Below the pieces are notes generated by a model that saw only the letters and a program-made list of their open reading frames with translations, had not been told where the DNA came from and did no database searches. Below, one piece after another: positions 1 to 36,498 of a stretch of DNA of 36,498 bases (position 1 is its first letter; each line of letters starts with the position of its first letter). The position numbers and the translations under genes were made by a program. This DNA is from a virus, in IMG/VR virus record IMGVR_UViG_3300042905_005792, positions 1 to 36,498 of that record; one strand, written 5' to 3'.

Positions 1-240
1 AGTCTGTCTCAAGAGGAGCTAGAAGAATATGGCTGGGAACCTTTTCTTCTCAACATTAAAACGAAGCAAGGCATAGAACGATATATAGATTCAGACAAAG
101 ATTTAATTAGATTACTAGAAAAGAAGATGCATCATGAAGAATGCATTTCAGTATGCGAATCTATTCTTCAAGAATTGAAAAGTAGAACTTATCAACTAAG
201 AGATTATATTTCATGGGAAAGATTTATAGGTGGAAACTAA
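1..240 (+). CDS. uvsY: UvsY recombination mediator, C-terminal part (5' end outside window)
   Basis: Frame 1 is open from the first base to the TAA at 238-240 and gives 79 residues with no start in view. The tail (DSDKDLIRLL, then ESILQELKSR and RFIGGN at the end) follows the C-terminus of T4 UvsY (SADKDVLKV, ALDAIKSRG, RAFEAGK) in spacing and character. UvsY loads the UvsX recombinase onto single-stranded DNA coated with gp32. The gene is followed directly by uvsW, the same neighbourhood as in T4, with an 11-base overlap. Identity rests on this short match plus synteny, so it is likely but not certain. Confidence 0.7.
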   Translation, partial: SLSQEELEEYGWEPFLLNIKTKQGIERYIDSDKDLIRLLEKKMHHEECISVCESILQELKSRTYQLRDYISWERFIGGN

Positions 241-1759
241 AATAATAGTTAAAAAAAGCAATGAATCTTATGTGAAGATAGAATGTGATCGGAGCACGGC
301 ACAAGAACTATCCGACTACTTTACTTTTTATGTTCCCGGTTACCAATTCACACCAGCATTCAGAAATAAAATTTGGGACGGAAAGATAAGACTTTTCGAT
401 CAAAGAAGTAATGAACTATATCATGGGCTTTATTCACTGATAGAAACATTTGCAAGTGAAAGAGATTATTTTGTAGAGTATAAGGACCCACGCCCAGACC
501 TTGTTGATGATTTTTCAGAATACTTAGCAGACAAATATATACAACAGTTAAACGCACACTCAAGAGGTAAAAAGTTAACTGTAGATTCTCATCAAAGAAC
601 TGCATTTATACATGCGATGAGAAAAAGAAGATGTTTACTTCTTTCACCAACCGCATCAGGTAAATCATTAATCATGTACATGATTGTACGACAATTGTTG
701 GACTATCATTGTAAAAAAGGTCTGATAATTGTGCCGAGAACATCTCTCGTCGAACAACTATATTCAGACTTTGCGGATTATTCTTCAGAAAATGGTTGGG
801 ATGTATCAAACACAATACATAAAATTTATCAGGGTAAAGAAAAAACAACGCAACTGCCTTTGATAATAACAACTTGGCAATCAATCTATCAATTTCCCAA
901 AGAGTATTTCGAACAATTTGATTTTGTTATAGGTGATGAAGCTCATCTTTTCAAATCACAATCGTTAACATCAATACTGACCAAGTGCATCAATGCAAAA
1001 TATAGAGTAGGTTTGACAGGCAGTTTAGACGGCACTAAAACTCATAAGTTAGTTTTAGAAGGGCTTTTTGGTTTAGCCGAAAGAGTTGCCACCACAAAAG
1101 AACTCATGGACAAAAACAGACTTGCAGATTTTGAAATCAAATGTTTGGTTCTTAAACATGATGATGAAATTTGTGAGTTAATGAAAAAAACTACGTACCA
1201 AGAAGAAATTGAATATCTAATATTAAATGAGATTAGAAACAAGTTTATTAAAAACTTGGCGGCATCATTAAAAGGTAATACACTCATACTATACCAATAC
1301 GTTGACAAACATGGGAAAATACTATATGATCTTATCACCAATACAAAAAATATTGGTGTCAGAAAAGTTTTCTTCATATATGGAAAAACAGATGTTGAAA
1401 CGAGAGAGAATGTCCGCAGTATAACAGAACAAGAAGAAAATGCAATCATTATTGCATCATATGGTACGTTCTCTACCGGTATTAATATCAGAAACTTACA
1501 TAATGTAATTTTTGCTTCACCATCAAAGTCTAGAGTACGTAATCTTCAATCGATAGGTAGGGCACTTAGAATAGGTGAAAAAAAAGAAAAAGCAATTTTA
1601 TATGATATAGCAGATGATTTGAGATACAAAAACTATATGAATCATACTCTCAAACATTTCGTGGAAAGGACAAAGCTATATAATGAAGAGAAGTTTGTTT
1701 ACAAACTCTACAAAATAGGACTAAAAAATGGAAAGAGTTCAAGTAATCAAGTTGTATAA
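230..1759 (+). CDS. uvsW: UvsW RNA-DNA and recombination helicase
   Basis: The product has 509 residues, close to T4 UvsW. It is a superfamily 2 helicase that unwinds R-loops and branched DNA, and in T4 it moves replication from origin-dependent to recombination-dependent initiation. Visible motifs are an N-terminal substrate-binding region (1-110), Walker A SPTASGKS (about 139-146), the DEAH box GDEAH (236-239), motif III-like GLTGSL and motif VI QSIGRALR (about 440). The start is GTG at 230, inside the end of uvsY, which suggests translational coupling. The 3' end overlaps the next gene by 32 bases. A very close match to the T4 family; the function is secure. Confidence 0.95.
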   Translation: METKIIVKKSNESYVKIECDRSTAQELSDYFTFYVPGYQFTPAFRNKIWDGKIRLFDQRSNELYHGLYSLIETFASERDYFVEYKDPRPDLVDDFSEYLADKYIQQLNAHSRGKKLTVDSHQRTAFIHAMRKRRCLLLSPTASGKSLIMYMIVRQLLDYHCKKGLIIVPRTSLVEQLYSDFADYSSENGWDVSNTIHKIYQGKEKTTQLPLIITTWQSIYQFPKEYFEQFDFVIGDEAHLFKSQSLTSILTKCINAKYRVGLTGSLDGTKTHKLVLEGLFGLAERVATTKELMDKNRLADFEIKCLVLKHDDEICELMKKTTYQEEIEYLILNEIRNKFIKNLAASLKGNTLILYQYVDKHGKILYDLITNTKNIGVRKVFFIYGKTDVETRENVRSITEQEENAIIIASYGTFSTGINIRNLHNVIFASPSKSRVRNLQSIGRALRIGEKKEKAILYDIADDLRYKNYMNHTLKHFVERTKLYNEEKFVYKLYKIGLKNGKSSSNQVV

Positions 1760-2102
1760 CGGTGATCAGATCATTTGCTATGCAGAAGAGGAAAAAGAAC
1801 AAATAGTGGTTAAAAAACCTCTTCAATTCTACCTAAAGATTGATAGAAGCGGTGCGCATAATATTTCAATGGATTTTTGGTTACCCTATCCAGTTACTAA
1901 AACAAATACTGCTTCTATTAAAAGAGATCAGATTATTGCTATGCTTGATCCTTCCGATGACTTCGAAGAATACTATGAGAATGCATTAGATGCTCTTGAG
2001 AAATCTAGAGAAAGTGATTCTTCTCTTGAAGATGAAAGTGAAGATAAATTGAAAGTATTACTGGAGACACTCCAGATACCTAAGGAAAGATTTATTAATT
2101 AA
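1728..2102 (+). CDS. Sm-like fold phage protein (paralogue of the gene at 26447)
   Basis: This 124-residue protein begins VQVIKLYNGDQIICYAEE and continues with PLQFYLKI, the strand pattern of Sm/LSm-like small beta barrels. A second protein in the window (26447) starts the same way, with IKLVTGEEIVADV. Proteins of this type are common but uncharacterised in T4-like phages of aquatic bacteria. The C-terminal third is acidic and serine-rich (about 82-112). It overlaps uvsW and is followed by gene 55, so it sits in a replication and late-transcription operon. An RNA-binding role is only an inference from the fold. Confidence 0.6.
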   Translation: MERVQVIKLYNGDQIICYAEEEKEQIVVKKPLQFYLKIDRSGAHNISMDFWLPYPVTKTNTASIKRDQIIAMLDPSDDFEEYYENALDALEKSRESDSSLEDESEDKLKVLLETLQIPKERFIN

Positions 2103-2110
2103 CATGCAGA

Positions 2111-2133
2111 GGCTACATAGTGGAGTGTAGACC
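2111..2133 (+). other. Hairpin between the Sm-like gene and gene 55
   Basis: CTACA (2113-2117) and TGTAG (2126-2130) pair around an 8-base loop, and GG (2111-2112) can extend to CC (2132-2133) across a one-base bulge. No T-run follows, so it does not look like a terminator. It lies in the 58-base leader of gene 55 and could affect mRNA stability or translation. Confidence 0.4.
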
Positions 2134-2160
2134 TTTGTCAAGTGGAAATCAATACTTATT

Positions 2161-2709
2161 ATGGTGAACAATATGACAAATACCAAAAAACATTATATAA
2201 ACAATGCTGACTTTTGCAAAGCATTGGTCGATTATAAAGAAGCGGTAGCTCTCGCAAAAAAAGAGAGGCAACCAAAACCTATTATTCCAAATTACATTGG
2301 TGAGTGTTTCATGAAGATTGCCGAAGGGCTTTCCCACAAACCAAACTTCATCAACTATACCTATCGTGATGAAATGATTGCAGATGGTATTGAAAACTGT
2401 CTGATGTATTTTGAAAACTTCGACCCTCAAAAATCCAATAACGCATTTGCCTATTTTACTCAAATCATATATTATGCTTTTCTCCGGAGAATACAGAAAG
2501 AGAAAAAACAGCTCTATGTCAAATACAAATCAACTGAAAATTTTGGTATTTTAGATGAGTCTGAACTCATGGGTTTCGATGAAATTAATTCCAAACCCTT
2601 TGAACTATACGACAATATATCAGAGTTTATTGAAAATTTCGAAGAGACAAAAAAGAAAAAGAAAATCGTGAAAAAAGAAAAAGGTATTGAAAAATTTCTT
2701 GAAGACTAA
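2161..2709 (+). CDS. 55: Late-transcription sigma factor gp55
   Basis: The protein has 182 residues; T4 gp55 has 185. The segment EMIADGIENCLMYFENFD followed by KSNNAFAYFTQIIYYAFLRR matches T4 gp55 (EMIADGIEASIKGLHNFD, HAYITQACFNAFVQRI), the sigma region 2-like core. gp55 directs host RNA polymerase to TATAAATA late promoters, activated by the sliding clamp gp45. Both parts are present here: gp45 at 10032 and perfect late promoters at 31996 and 34408. The C-terminus is lysine-rich and ends EKFLED, consistent with a clamp-binding tail. An ATG at 2173 has a better placed GGTG and may be the true start. The gene is 2 bases from gene 47. Confidence 0.93.
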   Translation: MVNNMTNTKKHYINNADFCKALVDYKEAVALAKKERQPKPIIPNYIGECFMKIAEGLSHKPNFINYTYRDEMIADGIENCLMYFENFDPQKSNNAFAYFTQIIYYAFLRRIQKEKKQLYVKYKSTENFGILDESELMGFDEINSKPFELYDNISEFIENFEETKKKKKIVKKEKGIEKFLED

Positions 2710-2711
2710 TT

Positions 2712-3776
2712 ATGAAAATAGCATTGATAACTGACCAGCACTTCGGTGCAAGAAACGATTCACTTCATTTCCTAGATTTCTATGAAAAATTTTATAATCT
2801 TTTTTTCTTAGAAATCGATGACAGAGGTATCGAGACCGTTGTAATATTGGGAGACACATTCGACCGTCGCAAGTATGTAAACTTTTATACTTTGCAGAGG
2901 TCAAAGAAAATGTTTTTTGAAAGACTAAAAACACGCGGTATAAAAGTTTACATGCTGGTGGGCAATCATGACACCTATTACAAAAATACTAACGAAGTTA
3001 ATTCACCTGAGTTAATGTTATCTGAATATGACAACATCACCACCATAAACGACCCTCAAACAATACAGATTGCTGGCTATCCAGTCACTATGATGCCATG
3101 GATTTGTTCAGAAAATTATGTTGCATCAATGGAAGAATTAAAAAACACAACCGCACCTATTTGCATGGGGCATTTTGAAATTGAAGGCTTTCAAATGTAC
3201 AGAGGAGCACCTTCACATGAAGGGCTTGACCCAAAAATGTTTGATAGGTTTGATGTAGTTTTTTCTGGGCACTATCACCATAAGTCTTCAAAAGGCAATA
3301 TTCATTATCTTGGTAATCCATATGAATTAACCTGGCAGGATTACGATGATAAAAGAGGCTTTCATATTTTTGACTTGGAAACCCATGAACTAGAATTCGT
3401 TGCCAATCCATATAAAATGTTTCATAAATTAATGTATGACGATAAAGCTTTCTCTATAAAAGAAATACAAGATACGGATCTCAACTGTTTTACTTCGGTA
3501 TATGTGAAAGTTGTGGTAGTAAATAAAACTAATCCATATTTGTTTGATATGCTCATTAATAAATTATATCAAGTAAACCCAATAGATATCACTATCGCGG
3601 AAGATTATACTGACATAGAAGACGTTATGGATGATGATATTGATCAAGCCGAAGATACCATTACCATATTAAACAAATACGTTGATAACTTGACAACTGA
3701 TCTGGAAAAGAGTAAACTAAAAACTCTCTTCCAAGAAATATATGTTGAAGCCTTAAATGAAGGAGAAACATCATGA
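2712..3776 (+). CDS. 47: Recombination nuclease subunit gp47 (Mre11/SbcD-like)
   Basis: This 354-residue calcineurin-like phosphoesterase is the nuclease subunit that pairs with gp46 to resect double-strand ends for UvsX-dependent recombination. All metal-binding motifs are visible in order: TDQH (Asp8, His10), GDTFDRR, GNHD, CMGHFE and SGHYHHK. T4 gp47 is about 340 residues. The C-terminal part (about 230-354) would form the capping and gp46-binding region. Unlike T4, where 47 and 46 are separated by short ORFs, here an oxygenase gene sits between them and overlaps both by 4 and 1 bases. Confidence 0.95.
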   Translation: MKIALITDQHFGARNDSLHFLDFYEKFYNLFFLEIDDRGIETVVILGDTFDRRKYVNFYTLQRSKKMFFERLKTRGIKVYMLVGNHDTYYKNTNEVNSPELMLSEYDNITTINDPQTIQIAGYPVTMMPWICSENYVASMEELKNTTAPICMGHFEIEGFQMYRGAPSHEGLDPKMFDRFDVVFSGHYHHKSSKGNIHYLGNPYELTWQDYDDKRGFHIFDLETHELEFVANPYKMFHKLMYDDKAFSIKEIQDTDLNCFTSVYVKVVVVNKTNPYLFDMLINKLYQVNPIDITIAEDYTDIEDVMDDDIDQAEDTITILNKYVDNLTTDLEKSKLKTLFQEIYVEALNEGETS

Positions 3777-4402
3777 GTCATGCGACTAGGTTGGTTAACA
3801 ACCCTTTAGATAAACTTCTATTCTTTCCAAGCATGCATGTTGACACGGGGTTTTTTACAAGCCAAGAGGTTGACATTATTTCAAATTACTGTTCTTCTTT
3901 ACCTTTAGGTAAAGGGCAACTATTTGACGGCACTGACGTTTACAGCACACGAAATGCTAAAACAGCATTCATAAATTCACCGGATAATAACAACAGATGG
4001 ATTTATGAAAAATTAAATACATTGATAGGATTCTATAATGACACCATGTTTGGGTTTGATTTAACAGGATTCGATTATATGCAATATGCTGAATATGATA
4101 TTACAGGAAAACATGAATTTCATATGGATATTGCAATGAATACACCACAGAATATAACATACAGAATTAATGAGCATTTAAGAAAAATGACTATTGTGTT
4201 GATGCTCAATCAGCAAGGAGTTGATTTTGAAGGTGGAGACTTTCAAGTGAATTTCTCTGAAGAAAGGCTGCCTGTAAATGTAAATATGAACAAAGGTCAT
4301 GTTCTTTTATTGCCCTCTTTTTTACTTCATAGAGTCACACCAGTCACAAAGGGAATTAGAAAAACTCTTGTTTGTTGGGTTATTGGACCAAAATTTAGAT
4401 AA
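3773..4402 (+). CDS. 2-oxoglutarate/Fe(II)-dependent dioxygenase (prolyl-hydroxylase-like)
   Basis: The protein has 209 residues and a complete jelly-roll oxygenase signature: HxD iron ligands His117 and Asp119 (KHEFHMDI), distal His186 (LPSFLLHRVTPV) and Arg196 (GIRKTLVCW) for the 2-oxoglutarate carboxylate. Such enzymes hydroxylate or demethylate proteins, nucleic acids or small molecules; related genes are frequent in cyanophages and other aquatic T4-like phages, with unknown substrates. The start overlaps the stop of gene 47 (ATGA) and the stop overlaps the start of gene 46, so it is translated as part of the nuclease operon. That coupling hints at a DNA-related or infection-timed target, but the substrate cannot be read from the sequence. 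Confidence 0.85.
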   Translation: MSHATRLVNNPLDKLLFFPSMHVDTGFFTSQEVDIISNYCSSLPLGKGQLFDGTDVYSTRNAKTAFINSPDNNNRWIYEKLNTLIGFYNDTMFGFDLTGFDYMQYAEYDITGKHEFHMDIAMNTPQNITYRINEHLRKMTIVLMLNQQGVDFEGGDFQVNFSEERLPVNVNMNKGHVLLLPSFLLHRVTPVTKGIRKTLVCWVIGPKFR

Positions 4403-6117
4403 TGATTATATTTAAAAAATGTAGGTGGAAAAATTTTCTTTCCACGGGAAACTCATTTACAGAGGTTGATCTAAATCGATCAACCAACACTTTGATCATT
4501 GGGCAAAATGGCGCAGGCAAATCTACCATATTAGATGCTCTTACGTTTGGTTTATTTGGAAAACCTTTTAGAAAAATAAACAAGCCACAGCTATTGAACT
4601 CTATCAATAACTCAAACTGTGTTGTTGAAATTGAATTCTCTATTGGTAAAAAAGAATATAAAATTATTCGAGGAATAAAACCTAATGTATTTGAAATCTA
4701 CTGCAATAATGTTTTGGTGAATCAAGACGCCAAAGCAAAAGATTACCAAGAACATCTAGAAAAATTCATTCTGAAATGGAACTTAAAAGCCTTTACTCAA
4801 ATTGTAGTTTTGGGTTCCGCATCTTTCGTACCATTCATGCAATTGACTCCGGCAGATAGAAGAACAATTATTGAGGACCTATTAGATATACAAATATTTT
4901 CTTCAATGAATAATATTGTCAAAAATAAAATTAGTGCAATTAAAGATTCACAAAAAGACTACGAGTATCAAATAAAATTAATTAACGAAAAAATACAACT
5001 TCAAAAACAAAATCTTGAAGAGCATAGGAAAAATTTTGAATCGGAAATTCAAAAGAAAAAAGAAGAAGGAATAAAAAATCATGAGTTTGTGGAAAAGACA
5101 ACCCGTAACATTGAGTTAATTCAAAAACATATCGAACAGTTGCAGAATAGTATTTCGGATGAAAAAAATATTCATTCAAAAAGTACCAAAATTGTAACAT
5201 TACAATCAAAACTTTCCGATAACATTAAAAAATTAAATAAAGAAATAGATTTTTTTGAAAAGAATAATGATTGCCCAACATGCCATCAGATCATTACTCA
5301 TGATACTAAAACTAATCACATCACAACCAAAAAAGATAAAATACAAGAAATCGATGTGGCAAGTGAAAAGCTTTCTGATGAATTGAATAAATTACATTCC
5401 CGTTTGGATCAAATTCAAAAAATACAGAAACATATTAATGAACATAACTCTGAAGTAGTTAAATTAAATACACAGATTTTTAGCGTTAATAAGTATAACA
5501 TTAAACTAATTGAAGAAATAAAATCTCTAGAACAGAATACATTTTTCACAGAGAATGATAATGAAAAACTAAAAACTTTAAATGATGAATTAAAGAATGC
5601 AGAAACAAATGGTAATGAATTATCTGTTCAAAAACAATATCATGAATTTGCTGCTACTCTTTTAAAAGATACAGGCATCAAGACTAAAATTATTAAGCAA
5701 TATTTGCCAATAATGAATAAGTTGATCAATAAGTATTTAACTGCAATGGACTTTTTTGTTAATTTTAATCTGAATGAAAACTTCGAAGAAACTATTAAGT
5801 CAAGGCATCGTGACGTTTTTTCTTACGCTTCCTTTTCTGAGGGAGAAAAGATGCGAATTGACCTCGCTTTATTATTTACGTGGAGACAAATAGCAAAATT
5901 AAAAAATTCAACTAATACCAATTTGCTTATTCTAGATGAAGTTTTTGATTCTTCATTAGATGGTGTTGGCACAGAAGAATTTATGAAGCTTTTGAATACA
6001 CTAGATAATAACACTAACGTTTTTGTTATCTCACATAAGGGAGATCAACTGTTCGACAAGTTTAGATCCGTAATTAGATTTGAAAAGAAAAATAATTTTT
6101 CACAGGTGGTAAAATGA
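4402..6117 (+). CDS. 46: Recombination nuclease ATPase gp46 (Rad50/SbcC-like)
   Basis: The 571-residue SMC-type ATPase has Walker A GQNGAGKST (34-42), a long coiled coil (about 170-430), the zinc hook CPTC (Cys291, Cys294) at its centre, the ABC signature SFSEGEKMR (about 475-485), Walker B LLILDEVFD (about 510-518) and an H-loop ISHKG near the end. It dimerises and opens DNA ends for gp47 during recombination-dependent replication and host DNA breakdown. Length and order of motifs match T4 gp46. It overlaps the peptide deformylase gene by 4 bases (ATGA). Confidence 0.95.
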   Translation: MIIFKKCRWKNFLSTGNSFTEVDLNRSTNTLIIGQNGAGKSTILDALTFGLFGKPFRKINKPQLLNSINNSNCVVEIEFSIGKKEYKIIRGIKPNVFEIYCNNVLVNQDAKAKDYQEHLEKFILKWNLKAFTQIVVLGSASFVPFMQLTPADRRTIIEDLLDIQIFSSMNNIVKNKISAIKDSQKDYEYQIKLINEKIQLQKQNLEEHRKNFESEIQKKKEEGIKNHEFVEKTTRNIELIQKHIEQLQNSISDEKNIHSKSTKIVTLQSKLSDNIKKLNKEIDFFEKNNDCPTCHQIITHDTKTNHITTKKDKIQEIDVASEKLSDELNKLHSRLDQIQKIQKHINEHNSEVVKLNTQIFSVNKYNIKLIEEIKSLEQNTFFTENDNEKLKTLNDELKNAETNGNELSVQKQYHEFAATLLKDTGIKTKIIKQYLPIMNKLINKYLTAMDFFVNFNLNENFEETIKSRHRDVFSYASFSEGEKMRIDLALLFTWRQIAKLKNSTNTNLLILDEVFDSSLDGVGTEEFMKLLNTLDNNTNVFVISHKGDQLFDKFRSVIRFEKKNNFSQVVK

Positions 6118-6761
6118 CTGATGTAATTAAAGAAAACGATGTTATCCGAATTAATACAGATCCATACAAAAATGAACCTTCCGTTATACAAGAAAAGATT
6201 CGTATTTTCGATCTGGTGCCTGAAGCCCATCCTGCTTTAAAAAAAGTTTTACCAGATTTCGATTTTAAAAAACCACCAGTTGACCCCAATTCTTTCGCCA
6301 GTTCGTTGGTTGAAACCTGCAAACTTCATAATGGATTGGGGTTGTCAGCTAACCAATGCGGATTTGAATATCGAGTGTTTGTGATGGGTTCTGGTGACAA
6401 CTATGTGGCTTTTTTTAATGCAAAAATTTTAAAGTCTTCCGAACAGCAAAGTAAAATGGAAGAAGGTTGCTTATCATACAAAGGTTTGTTTTTGAACGTA
6501 GAAAGACCAGCAGAAATTGAGGTAGAATACCAAGATTTTAATGGTATTTTAAGGCAAGCAAAGTTTACCGGTATGACTGCTAGATGTTTTCAACATGAAC
6601 TTGACCATATGAACGGAATCACGTATCATAGTCATGTAGGCACCGTATCAATACAACTTGCTCAGAAAAGACGAAGCAAGTATCTAAAACTATTGTCGAA
6701 ATCTTTGAAAGAAACAAATAATGGAAACAATCGAAGCAGAAATTACGGAAACATTCGATAA
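6114..6761 (+). CDS. def: Peptide deformylase
   Basis: The protein has 215 residues and the three deformylase motifs: GLGLSANQ (74-81, motif 1), EEGCLS with metal ligand Cys119 (motif 2) and HELDH with His161, Glu162 and His165 (motif 3). It removes the N-formyl group from new proteins. Phage deformylases occur in marine cyanophages and other T4-like phages, where they are thought to help processing of phage or photosystem proteins. About 55 residues precede the usual start of the domain, a longer N-terminus than most phage versions. The 3' end overlaps the next ORF by 41 bases. It fits the translation-support genes in this window, including an initiator-like tRNA. Confidence 0.92.
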   Translation: MTDVIKENDVIRINTDPYKNEPSVIQEKIRIFDLVPEAHPALKKVLPDFDFKKPPVDPNSFASSLVETCKLHNGLGLSANQCGFEYRVFVMGSGDNYVAFFNAKILKSSEQQSKMEEGCLSYKGLFLNVERPAEIEVEYQDFNGILRQAKFTGMTARCFQHELDHMNGITYHSHVGTVSIQLAQKRRSKYLKLLSKSLKETNNGNNRSRNYGNIR

Positions 6762-8094
6762 AGAAAAATGGCCGGATTTTGTAAAAAAACAATGGGAAGA
6801 TTGGAGTTCTAAAAACCCGTTTTCTAAATTTGAACACGTTGATACAAATCAGCTAACTGAAATACTCACTAGTGACCTGACATATGCGTCAAAAATGGAT
6901 GTAAAAGAATACACGTTATATCAAAAGTGGTGTGAAATTCAAGAAAAGTATCCTGTAAAAGAAACTACGTCAGTTTTCGGTGACGTAGAAAAGCATCTTC
7001 TAGATTCATCTCAAGAGCAATATATTAATTTTGTTAAAAATAACATTTGGATTCCAGAATCTCCTGATGATTTCATGAAACTTAAACCTGTCATGGAATA
7101 CACCGATGATTCTGGTGAAATTTTTGTTACTGCTGTTGACGGGTCTAAAACAAAAAAAGATAAAAAAAGAACAAAAGATTTGCCTGTAATCTGGAATACA
7201 GCAAGAACATTTATTTCGACCATGAAAAACAATTCTAATATTGGAAGAAATTTGAATTTCATGGTAAAGGATGATGTAACAGGTAAATACTTGGGAGTTA
7301 TTTGTATCTCATCCGACTTTCTCGACTTAACACCAAGAGATAAATTTATTGGTTGGGAACGAGAAAAGAAGACACAAGGTGGCATGATTAATTACACTGC
7401 TATTGGTTCTTCGATAGTGCCATTTCAGCCTCTAGGGTTTAATTACATGGGTGGCAAATTGCTTGCCCTTCTATGTCTCTCTGATGATGTACAGAGAATT
7501 TGGAAAGAAAAATACGGTAATACTTTGATCGGAGTGACCACAACTTCACTTTACGGAAATACAAAAGCAAACGGATTGAGCCAATATGATGGGCTGGAGT
7601 ATTGGCAAAAAATGGGATTTTCTTCAGGTTCAGTGGCGTTTGAACCAAGAAAAAGTACGCTTCAAATGATTTGGAACTGGTTGAAAGAGAACCATACCGA
7701 AAAATATTTTGAATGGTGGGAAGCTAAGAACGCACAAGGGTTGCCGTTCAAACGTGATCACAAGAATCGTTCTTTGCACTTTGCGTACCCAAAACTTGGT
7801 ATTCCAAAAGAACTTACGAAAACGGATCATCAAAGAGGAATTTATTTTTCACCTCTGTATAATAACACCTGCGAATTTTTGCGTGGTGAAATAACTGAAG
7901 ATAAGCTTGTTAAATCCTTTGATACAAGCTGCGAAGCATTATCGGAAATCTGGAAAACTAAGTATGCAAAACCCAGGATTTCTATGCTGAAGAAGAAAAA
8001 TAATGTTTCCAAAGAATCTCTTTTCTATGATGATTTGATCTATCTTACATGGGAAGAAGCTAAACAAAAATATTTGCCTCAAGTTGGTAGGTAA
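6721..8094 (+). CDS. DUF4338 (DruA-like) domain protein
   Basis: This 457-residue protein has a central region (about 165-310) with the layout of DUF4338: LGVICISSDFLDL, then PRDKFIGWE, INYTAIGSSIVPF, GGKLLALLCL, WKEKYGN, VTTTSLYG and LEYWQKMGF. In known DUF4338 proteins, including DruA of the Druantia defence system, the order is a RDxxIGW box, a PW box, a leucine-rich helix, DW..RYG, ETFV and a NWxxxG box. The molecular activity of DruA is not established. N- and C-terminal parts are not recognised and are rich in aromatic and lysine residues. It starts 41 bases inside the deformylase gene and ends the first operon. The assignment is by pattern memory and needs a profile search. Confidence 0.6.
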   Translation: METIEAEITETFDKEKWPDFVKKQWEDWSSKNPFSKFEHVDTNQLTEILTSDLTYASKMDVKEYTLYQKWCEIQEKYPVKETTSVFGDVEKHLLDSSQEQYINFVKNNIWIPESPDDFMKLKPVMEYTDDSGEIFVTAVDGSKTKKDKKRTKDLPVIWNTARTFISTMKNNSNIGRNLNFMVKDDVTGKYLGVICISSDFLDLTPRDKFIGWEREKKTQGGMINYTAIGSSIVPFQPLGFNYMGGKLLALLCLSDDVQRIWKEKYGNTLIGVTTTSLYGNTKANGLSQYDGLEYWQKMGFSSGSVAFEPRKSTLQMIWNWLKENHTEKYFEWWEAKNAQGLPFKRDHKNRSLHFAYPKLGIPKELTKTDHQRGIYFSPLYNNTCEFLRGEITEDKLVKSFDTSCEALSEIWKTKYAKPRISMLKKKNNVSKESLFYDDLIYLTWEEAKQKYLPQVGR

Positions 8095-8119
8095 TAATTA
8101 ATGTTTACCTCACAACCTA

Positions 8120-8148
8120 TTGACAAATACACTACATAGTAGTATGAT
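8120..8148 (+). promoter_or_regulatory. Sigma70-type promoter for the winged-helix gene
   Basis: TTGACA (8120-8125) and TATGAT (8143-8148) are separated by 17 bases, nearly the host sigma70 consensus. A half-site ACAAC (8112-8116) lies 3 bases upstream of the -35, like the inverted-repeat half-sites at other promoters in this window. The predicted start is near 8155. Confidence 0.8.
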
Positions 8149-8154
8149 GTGCGT

Positions 8155-8180
8155 ACTCGTTTGATCGAGTTTTCTTTTTT
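8155..8180 (+). promoter_or_regulatory. 5'-terminal hairpin with T-run in the leader of the winged-helix gene
   Basis: ACTCG (8155-8159) pairs with CGAGT (8166-8170) around a 6-base loop and is followed by TTTCTTTTTT. The predicted transcription start falls at the base of the stem, so the mRNA would begin with the hairpin. It could be a 5' stabiliser or a weak attenuator. Confidence 0.5.
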
Positions 8181-8203
8181 ATTTTTTGATATAGGAGTTA
8201 GTT

Positions 8204-8476
8204 ATGAGTAAGACCAGTGCAAAAGTGCGTATGATTAACACTTTGAAACAAACTAAAGGCTACAACACTTTCAGTGTTGCACAAGCTCGTGTTCGTTTTG
8301 GTGTTAAAAATGTTGCTGCTCGAATCCATGAACTTCGGAAAGAAGGGTATGCGATTTACACCAATACTCGCACCCGTGGTGATGGTACCAAAGTTTCCAT
8401 CTATCGCCTTGGAAAACCTTCAAAAACAATGAAAGCACAATGGCGTTCTATGGGTGTTCGCCCACAAACCGCTTAA
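8204..8476 (+). CDS. Small winged-helix DNA-binding protein
   Basis: The protein has 90 residues and a basic composition. Residues 1-70 read as a winged helix: helix VRMINTLKQ, then AQARVRFGVKNVAARIHELRKEGY as the turn and recognition helix, and a wing YTNTRTRGDGTKVSIYRL. Similar short proteins occur in many cyanophages and T4-like phages and are presumed transcription regulators. The gene is insulated: it has its own consensus promoter, an excellent AGGAG (8193-8197, 6 bases before the ATG) and a strong terminator right after the stop. Such a unit suggests high, early, independent expression. The target is unknown. Confidence 0.75.
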   Translation: MSKTSAKVRMINTLKQTKGYNTFSVAQARVRFGVKNVAARIHELRKEGYAIYTNTRTRGDGTKVSIYRLGKPSKTMKAQWRSMGVRPQTA

Positions 8477-8490
8477 TAATGGTTTGATAC

Positions 8491-8530
8491 AGGAGAGGCC
8501 ATTAAATATGGCCTCTCCTTTTTTTATTTT
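8491..8530 (+). terminator. Strong Rho-independent terminator
   Basis: AGGAGAGGCCAT (8491-8502) pairs perfectly with ATGGCCTCTCCT (8508-8519) around a 5-base loop, and a run of T (8520-8525) follows. It closes the winged-helix unit and lies immediately ahead of the glycosyltransferase gene. Confidence 0.95.
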
Positions 8531-8539
8531 GGAGTGCAA

Positions 8540-9358
8540 ATGGAAATTCAAATAAAAACAGATGAACTTAGAAAAAAAAGTCTATTTGTTGCTACACCCA
8601 TGTATGGCGGTATGAATCATGGTTTGTACATGAAAGCATGTCTTGATCTTCAAGGTATGTGTATTCAATATGGCGTCAATGTTAAATTTTCTTTCCTATT
8701 CAATGAATCATTAATCACGAGGGCAAGAAATTACCTTGTAGATGAATTTTATAATCGTTCAGAGTGTACGCATCTACTGTTCATCGATTCGGATATTTGT
8801 TTCAATCCGCAAGATGTTATTGCTATGTTGGCTCTCGACAAAGATGTTATTGGTGGACCGTATCCTAAAAAAGCAATCAAATGGAAGAGTATTCAAAAAG
8901 CCGCGCTTCTTCATCCTGATATGAAGCCTCATGAACTTGAAAAAGTTGCTGGCGACTTCGTGTTCAATCCAGTAAAAGGTACTGCACAGTTTCAAGTTTC
9001 TGAACCACTAGAAGTTATGGAAATTGGAACAGGATTCATGTTGATCAAACGTGAAGTATTTCCAAAAATGGAAGAAGCATATCCTCAACTTCGTTACAAA
9101 CCAGATCATGTTGGGCAACAACATTTTGACGGTTCACGTTACATTCATGCTTTCTTCGATACTATTATTGACACAAAAGATTCTGCAACTGGTGGCGGTT
9201 CAGATCGTTATCTGTCAGAAGATTATATGTTCTGTCAACTTTGGAGAAAAATTGGTGGAAAAATTTGGCTCTGCCCATGGATGAGAACACAGCATATTGG
9301 AACTTATCACTTTCATGGTGATATGCCTGCCGTAGCCAACTTTGTTGGGGAAATGTAA
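8540..9358 (+). CDS. GT-A fold glycosyltransferase
   Basis: The product is a 272-residue nucleotide-sugar transferase with the GT-A metal motif HLLFIDSDICF (Asp83, Asp85 counted from this start). An N-terminal Rossmann strand KSLFVATPMYGG and a C-terminal acceptor-side segment (YLSEDYMFCQLWR, WMRTQHIG) resemble putative glycosyltransferases of cyanophages. I chose the ATG at 8540, which has GGAG 5 bases upstream; an in-frame GTG at 8534 overlaps that site. It follows the terminator and leads an operon with genes 1 and 45, the stop codon overlapping the ATG of gene 1. The acceptor is unknown: DNA bases, capsid or host glycan are all possible. Confidence 0.8.
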   Translation: MEIQIKTDELRKKSLFVATPMYGGMNHGLYMKACLDLQGMCIQYGVNVKFSFLFNESLITRARNYLVDEFYNRSECTHLLFIDSDICFNPQDVIAMLALDKDVIGGPYPKKAIKWKSIQKAALLHPDMKPHELEKVAGDFVFNPVKGTAQFQVSEPLEVMEIGTGFMLIKREVFPKMEEAYPQLRYKPDHVGQQHFDGSRYIHAFFDTIIDTKDSATGGGSDRYLSEDYMFCQLWRKIGGKIWLCPWMRTQHIGTYHFHGDMPAVANFVGEM

Positions 9359-10032
9359 TGATCGTTGGTGTAGTAGGGTTCATCGGTTCTGGAAAAGGAA
9401 CCGTCGGCGATTTCTTAAAAACTGAATTTGGATTTCACTCTTTAAGTTTTGCCTCCCACCTAAAAGATGTTGCTTCCGTTTTATTCGGTTGGGAAAGGCA
9501 TCTTTTGGAGGGAGATACAGAAGAGTCTAGAAAATTTAGAGAAAAGCCGGATGGTTTTTGGTCTAAAAAAATCGGTGAACACTTTACACCACGATTAGCA
9601 TTACAATTACTTGGTACTGAAGCTGGTAGGAATGTATTTCATGAAGATTTTTGGATTTTTTCTTTAGAAAATAAAATCAAAAAATTAGGAGACAATCAAA
9701 ATGTGGTGGTAACCGACGTTAGATTTAAAAATGAAATAGAATGGCTGAAAAGCAAAAAAGGTATTTTGATAGAAGTTCGCAGAGGTGAAAGGCCGTCTTG
9801 GTTTCATATTGCCGCAGATGCGAATAGGTCAAATGGGTCCGCTTTCTCGGAAAAGTTTATGTTAGAAAAAACTGGTGTACATGAATCCGAATGGAGATGG
9901 ATAGGCAGCGGCGTGGATTATATTATTGATAATAATGATACTCTGGAAAAATTAAAAGGAAGAATCACAAACTGCTTGAAAGGCCATTACGGAAGTGATA
10001 TAATTGAATCTCTTAAACAGAGGAGTTTGTAA
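9358..10032 (+). CDS. 1: Deoxynucleoside monophosphate kinase (T4 gp1 family)
   Basis: The 224-residue P-loop kinase has GFIGSGKGT at the N-terminus (7-15), the LQLLGTEAGRNVF segment near residue 80 and VVVTDVRFKNEIEWL near 117, all typical of T4 gp1. The T4 enzyme phosphorylates dTMP, dGMP and 5-hydroxymethyl-dCMP for the phage dNTP pool. No hydroxymethylase gene lies in the window, so base modification is not implied. The gene overlaps its neighbours by one base on each side and precedes the sliding clamp. Confidence 0.9.
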   Translation: MIVGVVGFIGSGKGTVGDFLKTEFGFHSLSFASHLKDVASVLFGWERHLLEGDTEESRKFREKPDGFWSKKIGEHFTPRLALQLLGTEAGRNVFHEDFWIFSLENKIKKLGDNQNVVVTDVRFKNEIEWLKSKKGILIEVRRGERPSWFHIAADANRSNGSAFSEKFMLEKTGVHESEWRWIGSGVDYIIDNNDTLEKLKGRITNCLKGHYGSDIIESLKQRSL

Positions 10033-10712
10033 TGAAGTTGACAAATAACACCATGAATGTATTGAAGAATTTTTCTACAATTAATCAGAACATTTATGTT
10101 AAACCTGGTAATGTTATTGAAACTGTTTCAAAGCAGAAAAATATTTTGGCTAAAGCAACAGTGGAAGAAAACTTTCCACAAGAGTTCGGAATTTACGATC
10201 TAAACAATTTTTTGGGTGTTCTATCTCTTTCTAAAGGTACTTTACCTGAACTTGATTTTGAAGATCAAAAAATTATTATCCGCAATCGAGTAGGCAAAAG
10301 TAGCACGACATATCATCAATCTAAAAAAGAACTTTTACTTCTTGCCCCTGAGAAAAAAGTCAGCATGGAAAATGCTGAAATTATTTTCACCATCACAGAA
10401 GAGGATCTTGATTGGTGTTTGAAAGCTGCATCCGCACTTAACTCGACCAATATCGCTTTTGTTTCTGATGGTGCAAATGTCACAGTTGATGTTTTTAATG
10501 TAAAAGATGATTCATCTAACGTAAATACAACAACAATTGCAGAAGGTGATGGCAAAACTTTTAAAATGATTTTTGCTATAGAAAATTTTAAGTTTATTCT
10601 CGGATCATATGATGTTACGATTCATTCACGAGGAATTGGGCACTTTAAAAACAAGTCTGTACCAATTGAATATTGGGTTACGACCGAACCTGGTTCTACT
10701 TACGGAGTTTAA
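10032..10712 (+). CDS. 45: Sliding clamp gp45
   Basis: The protein has 226 residues (T4 gp45: 228) and starts MKLTNNTMNVLKNFSTINQN followed by VETVSKQKNILAKA-like residues and the acidic NFPQEFGIYDLNNFLGVL, a clear T4 clamp pattern. It is a trimeric ring that tethers polymerase gp43 and also activates late transcription through gp55. It is loaded by gp44/gp62, encoded at 12097 and 13444. The C-terminus ends PIEYWVTTEPGSTYGV. Its stop is two bases before the ATG of the DsbA-like gene. Confidence 0.95.
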   Translation: MKLTNNTMNVLKNFSTINQNIYVKPGNVIETVSKQKNILAKATVEENFPQEFGIYDLNNFLGVLSLSKGTLPELDFEDQKIIIRNRVGKSSTTYHQSKKELLLLAPEKKVSMENAEIIFTITEEDLDWCLKAASALNSTNIAFVSDGANVTVDVFNVKDDSSNVNTTTIAEGDGKTFKMIFAIENFKFILGSYDVTIHSRGIGHFKNKSVPIEYWVTTEPGSTYGV

Positions 10713-10714
10713 TA

Positions 10715-10990
10715 ATGACTGATATCGTTACACAATATGGTACTTTTAAAGAAGAAGATTTGAAATCGATCAAAGAAGCTTTGAATGAAATTTCAAATGA
10801 ACTTGACATTATCTCTCAGCACAAAGATGCAATCAAAGATGTTATCAATGCAGTCTTTGACAATTACAAAATACCTAAAAAAGTAATTCGTCGTTTGGCA
10901 AAAGCGCATCATAAAAATTCTTTTCAGGAAGAACTTGCGCATGATAGTGAGTTTGAAACTCTTTATATCGGGCTTACGGAGGCGAAATGA
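10715..10990 (+). CDS. dsbA: DsbA-like double-stranded DNA-binding protein
   Basis: The product is a 91-residue mostly helical protein. The segment ISQHKDAIKDVINAVFDNYKI followed by VIRRLAKAHHKNSF aligns in spacing with T4 DsbA (ISGYNELIKDIRIRAKDEL, MFNRLLALYHKDN). T4 DsbA binds late-promoter DNA and stimulates late transcription. The ATG at 10715 has GGAG 7 bases upstream; an upstream in-frame start would lie inside gene 45 and is less likely. Position between the clamp and clamp-loader genes supports a role with gp55 and gp45, whose genes are in this window. The similarity is modest. Confidence 0.65.
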   Translation: MTDIVTQYGTFKEEDLKSIKEALNEISNELDIISQHKDAIKDVINAVFDNYKIPKKVIRRLAKAHHKNSFQEELAHDSEFETLYIGLTEAK

Positions 10991-11325
10991 ATCCAGAACG
11001 CAGAGGATTTGCTAAAGGATTAGGGCTAGCCGGATTTGTTGCTGTTGGTGTTGCTGGTTATAAAGAAGTTAAGGAGCGAATTGTATATAAACAAGATGAA
11101 GTTCCTAGCGCCGAGTTGGAAAAACAAATTGAAGGAAAACCAGTTCTAGCTTTGATGGCAACATATGGTGAAGAAATAAAAAAAGATTATCAACAAGGGC
11201 AGTATATATTTTATAATGCTCCAACATACAAAGAGGGTACAGAAAAACATGTTGAGGTGAGAATTGTTCCTGGTCCTGATGGCAAACTATACGTAAAAGA
11301 AAACGATAGTTGGAGAAAAATATGA
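10987..11325 (+). CDS. Small protein with twin-arginine-type leader
   Basis: This 112-residue protein starts MNPERRGFAKG and continues into the hydrophobic LGLAGFVAVGVAGY. RRxFxK followed by a moderately hydrophobic stretch of glycine and alanine is the pattern of a Tat export signal, though it could also be an uncleaved N-terminal membrane anchor. The rest (35-112) is soluble and charged with no recognised domain. It overlaps the DsbA-like gene by 4 bases (ATGA) and the next gene by 4 bases. I do not recognise a family. Confidence 0.7.
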   Translation: MNPERRGFAKGLGLAGFVAVGVAGYKEVKERIVYKQDEVPSAELEKQIEGKPVLALMATYGEEIKKDYQQGQYIFYNAPTYKEGTEKHVEVRIVPGPDGKLYVKENDSWRKI

Positions 11326-12065
11326 ATATAGCAATGGTTGCTTCCGGGCAACCTCGATACACAAAATATATTTTCGATAATTATCATAGAATAAAAGATG
11401 CAACAAATATAGACCTTTATTTTTACATGTGGAATAATTATATTCTTCGTGATGAAGATAAAAATATTTTTTATGGTGGAGGCCCAGTTGAGGAGCAAAT
11501 AAAAAAAGGTCTACCTAAAAATTGCGTTATAAAAAAATTCGTAACTGAAAATGAACCTTCTATTGAAAAATTATTCAATAATGAACTGGAATTATTAATA
11601 GAAAAATCTCTTGGAGCAAATCATATATTTGAGCCTGATAAAATGAGAACCAGTCTTACTGATCTATATTTTCAAAGATATTCAGCAATGAAAGCTTTTC
11701 AATTAATTGACAAAGAATATGATTGTGTTATAAGATATAGACCCGATTGTTTCCTTGCTGATGATGTTTACTTAAAACAAATAAATTTAGATGAAGGAAT
11801 TTATGTTCCTCGGAACTTAGGAGGAGGAGGTATGAACGATCAATTCGCAATCGGCAATATGAAAAATATGAAAGTATATTTTGATGCGTTCAATAGTTTA
11901 TTTGTCGATCAAATGAAAAATAAAGAGTTAGTTCAACAAGAATCTTCTTTAAAATATCATCTAATAAAAAATAACATTAATATTCATGGACTACCTAGTA
12001 ATGCACGATATTTTATAGTAAGAATAGAAAAGGGGGATGGTGGAAAAAAACTTCAAAGAATTTAA
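11322..12065 (+). CDS. Glycosyltransferase-like protein (paralogue of the gene at 17339)
   Basis: This protein of 247 residues and the one at 17339 share a clear framework: an N-terminal strand ending SGQPR or TGNPR, IDLYFYMW or IDWYICFW, YDCVIRYRPD or YDLVIRSRTD near residue 135, and DQFAIG near residue 170. This is the layout of a small GT-A-like transferase family found in phage and bacterial glycan clusters; RYRPD would be the acidic metal or sugar site. The function is inferred. The ATG at 11322 overlaps the upstream stop (ATGA) and has GGAG 7 bases before it. It is the last gene before the clamp loader, separated by 31 AT-rich bases. Confidence 0.6.
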   Translation: MNIAMVASGQPRYTKYIFDNYHRIKDATNIDLYFYMWNNYILRDEDKNIFYGGGPVEEQIKKGLPKNCVIKKFVTENEPSIEKLFNNELELLIEKSLGANHIFEPDKMRTSLTDLYFQRYSAMKAFQLIDKEYDCVIRYRPDCFLADDVYLKQINLDEGIYVPRNLGGGGMNDQFAIGNMKNMKVYFDAFNSLFVDQMKNKELVQQESSLKYHLIKNNINIHGLPSNARYFIVRIEKGDGGKKLQRI

Positions 12066-12096
12066 ATTATTTTATTTTACATTATGGAGACTGTGA

Positions 12097-13038
12097 TTGG
12101 AAAACAAACAAGTTTTATGGGTAGAGAAGTATCGCCCGAACAAAGTTGAAGATTGTATCCTTCCCGAAAACATCAAAACTACCTTTCAAGAATATGTTAA
12201 CAGAAAAGAAATCCCAAATTTGTTACTTGCTGGATCCGCAGGCGTTGGTAAAACAACAATTGCTAAAGCCCTCTGCGAAGAAATTGGCTGCGATTATATC
12301 ATCATCAATGGGTCAGACGAAAGCGGTATTGACACATTCCGCACCAAAATCAAAAACTATGCATCAGCAATGAGTTTTTCTGGTGACCGAAGGGTCATCA
12401 TCATTGATGAAGCAGACTATCTAAATCCCAATTCTACACAGCCTGCCCTACGCGGTGCTATTGAAGAGTTTTCAATTAATTGTTCTTTCATTTTCACTTG
12501 CAATTTTAAGAACAGGATTATTGAACCTCTTCATTCACGTTGTTCCGTTATTGAATTCAAACTTCAAAATGGGCAAAAGGCTAAGATGGCGGCTCAATTC
12601 TTTAAACGTGTTGAATGGATCTTAAAACAAGAAAACATTCCATACGAAAAAGATGTTGTTGCAGCCGTCATTACAAAATACTTTCCTGATAATCGACGTA
12701 TTCTAAATGAATTACAACGATATTCAGTTTCAGGAGCAATCGATAAAGGTATTTTGTCAAATGTTTCAGACGTAAACATTGCAACGCTTATCAAATCCAT
12801 TAAAGAAAAAGATTTTGGATCAGCAAGAAAATGGGTCACTTCGAATCTTGACAATGATGCAGCAACCATAATCAGAAAAATATATGATTCGATGTATGAA
12901 TATTTAACTCCTGACAGCATTCCACCTGCTGTTTTAATCTTGTCAAAATACCAATATCAATCTGCATTCGTGGCGGATCAGGAAATTAACTTAATGGCCT
13001 GTTTGACCGAATTTATGGTTGAATGTTCCTTTAAGTGA
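12097..13038 (+). CDS. 44: Clamp loader large subunit gp44
   Basis: This AAA+ ATPase of 313 residues (T4 gp44: 319) is of the RFC type. Visible are WVEKYRPNKVEDCILP at the N-terminus, Walker A AGSAGVGKTT (45-54), Walker B IIIDEADYL (101-109) and the SRC arginine-finger motif HSRCSVIEF (146-154). Four gp44 with one gp62 load the gp45 clamp. The start is a TTG at 12097; the codon before it is a stop in the same frame, and GGAG (12086-12089) sits 7 bases upstream, so the rare start is well supported. A rare start could limit its level relative to the clamp. Confidence 0.95.
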   Translation: MENKQVLWVEKYRPNKVEDCILPENIKTTFQEYVNRKEIPNLLLAGSAGVGKTTIAKALCEEIGCDYIIINGSDESGIDTFRTKIKNYASAMSFSGDRRVIIIDEADYLNPNSTQPALRGAIEEFSINCSFIFTCNFKNRIIEPLHSRCSVIEFKLQNGQKAKMAAQFFKRVEWILKQENIPYEKDVVAAVITKYFPDNRRILNELQRYSVSGAIDKGILSNVSDVNIATLIKSIKEKDFGSARKWVTSNLDNDAATIIRKIYDSMYEYLTPDSIPPAVLILSKYQYQSAFVADQEINLMACLTEFMVECSFK

Positions 13039-13046
13039 GAAGGAAC

Positions 13047-13451
13047 ATGTTTCAAACGAAAATATATGATTTATTTGGTGATGAAATTCTTTTGAATAGT
13101 AAAAGCTGTGTTTATTGTGGAATACAGAAAAAAATAACAGAGTTTCCTAAACATATTCATCGAAATGATGGATACGATTCTAGATGCAAAGAATGCAAAA
13201 ATAAAAGAGGAAAACTTGTAGATCAAATAAGAAAAAATTCTCCACCAAAACCTGAAATATGTGATTGTTGTGGAAAAAAACCTAAGGAAGGCAATGGTAG
13301 AAGAAAAATTGGATTAGCACTTGATCATTGCCCTAAAACTAATACCTTTAGAGGTTGGCTTTGTTTTGATTGTAATCTTGGGATTGGTTTATTAGGTGAC
13401 GATACTCAAGGATTAAAAAGAGCTTTAGACTATTTGGTGAAACATGACTGA
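13047..13451 (+). CDS. Endonuclease VII-like HNH nuclease, probably a free-standing homing endonuclease
   Basis: The protein has 134 residues. The C-terminal half has the endonuclease VII core: a CDCC zinc pair, LALDHCPKTNTFRGWLC and FDCN, so CxxC, LDH, RGxLC and CxxCN are in order. An extra N-terminal zinc ribbon (CVYC, then CKEC) precedes it. T4 gp49 resolves Holliday junctions but is longer and has a helical C-terminal domain that is absent here. The gene separates 44 and 62, which are normally adjacent; such insertions between replication genes are typical of phage homing endonucleases. An overlapping GTG at 13035 is an alternative start. It overlaps gene 62 by 8 bases. Confidence 0.8.
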   Translation: MFQTKIYDLFGDEILLNSKSCVYCGIQKKITEFPKHIHRNDGYDSRCKECKNKRGKLVDQIRKNSPPKPEICDCCGKKPKEGNGRRKIGLALDHCPKTNTFRGWLCFDCNLGIGLLGDDTQGLKRALDYLVKHD

Positions 13452-13824
13452 CCTATTTAAAGAAATCTTACCAAGCATTCTTCAAACGAAGAAAGACGTT
13501 CTAGAAAATGAATCTGATTATAAACCTTTTATCATAAATCGCTCACTCTCATATCATATGGATTGTATTTTATATGCAAATCAAATGAATATGTGTGGAA
13601 ATTTACCTCCAAAACTACAATACCAATATTTTCTAAATACCGTAAGACCAATGAAACGTAAGTTTCAGTCTTGGCAAAAGCAAGAGACCATCAAAAATTT
13701 AGATTGCGTTAAAGAATATTTTGGTTATTCAAATGAAAAAGCCAAAGAGGCCTTGCGTATTCTAACCGATAAACAGATCGCTTTCATAAAAGAACAATTA
13801 GAAAAAGGTGGAGTGAAAAAATAA
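13444..13824 (+). CDS. 62: Clamp loader small subunit gp62
   Basis: The product has 126 residues, shorter than T4 gp62 (187) but like the short versions in cyanophages. The central part (FIINRSLSYHMDCILYANQM, then LPPKLQYQYFLNTVRP and KRKFQSW) is the pattern of that family. It is the fifth, non-ATPase subunit of the clamp loader. Synteny supports the call: it lies between 44 (plus the nuclease insertion) and regA, and its stop overlaps the regA start by one base as expected for T4-like coupling. Confidence 0.85.
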   Translation: MTDLFKEILPSILQTKKDVLENESDYKPFIINRSLSYHMDCILYANQMNMCGNLPPKLQYQYFLNTVRPMKRKFQSWQKQETIKNLDCVKEYFGYSNEKAKEALRILTDKQIAFIKEQLEKGGVKK

Positions 13825-14234
13825 TGGTAAAAATAGAAAACATGGTAGAGGTGACTCTAAAGGAAAAAGATGACTTTTTAAAAGTTCGTGAAACATTAAC
13901 GCGAATCGGTGTCGCTTCCAAAAAAGAAAAAGTTCTTTACCAGTCTTGTCACATTCTACATAAGCAAGGTAGATACTACATCGTACATTTTAAAGAACTT
14001 TTTGCATTAGATGGTAAAAATACAGACTTTTCTGAAAATGATATTGCACGAAGAAACACAATTGCAAAATTATTGGAAGACTGGGAACTATTAAAAATTG
14101 TTAATAAAGATATGGTAAGTGATCCGATTGTATCATTGTCACAAATTAAAATTCTTTCTCATAAAGAAAAAGATGATTGGGAATTAATTACCAAATATAA
14201 TATTGGTAAAAAAGCACAGAACGTGAATAAATAA
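13824..14234 (+). CDS. regA: RegA translational repressor
   Basis: RegA binds the start regions of early phage mRNAs, including its own and those for clamp loader genes, and blocks translation. The sequence matches T4 RegA almost word for word in places: EVTLKEKDDFLKVRETLTRIG, KVLYQSCHILHKQGRYYIVHFKE and KDDWELITKYNIG. An in-frame ATG at 13842 matches the T4 N-terminus better, but the ATG at 13824 has GGAG 10 bases upstream; either gives a full RegA (136 or 130 residues). It ends the replication operon and is followed by a highly structured leader region. Confidence 0.95.
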   Translation: MVKIENMVEVTLKEKDDFLKVRETLTRIGVASKKEKVLYQSCHILHKQGRYYIVHFKELFALDGKNTDFSENDIARRNTIAKLLEDWELLKIVNKDMVSDPIVSLSQIKILSHKEKDDWELITKYNIGKKAQNVNK

Positions 14235-14238
14235 CCAT

Positions 14239-14315
14239 ATCCCAATCGGGATGGGCTAGCCTACCGAGGTTAAGGCTAGTAAAATAAACCTCGGACCAAC
14301 GCCTTATGGGTTGGT
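14239..14315 (+). promoter_or_regulatory. Structured RNA leader of hsp20 with a predicted H-type pseudoknot
   Basis: Three structures fill the regA-hsp20 gap. ATCCC (14239-14243) pairs with GGGAT (14248-14252). CTAGCCT (14256-14262) pairs with AGGCTAG (14273-14279), and its loop holds CCGAGGTT (14264-14271), which pairs with AACCTCGG (14287-14294): a textbook H-type pseudoknot with 7 and 8 perfect pairs and loops of 1, 1 and 7 bases. ACCAAC (14295-14300) pairs with GTTGGT (14310-14315) directly after, followed by ATTTTATT. The order resembles a riboswitch or thermosensor with a final expression hairpin. No known class is recognised. Confidence 0.7.
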
Positions 14316-14349
14316 ATTTTATTAACTCGCTTATTTTAAGGAGAAAAGC

Positions 14350-14793
14350 ATGACTCTTCAATACGGCAAATCTTTGCTGCCTGCAACCGTTGGTTTCGAA
14401 CGTCTTCTTAGCACTTTTGAAGAATTTGATAGGGCGGTTAAACCTCAAACATATCCTCCATACAATCTTGTAAAAACAAACGATACGCACTGGACTATTG
14501 AAATTGCTATCGCAGGGTTTACACGTGACGAAATTGATATCACTCTAGATGATGGAAAACTTTTGGTCACAGGTAAGAGTGCAGATAAAGATAATACCCG
14601 CGAATTCATTCATTATGGTATTGCAAAACGTGACTTCAATCATCGATTTATTTTGGCACAAACAGTACATGTAAAATCTGCTAACATTGTCGATGGGCTT
14701 CTTGTGATTGAACTGGAAAATATTATTCCAGAAGAAAGAAAGCCAAAGAAAATTCAAATCGGTAGCAAAAATACAACACTCTTGACAGACTAG
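14350..14793 (+). CDS. Small heat shock protein Hsp20
   Basis: The protein has 147 residues and an alpha-crystallin domain (about 38-135): PYNLVKTNDTHWTIEIAIAGF at the start, DEIDITLDDGKLLVTG in the middle and LLVIELENIIPEE at the end. An N-terminal FEEFDRAVKP segment and a C-terminal KKIQI, close to the IxI oligomerisation motif, are visible. Hsp20 holds unfolding proteins; it is a common gene of T4-like cyanophages. The ATG has AAGGAGA (14337-14343) upstream. The leader is highly structured, and a promoter for the next genes overlaps its 3' end. Confidence 0.92.
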   Translation: MTLQYGKSLLPATVGFERLLSTFEEFDRAVKPQTYPPYNLVKTNDTHWTIEIAIAGFTRDEIDITLDDGKLLVTGKSADKDNTREFIHYGIAKRDFNHRFILAQTVHVKSANIVDGLLVIELENIIPEERKPKKIQIGSKNTTLLTD

Positions 14794-14810
14794 TAATTTT
14801 CATTTATAAT
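14762..14810 (+). promoter_or_regulatory. Perfect-consensus sigma70 promoter with upstream inverted-repeat element
   Basis: TTGACA (14782-14787) and TATAAT (14805-14810) are 17 bases apart, an exact sigma70 consensus. Upstream, GTAGC-AAAAAT-ACAAC (14762-14777) is a degenerate copy of the palindrome seen at three tRNA promoters, with the same spacer as the copy at 18873. The -35 region lies in the last codons of hsp20. Confidence 0.9.
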
Positions 14811-14829
14811 TTCGTTATTGGAGTTTGAC

Positions 14830-14961
14830 ATGGAAGCATATTTGACATTGACAACTTTTACTACCTTTGCTTTGGGTGCTTTTCTTGGTGCCCTAGTTGG
14901 AAGGCTGATAACATTTTGCCTTATGTCAATATGTTTCCTTTTTCTTCTGTTTAAGCCATGA
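14830..14961 (+). CDS. Small hydrophobic membrane protein (43 residues)
   Basis: It begins MEAYLTLTTFTTFALGAFLG and ends FLFLLFKP, so nearly the whole chain is hydrophobic with one break at GRLITF (about 24-29); one or two membrane spans are likely. Support for a real gene is good: the consensus promoter ends 20 bases upstream, GGAG (14820-14823) sits 6 bases before the ATG, and its TGA overlaps the next ATG. No family is recognised. Small hydrophobic early phage proteins often act on the host membrane, but nothing here shows that directly. Confidence 0.75.
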   Translation: MEAYLTLTTFTTFALGAFLGALVGRLITFCLMSICFLFLLFKP

Positions 14962-15149
14962 AAACAAATAATCAACCAATAAAGTTACGCAATCGTTACA
15001 CTTTGACGGACATTTACTACACTTTTCCTCATTGGGCAACCAAAGAAATTGATGGAGTGACTTTTACTCCCGTAGTGAAAAATTATCCTACACATGAAAC
15101 TCAAGTTTTACACTATGTTCGTAAAGATTCTTTGGAAAAAACTAAATGA
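14958..15149 (+). CDS. Conserved hypothetical small protein
   Basis: The 63-residue protein has no recognised domain. It is polar with many aromatic residues (RNRYTLTDIYYTFPHW) and a basic end (RKDSLEKTK). Coupling to both neighbours by ATGA overlaps shows it belongs to the operon driven by the promoter at 14782, between the small membrane protein and the metallophosphoesterase. Confidence 0.7.
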   Translation: MKTNNQPIKLRNRYTLTDIYYTFPHWATKEIDGVTFTPVVKNYPTHETQVLHYVRKDSLEKTK

Positions 15150-15925
15150 AAATTGCACTCGCATCTGATGTACATTTGGAATTCGGCAACATTCTTTTCG
15201 ATAATGCTGAGAATGCAGAAGTTCTGATACTGTCTGGTGATATTTGTGTCGCCAACAAGTTTCATCCTACAGACAAAGAATTTTTCCGTACTTGCTCAGA
15301 AAAGTTTCCAAATGTAATCTATATCATGGGAAACCATGAACATTACAATGGTGACTATACGTTGACTGAGAATCTTCTCCGTGATGAACTAGAAGAATTT
15401 AAAAATATTCATCTTCTAGAAAAGCAAACGGTCGAGATTAATGGCTACACTTTTATTGGTGCTACTCTTTGGACCGATATGAACAAAAACGATCCAAACA
15501 CTTTGTGGCATGTTAGTCGTGTAATGAACGATTTTCGTATTATTCGTAATAGTGGAGCGATTGAAGATCGAGAAAAACTTACTCCAATGTTTGTGTATAA
15601 TGAGCACGTGAATACGATGCATTATATCAAAAGTGTCATTGATGCTAAACCTGAAGGTAAGTTCGTAGTTGTTGGGCATCATGCGCCATCAAAGCAGTCA
15701 GTGAAACCTGATTATCATGGTGATCACCTCACCAATGGTGCATATTCTTCAGACTTGTCGGAGTTTATTCTTGACCGCCCACAAATCAAACTGTGGACGC
15801 ATGGGCATACTCATGATGTTTTTGACTATATGATTGGTGATACTCGTATATTGTGTAATCCTCGTGGATATGCTCTATACGAAGAGCGCGCTGATGAATT
15901 TGAATTGCTTTTTACGGAGATTTAA
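15146..15925 (+). CDS. Calcineurin-like metallophosphoesterase
   Basis: This 259-residue protein has the five metallophosphatase motifs: SDVH (Asp8, His10), SGDICVAN (Asp32), MGNHEHY (Asn63, His64), VVGHHAPS and WTHGHTHD. GNHE in place of GNHD is usual for this group. It is distinct from gp47: it lacks a capping domain and resembles the cytosolic phosphoesterases found in several phages. Substrates could be phosphoproteins, nucleotides or cyclic nucleotides; the sequence does not say. It is coupled to the upstream small gene by ATGA and followed one base later by another small gene. Confidence 0.85.
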   Translation: MKIALASDVHLEFGNILFDNAENAEVLILSGDICVANKFHPTDKEFFRTCSEKFPNVIYIMGNHEHYNGDYTLTENLLRDELEEFKNIHLLEKQTVEINGYTFIGATLWTDMNKNDPNTLWHVSRVMNDFRIIRNSGAIEDREKLTPMFVYNEHVNTMHYIKSVIDAKPEGKFVVVGHHAPSKQSVKPDYHGDHLTNGAYSSDLSEFILDRPQIKLWTHGHTHDVFDYMIGDTRILCNPRGYALYEERADEFELLFTEI

Positions 15926-15926
15926 A

Positions 15927-16208
15927 ATGCCTATTTTTATGATTGATACTGTTCACACTTTTCGCCATAAGTGGCTGATTGAAGCAGAGACATTGGAACA
16001 CGCTTACGATGAAATGGTGATGACTGAACATGATCGTAAGTTTGATGAACTGACACAAAAATGTCTCGGTGAAATGATTATTGATGGGCGTGAAGTGACA
16101 CGTGAAGAAATTGATAAAGTAGTTGCAACTCTTAAAGAGGACAAGGATGAATGGGTAAATCATTGGCTTGTGGATAAATGTATTCATAAAGTCGATTATT
16201 CTAAATAA
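15927..16208 (+). CDS. Conserved hypothetical phage protein
   Basis: The 93-residue protein starts MPIFMIDTVHTFRHKWLIEAETLEHAYDEM, the look of a short alpha/beta protein found in cyanophage-type genomes, and continues as a charged helical region (EMIIDGREVTREEIDKVV). GGAG (15916-15919) is 7 bases before the ATG; longer in-frame starts lie inside the phosphoesterase gene. No function is known to me. A tRNA-Arg gene starts 6 bases after its stop. Confidence 0.7.
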   Translation: MPIFMIDTVHTFRHKWLIEAETLEHAYDEMVMTEHDRKFDELTQKCLGEMIIDGREVTREEIDKVVATLKEDKDEWVNHWLVDKCIHKVDYSK

Positions 16209-16213
16209 TATTT

Positions 16214-16288
16214 CTGGCCGTCGTTCAATGGATAGGACAGCATTCTTCTAAAGTGCGAATGGGGGTTCGATTCCCTCCGGCCGGGCCA
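16214..16288 (+). tRNA. tRNA-Arg (TCT)
   Basis: The acceptor CTGGCCG/CGGCCGG, D arm GTTC/GGAC, anticodon loop CTTCTAA (anticodon TCT, codon AGA) and T arm with loop TTCGATT all fold. CCA is encoded. It stands apart from the main array, between two protein genes, and reads AGA, a frequent arginine codon in AT-rich genomes. Confidence 0.93.
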
Positions 16289-16305
16289 AACAATTTCGAG
16301 GTTTT

Positions 16306-16764
16306 GTGAAAGAAAAATTTATTAATGCATATATGAAGGTAGCCGAAACGTTTGCCAAATTGTCATCGGCTCGGCGTCTTCATGTTGGTGCGATTATTGT
16401 AAAAGATGATCGCATCATCTCTATTGGTTACAATGGAATGCCCTCTGGTTGGGACAATGATTGTGAGGATTTAGTTGTCTATAGAAAAGAAATCGAACCT
16501 GGCCTTTTTAACAACGAATATAAACATGAATGGAAAACTAAACCAGAGGTGCTTCATGCTGAAACGAATGCAATTGCTAAGTTAGCTAAATCTACCGAAT
16601 CTGGAAACGGCGCAACTTTATTTGTTACGCATGCACCTTGTATGGATTGTGCAAAACTAGTTTATCAAAGTGGCATTAGTTCAGTTTACTATAGAAATAC
16701 TTACCGTTCCGAAGATGGTATTAATTTTTTAAATGCCGCTGGAGTGAACGTAAACAGAGTATAA
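16306..16764 (+). CDS. cd: dCMP deaminase
   Basis: The product has 152 residues and the zinc motifs HAE (His84, catalytic Glu86) and PCMDC (Cys112, Cys115). The N-terminal region (RRLHVGAIIVKDDRIISIGYNGMPSG) is the standard deoxycytidylate deaminase start. It converts dCMP to dUMP to feed dTMP synthesis; T4 CD is larger (about 193 residues). The start is GTG at 16306 with GAGGT (16298-16302) upstream. It directly follows tRNA-Arg, so the mRNA leader would be released by tRNA processing. Confidence 0.92.
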   Translation: MKEKFINAYMKVAETFAKLSSARRLHVGAIIVKDDRIISIGYNGMPSGWDNDCEDLVVYRKEIEPGLFNNEYKHEWKTKPEVLHAETNAIAKLAKSTESGNGATLFVTHAPCMDCAKLVYQSGISSVYYRNTYRSEDGINFLNAAGVNVNRV

Positions 16765-16768
16765 TTCA

Positions 16769-16816
16769 CCAGGTGAAAAATTCATTGCTCTAAATAAAAT
16801 GGAGCACACCTGGAGG
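16769..16816 (+). promoter_or_regulatory. Leader hairpin that touches the ribosome-binding site of the metallopeptidase gene
   Basis: CCAGGTG (16769-16775) pairs with CACCTGG (16807-16813), and inside it TGCTC (16786-16790) pairs with GAGCA (16802-16806). The 3' arm runs into the GGAGG (16812-16816) of the next gene, so folding would partly hide that site. TCTAAATA (16789-16796) inside is one base from a T4 late promoter. Confidence 0.5.
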
Positions 16817-16821
16817 ATTAT

Positions 16822-17337
16822 ATGCATCTTAGAGTGATCAATAGTCCAGAAAAAAATTTCACTCCGTTTGTACGAAAAGCGGCACTTTTTTATGTTGAAT
16901 ATCTGATACCAAGCAAAAGGCTCAGAGAAAACGTACATCTAAAAATAAAGTTTAATAAAAAAAGCAGTTATTGGGGTTTGGCATACATAGATGATAATAA
17001 TGATGCTAAAAAACCTAGAAAATTTGTAATAGAATTACATCCTTGGATTGGCGCCAGAGAAATATTTATTACCTTGGCGCATGAAATGGTGCACATTCGA
17101 CAATATGTCAAGGGTGACACCAATGAAAATTTATCAAAATGGAAAGGTGAAAGAATCAATTCAGAAGTGATGGATTATTACCATCATCCATGGGAAATGG
17201 AAGCTTATAGTTTAGAGACTTGTCTATATACCAAGTTCGCTATAAAAGAACAATTATGGTATGTTTTTAAAGACATAGGTAATCCAGAATTACCAATCAA
17301 AGAAGAAAAAATAAAATGGAGAAGTAAACCAATTTGA
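16822..17337 (+). CDS. SprT-like zinc metallopeptidase
   Basis: The protein has 171 residues with the zinc motif HEMVH (His87, Glu88, His91) in the helix FITLAHEMVHIRQY and a probable third ligand in PWEMEAYS (Glu125 or Glu127). Length and order (HExxH, then about 35 residues, then an ExEA helix) fit the small SprT/WSS1-type domains found in aquatic T4-like phages. Host members cut proteins crosslinked to DNA; the phage role is unknown. The following gene begins immediately after the stop codon. Confidence 0.75.
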   Translation: MHLRVINSPEKNFTPFVRKAALFYVEYLIPSKRLRENVHLKIKFNKKSSYWGLAYIDDNNDAKKPRKFVIELHPWIGAREIFITLAHEMVHIRQYVKGDTNENLSKWKGERINSEVMDYYHHPWEMEAYSLETCLYTKFAIKEQLWYVFKDIGNPELPIKEEKIKWRSKPI

Positions 17338-17338
17338 T

Positions 17339-18082
17339 ATGAAAACTGCATTGTTATTGACAGGTAATCCAAGATTTTCAAAAGACTTTGATTCACAGAT
17401 ACATAATCTAAAAAATAGCGAAATAGATTGGTATATTTGTTTTTGGAAAAGAGAAGAAGGTTTTGATCCAAAAATATCCAAAAATTGGCATGTGAAAAAT
17501 TCTTGGCAAGTGTTGGAAAAAATAAAACCTTTTCTTCCACCTGGGCATAGAATTAAATATATTGAACTTCTCGATCCTAACGATTACTCCGTTTTGCCTT
17601 ACGATTATCAAGACTATTATAGTAATCCAATAAACATCTGGCAACAATATAAAATATTACAATATTGTGATAGGTGGAGAAGAGAATTAGACTCTTATGA
17701 TTTAGTTATTCGTTCAAGAACAGATTTAGGGCTTAGTGAAAATATCGATTTAAAATTGGCATACAGTTGTTTGTCTAAAGATTCAAAGGTCATTTATACA
17801 CCTAATAATCAGAGAAACGGCTACATAGCAAATGTTGGTGGTTATCAAACCGGATTTTGTGACCAATTTGCAATAGGGTTACCACACATAATATCGGCAT
17901 ATTGTGATTCTATAGATAAATTTCATGAGTTGTATATGTCAGGCACAAAATACAATCCGGAATATCTTTTACAAACCGCACTGATGAACGAAGGTATAAC
18001 TTGGCCTCCAACTTCTTTTGAGATAATAAGAGAAAATATACACTGGCAACCTATTGACCATGGAAAATGGGCGAACGTGTAA
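17339..18082 (+). CDS. Glycosyltransferase-like protein (paralogue of the gene at 11322)
   Basis: The 247-residue protein has the same framework as the product of 11322: TGNPRFSKD at the N-terminus, IDWYICFWKR, YDLVIRSRTDLGL near residue 122 and CDQFAIGLPH near residue 180. The two are clearly related but diverged through most of their length, consistent with an old duplication or separate acquisition. A GT-A-like sugar transfer role is inferred from this layout and the other glycosyltransferases in the window. It starts two bases after the metallopeptidase stop and is the last gene before the tRNA region. Confidence 0.6.
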   Translation: MKTALLLTGNPRFSKDFDSQIHNLKNSEIDWYICFWKREEGFDPKISKNWHVKNSWQVLEKIKPFLPPGHRIKYIELLDPNDYSVLPYDYQDYYSNPINIWQQYKILQYCDRWRRELDSYDLVIRSRTDLGLSENIDLKLAYSCLSKDSKVIYTPNNQRNGYIANVGGYQTGFCDQFAIGLPHIISAYCDSIDKFHELYMSGTKYNPEYLLQTALMNEGITWPPTSFEIIRENIHWQPIDHGKWANV

Positions 18083-18099
18083 ATATTTTTATAAAAAAA

Positions 18100-18128
18100 T
18101 TAATAAAAAGCCTATATACCTGTATATT
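18100..18128 (+). promoter_or_regulatory. Possible weak promoter overlapping a palindrome
   Basis: TTAATA (18100-18105) and TATATT (18123-18128) are 17 bases apart. The -10 overlaps the palindrome ATATAC-CT-GTATAT (18114-18127), and ACCTG before the -10 also precedes the TATAAT at 18921. It would start just before the small ORF at 18150. Confidence 0.35.
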
Positions 18129-18149
18129 AAATTTTTTACGGAGATTTTT

Positions 18150-18254
18150 GTGTTAGTCTTATCCAAACCTACCTTTACAACATGCGAGTATCGCCCAAGC
18201 ATTGCCGGCGATAATCTGTCATGGATACAAGGTACAAGGGGTTTGATGAGTTAA
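18150..18254 (+). CDS. Possible 34-residue leader peptide
   Basis: GTG at 18150 opens a 34-codon frame ending in TAA at 18254 (MLVLSKPTFTTCEYRPSIAG, then a glycine-rich end). CGGAG (18139-18143) lies 6 bases upstream, and a strong terminator follows 26 bases after the stop. The ribosome site and position support translation, but the composition is unlike other proteins here, so it may instead be part of an untranslated RNA. Confidence 0.4.
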   Translation: MLVLSKPTFTTCEYRPSIAGDNLSWIQGTRGLMS

Positions 18255-18280
18255 AGTTCCAAAAAGTTCCAAAAATTCTC

Positions 18281-18314
18281 AAACCCCTAGATCGAAAGAC
18301 TAGGGGTTTTTTGT
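18281..18314 (+). terminator. Rho-independent terminator before the tRNA array
   Basis: AAACCCCTAG (18281-18290) pairs with CTAGGGGTTT (18300-18309) around a 9-base loop and is followed by more T. It isolates the tRNA operon from the genes upstream. Just before it, AAAGTTCC is repeated in tandem (18254-18272). Confidence 0.93.
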
Positions 18315-18315
18315 T

Positions 18316-18366
18316 GTTGTAAAAAAACAACAGTGTATTGCCAAGACAAGCAAATGCTACTATAAT
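18316..18366 (+). promoter_or_regulatory. tRNA promoter 1 with inverted-repeat element
   Basis: GTTGT-AAAAAA-ACAAC (18316-18331) lies 6 bases before TTGCCA (18338-18343), which is 17 bases from TATAAT (18361-18366). The same module recurs at 18873 and 19805. It drives the first tRNA block, from tRNA-Gln. Confidence 0.85.
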
Positions 18367-18375
18367 ACACATATA

Positions 18376-18388
18376 CGTTCTTTAAAAA
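18376..18388 (+). promoter_or_regulatory. boxA-like antitermination site in tRNA leader 1
   Basis: CGTTCTTTAAAAA closely resembles the boxA of bacterial rRNA leaders (TGCTCTTTAACA), where NusB/NusE load to prevent Rho termination of untranslated RNA. A second copy, CGATCTTTAAAAA, is in the leader after promoter 2. Confidence 0.6.
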
Positions 18389-18403
18389 TTAGATGTAACT
18401 TGT

Positions 18404-18477
18404 TGGGGTGTGGTGAAATGGTATCACACAGGATTTTGATTCCCGTATCCTTGGTTCGATTCCAAGCACCCCTGCCA
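18404..18477 (+). tRNA. tRNA-Gln (TTG)
   Basis: Acceptor TGGGGTG/CACCCCT with an unpaired 1-72 pair, as expected for glutamine tRNAs, anticodon loop TTTTGAT (TTG), T loop TTCGATT, CCA encoded. Confidence 0.95.
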
Positions 18478-18484
18478 AAATTTA

Positions 18485-18576
18485 GGAAGCGTGGCAGAGC
18501 CCGGTTTATTGCACTAGTCTTGAAAACTAGCGATCCTGCGAGGGGTCCGTGAGTTCGAATCTCACCGCTTCCACCA
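18485..18576 (+). tRNA. tRNA-Ser (TGA)
   Basis: Class II tRNA with acceptor GGAAGCG/CGCTTCC, anticodon loop CTTGAAA (TGA), a long variable arm and T arm GTGAG/CTCAC. CCA is encoded. Confidence 0.95.
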
Positions 18577-18584
18577 AATTTAAT

Positions 18585-18674
18585 GGAGTGATCCCATAAT
18601 GGTATTGGAGCGGATTGCTAATCCGTCGGTTTGCGAAAGCAGGCTTCTGGGTTCGAGTCCCAGTCACTCCGCCA
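18585..18674 (+). tRNA. tRNA-Ser (GCT)
   Basis: Class II tRNA with acceptor GGAGTGA/TCACTCC, anticodon loop TTGCTAA (GCT), a long variable arm (GCGAAAGC core) and discriminator G. CCA is encoded. Confidence 0.95.
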
Positions 18675-18676
18675 AC

Positions 18677-18771
18677 GGTAGGTAGCACTGGTGTGCGGCT
18701 GAGTCTTATAAGCTCGGGAGATCGGTCAGATGGGCTGAAACGGAAGGGTTCGAATCCCTTACCTACTACCA
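18677..18771 (+). tRNA. Atypical class II tRNA with anticodon TAT
   Basis: A 95-base gene with acceptor GGTAGGT/ACCTACT, T arm AAGGG-TTCGAAT-CCCTT and encoded CCA. The anticodon arm TGAGT-CTTATAA-GCTCG gives TAT, which would read AUA (Ile). A variable region of about 27 bases with TCAG/CTGA makes it class II, a form normally used only for Leu, Ser and Tyr. Position 8 is A instead of the usual T and the D arm is hard to fold. It may be a real unusual isoacceptor or a decayed gene. Confidence 0.65.
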
Positions 18772-18778
18772 ATAATAT

Positions 18779-18856
18779 GCACAGGTGGCAGAGCGGCCCA
18801 ATGCAAGAGTCTGCAAAACTCTAAAGCCGTCGGTTCGAATCCGACCCTGTGCTCCA
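18779..18856 (+). tRNA. tRNA-Cys (GCA)
   Basis: Acceptor GCACAGG/CCTGTGC, anticodon arm AGAGT-CTGCAAA-ACTCT (GCA), T arm GTCGG-TTCGAAT-CCGAC, discriminator T and encoded CCA. Confidence 0.94.
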
Positions 18857-18872
18857 GTTGCAATAAAACAAC

Positions 18873-18926
18873 GTTGTAAAAATACAACAAAATCAAAGTT
18901 GACAACGGTAACAATACCTGTATAAT
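18873..18926 (+). promoter_or_regulatory. tRNA promoter 2 with inverted-repeat element
   Basis: GTTGT-AAAAAT-ACAAC (18873-18888) lies 10 bases before TTGACA (18899-18904), which is 16 bases from TATAAT (18921-18926). It drives tRNA-Glu and the structured RNA that follows. Confidence 0.88.
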
Positions 18927-18959
18927 TGATTCTGTTGTCGATGCGGTAGTGATAACAAA

Positions 18960-18972
18960 CGATCTTTAAAAA
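18960..18972 (+). promoter_or_regulatory. boxA-like antitermination site in tRNA leader 2
   Basis: CGATCTTTAAAAA differs by one base from the site at 18376-18388 and lies at a similar place, 14 bases before tRNA-Glu. The repeat within otherwise unrelated leaders supports function. Confidence 0.6.
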
Positions 18973-18985
18973 ATAGCTGTTCATT

Positions 18986-19060
18986 GCACGGTTCGTCTAT
19001 CGGTTAGGACGCTAGCCTTTCACGCTGGAAAGACGGGTTCGATTCCCGTACCGTGTACCA
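18986..19060 (+). tRNA. tRNA-Glu (TTC)
   Basis: Acceptor GCACGGT/ACCGTGT, anticodon arm CTAGC-CTTTCAC-GCTGG (TTC), T loop TTCGATT and encoded CCA. The final ACCA also forms the start of the long RNA stem at 19057. Confidence 0.94.
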
Positions 19061-19148
19061 TATTGAAACACATTAGAACCCACCCCTAGTAGCAAAAGCG
19101 AATCAAGGGTGTAATATTGAGTGTGTTTCAATATGGTAATAGGGTTCT
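19057..19148 (+). ncRNA. Structured RNA element 1 (long stem with predicted pseudoknot)
   Basis: ACCATATTGAAACACA (19057-19072) pairs perfectly with TGTGTTTCAATATGGT (19122-19137), 16 pairs beginning at the 3' end of tRNA-Glu. AGAACCC (19075-19081), inside the loop, pairs with GGGTTCT (19142-19148) beyond the stem, a pseudoknot. ACCC (19082-19085) can pair with GGGT (19107-19110). A related element lies at 19556. T4 also makes stable RNAs of unknown role (RNA C and D) from its tRNA cluster. Confidence 0.7.
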
Positions 19149-19310
19149 GTCCCATAAGGGAATGGTAACGAAAGTGCCTTCCAATATGTTCGGTGGCCAA
19201 CGAGCATAGATGCGGAATGTATGAGTAGAGAGGTGAACGAAAGTTTGCGATAAAGCCCCGGTAGGCCTAAGCATGTAATGTGTACAAAATACATCCCTAT
19301 ACCAATTTTC
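19149..19310 (+). other. Untranslated stretch between structured RNA element 1 and tRNA-Tyr
   Basis: About 160 bases with no tRNA and no credible ORF on the + strand. It has small hairpins such as GGAA-T-GGTA with TGCC-TTCC (19160-19183) and GTGTA-CAAAA-TACAT (19280-19294), and AACGAAAGT occurs twice (19168 and 19237). It is probably the 3' continuation of the same non-coding RNA. Confidence 0.4.
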
Positions 19311-19397
19311 GGGTGCGTAGCCAAATGGTTGACGGCAGCAGACTGTAAATCTGTGACATAAGAAACGCTGGTGGTTCGAATCCATCCGCACCCACCA
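19311..19397 (+). tRNA. tRNA-Tyr (GTA)
   Basis: Class II tRNA with acceptor GGGTGCG/CGCACCC, anticodon loop CTGTAAA (GTA), variable arm and encoded CCA. Confidence 0.95.
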
Positions 19398-19399
19398 AT

Positions 19400-19473
19400 G
19401 CGGGTATAACTTAGTGGTAAAGTAGCTGGCTTTTAACCAGCAAATCCGAGTTCGATTCTCGGTGCCCGTACCA
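19400..19473 (+). tRNA. tRNA-Lys (TTT)
   Basis: Acceptor GCGGGTA/TGCCCGT, anticodon arm GCTGG-CTTTTAA-CCAGC (TTT), T arm CCGAG-TTCGATT-CTCGG and encoded CCA. Confidence 0.94.
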
Positions 19474-19482
19474 AAGAAAAAA

Positions 19483-19559
19483 GCCCCTTTGACGGAATAG
19501 GTATACGTGCCATGCTTAGAACTTGGATTTTGTGGGTTCGAATCCCACGAGGGGCACCA
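19483..19559 (+). tRNA. tRNA-Leu (TAG) with an unusually short variable loop
   Basis: Acceptor GCCCCTT/GAGGGGC, D arm ACG/CGT, anticodon loop CTTAGAA (TAG, codon CUA) and T arm GTGGG-TTCGAAT-CCCAC, CCA encoded. The variable region is only 5 bases (ATTTT), so the gene is class I, although bacterial leucine tRNAs are class II; the other leucine tRNA in this array (22216) is normal. The anticodon stem has a T-T mismatch. Confidence 0.85.
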
Positions 19560-19655
19560 TATTGAAGCATTCTAAACTGGACGCAGGATCGGGGAAAGTC
19601 AAAAGCGGGTTGATCACCACAAGTAGACTGGAGATCAAGAGTGCTTTAATATGGT
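19556..19655 (+). ncRNA. Structured RNA element 2 (long stem joining tRNA-Leu and tRNA-Asp)
   Basis: ACCATATTGAAGCATTCT (19556-19573) pairs with AGAGTGCTTTAATATGGT (19638-19655), 18 pairs with two G-T wobbles. The stem starts at the CCA end of tRNA-Leu and ends in the first three bases of tRNA-Asp. Compared with element 1, pair 12 changes from A-T to G-C and pair 16 from A-T to T-A, compensatory changes that support a selected RNA fold. The enclosed 64 bases resemble element 1 only around AAAAGCG. Confidence 0.7.
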
Positions 19656-19727
19656 TCCATAGTATATCGGCGAGTATAGCGCCCTGTCACGGCGCAGGAA
19701 CGGGTTCGAATCCCGTTGGGACCGCCA
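19653..19727 (+). tRNA. tRNA-Asp (GTC)
   Basis: Acceptor GGTTCCA/TGGGACC, anticodon arm GCGCC-CTGTCAC-GGCGC (GTC), T arm ACGGG-TTCGAAT-CCCGT, discriminator G and encoded CCA. Confidence 0.95.
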
Positions 19728-19729
19728 AT

Positions 19730-19803
19730 ACCTGATTAGCTCAAAGGTAGAGCATCCGGCTGATAACCGGAAGACACTGGATCGTTACCAGTATCAGGTA
19801 CCA
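19730..19803 (+). tRNA. tRNA-Ile (GAT)
   Basis: Acceptor ACCTGAT/ATCAGGT, D arm GCTC/GAGC, anticodon arm TCCGG-CTGATAA-CCGGA (GAT) and encoded CCA. The T loop is ATCGTTA instead of the usual TTC-type loop. Confidence 0.92.
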
Positions 19804-19804
19804 A

Positions 19805-19854
19805 GTTGTTTATATACAACGCATATTGCCAAGTTAAATATATATCTGTATAAT
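19805..19854 (+). promoter_or_regulatory. tRNA promoter 3 with inverted-repeat element
   Basis: GTTGT-TTATAT-ACAAC (19805-19820) lies 5 bases before TTGCCA (19826-19831), which is 17 bases from TATAAT (19849-19854). A 77-base leader without a clear boxA follows before tRNA-Ala; it contains CCTG/CAGG and other short pairings. Confidence 0.87.
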
Positions 19855-19931
19855 TACTTATATCAAGTCGGGAGACTTTACGTAGTTCGCCGCTATCTTC
19901 GGATAACCCTGTATACGGTAAGCAGGAAATT

Positions 19932-20006
19932 GGGCTGCTAGTGATAATGGGAGCACGCCGCCTTTGCACGGCGGAGGTTGGAGTTCGATCCTCCAGCGGT
20001 CCACCA
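19932..20006 (+). tRNA. tRNA-Ala (TGC)
   Basis: Acceptor GGGCTGC/GCGGTCC, D arm GTG/CAC, anticodon arm CCGCC-TTTGCAC-GGCGG (TGC), T loop TTCGATC and encoded CCA. Confidence 0.93.
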
Positions 20007-20012
20007 AGTTTC

Positions 20013-20086
20013 GCCCCTATAGTTAAATGGTATAACAGTTGACTTGTAATCATCAATTTCCAGTTCGATTCCGGGTGGGGGCACCA
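20013..20086 (+). tRNA. tRNA-Thr (TGT)
   Basis: Acceptor GCCCCTA/TGGGGGC, anticodon loop CTTGTAA (TGT), T loop TTCGATT and encoded CCA. One mismatch each in the anticodon and T stems. Confidence 0.92.
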
Positions 20087-20094
20087 GTTTTAAA

Positions 20095-20172
20095 CCGAGT
20101 GTAGGATAGTCCGGTCATTCCGCCTGCTTTGGGAGCAGGAAATCGTGTGTTCGAATCACACCACTCGGACCA
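20095..20172 (+). tRNA. tRNA-Pro (TGG)
   Basis: Acceptor CCGAGTG/CACTCGG, anticodon arm CCTGC-TTTGGGA-GCAGG (TGG), T loop TTCGAAT and encoded CCA. Confidence 0.95.
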
Positions 20173-20178
20173 GTTTAT

Positions 20179-20254
20179 TCCGGAGTAGCACAGAGGTAGT
20201 TGCGTCTGACTGTTAATCAGAATGTCGTTGGTTCGATCCCAGCCTCCGGAGCCA
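20179..20254 (+). tRNA. tRNA-Asn (GTT)
   Basis: Acceptor TCCGGAG/CTCCGGA, anticodon arm TCTGA-CTGTTAA-TCAGA (GTT), discriminator G and encoded CCA. Confidence 0.95.
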
Positions 20255-20260
20255 GTTGAA

Positions 20261-20335
20261 GGTAATGTAGCATAACGGTAGTGCGCCTCCTTCATACGGA
20301 GAAAAGTGTTGGTTCAACTCCAACCATTACCACCA
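20261..20335 (+). tRNA. tRNA-Met (CAT), elongator type
   Basis: Acceptor GGTAATG/CATTACC is fully paired, so it is not an initiator. Anticodon loop TTCATAC (CAT), T arm GTTGG-TTCAACT-CCAAC and encoded CCA. It could in principle be an Ile2 tRNA instead. Confidence 0.85.
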
Positions 20336-20347
20336 AAGGAGATTATT

Positions 20348-21235
20348 ATGTTGTTGGATGAAATTATTTCTGTTCCATATACTACTCATCCTAAGATGAC
20401 GAAAAATAAAGGCACTATTTTCAACAAAACTCCAAATTTAGATTATATTCGTTCTAAAGAAAAAGAGTTAAAAGAATTTGCTCCTGATTTGTGTGCCGAG
20501 ACATTTGAAAATATCTCAAAGCAACTTGTTCGAAAAAGTTCAATCTACTGTGGTGTACCACAAACAGATTCAATGATTGAATTTGCAATGAATTTTGAAG
20601 AAGATGTTGCAATTATGCATAACGGAAAATTATCAGGAATTTGTTTCTGTTTTCCGAGTAGTTGGATTCCTAAAAAACGCATAGGTATGTCTCTAGAAGA
20701 TATTCATTCACCAGTTGCGGATAATGAAAGACTTGTGAAAATGAGTGCAAAAATTGCACATACAATGGCGGATCCTGTTCTTGGGTCCTTTCGAAGATAT
20801 GTATGGACGATTACAAATAATCCTGAATTGAGTAATCATCCTAAAAGAAAAAGTATGGTTGTACCTAAAAGTTTAGATGATTTGTATTTTAGACTTGAAA
20901 CTCAAACAACTGCACCTATAGGTGACTGTGTGACAAGTTTGTTCTTTGTTAAAGTTCAAGTAATTCCTCTTAGTCATGTTTGGGGAAGTTACGGTAAACT
21001 AATTACTGACAGTGTAAATTCTATGAGTGATGCAATTTTGGAATACAAAAATCTAAAACATATTAAAACGGTCCTTAGTTCAATGGATCAGAACACCGGG
21101 CTACGAACCCGTGAGGTTGGGAGTTCGAATCTCTCAGGACCGGCCAACTATAATTTGAAAGATGAGTATTATGATATCCTTACAACTGAAGATTGTTTAG
21201 TTAAAGATTCTCCCAGTGGTGTAAAGGCAACATAA
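20348..21235 (+). CDS. DUF3445 family protein (heme-dependent N-demethylase-like) with a tRNA gene in its 3' end
   Basis: The frame has 295 codons. Residues 1-238 look like DUF3445: CFCFPSSWIPKKRIGMSLEDIHSPV, RYVWTITNNPEL, DLYFRLETQTTAPIGDCVTSLFFVKVQVIPL and ending AILEYKNLK. Characterised relatives are subunits of a heme-dependent oxidative N-demethylase. AAGGAG (20335-20340) precedes the ATG at 20348. The last 55 codons run through the complete tRNA-Arg gene (21069-21146, exactly 78 bases or 26 codons) and stop inside tRNA-Trp. The native end is probably near residue 240, and tRNA insertion has replaced it. Processing of the tRNA would cut this mRNA before its stop codon. Confidence 0.75.
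   Translation: MLLDEIISVPYTTHPKMTKNKGTIFNKTPNLDYIRSKEKELKEFAPDLCAETFENISKQLVRKSSIYCGVPQTDSMIEFAMNFEEDVAIMHNGKLSGICFCFPSSWIPKKRIGMSLEDIHSPVADNERLVKMSAKIAHTMADPVLGSFRRYVWTITNNPELSNHPKRKSMVVPKSLDDLYFRLETQTTAPIGDCVTSLFFVKVQVIPLSHVWGSYGKLITDSVNSMSDAILEYKNLKHIKTVLSSMDQNTGLRTREVGSSNLSGPANYNLKDEYYDILTTEDCLVKDSPSGVKAT
21069..21146 (+). tRNA. tRNA-Arg (ACG)
   Basis: Acceptor CGGTCCT/AGGACCG, D arm starting GTTC, anticodon loop CTACGAA (ACG), T arm GGGAG-TTCGAAT-CTCTC, discriminator G and encoded CCA. It lies wholly within the open frame of the DUF3445 gene. Confidence 0.94.
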
Positions 21236-21283
21236 GAGTCTCCAAAACTTTTGATTGCGGTTCGAATCCGTACTGGGAGGCCA
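21210..21283 (+). tRNA. tRNA-Trp (CCA)
   Basis: Acceptor CTCCCAG/CTGGGAG, anticodon loop CTCCAAA (CCA), T arm TGCGG-TTCGAAT-CCGTA, discriminator G as usual for tryptophan, CCA encoded. The stop codon of the upstream frame is within it. Confidence 0.94.
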
Positions 21284-21301
21284 TTTTATCAGAGGTGGAT
21301 T

Positions 21302-21772
21302 ATGTACAACAAAAAAATTAATCTAGAAGAAGTAAAATCGTTTATTGAAAGCTGTGGTCCTAATACCAAAGTTTATCTTGGTTGTGACTCGGAAAAAGTT
21401 AAAATGAATGGTGTTTGGCATGCTGATTATATTATAGCCATTGTTGTGCATATGAATAGCAAAAATGGTTGTAAGATTTTCGGGCAAATCACTCGTGAAC
21501 GTGACTACGATCAAGCTCGGAACAAGCCACGTATGCGTCTGATGAATGAAGTTTATAAAGTTGCAGAAATGTATCTGAATCTTGCGGCAATCATTGATGT
21601 AGATATTGAAGTACATCTTGACATTAACCCAAATGAAGAGTACAATTCAAATATCGTAATTAATGAAGCAATTGGCTATATAAAAGGCATGTGTAATGTT
21701 GTTCCTCTTGTAAAACCAAATGCTTTTGCTGCGTCTTATGCAGCAGATAGATTGAAGAGTCTTGCAGCATAG
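21302..21772 (+). CDS. YkuK/DUF458-like predicted RNase H-fold protein
   Basis: The protein has 156 residues with the RNase H-like start TKVYLGCDSEKV, a RDYDQARNKPRMRLMNEV segment, IEVHLDINPNEEYNSNIV and a C-terminal VPLVKPNAFAASYAADRLKS. This order (YxGxDS, HxDxxP, KPxxxAAS.AAD) is that of the YkuK family, a predicted RNase H-related nuclease with no settled role. GAGGTGG (21291-21297) lies before the ATG at 21302. It is placed inside the tRNA array, 18 bases after tRNA-Trp and 6 before tRNA-Gly, so a role in RNA metabolism is tempting but unproven. Confidence 0.72.
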   Translation: MYNKKINLEEVKSFIESCGPNTKVYLGCDSEKVKMNGVWHADYIIAIVVHMNSKNGCKIFGQITRERDYDQARNKPRMRLMNEVYKVAEMYLNLAAIIDVDIEVHLDINPNEEYNSNIVINEAIGYIKGMCNVVPLVKPNAFAASYAADRLKSLAA

Positions 21773-21778
21773 AGTAAA

Positions 21779-21853
21779 GCGGGTATGATGTTAACGGTAG
21801 CATGACAGCCTTCCAAGCTGATCGAATCGGTTCGAATCCGATTACCCGCTCCA
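21779..21853 (+). tRNA. tRNA-Gly (TCC)
   Basis: Acceptor GCGGGTA/TACCCGC, D arm ATG/CAT, anticodon loop CTTCCAA (TCC), T arm ATCGG-TTCGAAT-CCGAT, discriminator T and encoded CCA. Confidence 0.94.
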
Positions 21854-21859
21854 AAATTT

Positions 21860-21936
21860 GCGGCTATGGTGTTTAACGGTTAGCACGAGACCTTGCCAAG
21901 GTTTAGGTTCCAGTTCGAATCTGGATAGCCGCTCCA
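21860..21936 (+). tRNA. tRNA-Gly (GCC)
   Basis: Acceptor GCGGCTA/TAGCCGC, anticodon loop TTGCCAA (GCC), T loop TTCGAAT, discriminator T and encoded CCA. Confidence 0.94.
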
Positions 21937-21945
21937 AAATTCAAT

Positions 21946-22020
21946 GGTGTCTATGGTGTAGTGGAAGCATTACTCTCTGTGAAAGAGTAGGTACGAGGTC
22001 GGTACTCGTTAGACACCCCA
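21946..22020 (+). tRNA. tRNA-His (GTG)
   Basis: With G-1 at 21946, pairs run G-1 to C73 and GTGTCTA/TAGACAC, the special histidine acceptor. Anticodon arm ACTCT-CTGTGAA-AGAGT (GTG), CCA encoded. The T loop is GTCGGTA, atypical. Confidence 0.93.
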
Positions 22021-22021
22021 G

Positions 22022-22095
22022 GCTTCGTTAGTTTAATGGTAGAACACCGCCCTTACAAGACGGTTACGGCAGTTCGATTCTGTCACGAAGCACCA
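22022..22095 (+). tRNA. tRNA-Val (TAC)
   Basis: Acceptor GCTTCGT/ACGAAGC, anticodon loop CTTACAA (TAC), T arm GGCAG-TTCGATT-CTGTC and encoded CCA. One C-A mismatch in the anticodon stem. Confidence 0.94.
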
Positions 22096-22099
22096 ATTT

Positions 22100-22175
22100 G
22101 CCGCTTTAGCTGATGTGGTCATAGCAACGGTCTGAAGAGCCGTGGAACTTGGTTCGATCCCAGGAGGCGGCACCA
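22100..22175 (+). tRNA. tRNA-Phe (GAA)
   Basis: Acceptor GCCGCTT/AGGCGGC, anticodon arm ACGGT-CTGAAGA-GCCGT (GAA), T loop TTCGATC and encoded CCA. Confidence 0.94.
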
Positions 22176-22176
22176 C

Positions 22177-22205
22177 TTGACAAGTTACATTTAATTTGAT
22201 ATAAT
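22177..22205 (+). promoter_or_regulatory. Perfect-consensus sigma70 promoter inside the tRNA array
   Basis: TTGACA (22177-22182) and TATAAT (22200-22205) are 17 bases apart. The -35 starts one base after tRNA-Phe and transcription would begin about 4 bases before tRNA-Leu. It lacks the GTTGT-N6-ACAAC element and a leader. Confidence 0.9.
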
Positions 22206-22215
22206 GTTTTATAAT

Positions 22216-22303
22216 GCGGATGTGGCGAAATTGGTGAACCGCAACAGACTTAAAATCTGTCACATTAGAAACGATGCGGGTTCGAATCCCGCCATCCGCA
22301 CCA
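22216..22303 (+). tRNA. tRNA-Leu (TAA)
   Basis: Class II tRNA with acceptor GCGGATG/CATCCGC, anticodon loop CTTAAAA (TAA), a normal long variable arm, T arm GCGGG-TTCGAAT-CCCGC and encoded CCA. Confidence 0.95.
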
Positions 22304-22310
22304 AGTTTAA

Positions 22311-22389
22311 GGGCCTCTAGCTCATGCATGGTTAGAGCAGCGAACTCATAATTCGTTGGTGCGGGGTTCGACTCCCCGGGGGCCCACCA
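22311..22389 (+). tRNA. tRNA with CAT anticodon, probably Ile2 (lysidine type)
   Basis: Acceptor GGGCCTC/GGGGCCC, D arm GCTC/GAGC, anticodon region ACTCATAAT, then TTGGT and T loop TTCGACT; CCA encoded. The layout AGCAGCGAACTCATAATTCG resembles bacterial tRNA-Ile2, which reads AUA after lysidine modification by host TilS. An elongator Met identity cannot be excluded. Confidence 0.85.
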
Positions 22390-22397
22390 GATTCAAT

Positions 22398-22471
22398 CGC
22401 GGGTTAGAGAAACGGTATCTCAGAAGCCTCATAAGCTTCAGTTGTTGGTTCGACTCCATCACCCGCTACCA
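22398..22471 (+). tRNA. Initiator-like tRNA-Met (CAT)
   Basis: Acceptor CGCGGGT/ACCCGCT leaves C1 and T72 unpaired, the defining initiator feature. D arm GAGA/TCTC, anticodon arm GAAGC-CTCATAA-GCTTC (CAT), T loop TTCGACT, discriminator A and encoded CCA. It lacks the usual three G-C pairs of the initiator anticodon stem. Its 3' end overlaps the converging minus-strand gene by 6 bases. Confidence 0.85.
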
Positions 22472-22984
22472 CTTTCCTGCTTCTCTACCAAAATCAAAAA
22501 ACCAAACACAAAAACGTATTGCAACTGTTAATGTTATAACAAGAATTATTCCCCAAAAAACATTTTCGACAAATCTCTTTCTTCTAATCGCCTGATCACG
22601 AATCATCCTTTCTCTTTTTTCACGTATATCTCTTCTTAAATGAAGAAATTGACTATGACCTTCTGCTCCCAAGTGTTGAAGTTCACCATAGTAAAACATA
22701 TGATGTATTTCTGCTTCCATTTCACGAAGTTTTTGTTGTGCAATGATAATATCAAATGCTTCGGCTGTTTCGCTTTGCCCGAAGCCCATCTTTTCAAATA
22801 AACCTAATTTTCTCTCGCCAGTGTCAGTTTTACTATTGTTTATAAGTTGCTGTAATTGCCCAGCAGCGTCAGCCCATTTTGAAAGCTGTCGATAAACACC
22901 TTCGATTTCTTGCCCAACTTTAACCGCAGCTTTTAGCCCATTGAAAGCTGCGGTAACCGTTCCCATTAACGTTATTGGATCCAT
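22466..22984 (-). CDS. Tail-anchored membrane protein
   Basis: The 172-residue protein begins MDPITLMGTVTAAFNGLKAAVKVGQEIEGVY, has a long charged helical middle (80-140, REMEAEIHHMFYYGEL, REKRERMIRDQAIRRKRF) and one membrane span near the C-terminus (VFWGIILVITLTVAIRFCVWFF, about 143-164). I recall similar MDPxTLM proteins in other aquatic myoviruses, but no function is assigned. It is the last gene of the minus-strand block; its start overlaps the stop of the coiled-coil gene by one base. Its stop lies within the 3' end of the initiator-like tRNA on the other strand. Confidence 0.8.
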   Translation of the reverse strand: MDPITLMGTVTAAFNGLKAAVKVGQEIEGVYRQLSKWADAAGQLQQLINNSKTDTGERKLGLFEKMGFGQSETAEAFDIIIAQQKLREMEAEIHHMFYYGELQHLGAEGHSQFLHLRRDIREKRERMIRDQAIRRKRFVENVFWGIILVITLTVAIRFCVWFFDFGREAGKW

Positions 22985-23649
22985 TAATTCGCCAGAGGAT
23001 TGTCCAATGCTTTCTTAATCTTATCATCCACTTCACGGCGAATAGTTCTAAGTTCAGCATTTGTTTCACGCTCAATACGATTGACACGTTCATTAACATT
23101 TTGTACGGTAGAGTCAACTTGCTTTTGCATCTCTCTTACTTGTGAATCAGCACTGCGGCGAATCTCTTTTATTTCTGCTTCAGTACCAAGTCTAATTTCT
23201 TTTATTTCACTGTCAATCTGTCTTCTAATTTGGTTTATATCTTTTTCAACTTCACGTTGAGCAACTTTCGATCCGCGTTCAACACCTTCCAGTACAGTCT
23301 CAGTTCTACGAATATCACCTTTTAAATTTTGATTAATATCACGGGTATACCCGACAACTTTTTCGCTGTTCTCTTCTAATTTAATAATACGTGCTTCATA
23401 CTCACTGAAGTCTGGTGCAACATAATTCGCAATTTTCTTCTTCATACTTTCGTAATCTTTATATGCTTCAAATACACCATACATGCCACCTATCACAGAA
23501 GAAACAATACCAAAAGCAATCATAAGTTTTGCAGGTGTAAAACTATAACCACCAATACTGATAACAGTATCTTTACTAGCATACTTCTTCATTGCATCTT
23601 GAAGTTCATCGACTTTTTTATCAACGTTTTTATCTTCTGTACTGCTCAT
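22984..23649 (-). CDS. Membrane-anchored coiled-coil protein
   Basis: The protein has 221 residues: a charged N-terminus, one membrane span (PAKLMIAFGIVSSVIGGMYGVF, about 39-60) and then an almost continuous coiled coil (75-215) with repeated units such as DSEIKEIRLGTEAEIKEIRR. Such a shape suits a spacer or clamp on the inner membrane or virion. It overlaps the cysteine-repeat gene by 20 bases and the next gene by one, so all are translated together. No enzymatic motif is present. No known family is recognised beyond general resemblance to marine phage membrane proteins. Confidence 0.8.
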   Translation of the reverse strand: MSSTEDKNVDKKVDELQDAMKKYASKDTVISIGGYSFTPAKLMIAFGIVSSVIGGMYGVFEAYKDYESMKKKIANYVAPDFSEYEARIIKLEENSEKVVGYTRDINQNLKGDIRRTETVLEGVERGSKVAQREVEKDINQIRRQIDSEIKEIRLGTEAEIKEIRRSADSQVREMQKQVDSTVQNVNERVNRIERETNAELRTIRREVDDKIKKALDNPLAN

Positions 23650-25321
23650 CTACCATCTCCTTATGGATTCTATCTGATCTTTGATTGAGTTGTCGTAATG
23701 CTCTTGCGTTATCTGCAATAGTTGCTCGGCGATAAATATCTTCGACCTTGTAAAAAGGAATGTCAGGCAATTTCGCCTGCTCATAAGCACTGAAACCAGG
23801 AACAGTCGATAATGAAGCCATCACAGCATCTTGCGGGTCCTTTTGAGCGTCTTTTTGGGATGCTTGTTGACTTCTTTGTTGAGCATCCGCGCGTCTTTGT
23901 TGTTGTTGCGTTTGCGCTCTTTGTGACTGGGGGGATTGTGGTGAAGCATTACGACTTGTTATACCAGTTCCTAGTTGCTGCGATTGTTGGTTAGAACTCA
24001 GGGCTTGATTAACAATTGGATCGCTTGTTACTTGTGGTGTGGTTAATAACTTTGCAACATCTTCATTACCCACCGAAGGCACAGGTAATGATGTTGTTGT
24101 AGTTACTGTGGTAATTTGCTGTGCAGTGGTATAACCTGGGCACTGTGGATTGCTTTGTGGGTTTGCAGAACATGCATCAGCAATTTGTTTCTTTCTAAAA
24201 GCGTCTGCATATCCTGGGCAACCAGAATTGTATAATGGGTTTGCCGTGCATTGCTGATTGAAAAATGCCTGTTGGTACAGAGGGCAAGATGTAGAAAAAA
24301 GGGGATTAGAAGTACACTGTTGGTTTAAATATGCTGATTCATACAATGGGCATGATGTGTTTGAAAGTGGATTCTCATTACATGTTTTATCAAACAAAGC
24401 CTTAGCATATCCTGGGCAACTCGAATTGTATAGGGGATTGATTGTGCATTGCTGATTGAAATACGCCTGTTGATATTGTGGGCATTGTGGAGAAAATAAC
24501 TGATTCAAATTGCACTGTTGTACTTGATAAGCAGCCGCATAACCTGGGCAATTTGATCCGAATAGAGGATTTGCTGAACACTGTTGATTGAACCATGCTT
24601 GTTGCCATCCTGGGCAAGACTGACTGTACAACGGGCTAATTGCACATTGTTGTTGAAGAAATGCTTGTTGATAACCCTCGCATGTAGGTGATGCAAGGGG
24701 GTTAGCACCGCAAGGATCAACAGAATATCTCAATCTTACATCAATATTATTGATTTCTGCACCGTAATAGCCTGCCCAATATCCTGCGTCTCTACCTACC
24801 ATTGAAACTTCTAAATTGCCTACCGAAGATAAACTGTATGGGTTAGAAAAATTTTCTGTGCCAGAAAATCTAGTCCAATCATTTATTCTTCTATTGTAAT
24901 CGTAATTTTTTGTTTCAATTATATTTTTGTTGGTATTGTCATATAATCTAATGGTGATATTTAAAGGATCGTAAGAAGGATTTTGATTTGCACCAGCATT
25001 TGCATTCTTAATAGTCCATCCATAATCGTATCCTCTGACCTGTATGCCTGTACCCAATAGAGCCCGATTTACTGCTACATTTTGATACAGGAAACCACTG
25101 CCATAACTGAACAGAATCGCTCCATCACCCGAGCGTTGAACTGGGCAAGGACCTCCTGTTGTACCACCCCAAATCATTCCGTTATGCTGAGTTAAACATC
25201 CCTGCCAACCTGTTTGGTTGATTATGTTTGAGGATGTTTGTATATCCTGAGCGTTACAGAAGAAGGAGAAGAACAGCCAAGACGCCAAGCCCAGCAGAAA
25301 CTTTTTGCCAGAAACTTGCAT
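23630..25321 (-). CDS. Exported protein with nine cysteine-pair repeats
   Basis: The 563-residue protein has a Sec signal peptide (KKFLLGLASWLFFSFFCNA, cleavage probably before Gln25). Residues 26-200 are a glycine- and aromatic-rich domain likely of beta structure (GMIWGGTTGGPCP, YWAGYYGAEINNIDVRLRYS). Residues 202-403 are nine 22-residue repeats, consensus QQCxxNPLYxxSCPGYxxAYFN, each with two cysteines 10 apart. A glutamine- and serine-rich linker (about 440-500) and a charged helical C-terminus follow. Export and paired cysteines suggest disulfides in the periplasm or at the virion surface. It overlaps the upstream signal-peptide gene by 68 bases. Function is unknown; adhesion or envelope remodelling are guesses. 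Confidence 0.82.
   Translation of the reverse strand: MQVSGKKFLLGLASWLFFSFFCNAQDIQTSSNIINQTGWQGCLTQHNGMIWGGTTGGPCPVQRSGDGAILFSYGSGFLYQNVAVNRALLGTGIQVRGYDYGWTIKNANAGANQNPSYDPLNITIRLYDNTNKNIIETKNYDYNRRINDWTRFSGTENFSNPYSLSSVGNLEVSMVGRDAGYWAGYYGAEINNIDVRLRYSVDPCGANPLASPTCEGYQQAFLQQQCAISPLYSQSCPGWQQAWFNQQCSANPLFGSNCPGYAAAYQVQQCNLNQLFSPQCPQYQQAYFNQQCTINPLYNSSCPGYAKALFDKTCNENPLSNTSCPLYESAYLNQQCTSNPLFSTSCPLYQQAFFNQQCTANPLYNSGCPGYADAFRKKQIADACSANPQSNPQCPGYTTAQQITTVTTTTSLPVPSVGNEDVAKLLTTPQVTSDPIVNQALSSNQQSQQLGTGITSRNASPQSPQSQRAQTQQQQRRADAQQRSQQASQKDAQKDPQDAVMASLSTVPGFSAYEQAKLPDIPFYKVEDIYRRATIADNARALRQLNQRSDRIHKEMVDEQYRR
24113..24718 (-). repeat. Nine tandem 66-bp repeats encoding cysteine-pair units
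   Basis: Each unit encodes about 22 residues with Cys at positions 3 and 13 and the motif CPGY or CPLY. Units have diverged in DNA sequence but keep length and cysteines, apart from a few extra residues in the last two, which implies selection on the protein and expansion by unequal recombination. Confidence 0.85.
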
Positions 25322-25802
25322 TCGAATTCTCGCTTATAGGTTTAGGTTTACGATCTGGAGATGATTCCCAAATTCTTTTAGCATCCTCACCTATTCTACC
25401 ATCAACTGGGCATGGGGTTCCAGCATTCATCATGGCATCAAAAACCCTATCATCTTGGCATAAAGTAGCCACGGCGGCCACTTTCATACCCATATCGTAT
25501 AGATTTTTAGCTAATTTTAATCGTTCGCAATTTAAATCACGAACCATTGTTCCCCCAGAAATACCTAGAATTTGTGTTTGGACGGCACCACCCACTCCTA
25601 CGGTACATAAATCATTATTGAGTACATTAAAAGAAGGAGAGATAGCCGAAGCTGGAGGAGACCTAACAGTGGTATCATTCACACTATTAGAATTTGTAGT
25701 TACTGTGCTGGTACTTTTCGAATCAGTAACTATCACATCAGATTGCGCGGACGCTAATGAAGAAATTACAAAAAGAATCATAAAGGATATCTTTTTGTAC
25801 AT
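25254..25802 (-). CDS. Signal-peptide protein with C-terminal membrane anchor
   Basis: The 182-residue protein has a Sec signal peptide (MYKKISFMILFVISSLASAQ, cut after ASA), a Ser/Thr-rich stretch (22-55), a conserved-looking core with four cysteines (LNNDLCTVGVGGAVQTQILG, LNCERLKLAKNLYDMGMKVA, TLCQDDRVF, GTPCPVDGR) and a C-terminal hydrophobic end (VSAGLGVLAVLLLLL). It would sit in the periplasm held by the inner membrane. It is first in the minus-strand operon with AAAAGGAAA before the ATG. The core resembles hypothetical proteins of marine myoviruses; role unknown. Confidence 0.8.
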   Translation of the reverse strand: MYKKISFMILFVISSLASAQSDVIVTDSKSTSTVTTNSNSVNDTTVRSPPASAISPSFNVLNNDLCTVGVGGAVQTQILGISGGTMVRDLNCERLKLAKNLYDMGMKVAAVATLCQDDRVFDAMMNAGTPCPVDGRIGEDAKRIWESSPDRKPKPISENSNASFWQKVSAGLGVLAVLLLLL

Positions 25803-25815
25803 AATTTTCCTTTTA

Positions 25816-25843
25816 TTGACTTTTTTTTCTTTTGTGATATAAT
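25816..25843 (+). promoter_or_regulatory. Sigma70-type promoter of the polymerase operon
   Basis: TTGACT (25816-25821) and TATAAT (25838-25843) are 16 bases apart. It lies between divergent genes and would drive the oxygenase-like gene, the Sm-like gene, 43, uvsX and 41. Confidence 0.75.
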
Positions 25844-25844
25844 T

Positions 25845-25852
25845 TATTTATT
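25845..25852 (-). promoter_or_regulatory. Possible late promoter of the minus-strand operon
   Basis: On the minus strand this reads AATAAATA, one base from the T4 late consensus TATAAATA, about 43 bases before the ATG at 25802. Late expression would fit structural or envelope roles, but the region is so AT-rich that a chance match is possible. Confidence 0.35.
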
Positions 25853-25882
25853 AATAATTAAAACTATATAAAAGAGGTTAAA

Positions 25883-26443
25883 ATGACACCAACTATTATG
25901 GTATTTGATAATTTTTATGCGAATCCAATGGACGTAAGAAATTACGCTTTAAGCATGCCATTTAACGTTTCTGGTAATTTTCCTGGATTTAGAACTAAAG
26001 CACTTGACGGTGAAAATAATGAAAACGCCAAACTTTTAATGGAAAATATTGTCCGTAAGAAAATTGTTTGGTGGCCAGAAGAATACAATACCGCATTTCA
26101 ATATACAACAGAAAACGACGAAACCTGGATTCATTACGATCCAACCAACTGGGCAGGTGTTCTTTATTTGACTCCAGATGCACCATTAGATTCTGGAACA
26201 GCTATCTACATGCATAATAAAACAAAAATTTATATGCTTGATAGAAGCGATTCATCGACTGATTTAAATGAATATGGTAGAGATTTATCACAATGGTCTC
26301 CAATCATGCAAGTGGCAAATATTTTTAACAGGCTAATTATGTACAGGGGGCATTATTACCACAGAAGTGTCAAACCAGGGTTTGGGCAAAACCAACACAA
26401 TGGTAGACTTTTTCAAACTTTCTTTTTCAATACTGAGGATTAA
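25883..26443 (+). CDS. DUF6445-like protein, probable 2OG-Fe(II) oxygenase fold
   Basis: The 186-residue protein begins PTIMVFDNFYANPMDVRNYAL and has WIHYDPTNWAGVLYLTP (His84, Asp86), SGTAIYMH, NRLIMYRGHYYHRS (His157 or His160) and GRLFQTFFFN (Arg175). The HxD, distal His and Arg order is that of the 2-oxoglutarate/Fe(II) oxygenase jelly roll, although this family is uncharacterised. The first part (LSMPF, GNFPGFRTKAL) also matches related phage hypothetical proteins. It is first in the polymerase operon, with GAGG (25875-25878) before the ATG. The substrate is unknown. Confidence 0.7.
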   Translation: MTPTIMVFDNFYANPMDVRNYALSMPFNVSGNFPGFRTKALDGENNENAKLLMENIVRKKIVWWPEEYNTAFQYTTENDETWIHYDPTNWAGVLYLTPDAPLDSGTAIYMHNKTKIYMLDRSDSSTDLNEYGRDLSQWSPIMQVANIFNRLIMYRGHYYHRSVKPGFGQNQHNGRLFQTFFFNTED

Positions 26444-26446
26444 AAA

Positions 26447-26758
26447 ATGAATATTTTAGGAATTAAACTTGTGACTGGTGAAGAAATCGTTGCAGATGTA
26501 ACTTTCACTGAAGATGGTAGATTCAAATTAACAAACAGTGTTCAACTCAGGCTTATGCCACCGCAAAGACCTGGAACTGAACCGTCGATGGGATTTGCAC
26601 CGTTTCCTGCTCTAGCAAAACAAGGTAAAGATGTTACGACCGTTATTGAACCTTTACATATTGTGTATACTTATGAGCCAGAAGATGTTATAATTGACAA
26701 TTATCGGGCAGCTTTTTCAGGCATCGTAACTCCAACCAAACAGATTATTACAGGATAA
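26447..26758 (+). CDS. Sm-like fold phage protein (paralogue of the gene at 1728)
   Basis: The 103-residue protein starts MNILGIKLVTGEEIVADVTF, then LTNSVQLRLMPPQRPG and GFAPFPAL, the pattern of short Sm-like barrels in phages. It lacks the acidic tail of the protein at 1728. It lies 3 bases after the oxygenase-like gene and its stop overlaps the start of the DNA polymerase gene by one base. RNA binding or polymerase accessory roles are both possible; nothing is proven. Confidence 0.6.
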   Translation: MNILGIKLVTGEEIVADVTFTEDGRFKLTNSVQLRLMPPQRPGTEPSMGFAPFPALAKQGKDVTTVIEPLHIVYTYEPEDVIIDNYRAAFSGIVTPTKQIITG

Positions 26759-29292
26759 TGACAAACTTTTACACAAATGTGCAAGCCGTTGGTAGCAACA
26801 TACTTTTCAGAGGTGTTGTAAACGGCAAAAAAATCAAAAATAAGATCGCCTATCAACCAAGACTTTTCGAACTTGCAAAAAAGGTTACACCATATACCAC
26901 TTTAAATGGTGAATATCTTCAAGAAATAAAATTCGATTCGATGAGAGAAGCCCGAGATTACCTTCGTCAATTTGAAGGTGTCTCTGGCAAAAAAATCTAT
27001 GGCAATTCAAGATTCGAATATGCATTCATTGCTGACCAATATAAAGGTATGATCGAATGGGATTTAGATAAAATTTCAATCGCTATTCTAGATATTGAGG
27101 TCGGATCAGAGAATGGATTTCCAGATCCATATCAAGCAAATGAACCAGTTACAGCAATTTCTGTCAAGTATGTAAATGGGGATATTTACGTTTTTGGTTG
27201 TGGTGACTATAAAGTAAAGGGTGAAGAACGATACACTAAATGTGTAGATGAATATAATCTTCTAAAGTTCTTTTTGAAATTGTGGGAACAGAAATGCCCA
27301 GATATTCTAACAGGCTGGAATACTAAGTTTTTTGATATTCCATATCTTGTTAATCGCATGAGGAAAATTCTAGGTCCTGATGAAGCAAAAAAGCTTTCAC
27401 CTTGGAATATGATTTCTGAACGGGAAGCATATGTCATGAATCGAAAAATGACTGTGTATGAATTGGTTGGTATTGGTGATTTTGATTATCTTGAACTATA
27501 CAAGTGGTATTCACCCAGTGGTAAATCACAGGAATCATACCGTTTAGATAATATTGCAAACGTAGAAATTGGTGAAAAGAAGATTGATTATTCAGAATAT
27601 GAATCATTACATCAACTTTATAGACTCGATTTTCAAAAGTTCATTGAATATAACATTAAAGACGTAGAGCTTATTCTAAAGCTGGATGATAAGTTAAAGT
27701 TGCTTGAACTCGGTATTACTCTTGCATATGACACAAAGTGCAACTACGATGATGTGTTTGCACAAACAAGAATGTGGGATGCACTGACGTATAATCACCT
27801 TCTTGAAAATAAAATTATAGTTCCGCCGAGGGTAATTAAAGAAAAAGATGCGGCATTTGAAGGTGCTTATGTAAAAGAACCTCAAGTCGGAATGCATGAG
27901 TGGGTTGCATCATTTGACCTTAATAGTCTTTACCCACACCTCATGATGCAATATAATATTTCACCAGAAACTCTTATCGAGCCAGAGAAATACACTCAAG
28001 AAATGAGAGATGTACTATCTCAAGGTGTTTCTGTCGATAAACTTTTGCATAAAAAAATCGATACATCAAGTTTGGAAAATGTGACTTTGACTCCGAATGG
28101 GCAATTTTTTAGAACTGATTTTCAGGGCTTTCTACCAAAAATGATGGAAGAAATGTACGAAGACAGGAAAAAATTTAAGAAGTTAATGTTGACCGCAAAA
28201 CAAGAGAAAGAAAAAGAAACAAATGAAAGCAAAAAATATGAGATTGAAAAGCGTATTGCTCGTTACAACAATCTACAACTTGCAAAAAAAGTTTCTCTAA
28301 ACTCCGCTTACGGTGCTTTGGGGAGTCAGTATTTTCGTTTCTATGATTTGCGCATGGCTCTTGGTGTTACAACTGCTGGGCAATTAAGTATTCGTTGGAT
28401 CGAAAAGAAGATGAATGAATACATGAACAATCTGTTGAAGACGGATAAAGATTTCATAATTGCTTCCGATACTGATTCAATTTATCTAAGATTGTCAGAA
28501 CTTGTGTATAAAGTTTATGGTGCTGAAAACAAGATTGAATTACCCAAAAGCAAAGTCATAGAGTTTATGGATCGCGTATGTGAACAAAAGATTCAACCTT
28601 TTATTGATAAATCATATGAAGAATTGGCACATTACGTTCATGCATATGCACAAAAAATGCAAATGAAGCGTGAAGCTTTGGCTGACAAAGGTATCTGGAC
28701 GGCAAAGAAACGGTACATCATGCATGTATACAATAATGAAGGTGTACAATATTCTGAGCCTGACATGAAAGTGATGGGTCTAGAAATGATTAAATCTTCC
28801 ACGCCCGCGCCTGTGCGTGGTAAAATGAAAGAGGCTTTGCAGATAATGATGAAAGGTAAAGAAAGTGATATTCACCTTTTCATCGAGAACTTTAGGAAAT
28901 ATTTTAAAACATTGCCACCAGAAGATATTTCATTTCCCAGAGGTATAAATGGTTTGAAGGAGTACCATAACAAAACCACAATTTATTCAAAAGGTACGCC
29001 AATTCATGTTAAGGGTGCATTACTATATAATAAGTATCTTGAAGAAAAATCATTGACAAAAAAATATCCTTTTATTCAAGAAGGTGAAAAGATAAAGTTT
29101 GCATATTTAAAACAGCCAAATCCAATTAAAGACACCGTAATTTCTTTTCCAAATATTTTACCACCCGAATTCAATCTTCAAAGCTTTATTGATTATGATA
29201 TGCAATTCGAAAAAACTTTTTTAGATCCAATTAAAGTTGTTTTGGAATGTATGGGTTGGTCTACACATAAAACCGTTTCATTATTTGACTAA
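26758..29292 (+). CDS. 43: Family B DNA polymerase gp43
   Basis: The 844-residue replicative polymerase has the 3'-5' exonuclease motif LDIEV (Asp112, Glu114, the same numbers as T4), Exo II around GWNTKFFDIPYL, motif A SFDLNSLYPHLM (Asp387), motif B KKVSLNSAYGALGSQ and motif C SDTDSIYL (Asp571, Asp573). The C-terminus ends THKTVSLFD, the clamp-binding tail. It is about 50 residues shorter than T4 gp43. No intein or intron interrupts it. RegA in this phage probably represses it, as in T4. Confidence 0.97.
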   Translation: MTNFYTNVQAVGSNILFRGVVNGKKIKNKIAYQPRLFELAKKVTPYTTLNGEYLQEIKFDSMREARDYLRQFEGVSGKKIYGNSRFEYAFIADQYKGMIEWDLDKISIAILDIEVGSENGFPDPYQANEPVTAISVKYVNGDIYVFGCGDYKVKGEERYTKCVDEYNLLKFFLKLWEQKCPDILTGWNTKFFDIPYLVNRMRKILGPDEAKKLSPWNMISEREAYVMNRKMTVYELVGIGDFDYLELYKWYSPSGKSQESYRLDNIANVEIGEKKIDYSEYESLHQLYRLDFQKFIEYNIKDVELILKLDDKLKLLELGITLAYDTKCNYDDVFAQTRMWDALTYNHLLENKIIVPPRVIKEKDAAFEGAYVKEPQVGMHEWVASFDLNSLYPHLMMQYNISPETLIEPEKYTQEMRDVLSQGVSVDKLLHKKIDTSSLENVTLTPNGQFFRTDFQGFLPKMMEEMYEDRKKFKKLMLTAKQEKEKETNESKKYEIEKRIARYNNLQLAKKVSLNSAYGALGSQYFRFYDLRMALGVTTAGQLSIRWIEKKMNEYMNNLLKTDKDFIIASDTDSIYLRLSELVYKVYGAENKIELPKSKVIEFMDRVCEQKIQPFIDKSYEELAHYVHAYAQKMQMKREALADKGIWTAKKRYIMHVYNNEGVQYSEPDMKVMGLEMIKSSTPAPVRGKMKEALQIMMKGKESDIHLFIENFRKYFKTLPPEDISFPRGINGLKEYHNKTTIYSKGTPIHVKGALLYNKYLEEKSLTKKYPFIQEGEKIKFAYLKQPNPIKDTVISFPNILPPEFNLQSFIDYDMQFEKTFLDPIKVVLECMGWSTHKTVSLFD

Positions 29293-29301
29293 GGGCACAA
29301 A

Positions 29302-30351
29302 ATGAGTATTCTTGAAAAAATTAAGAAAAATTCTAGCATTAAAGAATCTGCTATTCTTTCTAAGTCAAAATTTTTTACACAGAAAGATATGATTCCTACT
29401 TCTATTCCTATCATCAATGTGGCTTTGAGTGGGCGACTTGATGGTGGGCTAACACCTGGGCTAACGATGTGGGCAGGTCCATCAAAACATTTCAAGACGG
29501 CTTTTAGTTTACTGATGGCAAAATCTTATTTGGAAAAATATGAAGATTCCGCACTATTGTATTATGATTCAGAATTCGGTACGCCTCAATCGTATTTCGA
29601 CACTTTTGGCATCAATACTGATAGAGTTTTGCATACTCCCATCACAGATATTGAACAACTAAAATTCGATATTATGAACCAACTTCAAAATTTAGAACGA
29701 GGTGAACATCTAATTATTGTTGTCGATTCAATTGGCAATCTTGCTTCGAAGAAAGAAGTTGAAGATGCTTTAGAACAAAAGTCTGTTGCAGATATGAGTA
29801 GAGCAAAACAAATCAAATCTCTTTTTCGTATGGTAACCCCTCACCTTACGATGAAAGACATTCCAATGGTAGTTGTCAATCACACGTATAAAGAAATTGG
29901 AATGTTTCCTAAAGATATTGTTGGTGGCGGAACAGGCTCTTATTATTCTGCTGACAATATTTTCATTATTGGCCGACAACAAGAGAAAGAAGGAACAGAA
30001 ATTGTCGGGTACAATTTTATCATCAACGTCGAGAAATCAAGATATGTCAAAGAAAAATCTAAAATACCTGTTACTGTATCTTTTGATGGTGGCATTAGTA
30101 AGTGGTCTGGCCTTTTGGATATCGCATTGGAATCCGGGCATATTATCAAGCCCTCAAATGGTTGGTATTCAAAAGTAGACATGGAAACTGGAGAAGTGGA
30201 AGATCAAAAATTTCGTGAAAAGGATACAAACACGAGAGACTTTTGGATGCCAATACTAAAACAAGAATCATTTCAAAATTTTATTAAAAACAAATATCAA
30301 GTTGCAGCCGGTGAAATAATCCAAACTGAAGAGGAAGAAAATGCAATTTAA
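29302..30351 (+). CDS. uvsX: UvsX recombinase (RecA-like)
   Basis: The protein has 349 residues with the phage-type Walker A AGPSKHFKT (58-66), LYYDSEFGTPQSYF, Walker B LIIVVDSIGN and the L2-region MVVVNHTYKEIG. UvsX forms filaments on single-stranded DNA and does strand exchange; UvsY and UvsW, encoded at the left end, act with it. T4 UvsX has SKSFKS in the Walker loop. It overlaps the next small gene by 11 bases. The C-terminus is acidic (TEEEENAI). Confidence 0.96.
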   Translation: MSILEKIKKNSSIKESAILSKSKFFTQKDMIPTSIPIINVALSGRLDGGLTPGLTMWAGPSKHFKTAFSLLMAKSYLEKYEDSALLYYDSEFGTPQSYFDTFGINTDRVLHTPITDIEQLKFDIMNQLQNLERGEHLIIVVDSIGNLASKKEVEDALEQKSVADMSRAKQIKSLFRMVTPHLTMKDIPMVVVNHTYKEIGMFPKDIVGGGTGSYYSADNIFIIGRQQEKEGTEIVGYNFIINVEKSRYVKEKSKIPVTVSFDGGISKWSGLLDIALESGHIIKPSNGWYSKVDMETGEVEDQKFREKDTNTRDFWMPILKQESFQNFIKNKYQVAAGEIIQTEEEENAI

Positions 30352-30664
30352 AGAAGGTGTTGATTACAACTATGTAATTCCGGAAAACGAAGATACAACA
30401 GTTGGTATAAGGTTGTTAACAGGTCCTTTTACAGACGTTGTTTATCAATATGGTAAAGTAAAGTTTGAAGAGGGTGTTAATGATGACATTTATCTAGGAT
30501 TCATTTATAATATCATAGAGTCACCTTATGAGAAAGATTATTTGGGTGAAAATTTCAAAAATTATATTGGTGACATTCTTGTAGCAATCATGTCACAAAA
30601 CATTGAAAAAGGACTTCTAGATGAGGCTGGAACAGACTATATTGAGGACTCTGATACAAAGTGA
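30341..30664 (+). CDS. Conserved protein at the position of T4 gene 40
   Basis: The 107-residue acidic protein (KEGVDYNYVIPENEDTTVGI, then VVYQYGKVKFEEGVNDDIYL and FKNYIGDILVAIMSQNIEKG) lies between uvsX and 41, just where T4 has gene 40, an assembly factor for the head vertex. I cannot show similarity to T4 gp40; cyanophages have a hypothetical gene here too. GAGGAAG precedes the ATG. It overlaps uvsX by 11 and gene 41 by 44 bases, indicating tight coupling. Confidence 0.75.
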   Translation: MQFKEGVDYNYVIPENEDTTVGIRLLTGPFTDVVYQYGKVKFEEGVNDDIYLGFIYNIIESPYEKDYLGENFKNYIGDILVAIMSQNIEKGLLDEAGTDYIEDSDTK

Positions 30665-32000
30665 AGATTTCCTTAGAAAAGTTCTTCCGTTTATTAAAGA
30701 TGAATATTTTTCCGATAGAGTTGAAAAGTATATCTTTAAACAAATAAATGAATATGCAAATCAATACAATACCACTCCGTCTGTAGAAGCTTTAATACTT
30801 GCCTCAAAAGAGAGTAAGAACATCACTGATGAGGAATTTAAAAATTGTGAAGAATATCTAAATGAAATACAAAAACATAATCGAGAGTTGGAAAAGCCAA
30901 ATCAAGAATGGTTAATTGACAAAACCGAAAAGTTTTGCCAGGAAAAAGCAATTTATAATGCAGTTAGAAATTCAATCACAATCTTAGAGGGTAAAGATAA
31001 AACCAACGACAAAGGTTCAATACCAAAACTATTGTCAGATGCTCTTGCTGTAAGCTTTGACAATTCAATTGGGCATGATTATTTGGAGAACTCCGATGAA
31101 CGATATGAATTCTATCACCGAAAAGAGGAACGAATCCCGTTCGACCTTGAATTTTTCAACAAGATCACCAAAGGAGGTCTCCCTGCCAAGACACTTAACA
31201 TTGCTCTTGCTGGGACCGGTGTTGGTAAGTCTCTTTTCATGTGTCATGTTGCCGCTGGTTGTATGTCGCAAGGAAAAAATGTTTTATACATCACCCTTGA
31301 AATGGCAGAGGAAAAAATAGCAGAACGTATAGATGCAAATCTTTTGAACGTCTCTATAGACAATCTAATGGAATTACCAAAAGATATATATGATAAGAAA
31401 GTGAAACGTGTCAAAGAAATGACAACAGGCAAATTGATTATCAAAGAATATCCAACGGCATCAGCTTCAGCAATCCACTTTAGAACACTTCTGAATGAAC
31501 TCAACCTTAAAAGGAATTTTGTTCCTGATATCATTTTTATTGATTATCTTAACATCTGCTGTTCTTCACGAATTAAAGCGGGAGCGAATGTTAACTCTTA
31601 TACTTACGTCAAATCTATTGCAGAAGAGTTACGAGGATTGGCTGTTGAGTTTGGGGTGCCAATTGTTTCAGCTACCCAAACAACACGAAGCGGATACACA
31701 AACTCAGATCCAGGGCTTGAAGACACCAGTGAAAGTTTTGGTTTGCCGGCTACAGCAGACCTGATGTTTGCTTTGATTTCATCAGAAGAACTTGAGGCCC
31801 TTAATCAAATCATGGTCAAACAGTTGAAGAATCGGTATTCTGATCCGACAACACACAAAAGGTTTGTTCTTGGTATTGATAGGTCTAAGATGAAGCTATA
31901 TGATGTTGAACAGGATGCGCAGATGGGTATTGCGGATGCTGGGCAACAATATGTGCCACAAGAAAAACCAAAAAATAAATTTGGAGGATTCAAAGTATAA
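30621..32000 (+). CDS. 41: Replicative DNA helicase gp41 (DnaB-like)
   Basis: The 459-residue helicase matches T4 gp41 along its length: KVLPFIKDEYFSDRVEKYIF, SVEAL-like hinge, IPFDLEFFNKITKGGLPAKTLN, Walker A AGTGVGKS (about 197-204), LYITLEMAEEKIAERIDANLL, Walker B DIIFIDYLNIC and SESFGLPATADLMFALI. It unwinds the fork on the lagging strand. Primase gp61 is not in the window. The ATG at 30621 has AAGGA 7 bases upstream. The stop codon is part of the TATAAATA late promoter for the following gene. Confidence 0.96.
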   Translation: MRLEQTILRTLIQSEDFLRKVLPFIKDEYFSDRVEKYIFKQINEYANQYNTTPSVEALILASKESKNITDEEFKNCEEYLNEIQKHNRELEKPNQEWLIDKTEKFCQEKAIYNAVRNSITILEGKDKTNDKGSIPKLLSDALAVSFDNSIGHDYLENSDERYEFYHRKEERIPFDLEFFNKITKGGLPAKTLNIALAGTGVGKSLFMCHVAAGCMSQGKNVLYITLEMAEEKIAERIDANLLNVSIDNLMELPKDIYDKKVKRVKEMTTGKLIIKEYPTASASAIHFRTLLNELNLKRNFVPDIIFIDYLNICCSSRIKAGANVNSYTYVKSIAEELRGLAVEFGVPIVSATQTTRSGYTNSDPGLEDTSESFGLPATADLMFALISSEELEALNQIMVKQLKNRYSDPTTHKRFVLGIDRSKMKLYDVEQDAQMGIADAGQQYVPQEKPKNKFGGFKV

Positions 32001-32003
32001 ATA
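31996..32003 (+). promoter_or_regulatory. T4-type late promoter
   Basis: TATAAATA is an exact match to the gp55-dependent T4 late promoter and lies 31 bases before the next ATG. It overlaps the last codons of gene 41 and marks the switch from replication genes to late accessory genes. Confidence 0.88.
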
Positions 32004-32033
32004 TGCAGACCATATATGATTTAAGGAATTTAA

Positions 32034-32783
32034 ATGGCTGCACAACAAGGATTTCAATATGAAATTAATGCTGCTAATGTTTTAAAACCAATGGGATTTG
32101 TACCAAAAAATTTCATGCCTGCCGGTGCTGGACACAATCAACCTGATTTAATGTTAGAACATAAAGGTAAAAAGTCTGGTTGCGAGTTAAAAATAACAGC
32201 AGCATCCGCAGGATCATTAGTATTAAAATACAACATAAAAAATAAAAATAGCCCCTGGTCTTTTGGTGAAATATCAGACGATGATGCAGAAAAAAAATTT
32301 ATTAAAGATTTGGCAGATGAAATAGATTTATTTAAGATTTTAAAAAAAGAATGGAAAGAAATTCCTTTTAAAAGAGAAAAAGATGCTCTTTGGAACGCAA
32401 CGGCAGGAAAACTAACAAAGAAACAACAATACGAAAGAGACAGAGATACCTTTCCTGATGTAAGAGGTGAAATACCTGCTAATAAAATAGAACAGTATTA
32501 CAATAAAAAAGATACATATTATGTAAATGTGGGTACGCATGGTTTTTATTTAATGGGTTCCAAAAATCCTCTTGATCTAAAAGATGTTCCGACATTTGGT
32601 TCTTCAGCAAAAGCAATATATCGAGCAAGGGTACAATACAAAGGAAGCGATAACTACCAATTCACTTTCGAGATGCAATTTTCAATACCGGCAGCAAAAA
32701 AATCTCCTTTTAATATAGCACCTGTAGACGGTAAAACAGTTAATATTATCAAAAATAAATTAGATTTATCCTGTTTCATTTAA
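32034..32783 (+). CDS. Probable PD-(D/E)XK-fold nuclease
   Basis: The 249-residue protein has an N-terminal helix GFQYEINAANVLKPMG (Glu10), then GHNQPDLMLEHKGKKSG and CELKITAAS, so Asp38 and Glu51-x-Lys53 form a PD-(D/E)XK catalytic core with a short spacer. The middle is lysine-rich and the C-terminal half (GEIPANKIEQYYNKKDTYYV onward) is unrecognised. Similar proteins occur in cyanophages as hypotheticals; a restriction-like or Holliday-junction nuclease is possible. Late expression from TATAAATA at 31996 fits a DNA processing role before packaging. AAGGAAT (32025-32031) precedes the ATG. Confidence 0.65.
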   Translation: MAAQQGFQYEINAANVLKPMGFVPKNFMPAGAGHNQPDLMLEHKGKKSGCELKITAASAGSLVLKYNIKNKNSPWSFGEISDDDAEKKFIKDLADEIDLFKILKKEWKEIPFKREKDALWNATAGKLTKKQQYERDRDTFPDVRGEIPANKIEQYYNKKDTYYVNVGTHGFYLMGSKNPLDLKDVPTFGSSAKAIYRARVQYKGSDNYQFTFEMQFSIPAAKKSPFNIAPVDGKTVNIIKNKLDLSCFI

Positions 32784-32797
32784 GGAAAACAATTGTT

Positions 32798-33535
32798 ATG
32801 AAACCTTTGATCACAATAATTACTCCAACAACCGGTAATGTACACTTAGCAAAAGCTGTTCGGTCCATAGAAAGCCAAACATACGACAAAATACAATATC
32901 TGATTGTAGTGGATGGTAAAACAAGAGAAGAAAAAACCTCTCAGATATTATCAACACTTGATTGTAAACGATTTGATACCATTGTTTTACCCCAACCAAC
33001 AGGGTTCGATCAATATAACGGGCACAGAATTTATGGTGCTATGACATATATTGCGGAAGGTGACTTCTTGTGTTTTTTGGATGAAGATAACTGGTATGAA
33101 CCAAATCATATTGAAACTCTTGTCGAATCTGTTCAAGGAAAAACCTGGGCTTATTCTTTGAGAAAAATTGTCGACCAAGAAAATAATTTCATTTGTAATG
33201 ATGATTGTGAATCATTAGGTATATGGAAATCAGTTTTAAATGATCATTTTGTAGATGTTGGTTGTTACATGTTACCCAAAAAATTAGCACTTCAATTTTC
33301 TCCTGGATGGTATAGGAGAGCCAGACACCCGCAAGAGCAGCCAGAGGTTGATAGGCTATTGTCACACATTTTATTCACTCAATTGCCACATGAACAAGCA
33401 GCAACTAATGGGCAATATACATTAAACTACAGAGTTGCCAGTAGAGGTGACTCTGTTCAAGGATCTTTTTTTGAAAAAGGTAATGAACACATGAAAAATA
33501 TTATGAATGGAGAATACCCATGGAGAAAGATTTAA
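32798..33535 (+). CDS. Family 2 glycosyltransferase
   Basis: The 245-residue GT-A protein has the GT2 start PLITIITPTTGNVHLAKAVRSIESQTY, a YLIVVDGK strand, the metal motif FLCFLDEDNWYEPNHIETLV and a C-terminal SRGDSVQGSFF. It transfers an activated sugar to an unknown acceptor. It follows the nuclease candidate after 14 bases, probably on the same late transcript, and overlaps the next glycosyltransferase-like gene by 16 bases. The spread of such genes to the end of the window suggests glycan decoration of virions or host surface. Confidence 0.85.
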   Translation: MKPLITIITPTTGNVHLAKAVRSIESQTYDKIQYLIVVDGKTREEKTSQILSTLDCKRFDTIVLPQPTGFDQYNGHRIYGAMTYIAEGDFLCFLDEDNWYEPNHIETLVESVQGKTWAYSLRKIVDQENNFICNDDCESLGIWKSVLNDHFVDVGCYMLPKKLALQFSPGWYRRARHPQEQPEVDRLLSHILFTQLPHEQAATNGQYTLNYRVASRGDSVQGSFFEKGNEHMKNIMNGEYPWRKI

Positions 33536-34404
33536 TTATAGGAGCATTCACAAATTACACAGATTATGATGTGTTGAAGCCGTGGGTGCAATCAATTAAA
33601 GACACAGGTTTTGATGGTGACATTGTATTATCAGCAATCGATGCTACCGACACGATTGTTCAAAAACTAGAGTCGGAAGGCGTAAAAGTCATAAGAGCCG
33701 GTAATCCTCAAAAGATGATGGTTCACATGTTGAGATTCCTTTCAATTTATGATTATCTAAAAAGTAATAAAAACAAATACCGTTTTGTGGTGACAACAGA
33801 TGTAAGAGATGTTATTTTTCAAAGCAATCCAATTGATTTCATTAAAACAAAATTTTATAATATTGGATTAATTGCGGCATCTGAAGCAATTAAAATAAAA
33901 GACGAAAAATGGAATCGTGAAAACATTATTAAAAATTTTGGGCAGTATTTTTATAATGATGTTTCTGAGAGAGAAGTTTTAAATGTGGGGCTAATTGCAG
34001 GAAAAGCCGAACTCGTGAAAGACCTTTGTTTCACACTCTTTCAAATGTCTTCAAATCGCCCAGACTGGGTAGCCGATCAAGCCGCATATAATATGATACT
34101 TTCATTTGAACCTTGGAAAACAAAGTGTGCCATTTTGAAATTGAGAGATGCGTGGGCACTCAATGCCCACGTTACAAATAAACCCGATCAAATGGAAGAA
34201 TTCGGTCCATATTTATTAGAAGATCGCCCCTATATGAATGAGAATGGTAAAGTTGTAAATTCAGAAGGAAAACCTTTTGTTATTGTTCATCAATATGATA
34301 GAATTCCACAATGGATGGAATATTTCTCTAAAAAATATGGAATAAAAATTACAAAAGATACAAATACTGGCACATCACCTAAATACTTCCTATACAAATC
34401 ATAA
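33520..34404 (+). CDS. GT-A-like glycosyltransferase
   Basis: The 294-residue protein starts DLIIGAFTNYTDYDVLKPWV and has RFVVTTDVRDVIFQSNP near residue 90, where DVRD is a DxD-type metal motif, then LNVGLIAGKAELV and DWVADQAAYNM. This layout is that of GT-A transferases of the nucleotide-diphospho-sugar superfamily whose exact family I cannot name. The C-terminal region contains FVIVHQYDR and ends at a basic YFLYKS. It overlaps the upstream gene, and a late promoter lies right after its stop. Confidence 0.72.
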   Translation: MEKDLIIGAFTNYTDYDVLKPWVQSIKDTGFDGDIVLSAIDATDTIVQKLESEGVKVIRAGNPQKMMVHMLRFLSIYDYLKSNKNKYRFVVTTDVRDVIFQSNPIDFIKTKFYNIGLIAASEAIKIKDEKWNRENIIKNFGQYFYNDVSEREVLNVGLIAGKAELVKDLCFTLFQMSSNRPDWVADQAAYNMILSFEPWKTKCAILKLRDAWALNAHVTNKPDQMEEFGPYLLEDRPYMNENGKVVNSEGKPFVIVHQYDRIPQWMEYFSKKYGIKITKDTNTGTSPKYFLYKS

Positions 34405-34407
34405 TTT

Positions 34408-34415
34408 TATAAATA
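34408..34415 (+). promoter_or_regulatory. T4-type late promoter
   Basis: Exact TATAAATA, 12 bases upstream of the ATG at 34428. The leader is very short, only about 6-8 bases if transcription starts 5-6 bases after the box, so a ribosome site on the transcript would be minimal. Confidence 0.85.
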
Positions 34416-34427
34416 TGAGGCTTTGAA

Positions 34428-35258
34428 ATGAATAAAATCACATTAGTTACCGCTTTCTATGATATTGGGCGCGGTGACTGGTCAACAAATGTCCACAAAA
34501 ATGGTGGGCCTCTTCCGCATTATCTCCAACGATCCGTTGACAAATACATCGAACATTTCACGAGAATGTGTGAAATTGAAACTGAAATAATTGTTTACAC
34601 TTCACCGGATTTGGTTGAACGTCTTTCAAATGTTTCTCCTAACGTAAAAGTTGTTTCATATGATTACGAGAATGAACAACAGGAACTAAGAGAAAAAATT
34701 CACAACATTCAAAGTTCTCCAGAATTTACAAGGAGAATCAATCCTTATCAAGTTCGAAATCCTGAATATTGGTCAAAAGATTATGTTGGAGTTACCTCAC
34801 TCAAAGCTTTTTATGTTTATGACGCTTTTGAAAAGGGGCTCATTACTAATGATTGGGCATCATGGATCGATTTTGGATATTGTAGAGATGATGAACATAT
34901 TCCTAAATCAAAAAAATGGGAATACGATTTTACTCCAGGAAAAATGCATTTCTTTAATTACAGGGAACCTGTATTGTCAAGAGCGATGGAGCAAATTCAA
35001 ACGGCCGTTCTGAATAACCTTGTTTATATTATTGGTGGAGTTTTTGTAGGAGAAAAAGAACAATGGTGCATGCTCAAAACACACATGGAAAAATCTTTAA
35101 ACGTTCTTTTTGAAAACAACTTGGTCGATGATGATCAGGGGCTTTTGCTCATGTCCTACTTCAGAAATCCCGAAAAATATGAACTTCATAAAATGCCTCT
35201 AGATCAGGATATTGAGCAAGTTCGTTCGATTTTGAGGAGATTTAACAAACATGAATAA
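34428..35258 (+). CDS. HtrL/YibB-type glycosyltransferase-like protein
   Basis: The 276-residue protein opens VTAFYDIGRGDW (7-18), followed by LPHYLQRSVDKYIEHFTRM and EIIVYTSPDL, the hallmark of the HtrL/YibB family tied to lipopolysaccharide loci in bacteria. WASWIDFGYCRD near residue 143 would be the sugar- or metal-binding part, and IIGGVFVGEK and VDDDQGLLL follow. The family is thought to be a GT-A transferase. The gene is behind an exact late promoter and overlaps the HAD-nucleotidyltransferase gene by 8 bases. Confidence 0.8.
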   Translation: MNKITLVTAFYDIGRGDWSTNVHKNGGPLPHYLQRSVDKYIEHFTRMCEIETEIIVYTSPDLVERLSNVSPNVKVVSYDYENEQQELREKIHNIQSSPEFTRRINPYQVRNPEYWSKDYVGVTSLKAFYVYDAFEKGLITNDWASWIDFGYCRDDEHIPKSKKWEYDFTPGKMHFFNYREPVLSRAMEQIQTAVLNNLVYIIGGVFVGEKEQWCMLKTHMEKSLNVLFENNLVDDDQGLLLMSYFRNPEKYELHKMPLDQDIEQVRSILRRFNKHE

Positions 35259-36498
35259 GTTAGTCATATTTGATCTCGATGGTGTGTTAATTGATTCTAG
35301 AGAATTACATTATGATGCATTGAACAAAGCTCTTGAAAAGATTGATCCGAAATATGTGATTTCTAGAGATGAACATCTAAGCATTTACGATGGGTTAAAC
35401 ACAACAAAAAAACTTAAAATGTTGACTGAAAGAAAAGGTCTACCCACATCTTCATACGATAAGGTTTGGGCTGATAAACAAGAAGCAACATTTAATTTAG
35501 TTCGTGGTTTTATGCCTAATTATTTTTTATCTGCATTGTTTTCGGATATTAAAAAAAGAGGATATAAAATTGCCGTTGCATCAAATTCAATTCGTGAAAC
35601 AGTAAAATTGTCATTACTAAGTATTGGCGTACTAGATTCAGTAGACTATTACGTTAGTAACGAAGATGTTTCAAGGACAAAACCATATCCAGAAATGTAC
35701 TGGAAATGCATGACGGCTTTGAACGCTCTTCCAAAAAACACTATTATAGTAGAAGATAGCCACATCGGAAGACAAGGCGCCATGGATTCAGGAGCGCATT
35801 TATTACCAGTTGAAAATTCACATGAAGTAAATTCTGATAGATTTTTAAAAAGGTTGACTGATATGATTCAAACGATTGAAGGAAAAAGTAAAAAATCATT
35901 ACCTTGGAGGGACAGTAGGCTTAATGTTCTGATTCCAATGGCGGGTGCTGGCTCAAGGTTTGCATCTGTTGGTTATACTTTTCCAAAACCTCTAATTGAA
36001 GTTCGTGGAAAGCCAATGATTCAAGTAGTTGTTGAGAACTTAAACATTGAAGCAAACTATATTTTTATTGTACAAAAAGAACATTATGAAAAATATAATT
36101 TAAAATATCTGCTTAATGTCATTGCACCTGACTGCAAGATTGTACAGGTTGATGGGCTCACTGAAGGTGCAGCATGTACAACTTTACTCGCAAAAGAATT
36201 TATTGACAATGATTCTCCTTTAGTAATGGCCAATTCAGATCAATTCGTCGAGTGGAATTCGAATGAATGTTTATATGCATTCACTGCTGATTCAATCGAT
36301 GGCGGAATCGTCACATTCGAAGCAACACATCCCAAATGGTCATATGCAAAACTTGGTGAAGATGGATTTGTTTGTGAAGTTGCAGAGAAACGCCCTATTA
36401 GTAATCTTGCAACAGTTGGCATTTATTATTGGAAACAAGGATCCGATTATGTTAAATATGCTGAACAAATGATTCAAAAAAATATTCGTGTCAATAAT
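35251..36498 (+). CDS. HAD phosphatase-nucleotidyltransferase fusion (3' end outside window)
   Basis: The frame is open from ATG 35251 to the last base: 416 residues, no stop. Residues 1-210 are a HAD phosphatase: FDLDGVLIDS (nucleophile Asp8, Asp10), VASNS, SRTKPYPEMY (Lys144) and VEDSHIGRQGA (Glu168, Asp169). Residues 224-416 are a sugar-1-phosphate nucleotidyltransferase: LIPMAGAGSRFASVGY (GxGxRF near 232-237), PKPLIEVRGKPMIQ and NSDQF. Joining a sugar phosphatase with a nucleotidyltransferase points to making an activated sugar, the donor for the glycosyltransferases just upstream. Which sugar cannot be told. Confidence 0.85.
   Translation, partial: MNKLVIFDLDGVLIDSRELHYDALNKALEKIDPKYVISRDEHLSIYDGLNTTKKLKMLTERKGLPTSSYDKVWADKQEATFNLVRGFMPNYFLSALFSDIKKRGYKIAVASNSIRETVKLSLLSIGVLDSVDYYVSNEDVSRTKPYPEMYWKCMTALNALPKNTIIVEDSHIGRQGAMDSGAHLLPVENSHEVNSDRFLKRLTDMIQTIEGKSKKSLPWRDSRLNVLIPMAGAGSRFASVGYTFPKPLIEVRGKPMIQVVVENLNIEANYIFIVQKEHYEKYNLKYLLNVIAPDCKIVQVDGLTEGAACTTLLAKEFIDNDSPLVMANSDQFVEWNSNECLYAFTADSIDGGIVTFEATHPKWSYAKLGEDGFVCEVAEKRPISNLATVGIYYWKQGSDYVKYAEQMIQKNIRVNN

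Follow-up and report, generated by a model that had tools for sequence, protein, structure and literature searches.

Long hairpins lie in two spacers of a tRNA array in a virus record of 36.5 kb, and the locus raises the question of whether they are RNAs in their own right or serve the processing of the tRNAs next to them. The window, i.e. the whole stretch of DNA that was analysed (36,498 nt), contains 27 tRNA genes according to ARAGORN. Among the named matches listed for its DNA polymerase, the best comes from a Synechococcus phage (50.8% identity), and its replication proteins include UvsX-like and DnaB-like ones; judged by its sequence, the window is that of a T4-like phage. Phage tRNA arrays are usually taken as a codon supply or as a replacement of tRNAs. 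The results given below indicate that the spacers of such arrays hold a second, hypervariable layer of folded RNA, which is exchanged among close relatives and is also found in tmRNA genes.

Two hairpins with a common stem and unrelated interiors

Both elements are located on the plus strand, as are the tRNA genes adjoining them. Element 1 consists of a left arm (19057-19074), an interior (19075-19119) and a right arm (19120-19137); the corresponding segments of element 2 are 19556-19573, 19574-19637 and 19638-19655. The arms of element 1 were assigned on the basis of sequence, fold and stem covariation in an alignment designated A1. Sequence, fold and covariation in a further alignment, A3, define the left arm of element 2, and A3 covariation also supports its interior. 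As proposed in the first-pass annotation, the regions 19057-19137 and 19556-19655 form long stems with common ends, which comprise 18 bp each. The minimum free energies (MFE) are -34.3 kcal/mol for element 1 (over 86 nt) and -34.6 kcal/mol for element 2 (over 105 nt), and element 1 contains a perfect 17-nt inverted repeat (19056-19072/19122-19138). The compensatory changes suggested for the two stems were confirmed: from element 1 to element 2, A-T becomes G-C at pair 12 and T-A at pair 16. Pair 17 is a U·G in element 1 and a C-G in element 2, whose U·G sits at pair 15.

The stems also make use of the neighbouring tRNA ends, as had been proposed. Both left arms begin at the discriminator base and the CCA of the preceding tRNA. 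For element 1 this is tRNA-Glu(UUC) (18986-19060, called by ARAGORN and by the Rfam tRNA model), whose N73-CCA occupies 19057-19060; for element 2 it is tRNA-Leu(UAG) (19483-19559, ARAGORN). The right arm of element 2 finishes on the first three bases of tRNA-Asp(GUC) (19653-19727, ARAGORN).

The description of the elements as two homologous RNAs holds for the clamp stems, which are alike, but not for the interiors. These belong to unrelated families, each with relatives of its own: the interior of element 1 (fam1, CCCTAGTA...GAATCAAGGG) is common to 39 IMG/VR stretches and that of element 2 (the CTAAACTGGACGCAGG family) to 92. Within the interior of element 1, an AGUA opposite a GAA resembles a loop E, as judged by eye. 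A pseudoknot had been postulated for element 1 (AGAACCC with GGGTTCT); the complementary letters are present, but the pairing is not conserved. It was rejected, since among the 27 rows of A1, which extend 22 columns downstream of the element and were checked over this range, GGGTTCT occurs in the row of locus L043 only. L043, L149 and the window represent a single phage (100% and 99.9% identity) and agree in this downstream stretch. The sister phages L104 and L347 retain the GGGTTCT partner and have a different interior at this site. The pseudoknot is a minor component of the original proposal.

An Rfam scan of the window at the gathering threshold yielded tRNA matches alone. The sole sub-threshold overlap with an element in the window, mir-653 on element 1 (19.9 bits versus a gathering threshold of 77, E 0.7), was taken as chance.

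Pairing is maintained at the RNA level

Copies of the stem were collected with a pairing criterion that treated G·U and A·C equally, and were oriented by the strand of a nearby tRNA alone. A copy was accepted if each outer arm deviated from the consensus by at most two mismatches and the length was 60-160 nt. Once overlapping alternatives had been discarded, 379 distinct copies from 196 loci were left; in 168 of them, the stem does not include the CCA of a tRNA that was called. On the tRNA strand, Watson-Crick pairs account for 5800 cells, G·U for 517 and A·C for 90. G·U exceeds A·C in 267 copies, the reverse is true for 23, and 89 are tied. A U·G is found at pair 17 in 282 of the 379 copies. 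Pair 9 holds 65 of the 90 A·C cells, which belong to a stem variant commonest at tRNA-Lys sites. The far higher frequency of G·U than of A·C on the tRNA strand shows that selection acts on RNA.

For the interiors, loci were fetched by interior letters alone, without selecting for pairing, which leaves some interior letters fixed in the resulting alignments A1 and A3. In A1 (element 1 interior; 39 stretches, 27 distinct rows), 96.3% of the cells are paired compared to 86.2% in shuffles and at most 45.2% in slid controls, the counted structure being derived from the same alignment plus two outer pairs added by hand. Double changes occur in 14 of the 28 pairs; the number of double-changed cells is 70, compared to 20.0 in shuffles, and none of 500 shuffles reached any of the five measures. 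Pairs 43-73, 44-72 and 54-61, whose letters were free in the search pattern, vary with pairing kept. Furthermore, entire outer stems are replaced and pairing is retained. In A3 (element 2 interior; 92 stretches, 46 distinct rows), 17 of the 31 pairs are double-changed in a plain count that had no shuffle control; the double-changed interior pairs include 47-96, 57-89, 58-88, 64-80 and 65-79, which lie outside the search pattern. The rows of these alignments are related by descent. A further alignment, A2, which contains the third interior family (fam3), was judged by eye only. The covariation in A1 and A3 indicates that the clamp and the interiors are both real RNA structures.

These data bear on the idea that the elements are a neutral by-product, i.e. 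inverted repeats that are kept alike by recombination and enclose drifting interiors. The arms are indeed short and reside in recombining phages, and the folding scores of the interiors are weak: compared to mononucleotide shuffles the mean z is -0.47, with 25% of the interiors below -1 and 5.7% below -2, so that by MFE alone the interiors are only weakly special. This idea is contradicted by the interior covariation in two separate sets, by the asymmetry of G·U and A·C, and by the tRNA-specific placement described below; we regard it as highly improbable.

Interiors are exchangeable cassettes

The interiors of the 379 copies fall into 209 clusters, 135 of which are singletons (Chao1 about 412); these clusters are components of blastn matches at E<=1e-3, and distant homologues may be split among them. 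Among the 40 clusters with at least two tRNA-adjacent members, 22 follow two or more different tRNAs. For example, the interior of element 1 follows Glu, Lys, Gln, Arg and two Leu tRNAs, is found once inside a permuted tmRNA, and has no adjacent called tRNA in 13 of 27 cases. Of the 46 distinct contexts of the element 2 cassette, 16 are permuted tmRNAs, in which it constitutes the intervening segment; otherwise it follows a Leu, Gln, Lys, Arg, Thr or Glu tRNA, and in five contexts no tRNA was called.

To assess exchange, sites were paired whose 200-nt flanks matched on either side. Where the interior is the same, the stems are kept in 85 site pairs and changed in four. Where it is different, the stems are kept in 11 site pairs and changed in 25; another 22 are empty or short. 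The 30 pairs with the most similar flanks were inspected out of these 58 different or empty ones. Several turned out to be artefacts caused by neighbouring elements or mis-projected ends, and four were by eye clean swaps that keep the stem, with flanks that are 94.8-98.2% identical: L089/L037 (98.2%), L043/L347 with L104/L149 (97.8 and 97.5%), L026/L072 (96.0%) and L279/L082 (94.8%). The second of these concerns element 1: the window can be aligned to L104 and L347 up to 19078 and again from 19120, a position within the stem. At the tRNA-Lys site L254/L366 (94.5%), the cassette is replaced by an almost bare hairpin. The interiors are exchangeable among phages and contexts, and an architecture consisting of a clamp helix with interchangeable interiors is well supported.

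A selfish mobile DNA or RNA element that targets tRNA 3' ends or processed-away tmRNA segments, where it is harmless, could account for one cassette in many sites, for swaps and losses among close relatives, for the terminal inverted arms and for sites in RNA that is expected to be discarded. This explanation is at odds with the large excess of G·U over A·C and the prevalent U·G at pair 17, which point to pairing selected as RNA, and with the fact that the interiors maintain pairs of their own. We consider it unlikely.

Size and distribution of the family

In IMG/VR, a stem-end pattern with a free interior matched at least 120 stretches. Of the 20 stretches from a narrower scan, 10 were already present in this set, an overlap that suggests very roughly 240 stretches in all. 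Across the 120 loci of the first scan, the best match forms 14-17 of the 17 possible pairs, and a tRNA lies at a distance of at most 1 kb in 116. In general, an 18-bp stem begins at the CCA of the upstream tRNA, and in some copies its other end reaches the first G's of the following tRNA. The window elements, with their CCA-based, covarying stems of 17-18 bp, belong to this family. CCA-closed hairpins with a stem score of at least 14 were detected in 226 of 2458 tRNA contexts, compared to 9 of 2458 after shuffling of the downstream bases, in loci that were chosen for carrying the motif. The density of long hairpins, likewise ascertained in motif-selected loci, is 0.677 per kb near tRNAs, 0.178 elsewhere and 0.07 in shuffled sequences.

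In a cellular genome collection, the strict pattern had no match and the loose pattern had 24. One of these, L136, has 16 of 17 pairs and a tRNA at a distance of 2 nt; it is situated on an 8.4-kb contig of an Alteromonadales MAG that contains six tRNAs and one element. This match looks real, and the contig is possibly binned phage DNA. L137 (15 pairs, tRNA 471 nt off) is doubtful, and L125 is paired at 16 of 17 positions with no tRNA within its 8 kb.

A relative of the window polymerase was detected in 12 of 20 large carrier contigs, with 45-66% identity in eight and 27-38% in four; no relative was found in the other eight, and contigs of this kind may be fragments. One carrier contig has a length of 400 kb. 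It follows that unlike phages carry the family. When two elements were compared with named phages by BLAST, no phage yielded a whole element, and the interiors matched no known family in the Rfam scans made, which included 150 of 192 rows for relatives. The titles and abstract openings listed by searches of an open-access library contained no description of a clamp-cassette family.

Other structured RNAs were observed in element-bearing loci, namely a GOLLD RNA (L095:7302-7765) and a group I intron (L021:13185-13378). Near a fam3 element, weak YrlA (Y RNA-like) matches together with a partial tRNA match are located at L203:5200-5283 and 5527-5636.

Clamp hairpins in permuted tmRNAs

Permuted (two-piece) tmRNAs are often encoded by IMG/VR contigs, for example L119, L178, L207 and L321; L207 is matched by the Rfam alpha model and L119 by the beta model. 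Altogether, 28 permuted tmRNAs were called in a set of 283 loci, which includes 24 cellular ones and many others that were fetched via a cassette favouring tmRNA. Like the cassette of element 2, the fam3 interior can take the place of the intervening segment; it does so in 15 of 32 contexts.

Twelve stretches from named phages, found as matches of two tmRNA-bearing loci, were examined. Eight contain a permuted tmRNA whose intervening segment is a long hairpin at or adjoining the CCA; these are from the Stenotrophomonas phages Marzo and DLP6, Alcaligenes phage QDWS595, the Xanthomonas phages X1 and Rb1, Rhodobacter phage RcSimone-Hastad, Caulobacter phage CcrRogue, and Pelagibacter phage Mosig. 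The segments have other interiors, with almost none in DLP6, and that of Mosig possesses a AAACACATT...AATGTGTTT clamp. XacN1 and QDWS359 have a permuted tmRNA with no clear hairpin of the clamp kind, and no tmRNA was called in the stretches of DSS3P8 and Phass-1.

Intervening segments are reported to be absent from the mature permuted tmRNA (PMC11915505). The presence of similar hairpins in these segments is what one would expect from a control of processing, in which the hairpin itself functions by hiding the CCA and aligning two tRNA ends, and the interior is a tolerated loop. The maturation of the tRNA or permuted tmRNA would then be delayed, ordered, or dependent on a double-strand endonuclease. 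In agreement with such a role, the CCA lies within the stem, as does the 5' end of the next tRNA in element 2, and hairpins nearly devoid of an interior exist (the DLP6 tmRNA; the Lys site of L366). The steering of tRNA processing, which the first-pass annotation had brought up, is possible. As an explanation of the elements, processing control nevertheless lies on the doubtful side, because the interiors are conserved with covariation across unlike contexts and a passive loop needs no such conservation. Moreover, a phage RNase III was found in none of the 20 large carrier contigs, which are fragments; a host RNase III might still act.

Permuted tmRNAs also bring riboswitches into play. For the phages Melnitz and Mosig, a glutamine riboswitch has been reported along with their two-piece tmRNA (PMC9004378), and the interiors contain conserved unpaired letters, as would befit ligand-sensing aptamers that gate the release of the flanking tRNA or tmRNA pieces. 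The evidence to the contrary is that Rfam identified no riboswitch in the window at gathering, near the elements at E<=5, or among the listed matches of the scanned relatives, and that the reported glutamine riboswitch was absent from the 1.2-kb Mosig stretch scanned. In addition, more than 200 interior clusters would be many for metabolites. Aptamers are therefore an improbable explanation.

Preference for certain tRNAs and putative function

A strong hairpin is closed by the CCA in 250 of 2749 distinct tRNA contexts. The values are high for Lys(UUU) (54/107), Glu(UUC) (52/126), Leu(UAG) (33/106), Gln(UUG) (27/103) and Leu(UAA) (15/84), and low for Met (1/221), Ser(GCU) (1/111), Pro (0/117), Ala (0/106) and His (0/77). 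In a stricter count, tRNA bodies were dereplicated, only loci from the stem scan were considered, and all CCATATTGAA elements were removed. Lys (16/47), Glu (14/49) and Leu(UAG) (6/42) remained, and Gln was not significant (4/40, p 0.083). Interior-anchored loci gave 14/22 for Lys, 9/29 for Gln and 8/27 for Glu; Leu(UAG) was not significant (4/22, p 0.09). Shared ancestry of the arrays could be a partial source of this bias.

tRNA-Lys, tRNA-Glu and tRNA-Gln contain a 2-thiouridine at position 34, and the targets of PrrC and RloC include tRNA-Lys and tRNA-Glu. The tRNAs preferred by LshCas13a are those for Lys, Glu, Gln and Thr(UGU), as stated in PMC11042736; Thr(UGU) is not among the 22 isoacceptors listed in the hairpin count. 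tRNA-depleting enzymes such as PrrC are discussed in connection with phage tRNAs in PMC10264068. With respect to a direct action on tRNA, no excess complementarity of the interiors to the upstream tRNA or its anticodon arm was found, and anticodon mimicry was not clear, as T followed by the own anticodon occurs in the interior in 26 of 151 pairs of interior and tRNA versus 20.6 in permutations (sd 3.8). Pairing with the upstream tRNA and anticodon mimicry were both rejected as modes of action.

The diversity and turnover of the interiors and their concentration after Lys(UUU), Glu(UUC), Gln(UUG) and Leu(UAG) point to a role in anti-defence. We see about an even chance that the elements are interchangeable small RNAs that are released with the tRNAs and probably act as accessory anti-defence RNAs. 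Each cassette is a folded RNA domain of roughly 30-120 nt on a standard helix, and this helix has at its base the CCA of the tRNA before it, or that of a permuted tmRNA's acceptor piece, together with the first G residues thereafter. Strand and position suggest that the cassettes are co-transcribed with the tRNA array. Cleavage by RNase P at the next 5' end, together with 3' processing of the upstream tRNA, would free an RNA of 70-105 nt, which would be stabilised by its paired ends and could work in trans. Homologous recombination on the common stem arms would bring about the observed swaps of interiors. The interior would be the working part, and might serve, for example, as a decoy or an inhibitor of host tRNA-cutting enzymes.

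A more specific version of this proposal is put forward only tentatively. The clamps would constitute a modular anti-defence platform of more than 200 observed (about 400 estimated) RNA domains, each of which blocks or baits a different host nuclease; they would be placed preferentially behind tRNAs attacked by host anticodon nucleases, swapped by phages, and also parked in permuted tmRNAs. If true, this platform would correspond, in RNA form, to the anti-defence islands known for proteins. The family opens a direct test of whether phages counter tRNA-targeting immunity by RNA cassettes besides tRNAs. It also offers hundreds of unstudied compact RNA folds and a marker for phage tRNA arrays.

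Comparison with known structured RNAs

Theta ribozymes are HDV-like ribozymes of gut phages, whose cleavage site G1 is located at the tRNA 3' end; a CCA is encoded in 4.5% of the respective tRNAs (PMC10879173). On this description, they resemble the elements in being structured RNAs at the 3' ends of phage tRNAs that are common in viral metagenomes and likely linked to maturation. In contrast, the window elements have an encoded CCA inside the stem and many unrelated interiors, and the base after the CCA is a T (19061 and 19560) and not G1. No HDV-type match was found by Rfam at gathering in the window or at E<=5 in 18860-20360; Rfam may hold no theta model.

The intervening segments of permuted tmRNAs likewise provide a hairpin between a 3' CCA end and the next 5' G end, and carry identical cassettes. 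Unlike these segments, the window elements adjoin complete tRNAs and lie between two intact genes. In the one bacterial permuted tmRNA that was examined by eye (L383), the intervening segment has about 4 nt.

A likeness to the T4 RNAs C and D (the species 1 and 2 stable RNAs), noted at the outset, exists in general terms, as these are short structured RNAs in a tRNA operon. RNA D starts directly after tRNA-Arg, and RNA C (rnaC, L413:1409-1547) ends in a T-arm-like hairpin. A T-arm-like motif is present in some member of 18 of the 209 interior clusters and on the representatives of 17, and in none of the shuffles. The T4 RNAs differ in that there is no clamp stem and no CCA/TGG hairpin with a score of at least 14 at any of the eight T4 tRNAs.

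Integron attC sites possess conserved paired ends and a variable interior, take part in cassette exchange, and act as folded DNA. The paired ends and the swappable interior are shared with the elements, whereas selection here is on RNA pairing and is strand-asymmetric (517 G·U versus 90 A·C). GOLLD and ROOL are, like the elements, phage noncoding RNAs without assigned function near tRNA islands; unlike the elements they are hundreds of nt long (both according to PMC12286853), and the elements match neither model at gathering. The parts of the family have neighbours among known phage RNAs. None of the kinds compared here accommodates a fixed clamp at tRNA ends on which hundreds of RNA domains can be exchanged.

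Neighbouring features of the array

The spacer between element 1 and tRNA-Tyr (19138-19310, 173 nt) is structured, with an MFE of -42.8. L104 and L347 share it at 97.7%, and L177 has 56 nt of it at 84%; it is possibly another noncoding RNA. A ATACCTGTATAATT-like motif is repeated at 18914-18927, 19842-19855 and 18116-18129, and a TTGACA box is recognizable by eye upstream of the copy at 18914-18927. These repeats are probable sigma-70 promoters, one of them directly before tRNA-Glu and element 1. tRNA-Ile(UAU) (18677-18771) was called with a length of 95 nt, which is long for its type. Inside the tRNA array, a protein of the RNaseH_like family PF04308 (phrog_11311) is encoded at 21302-21772.
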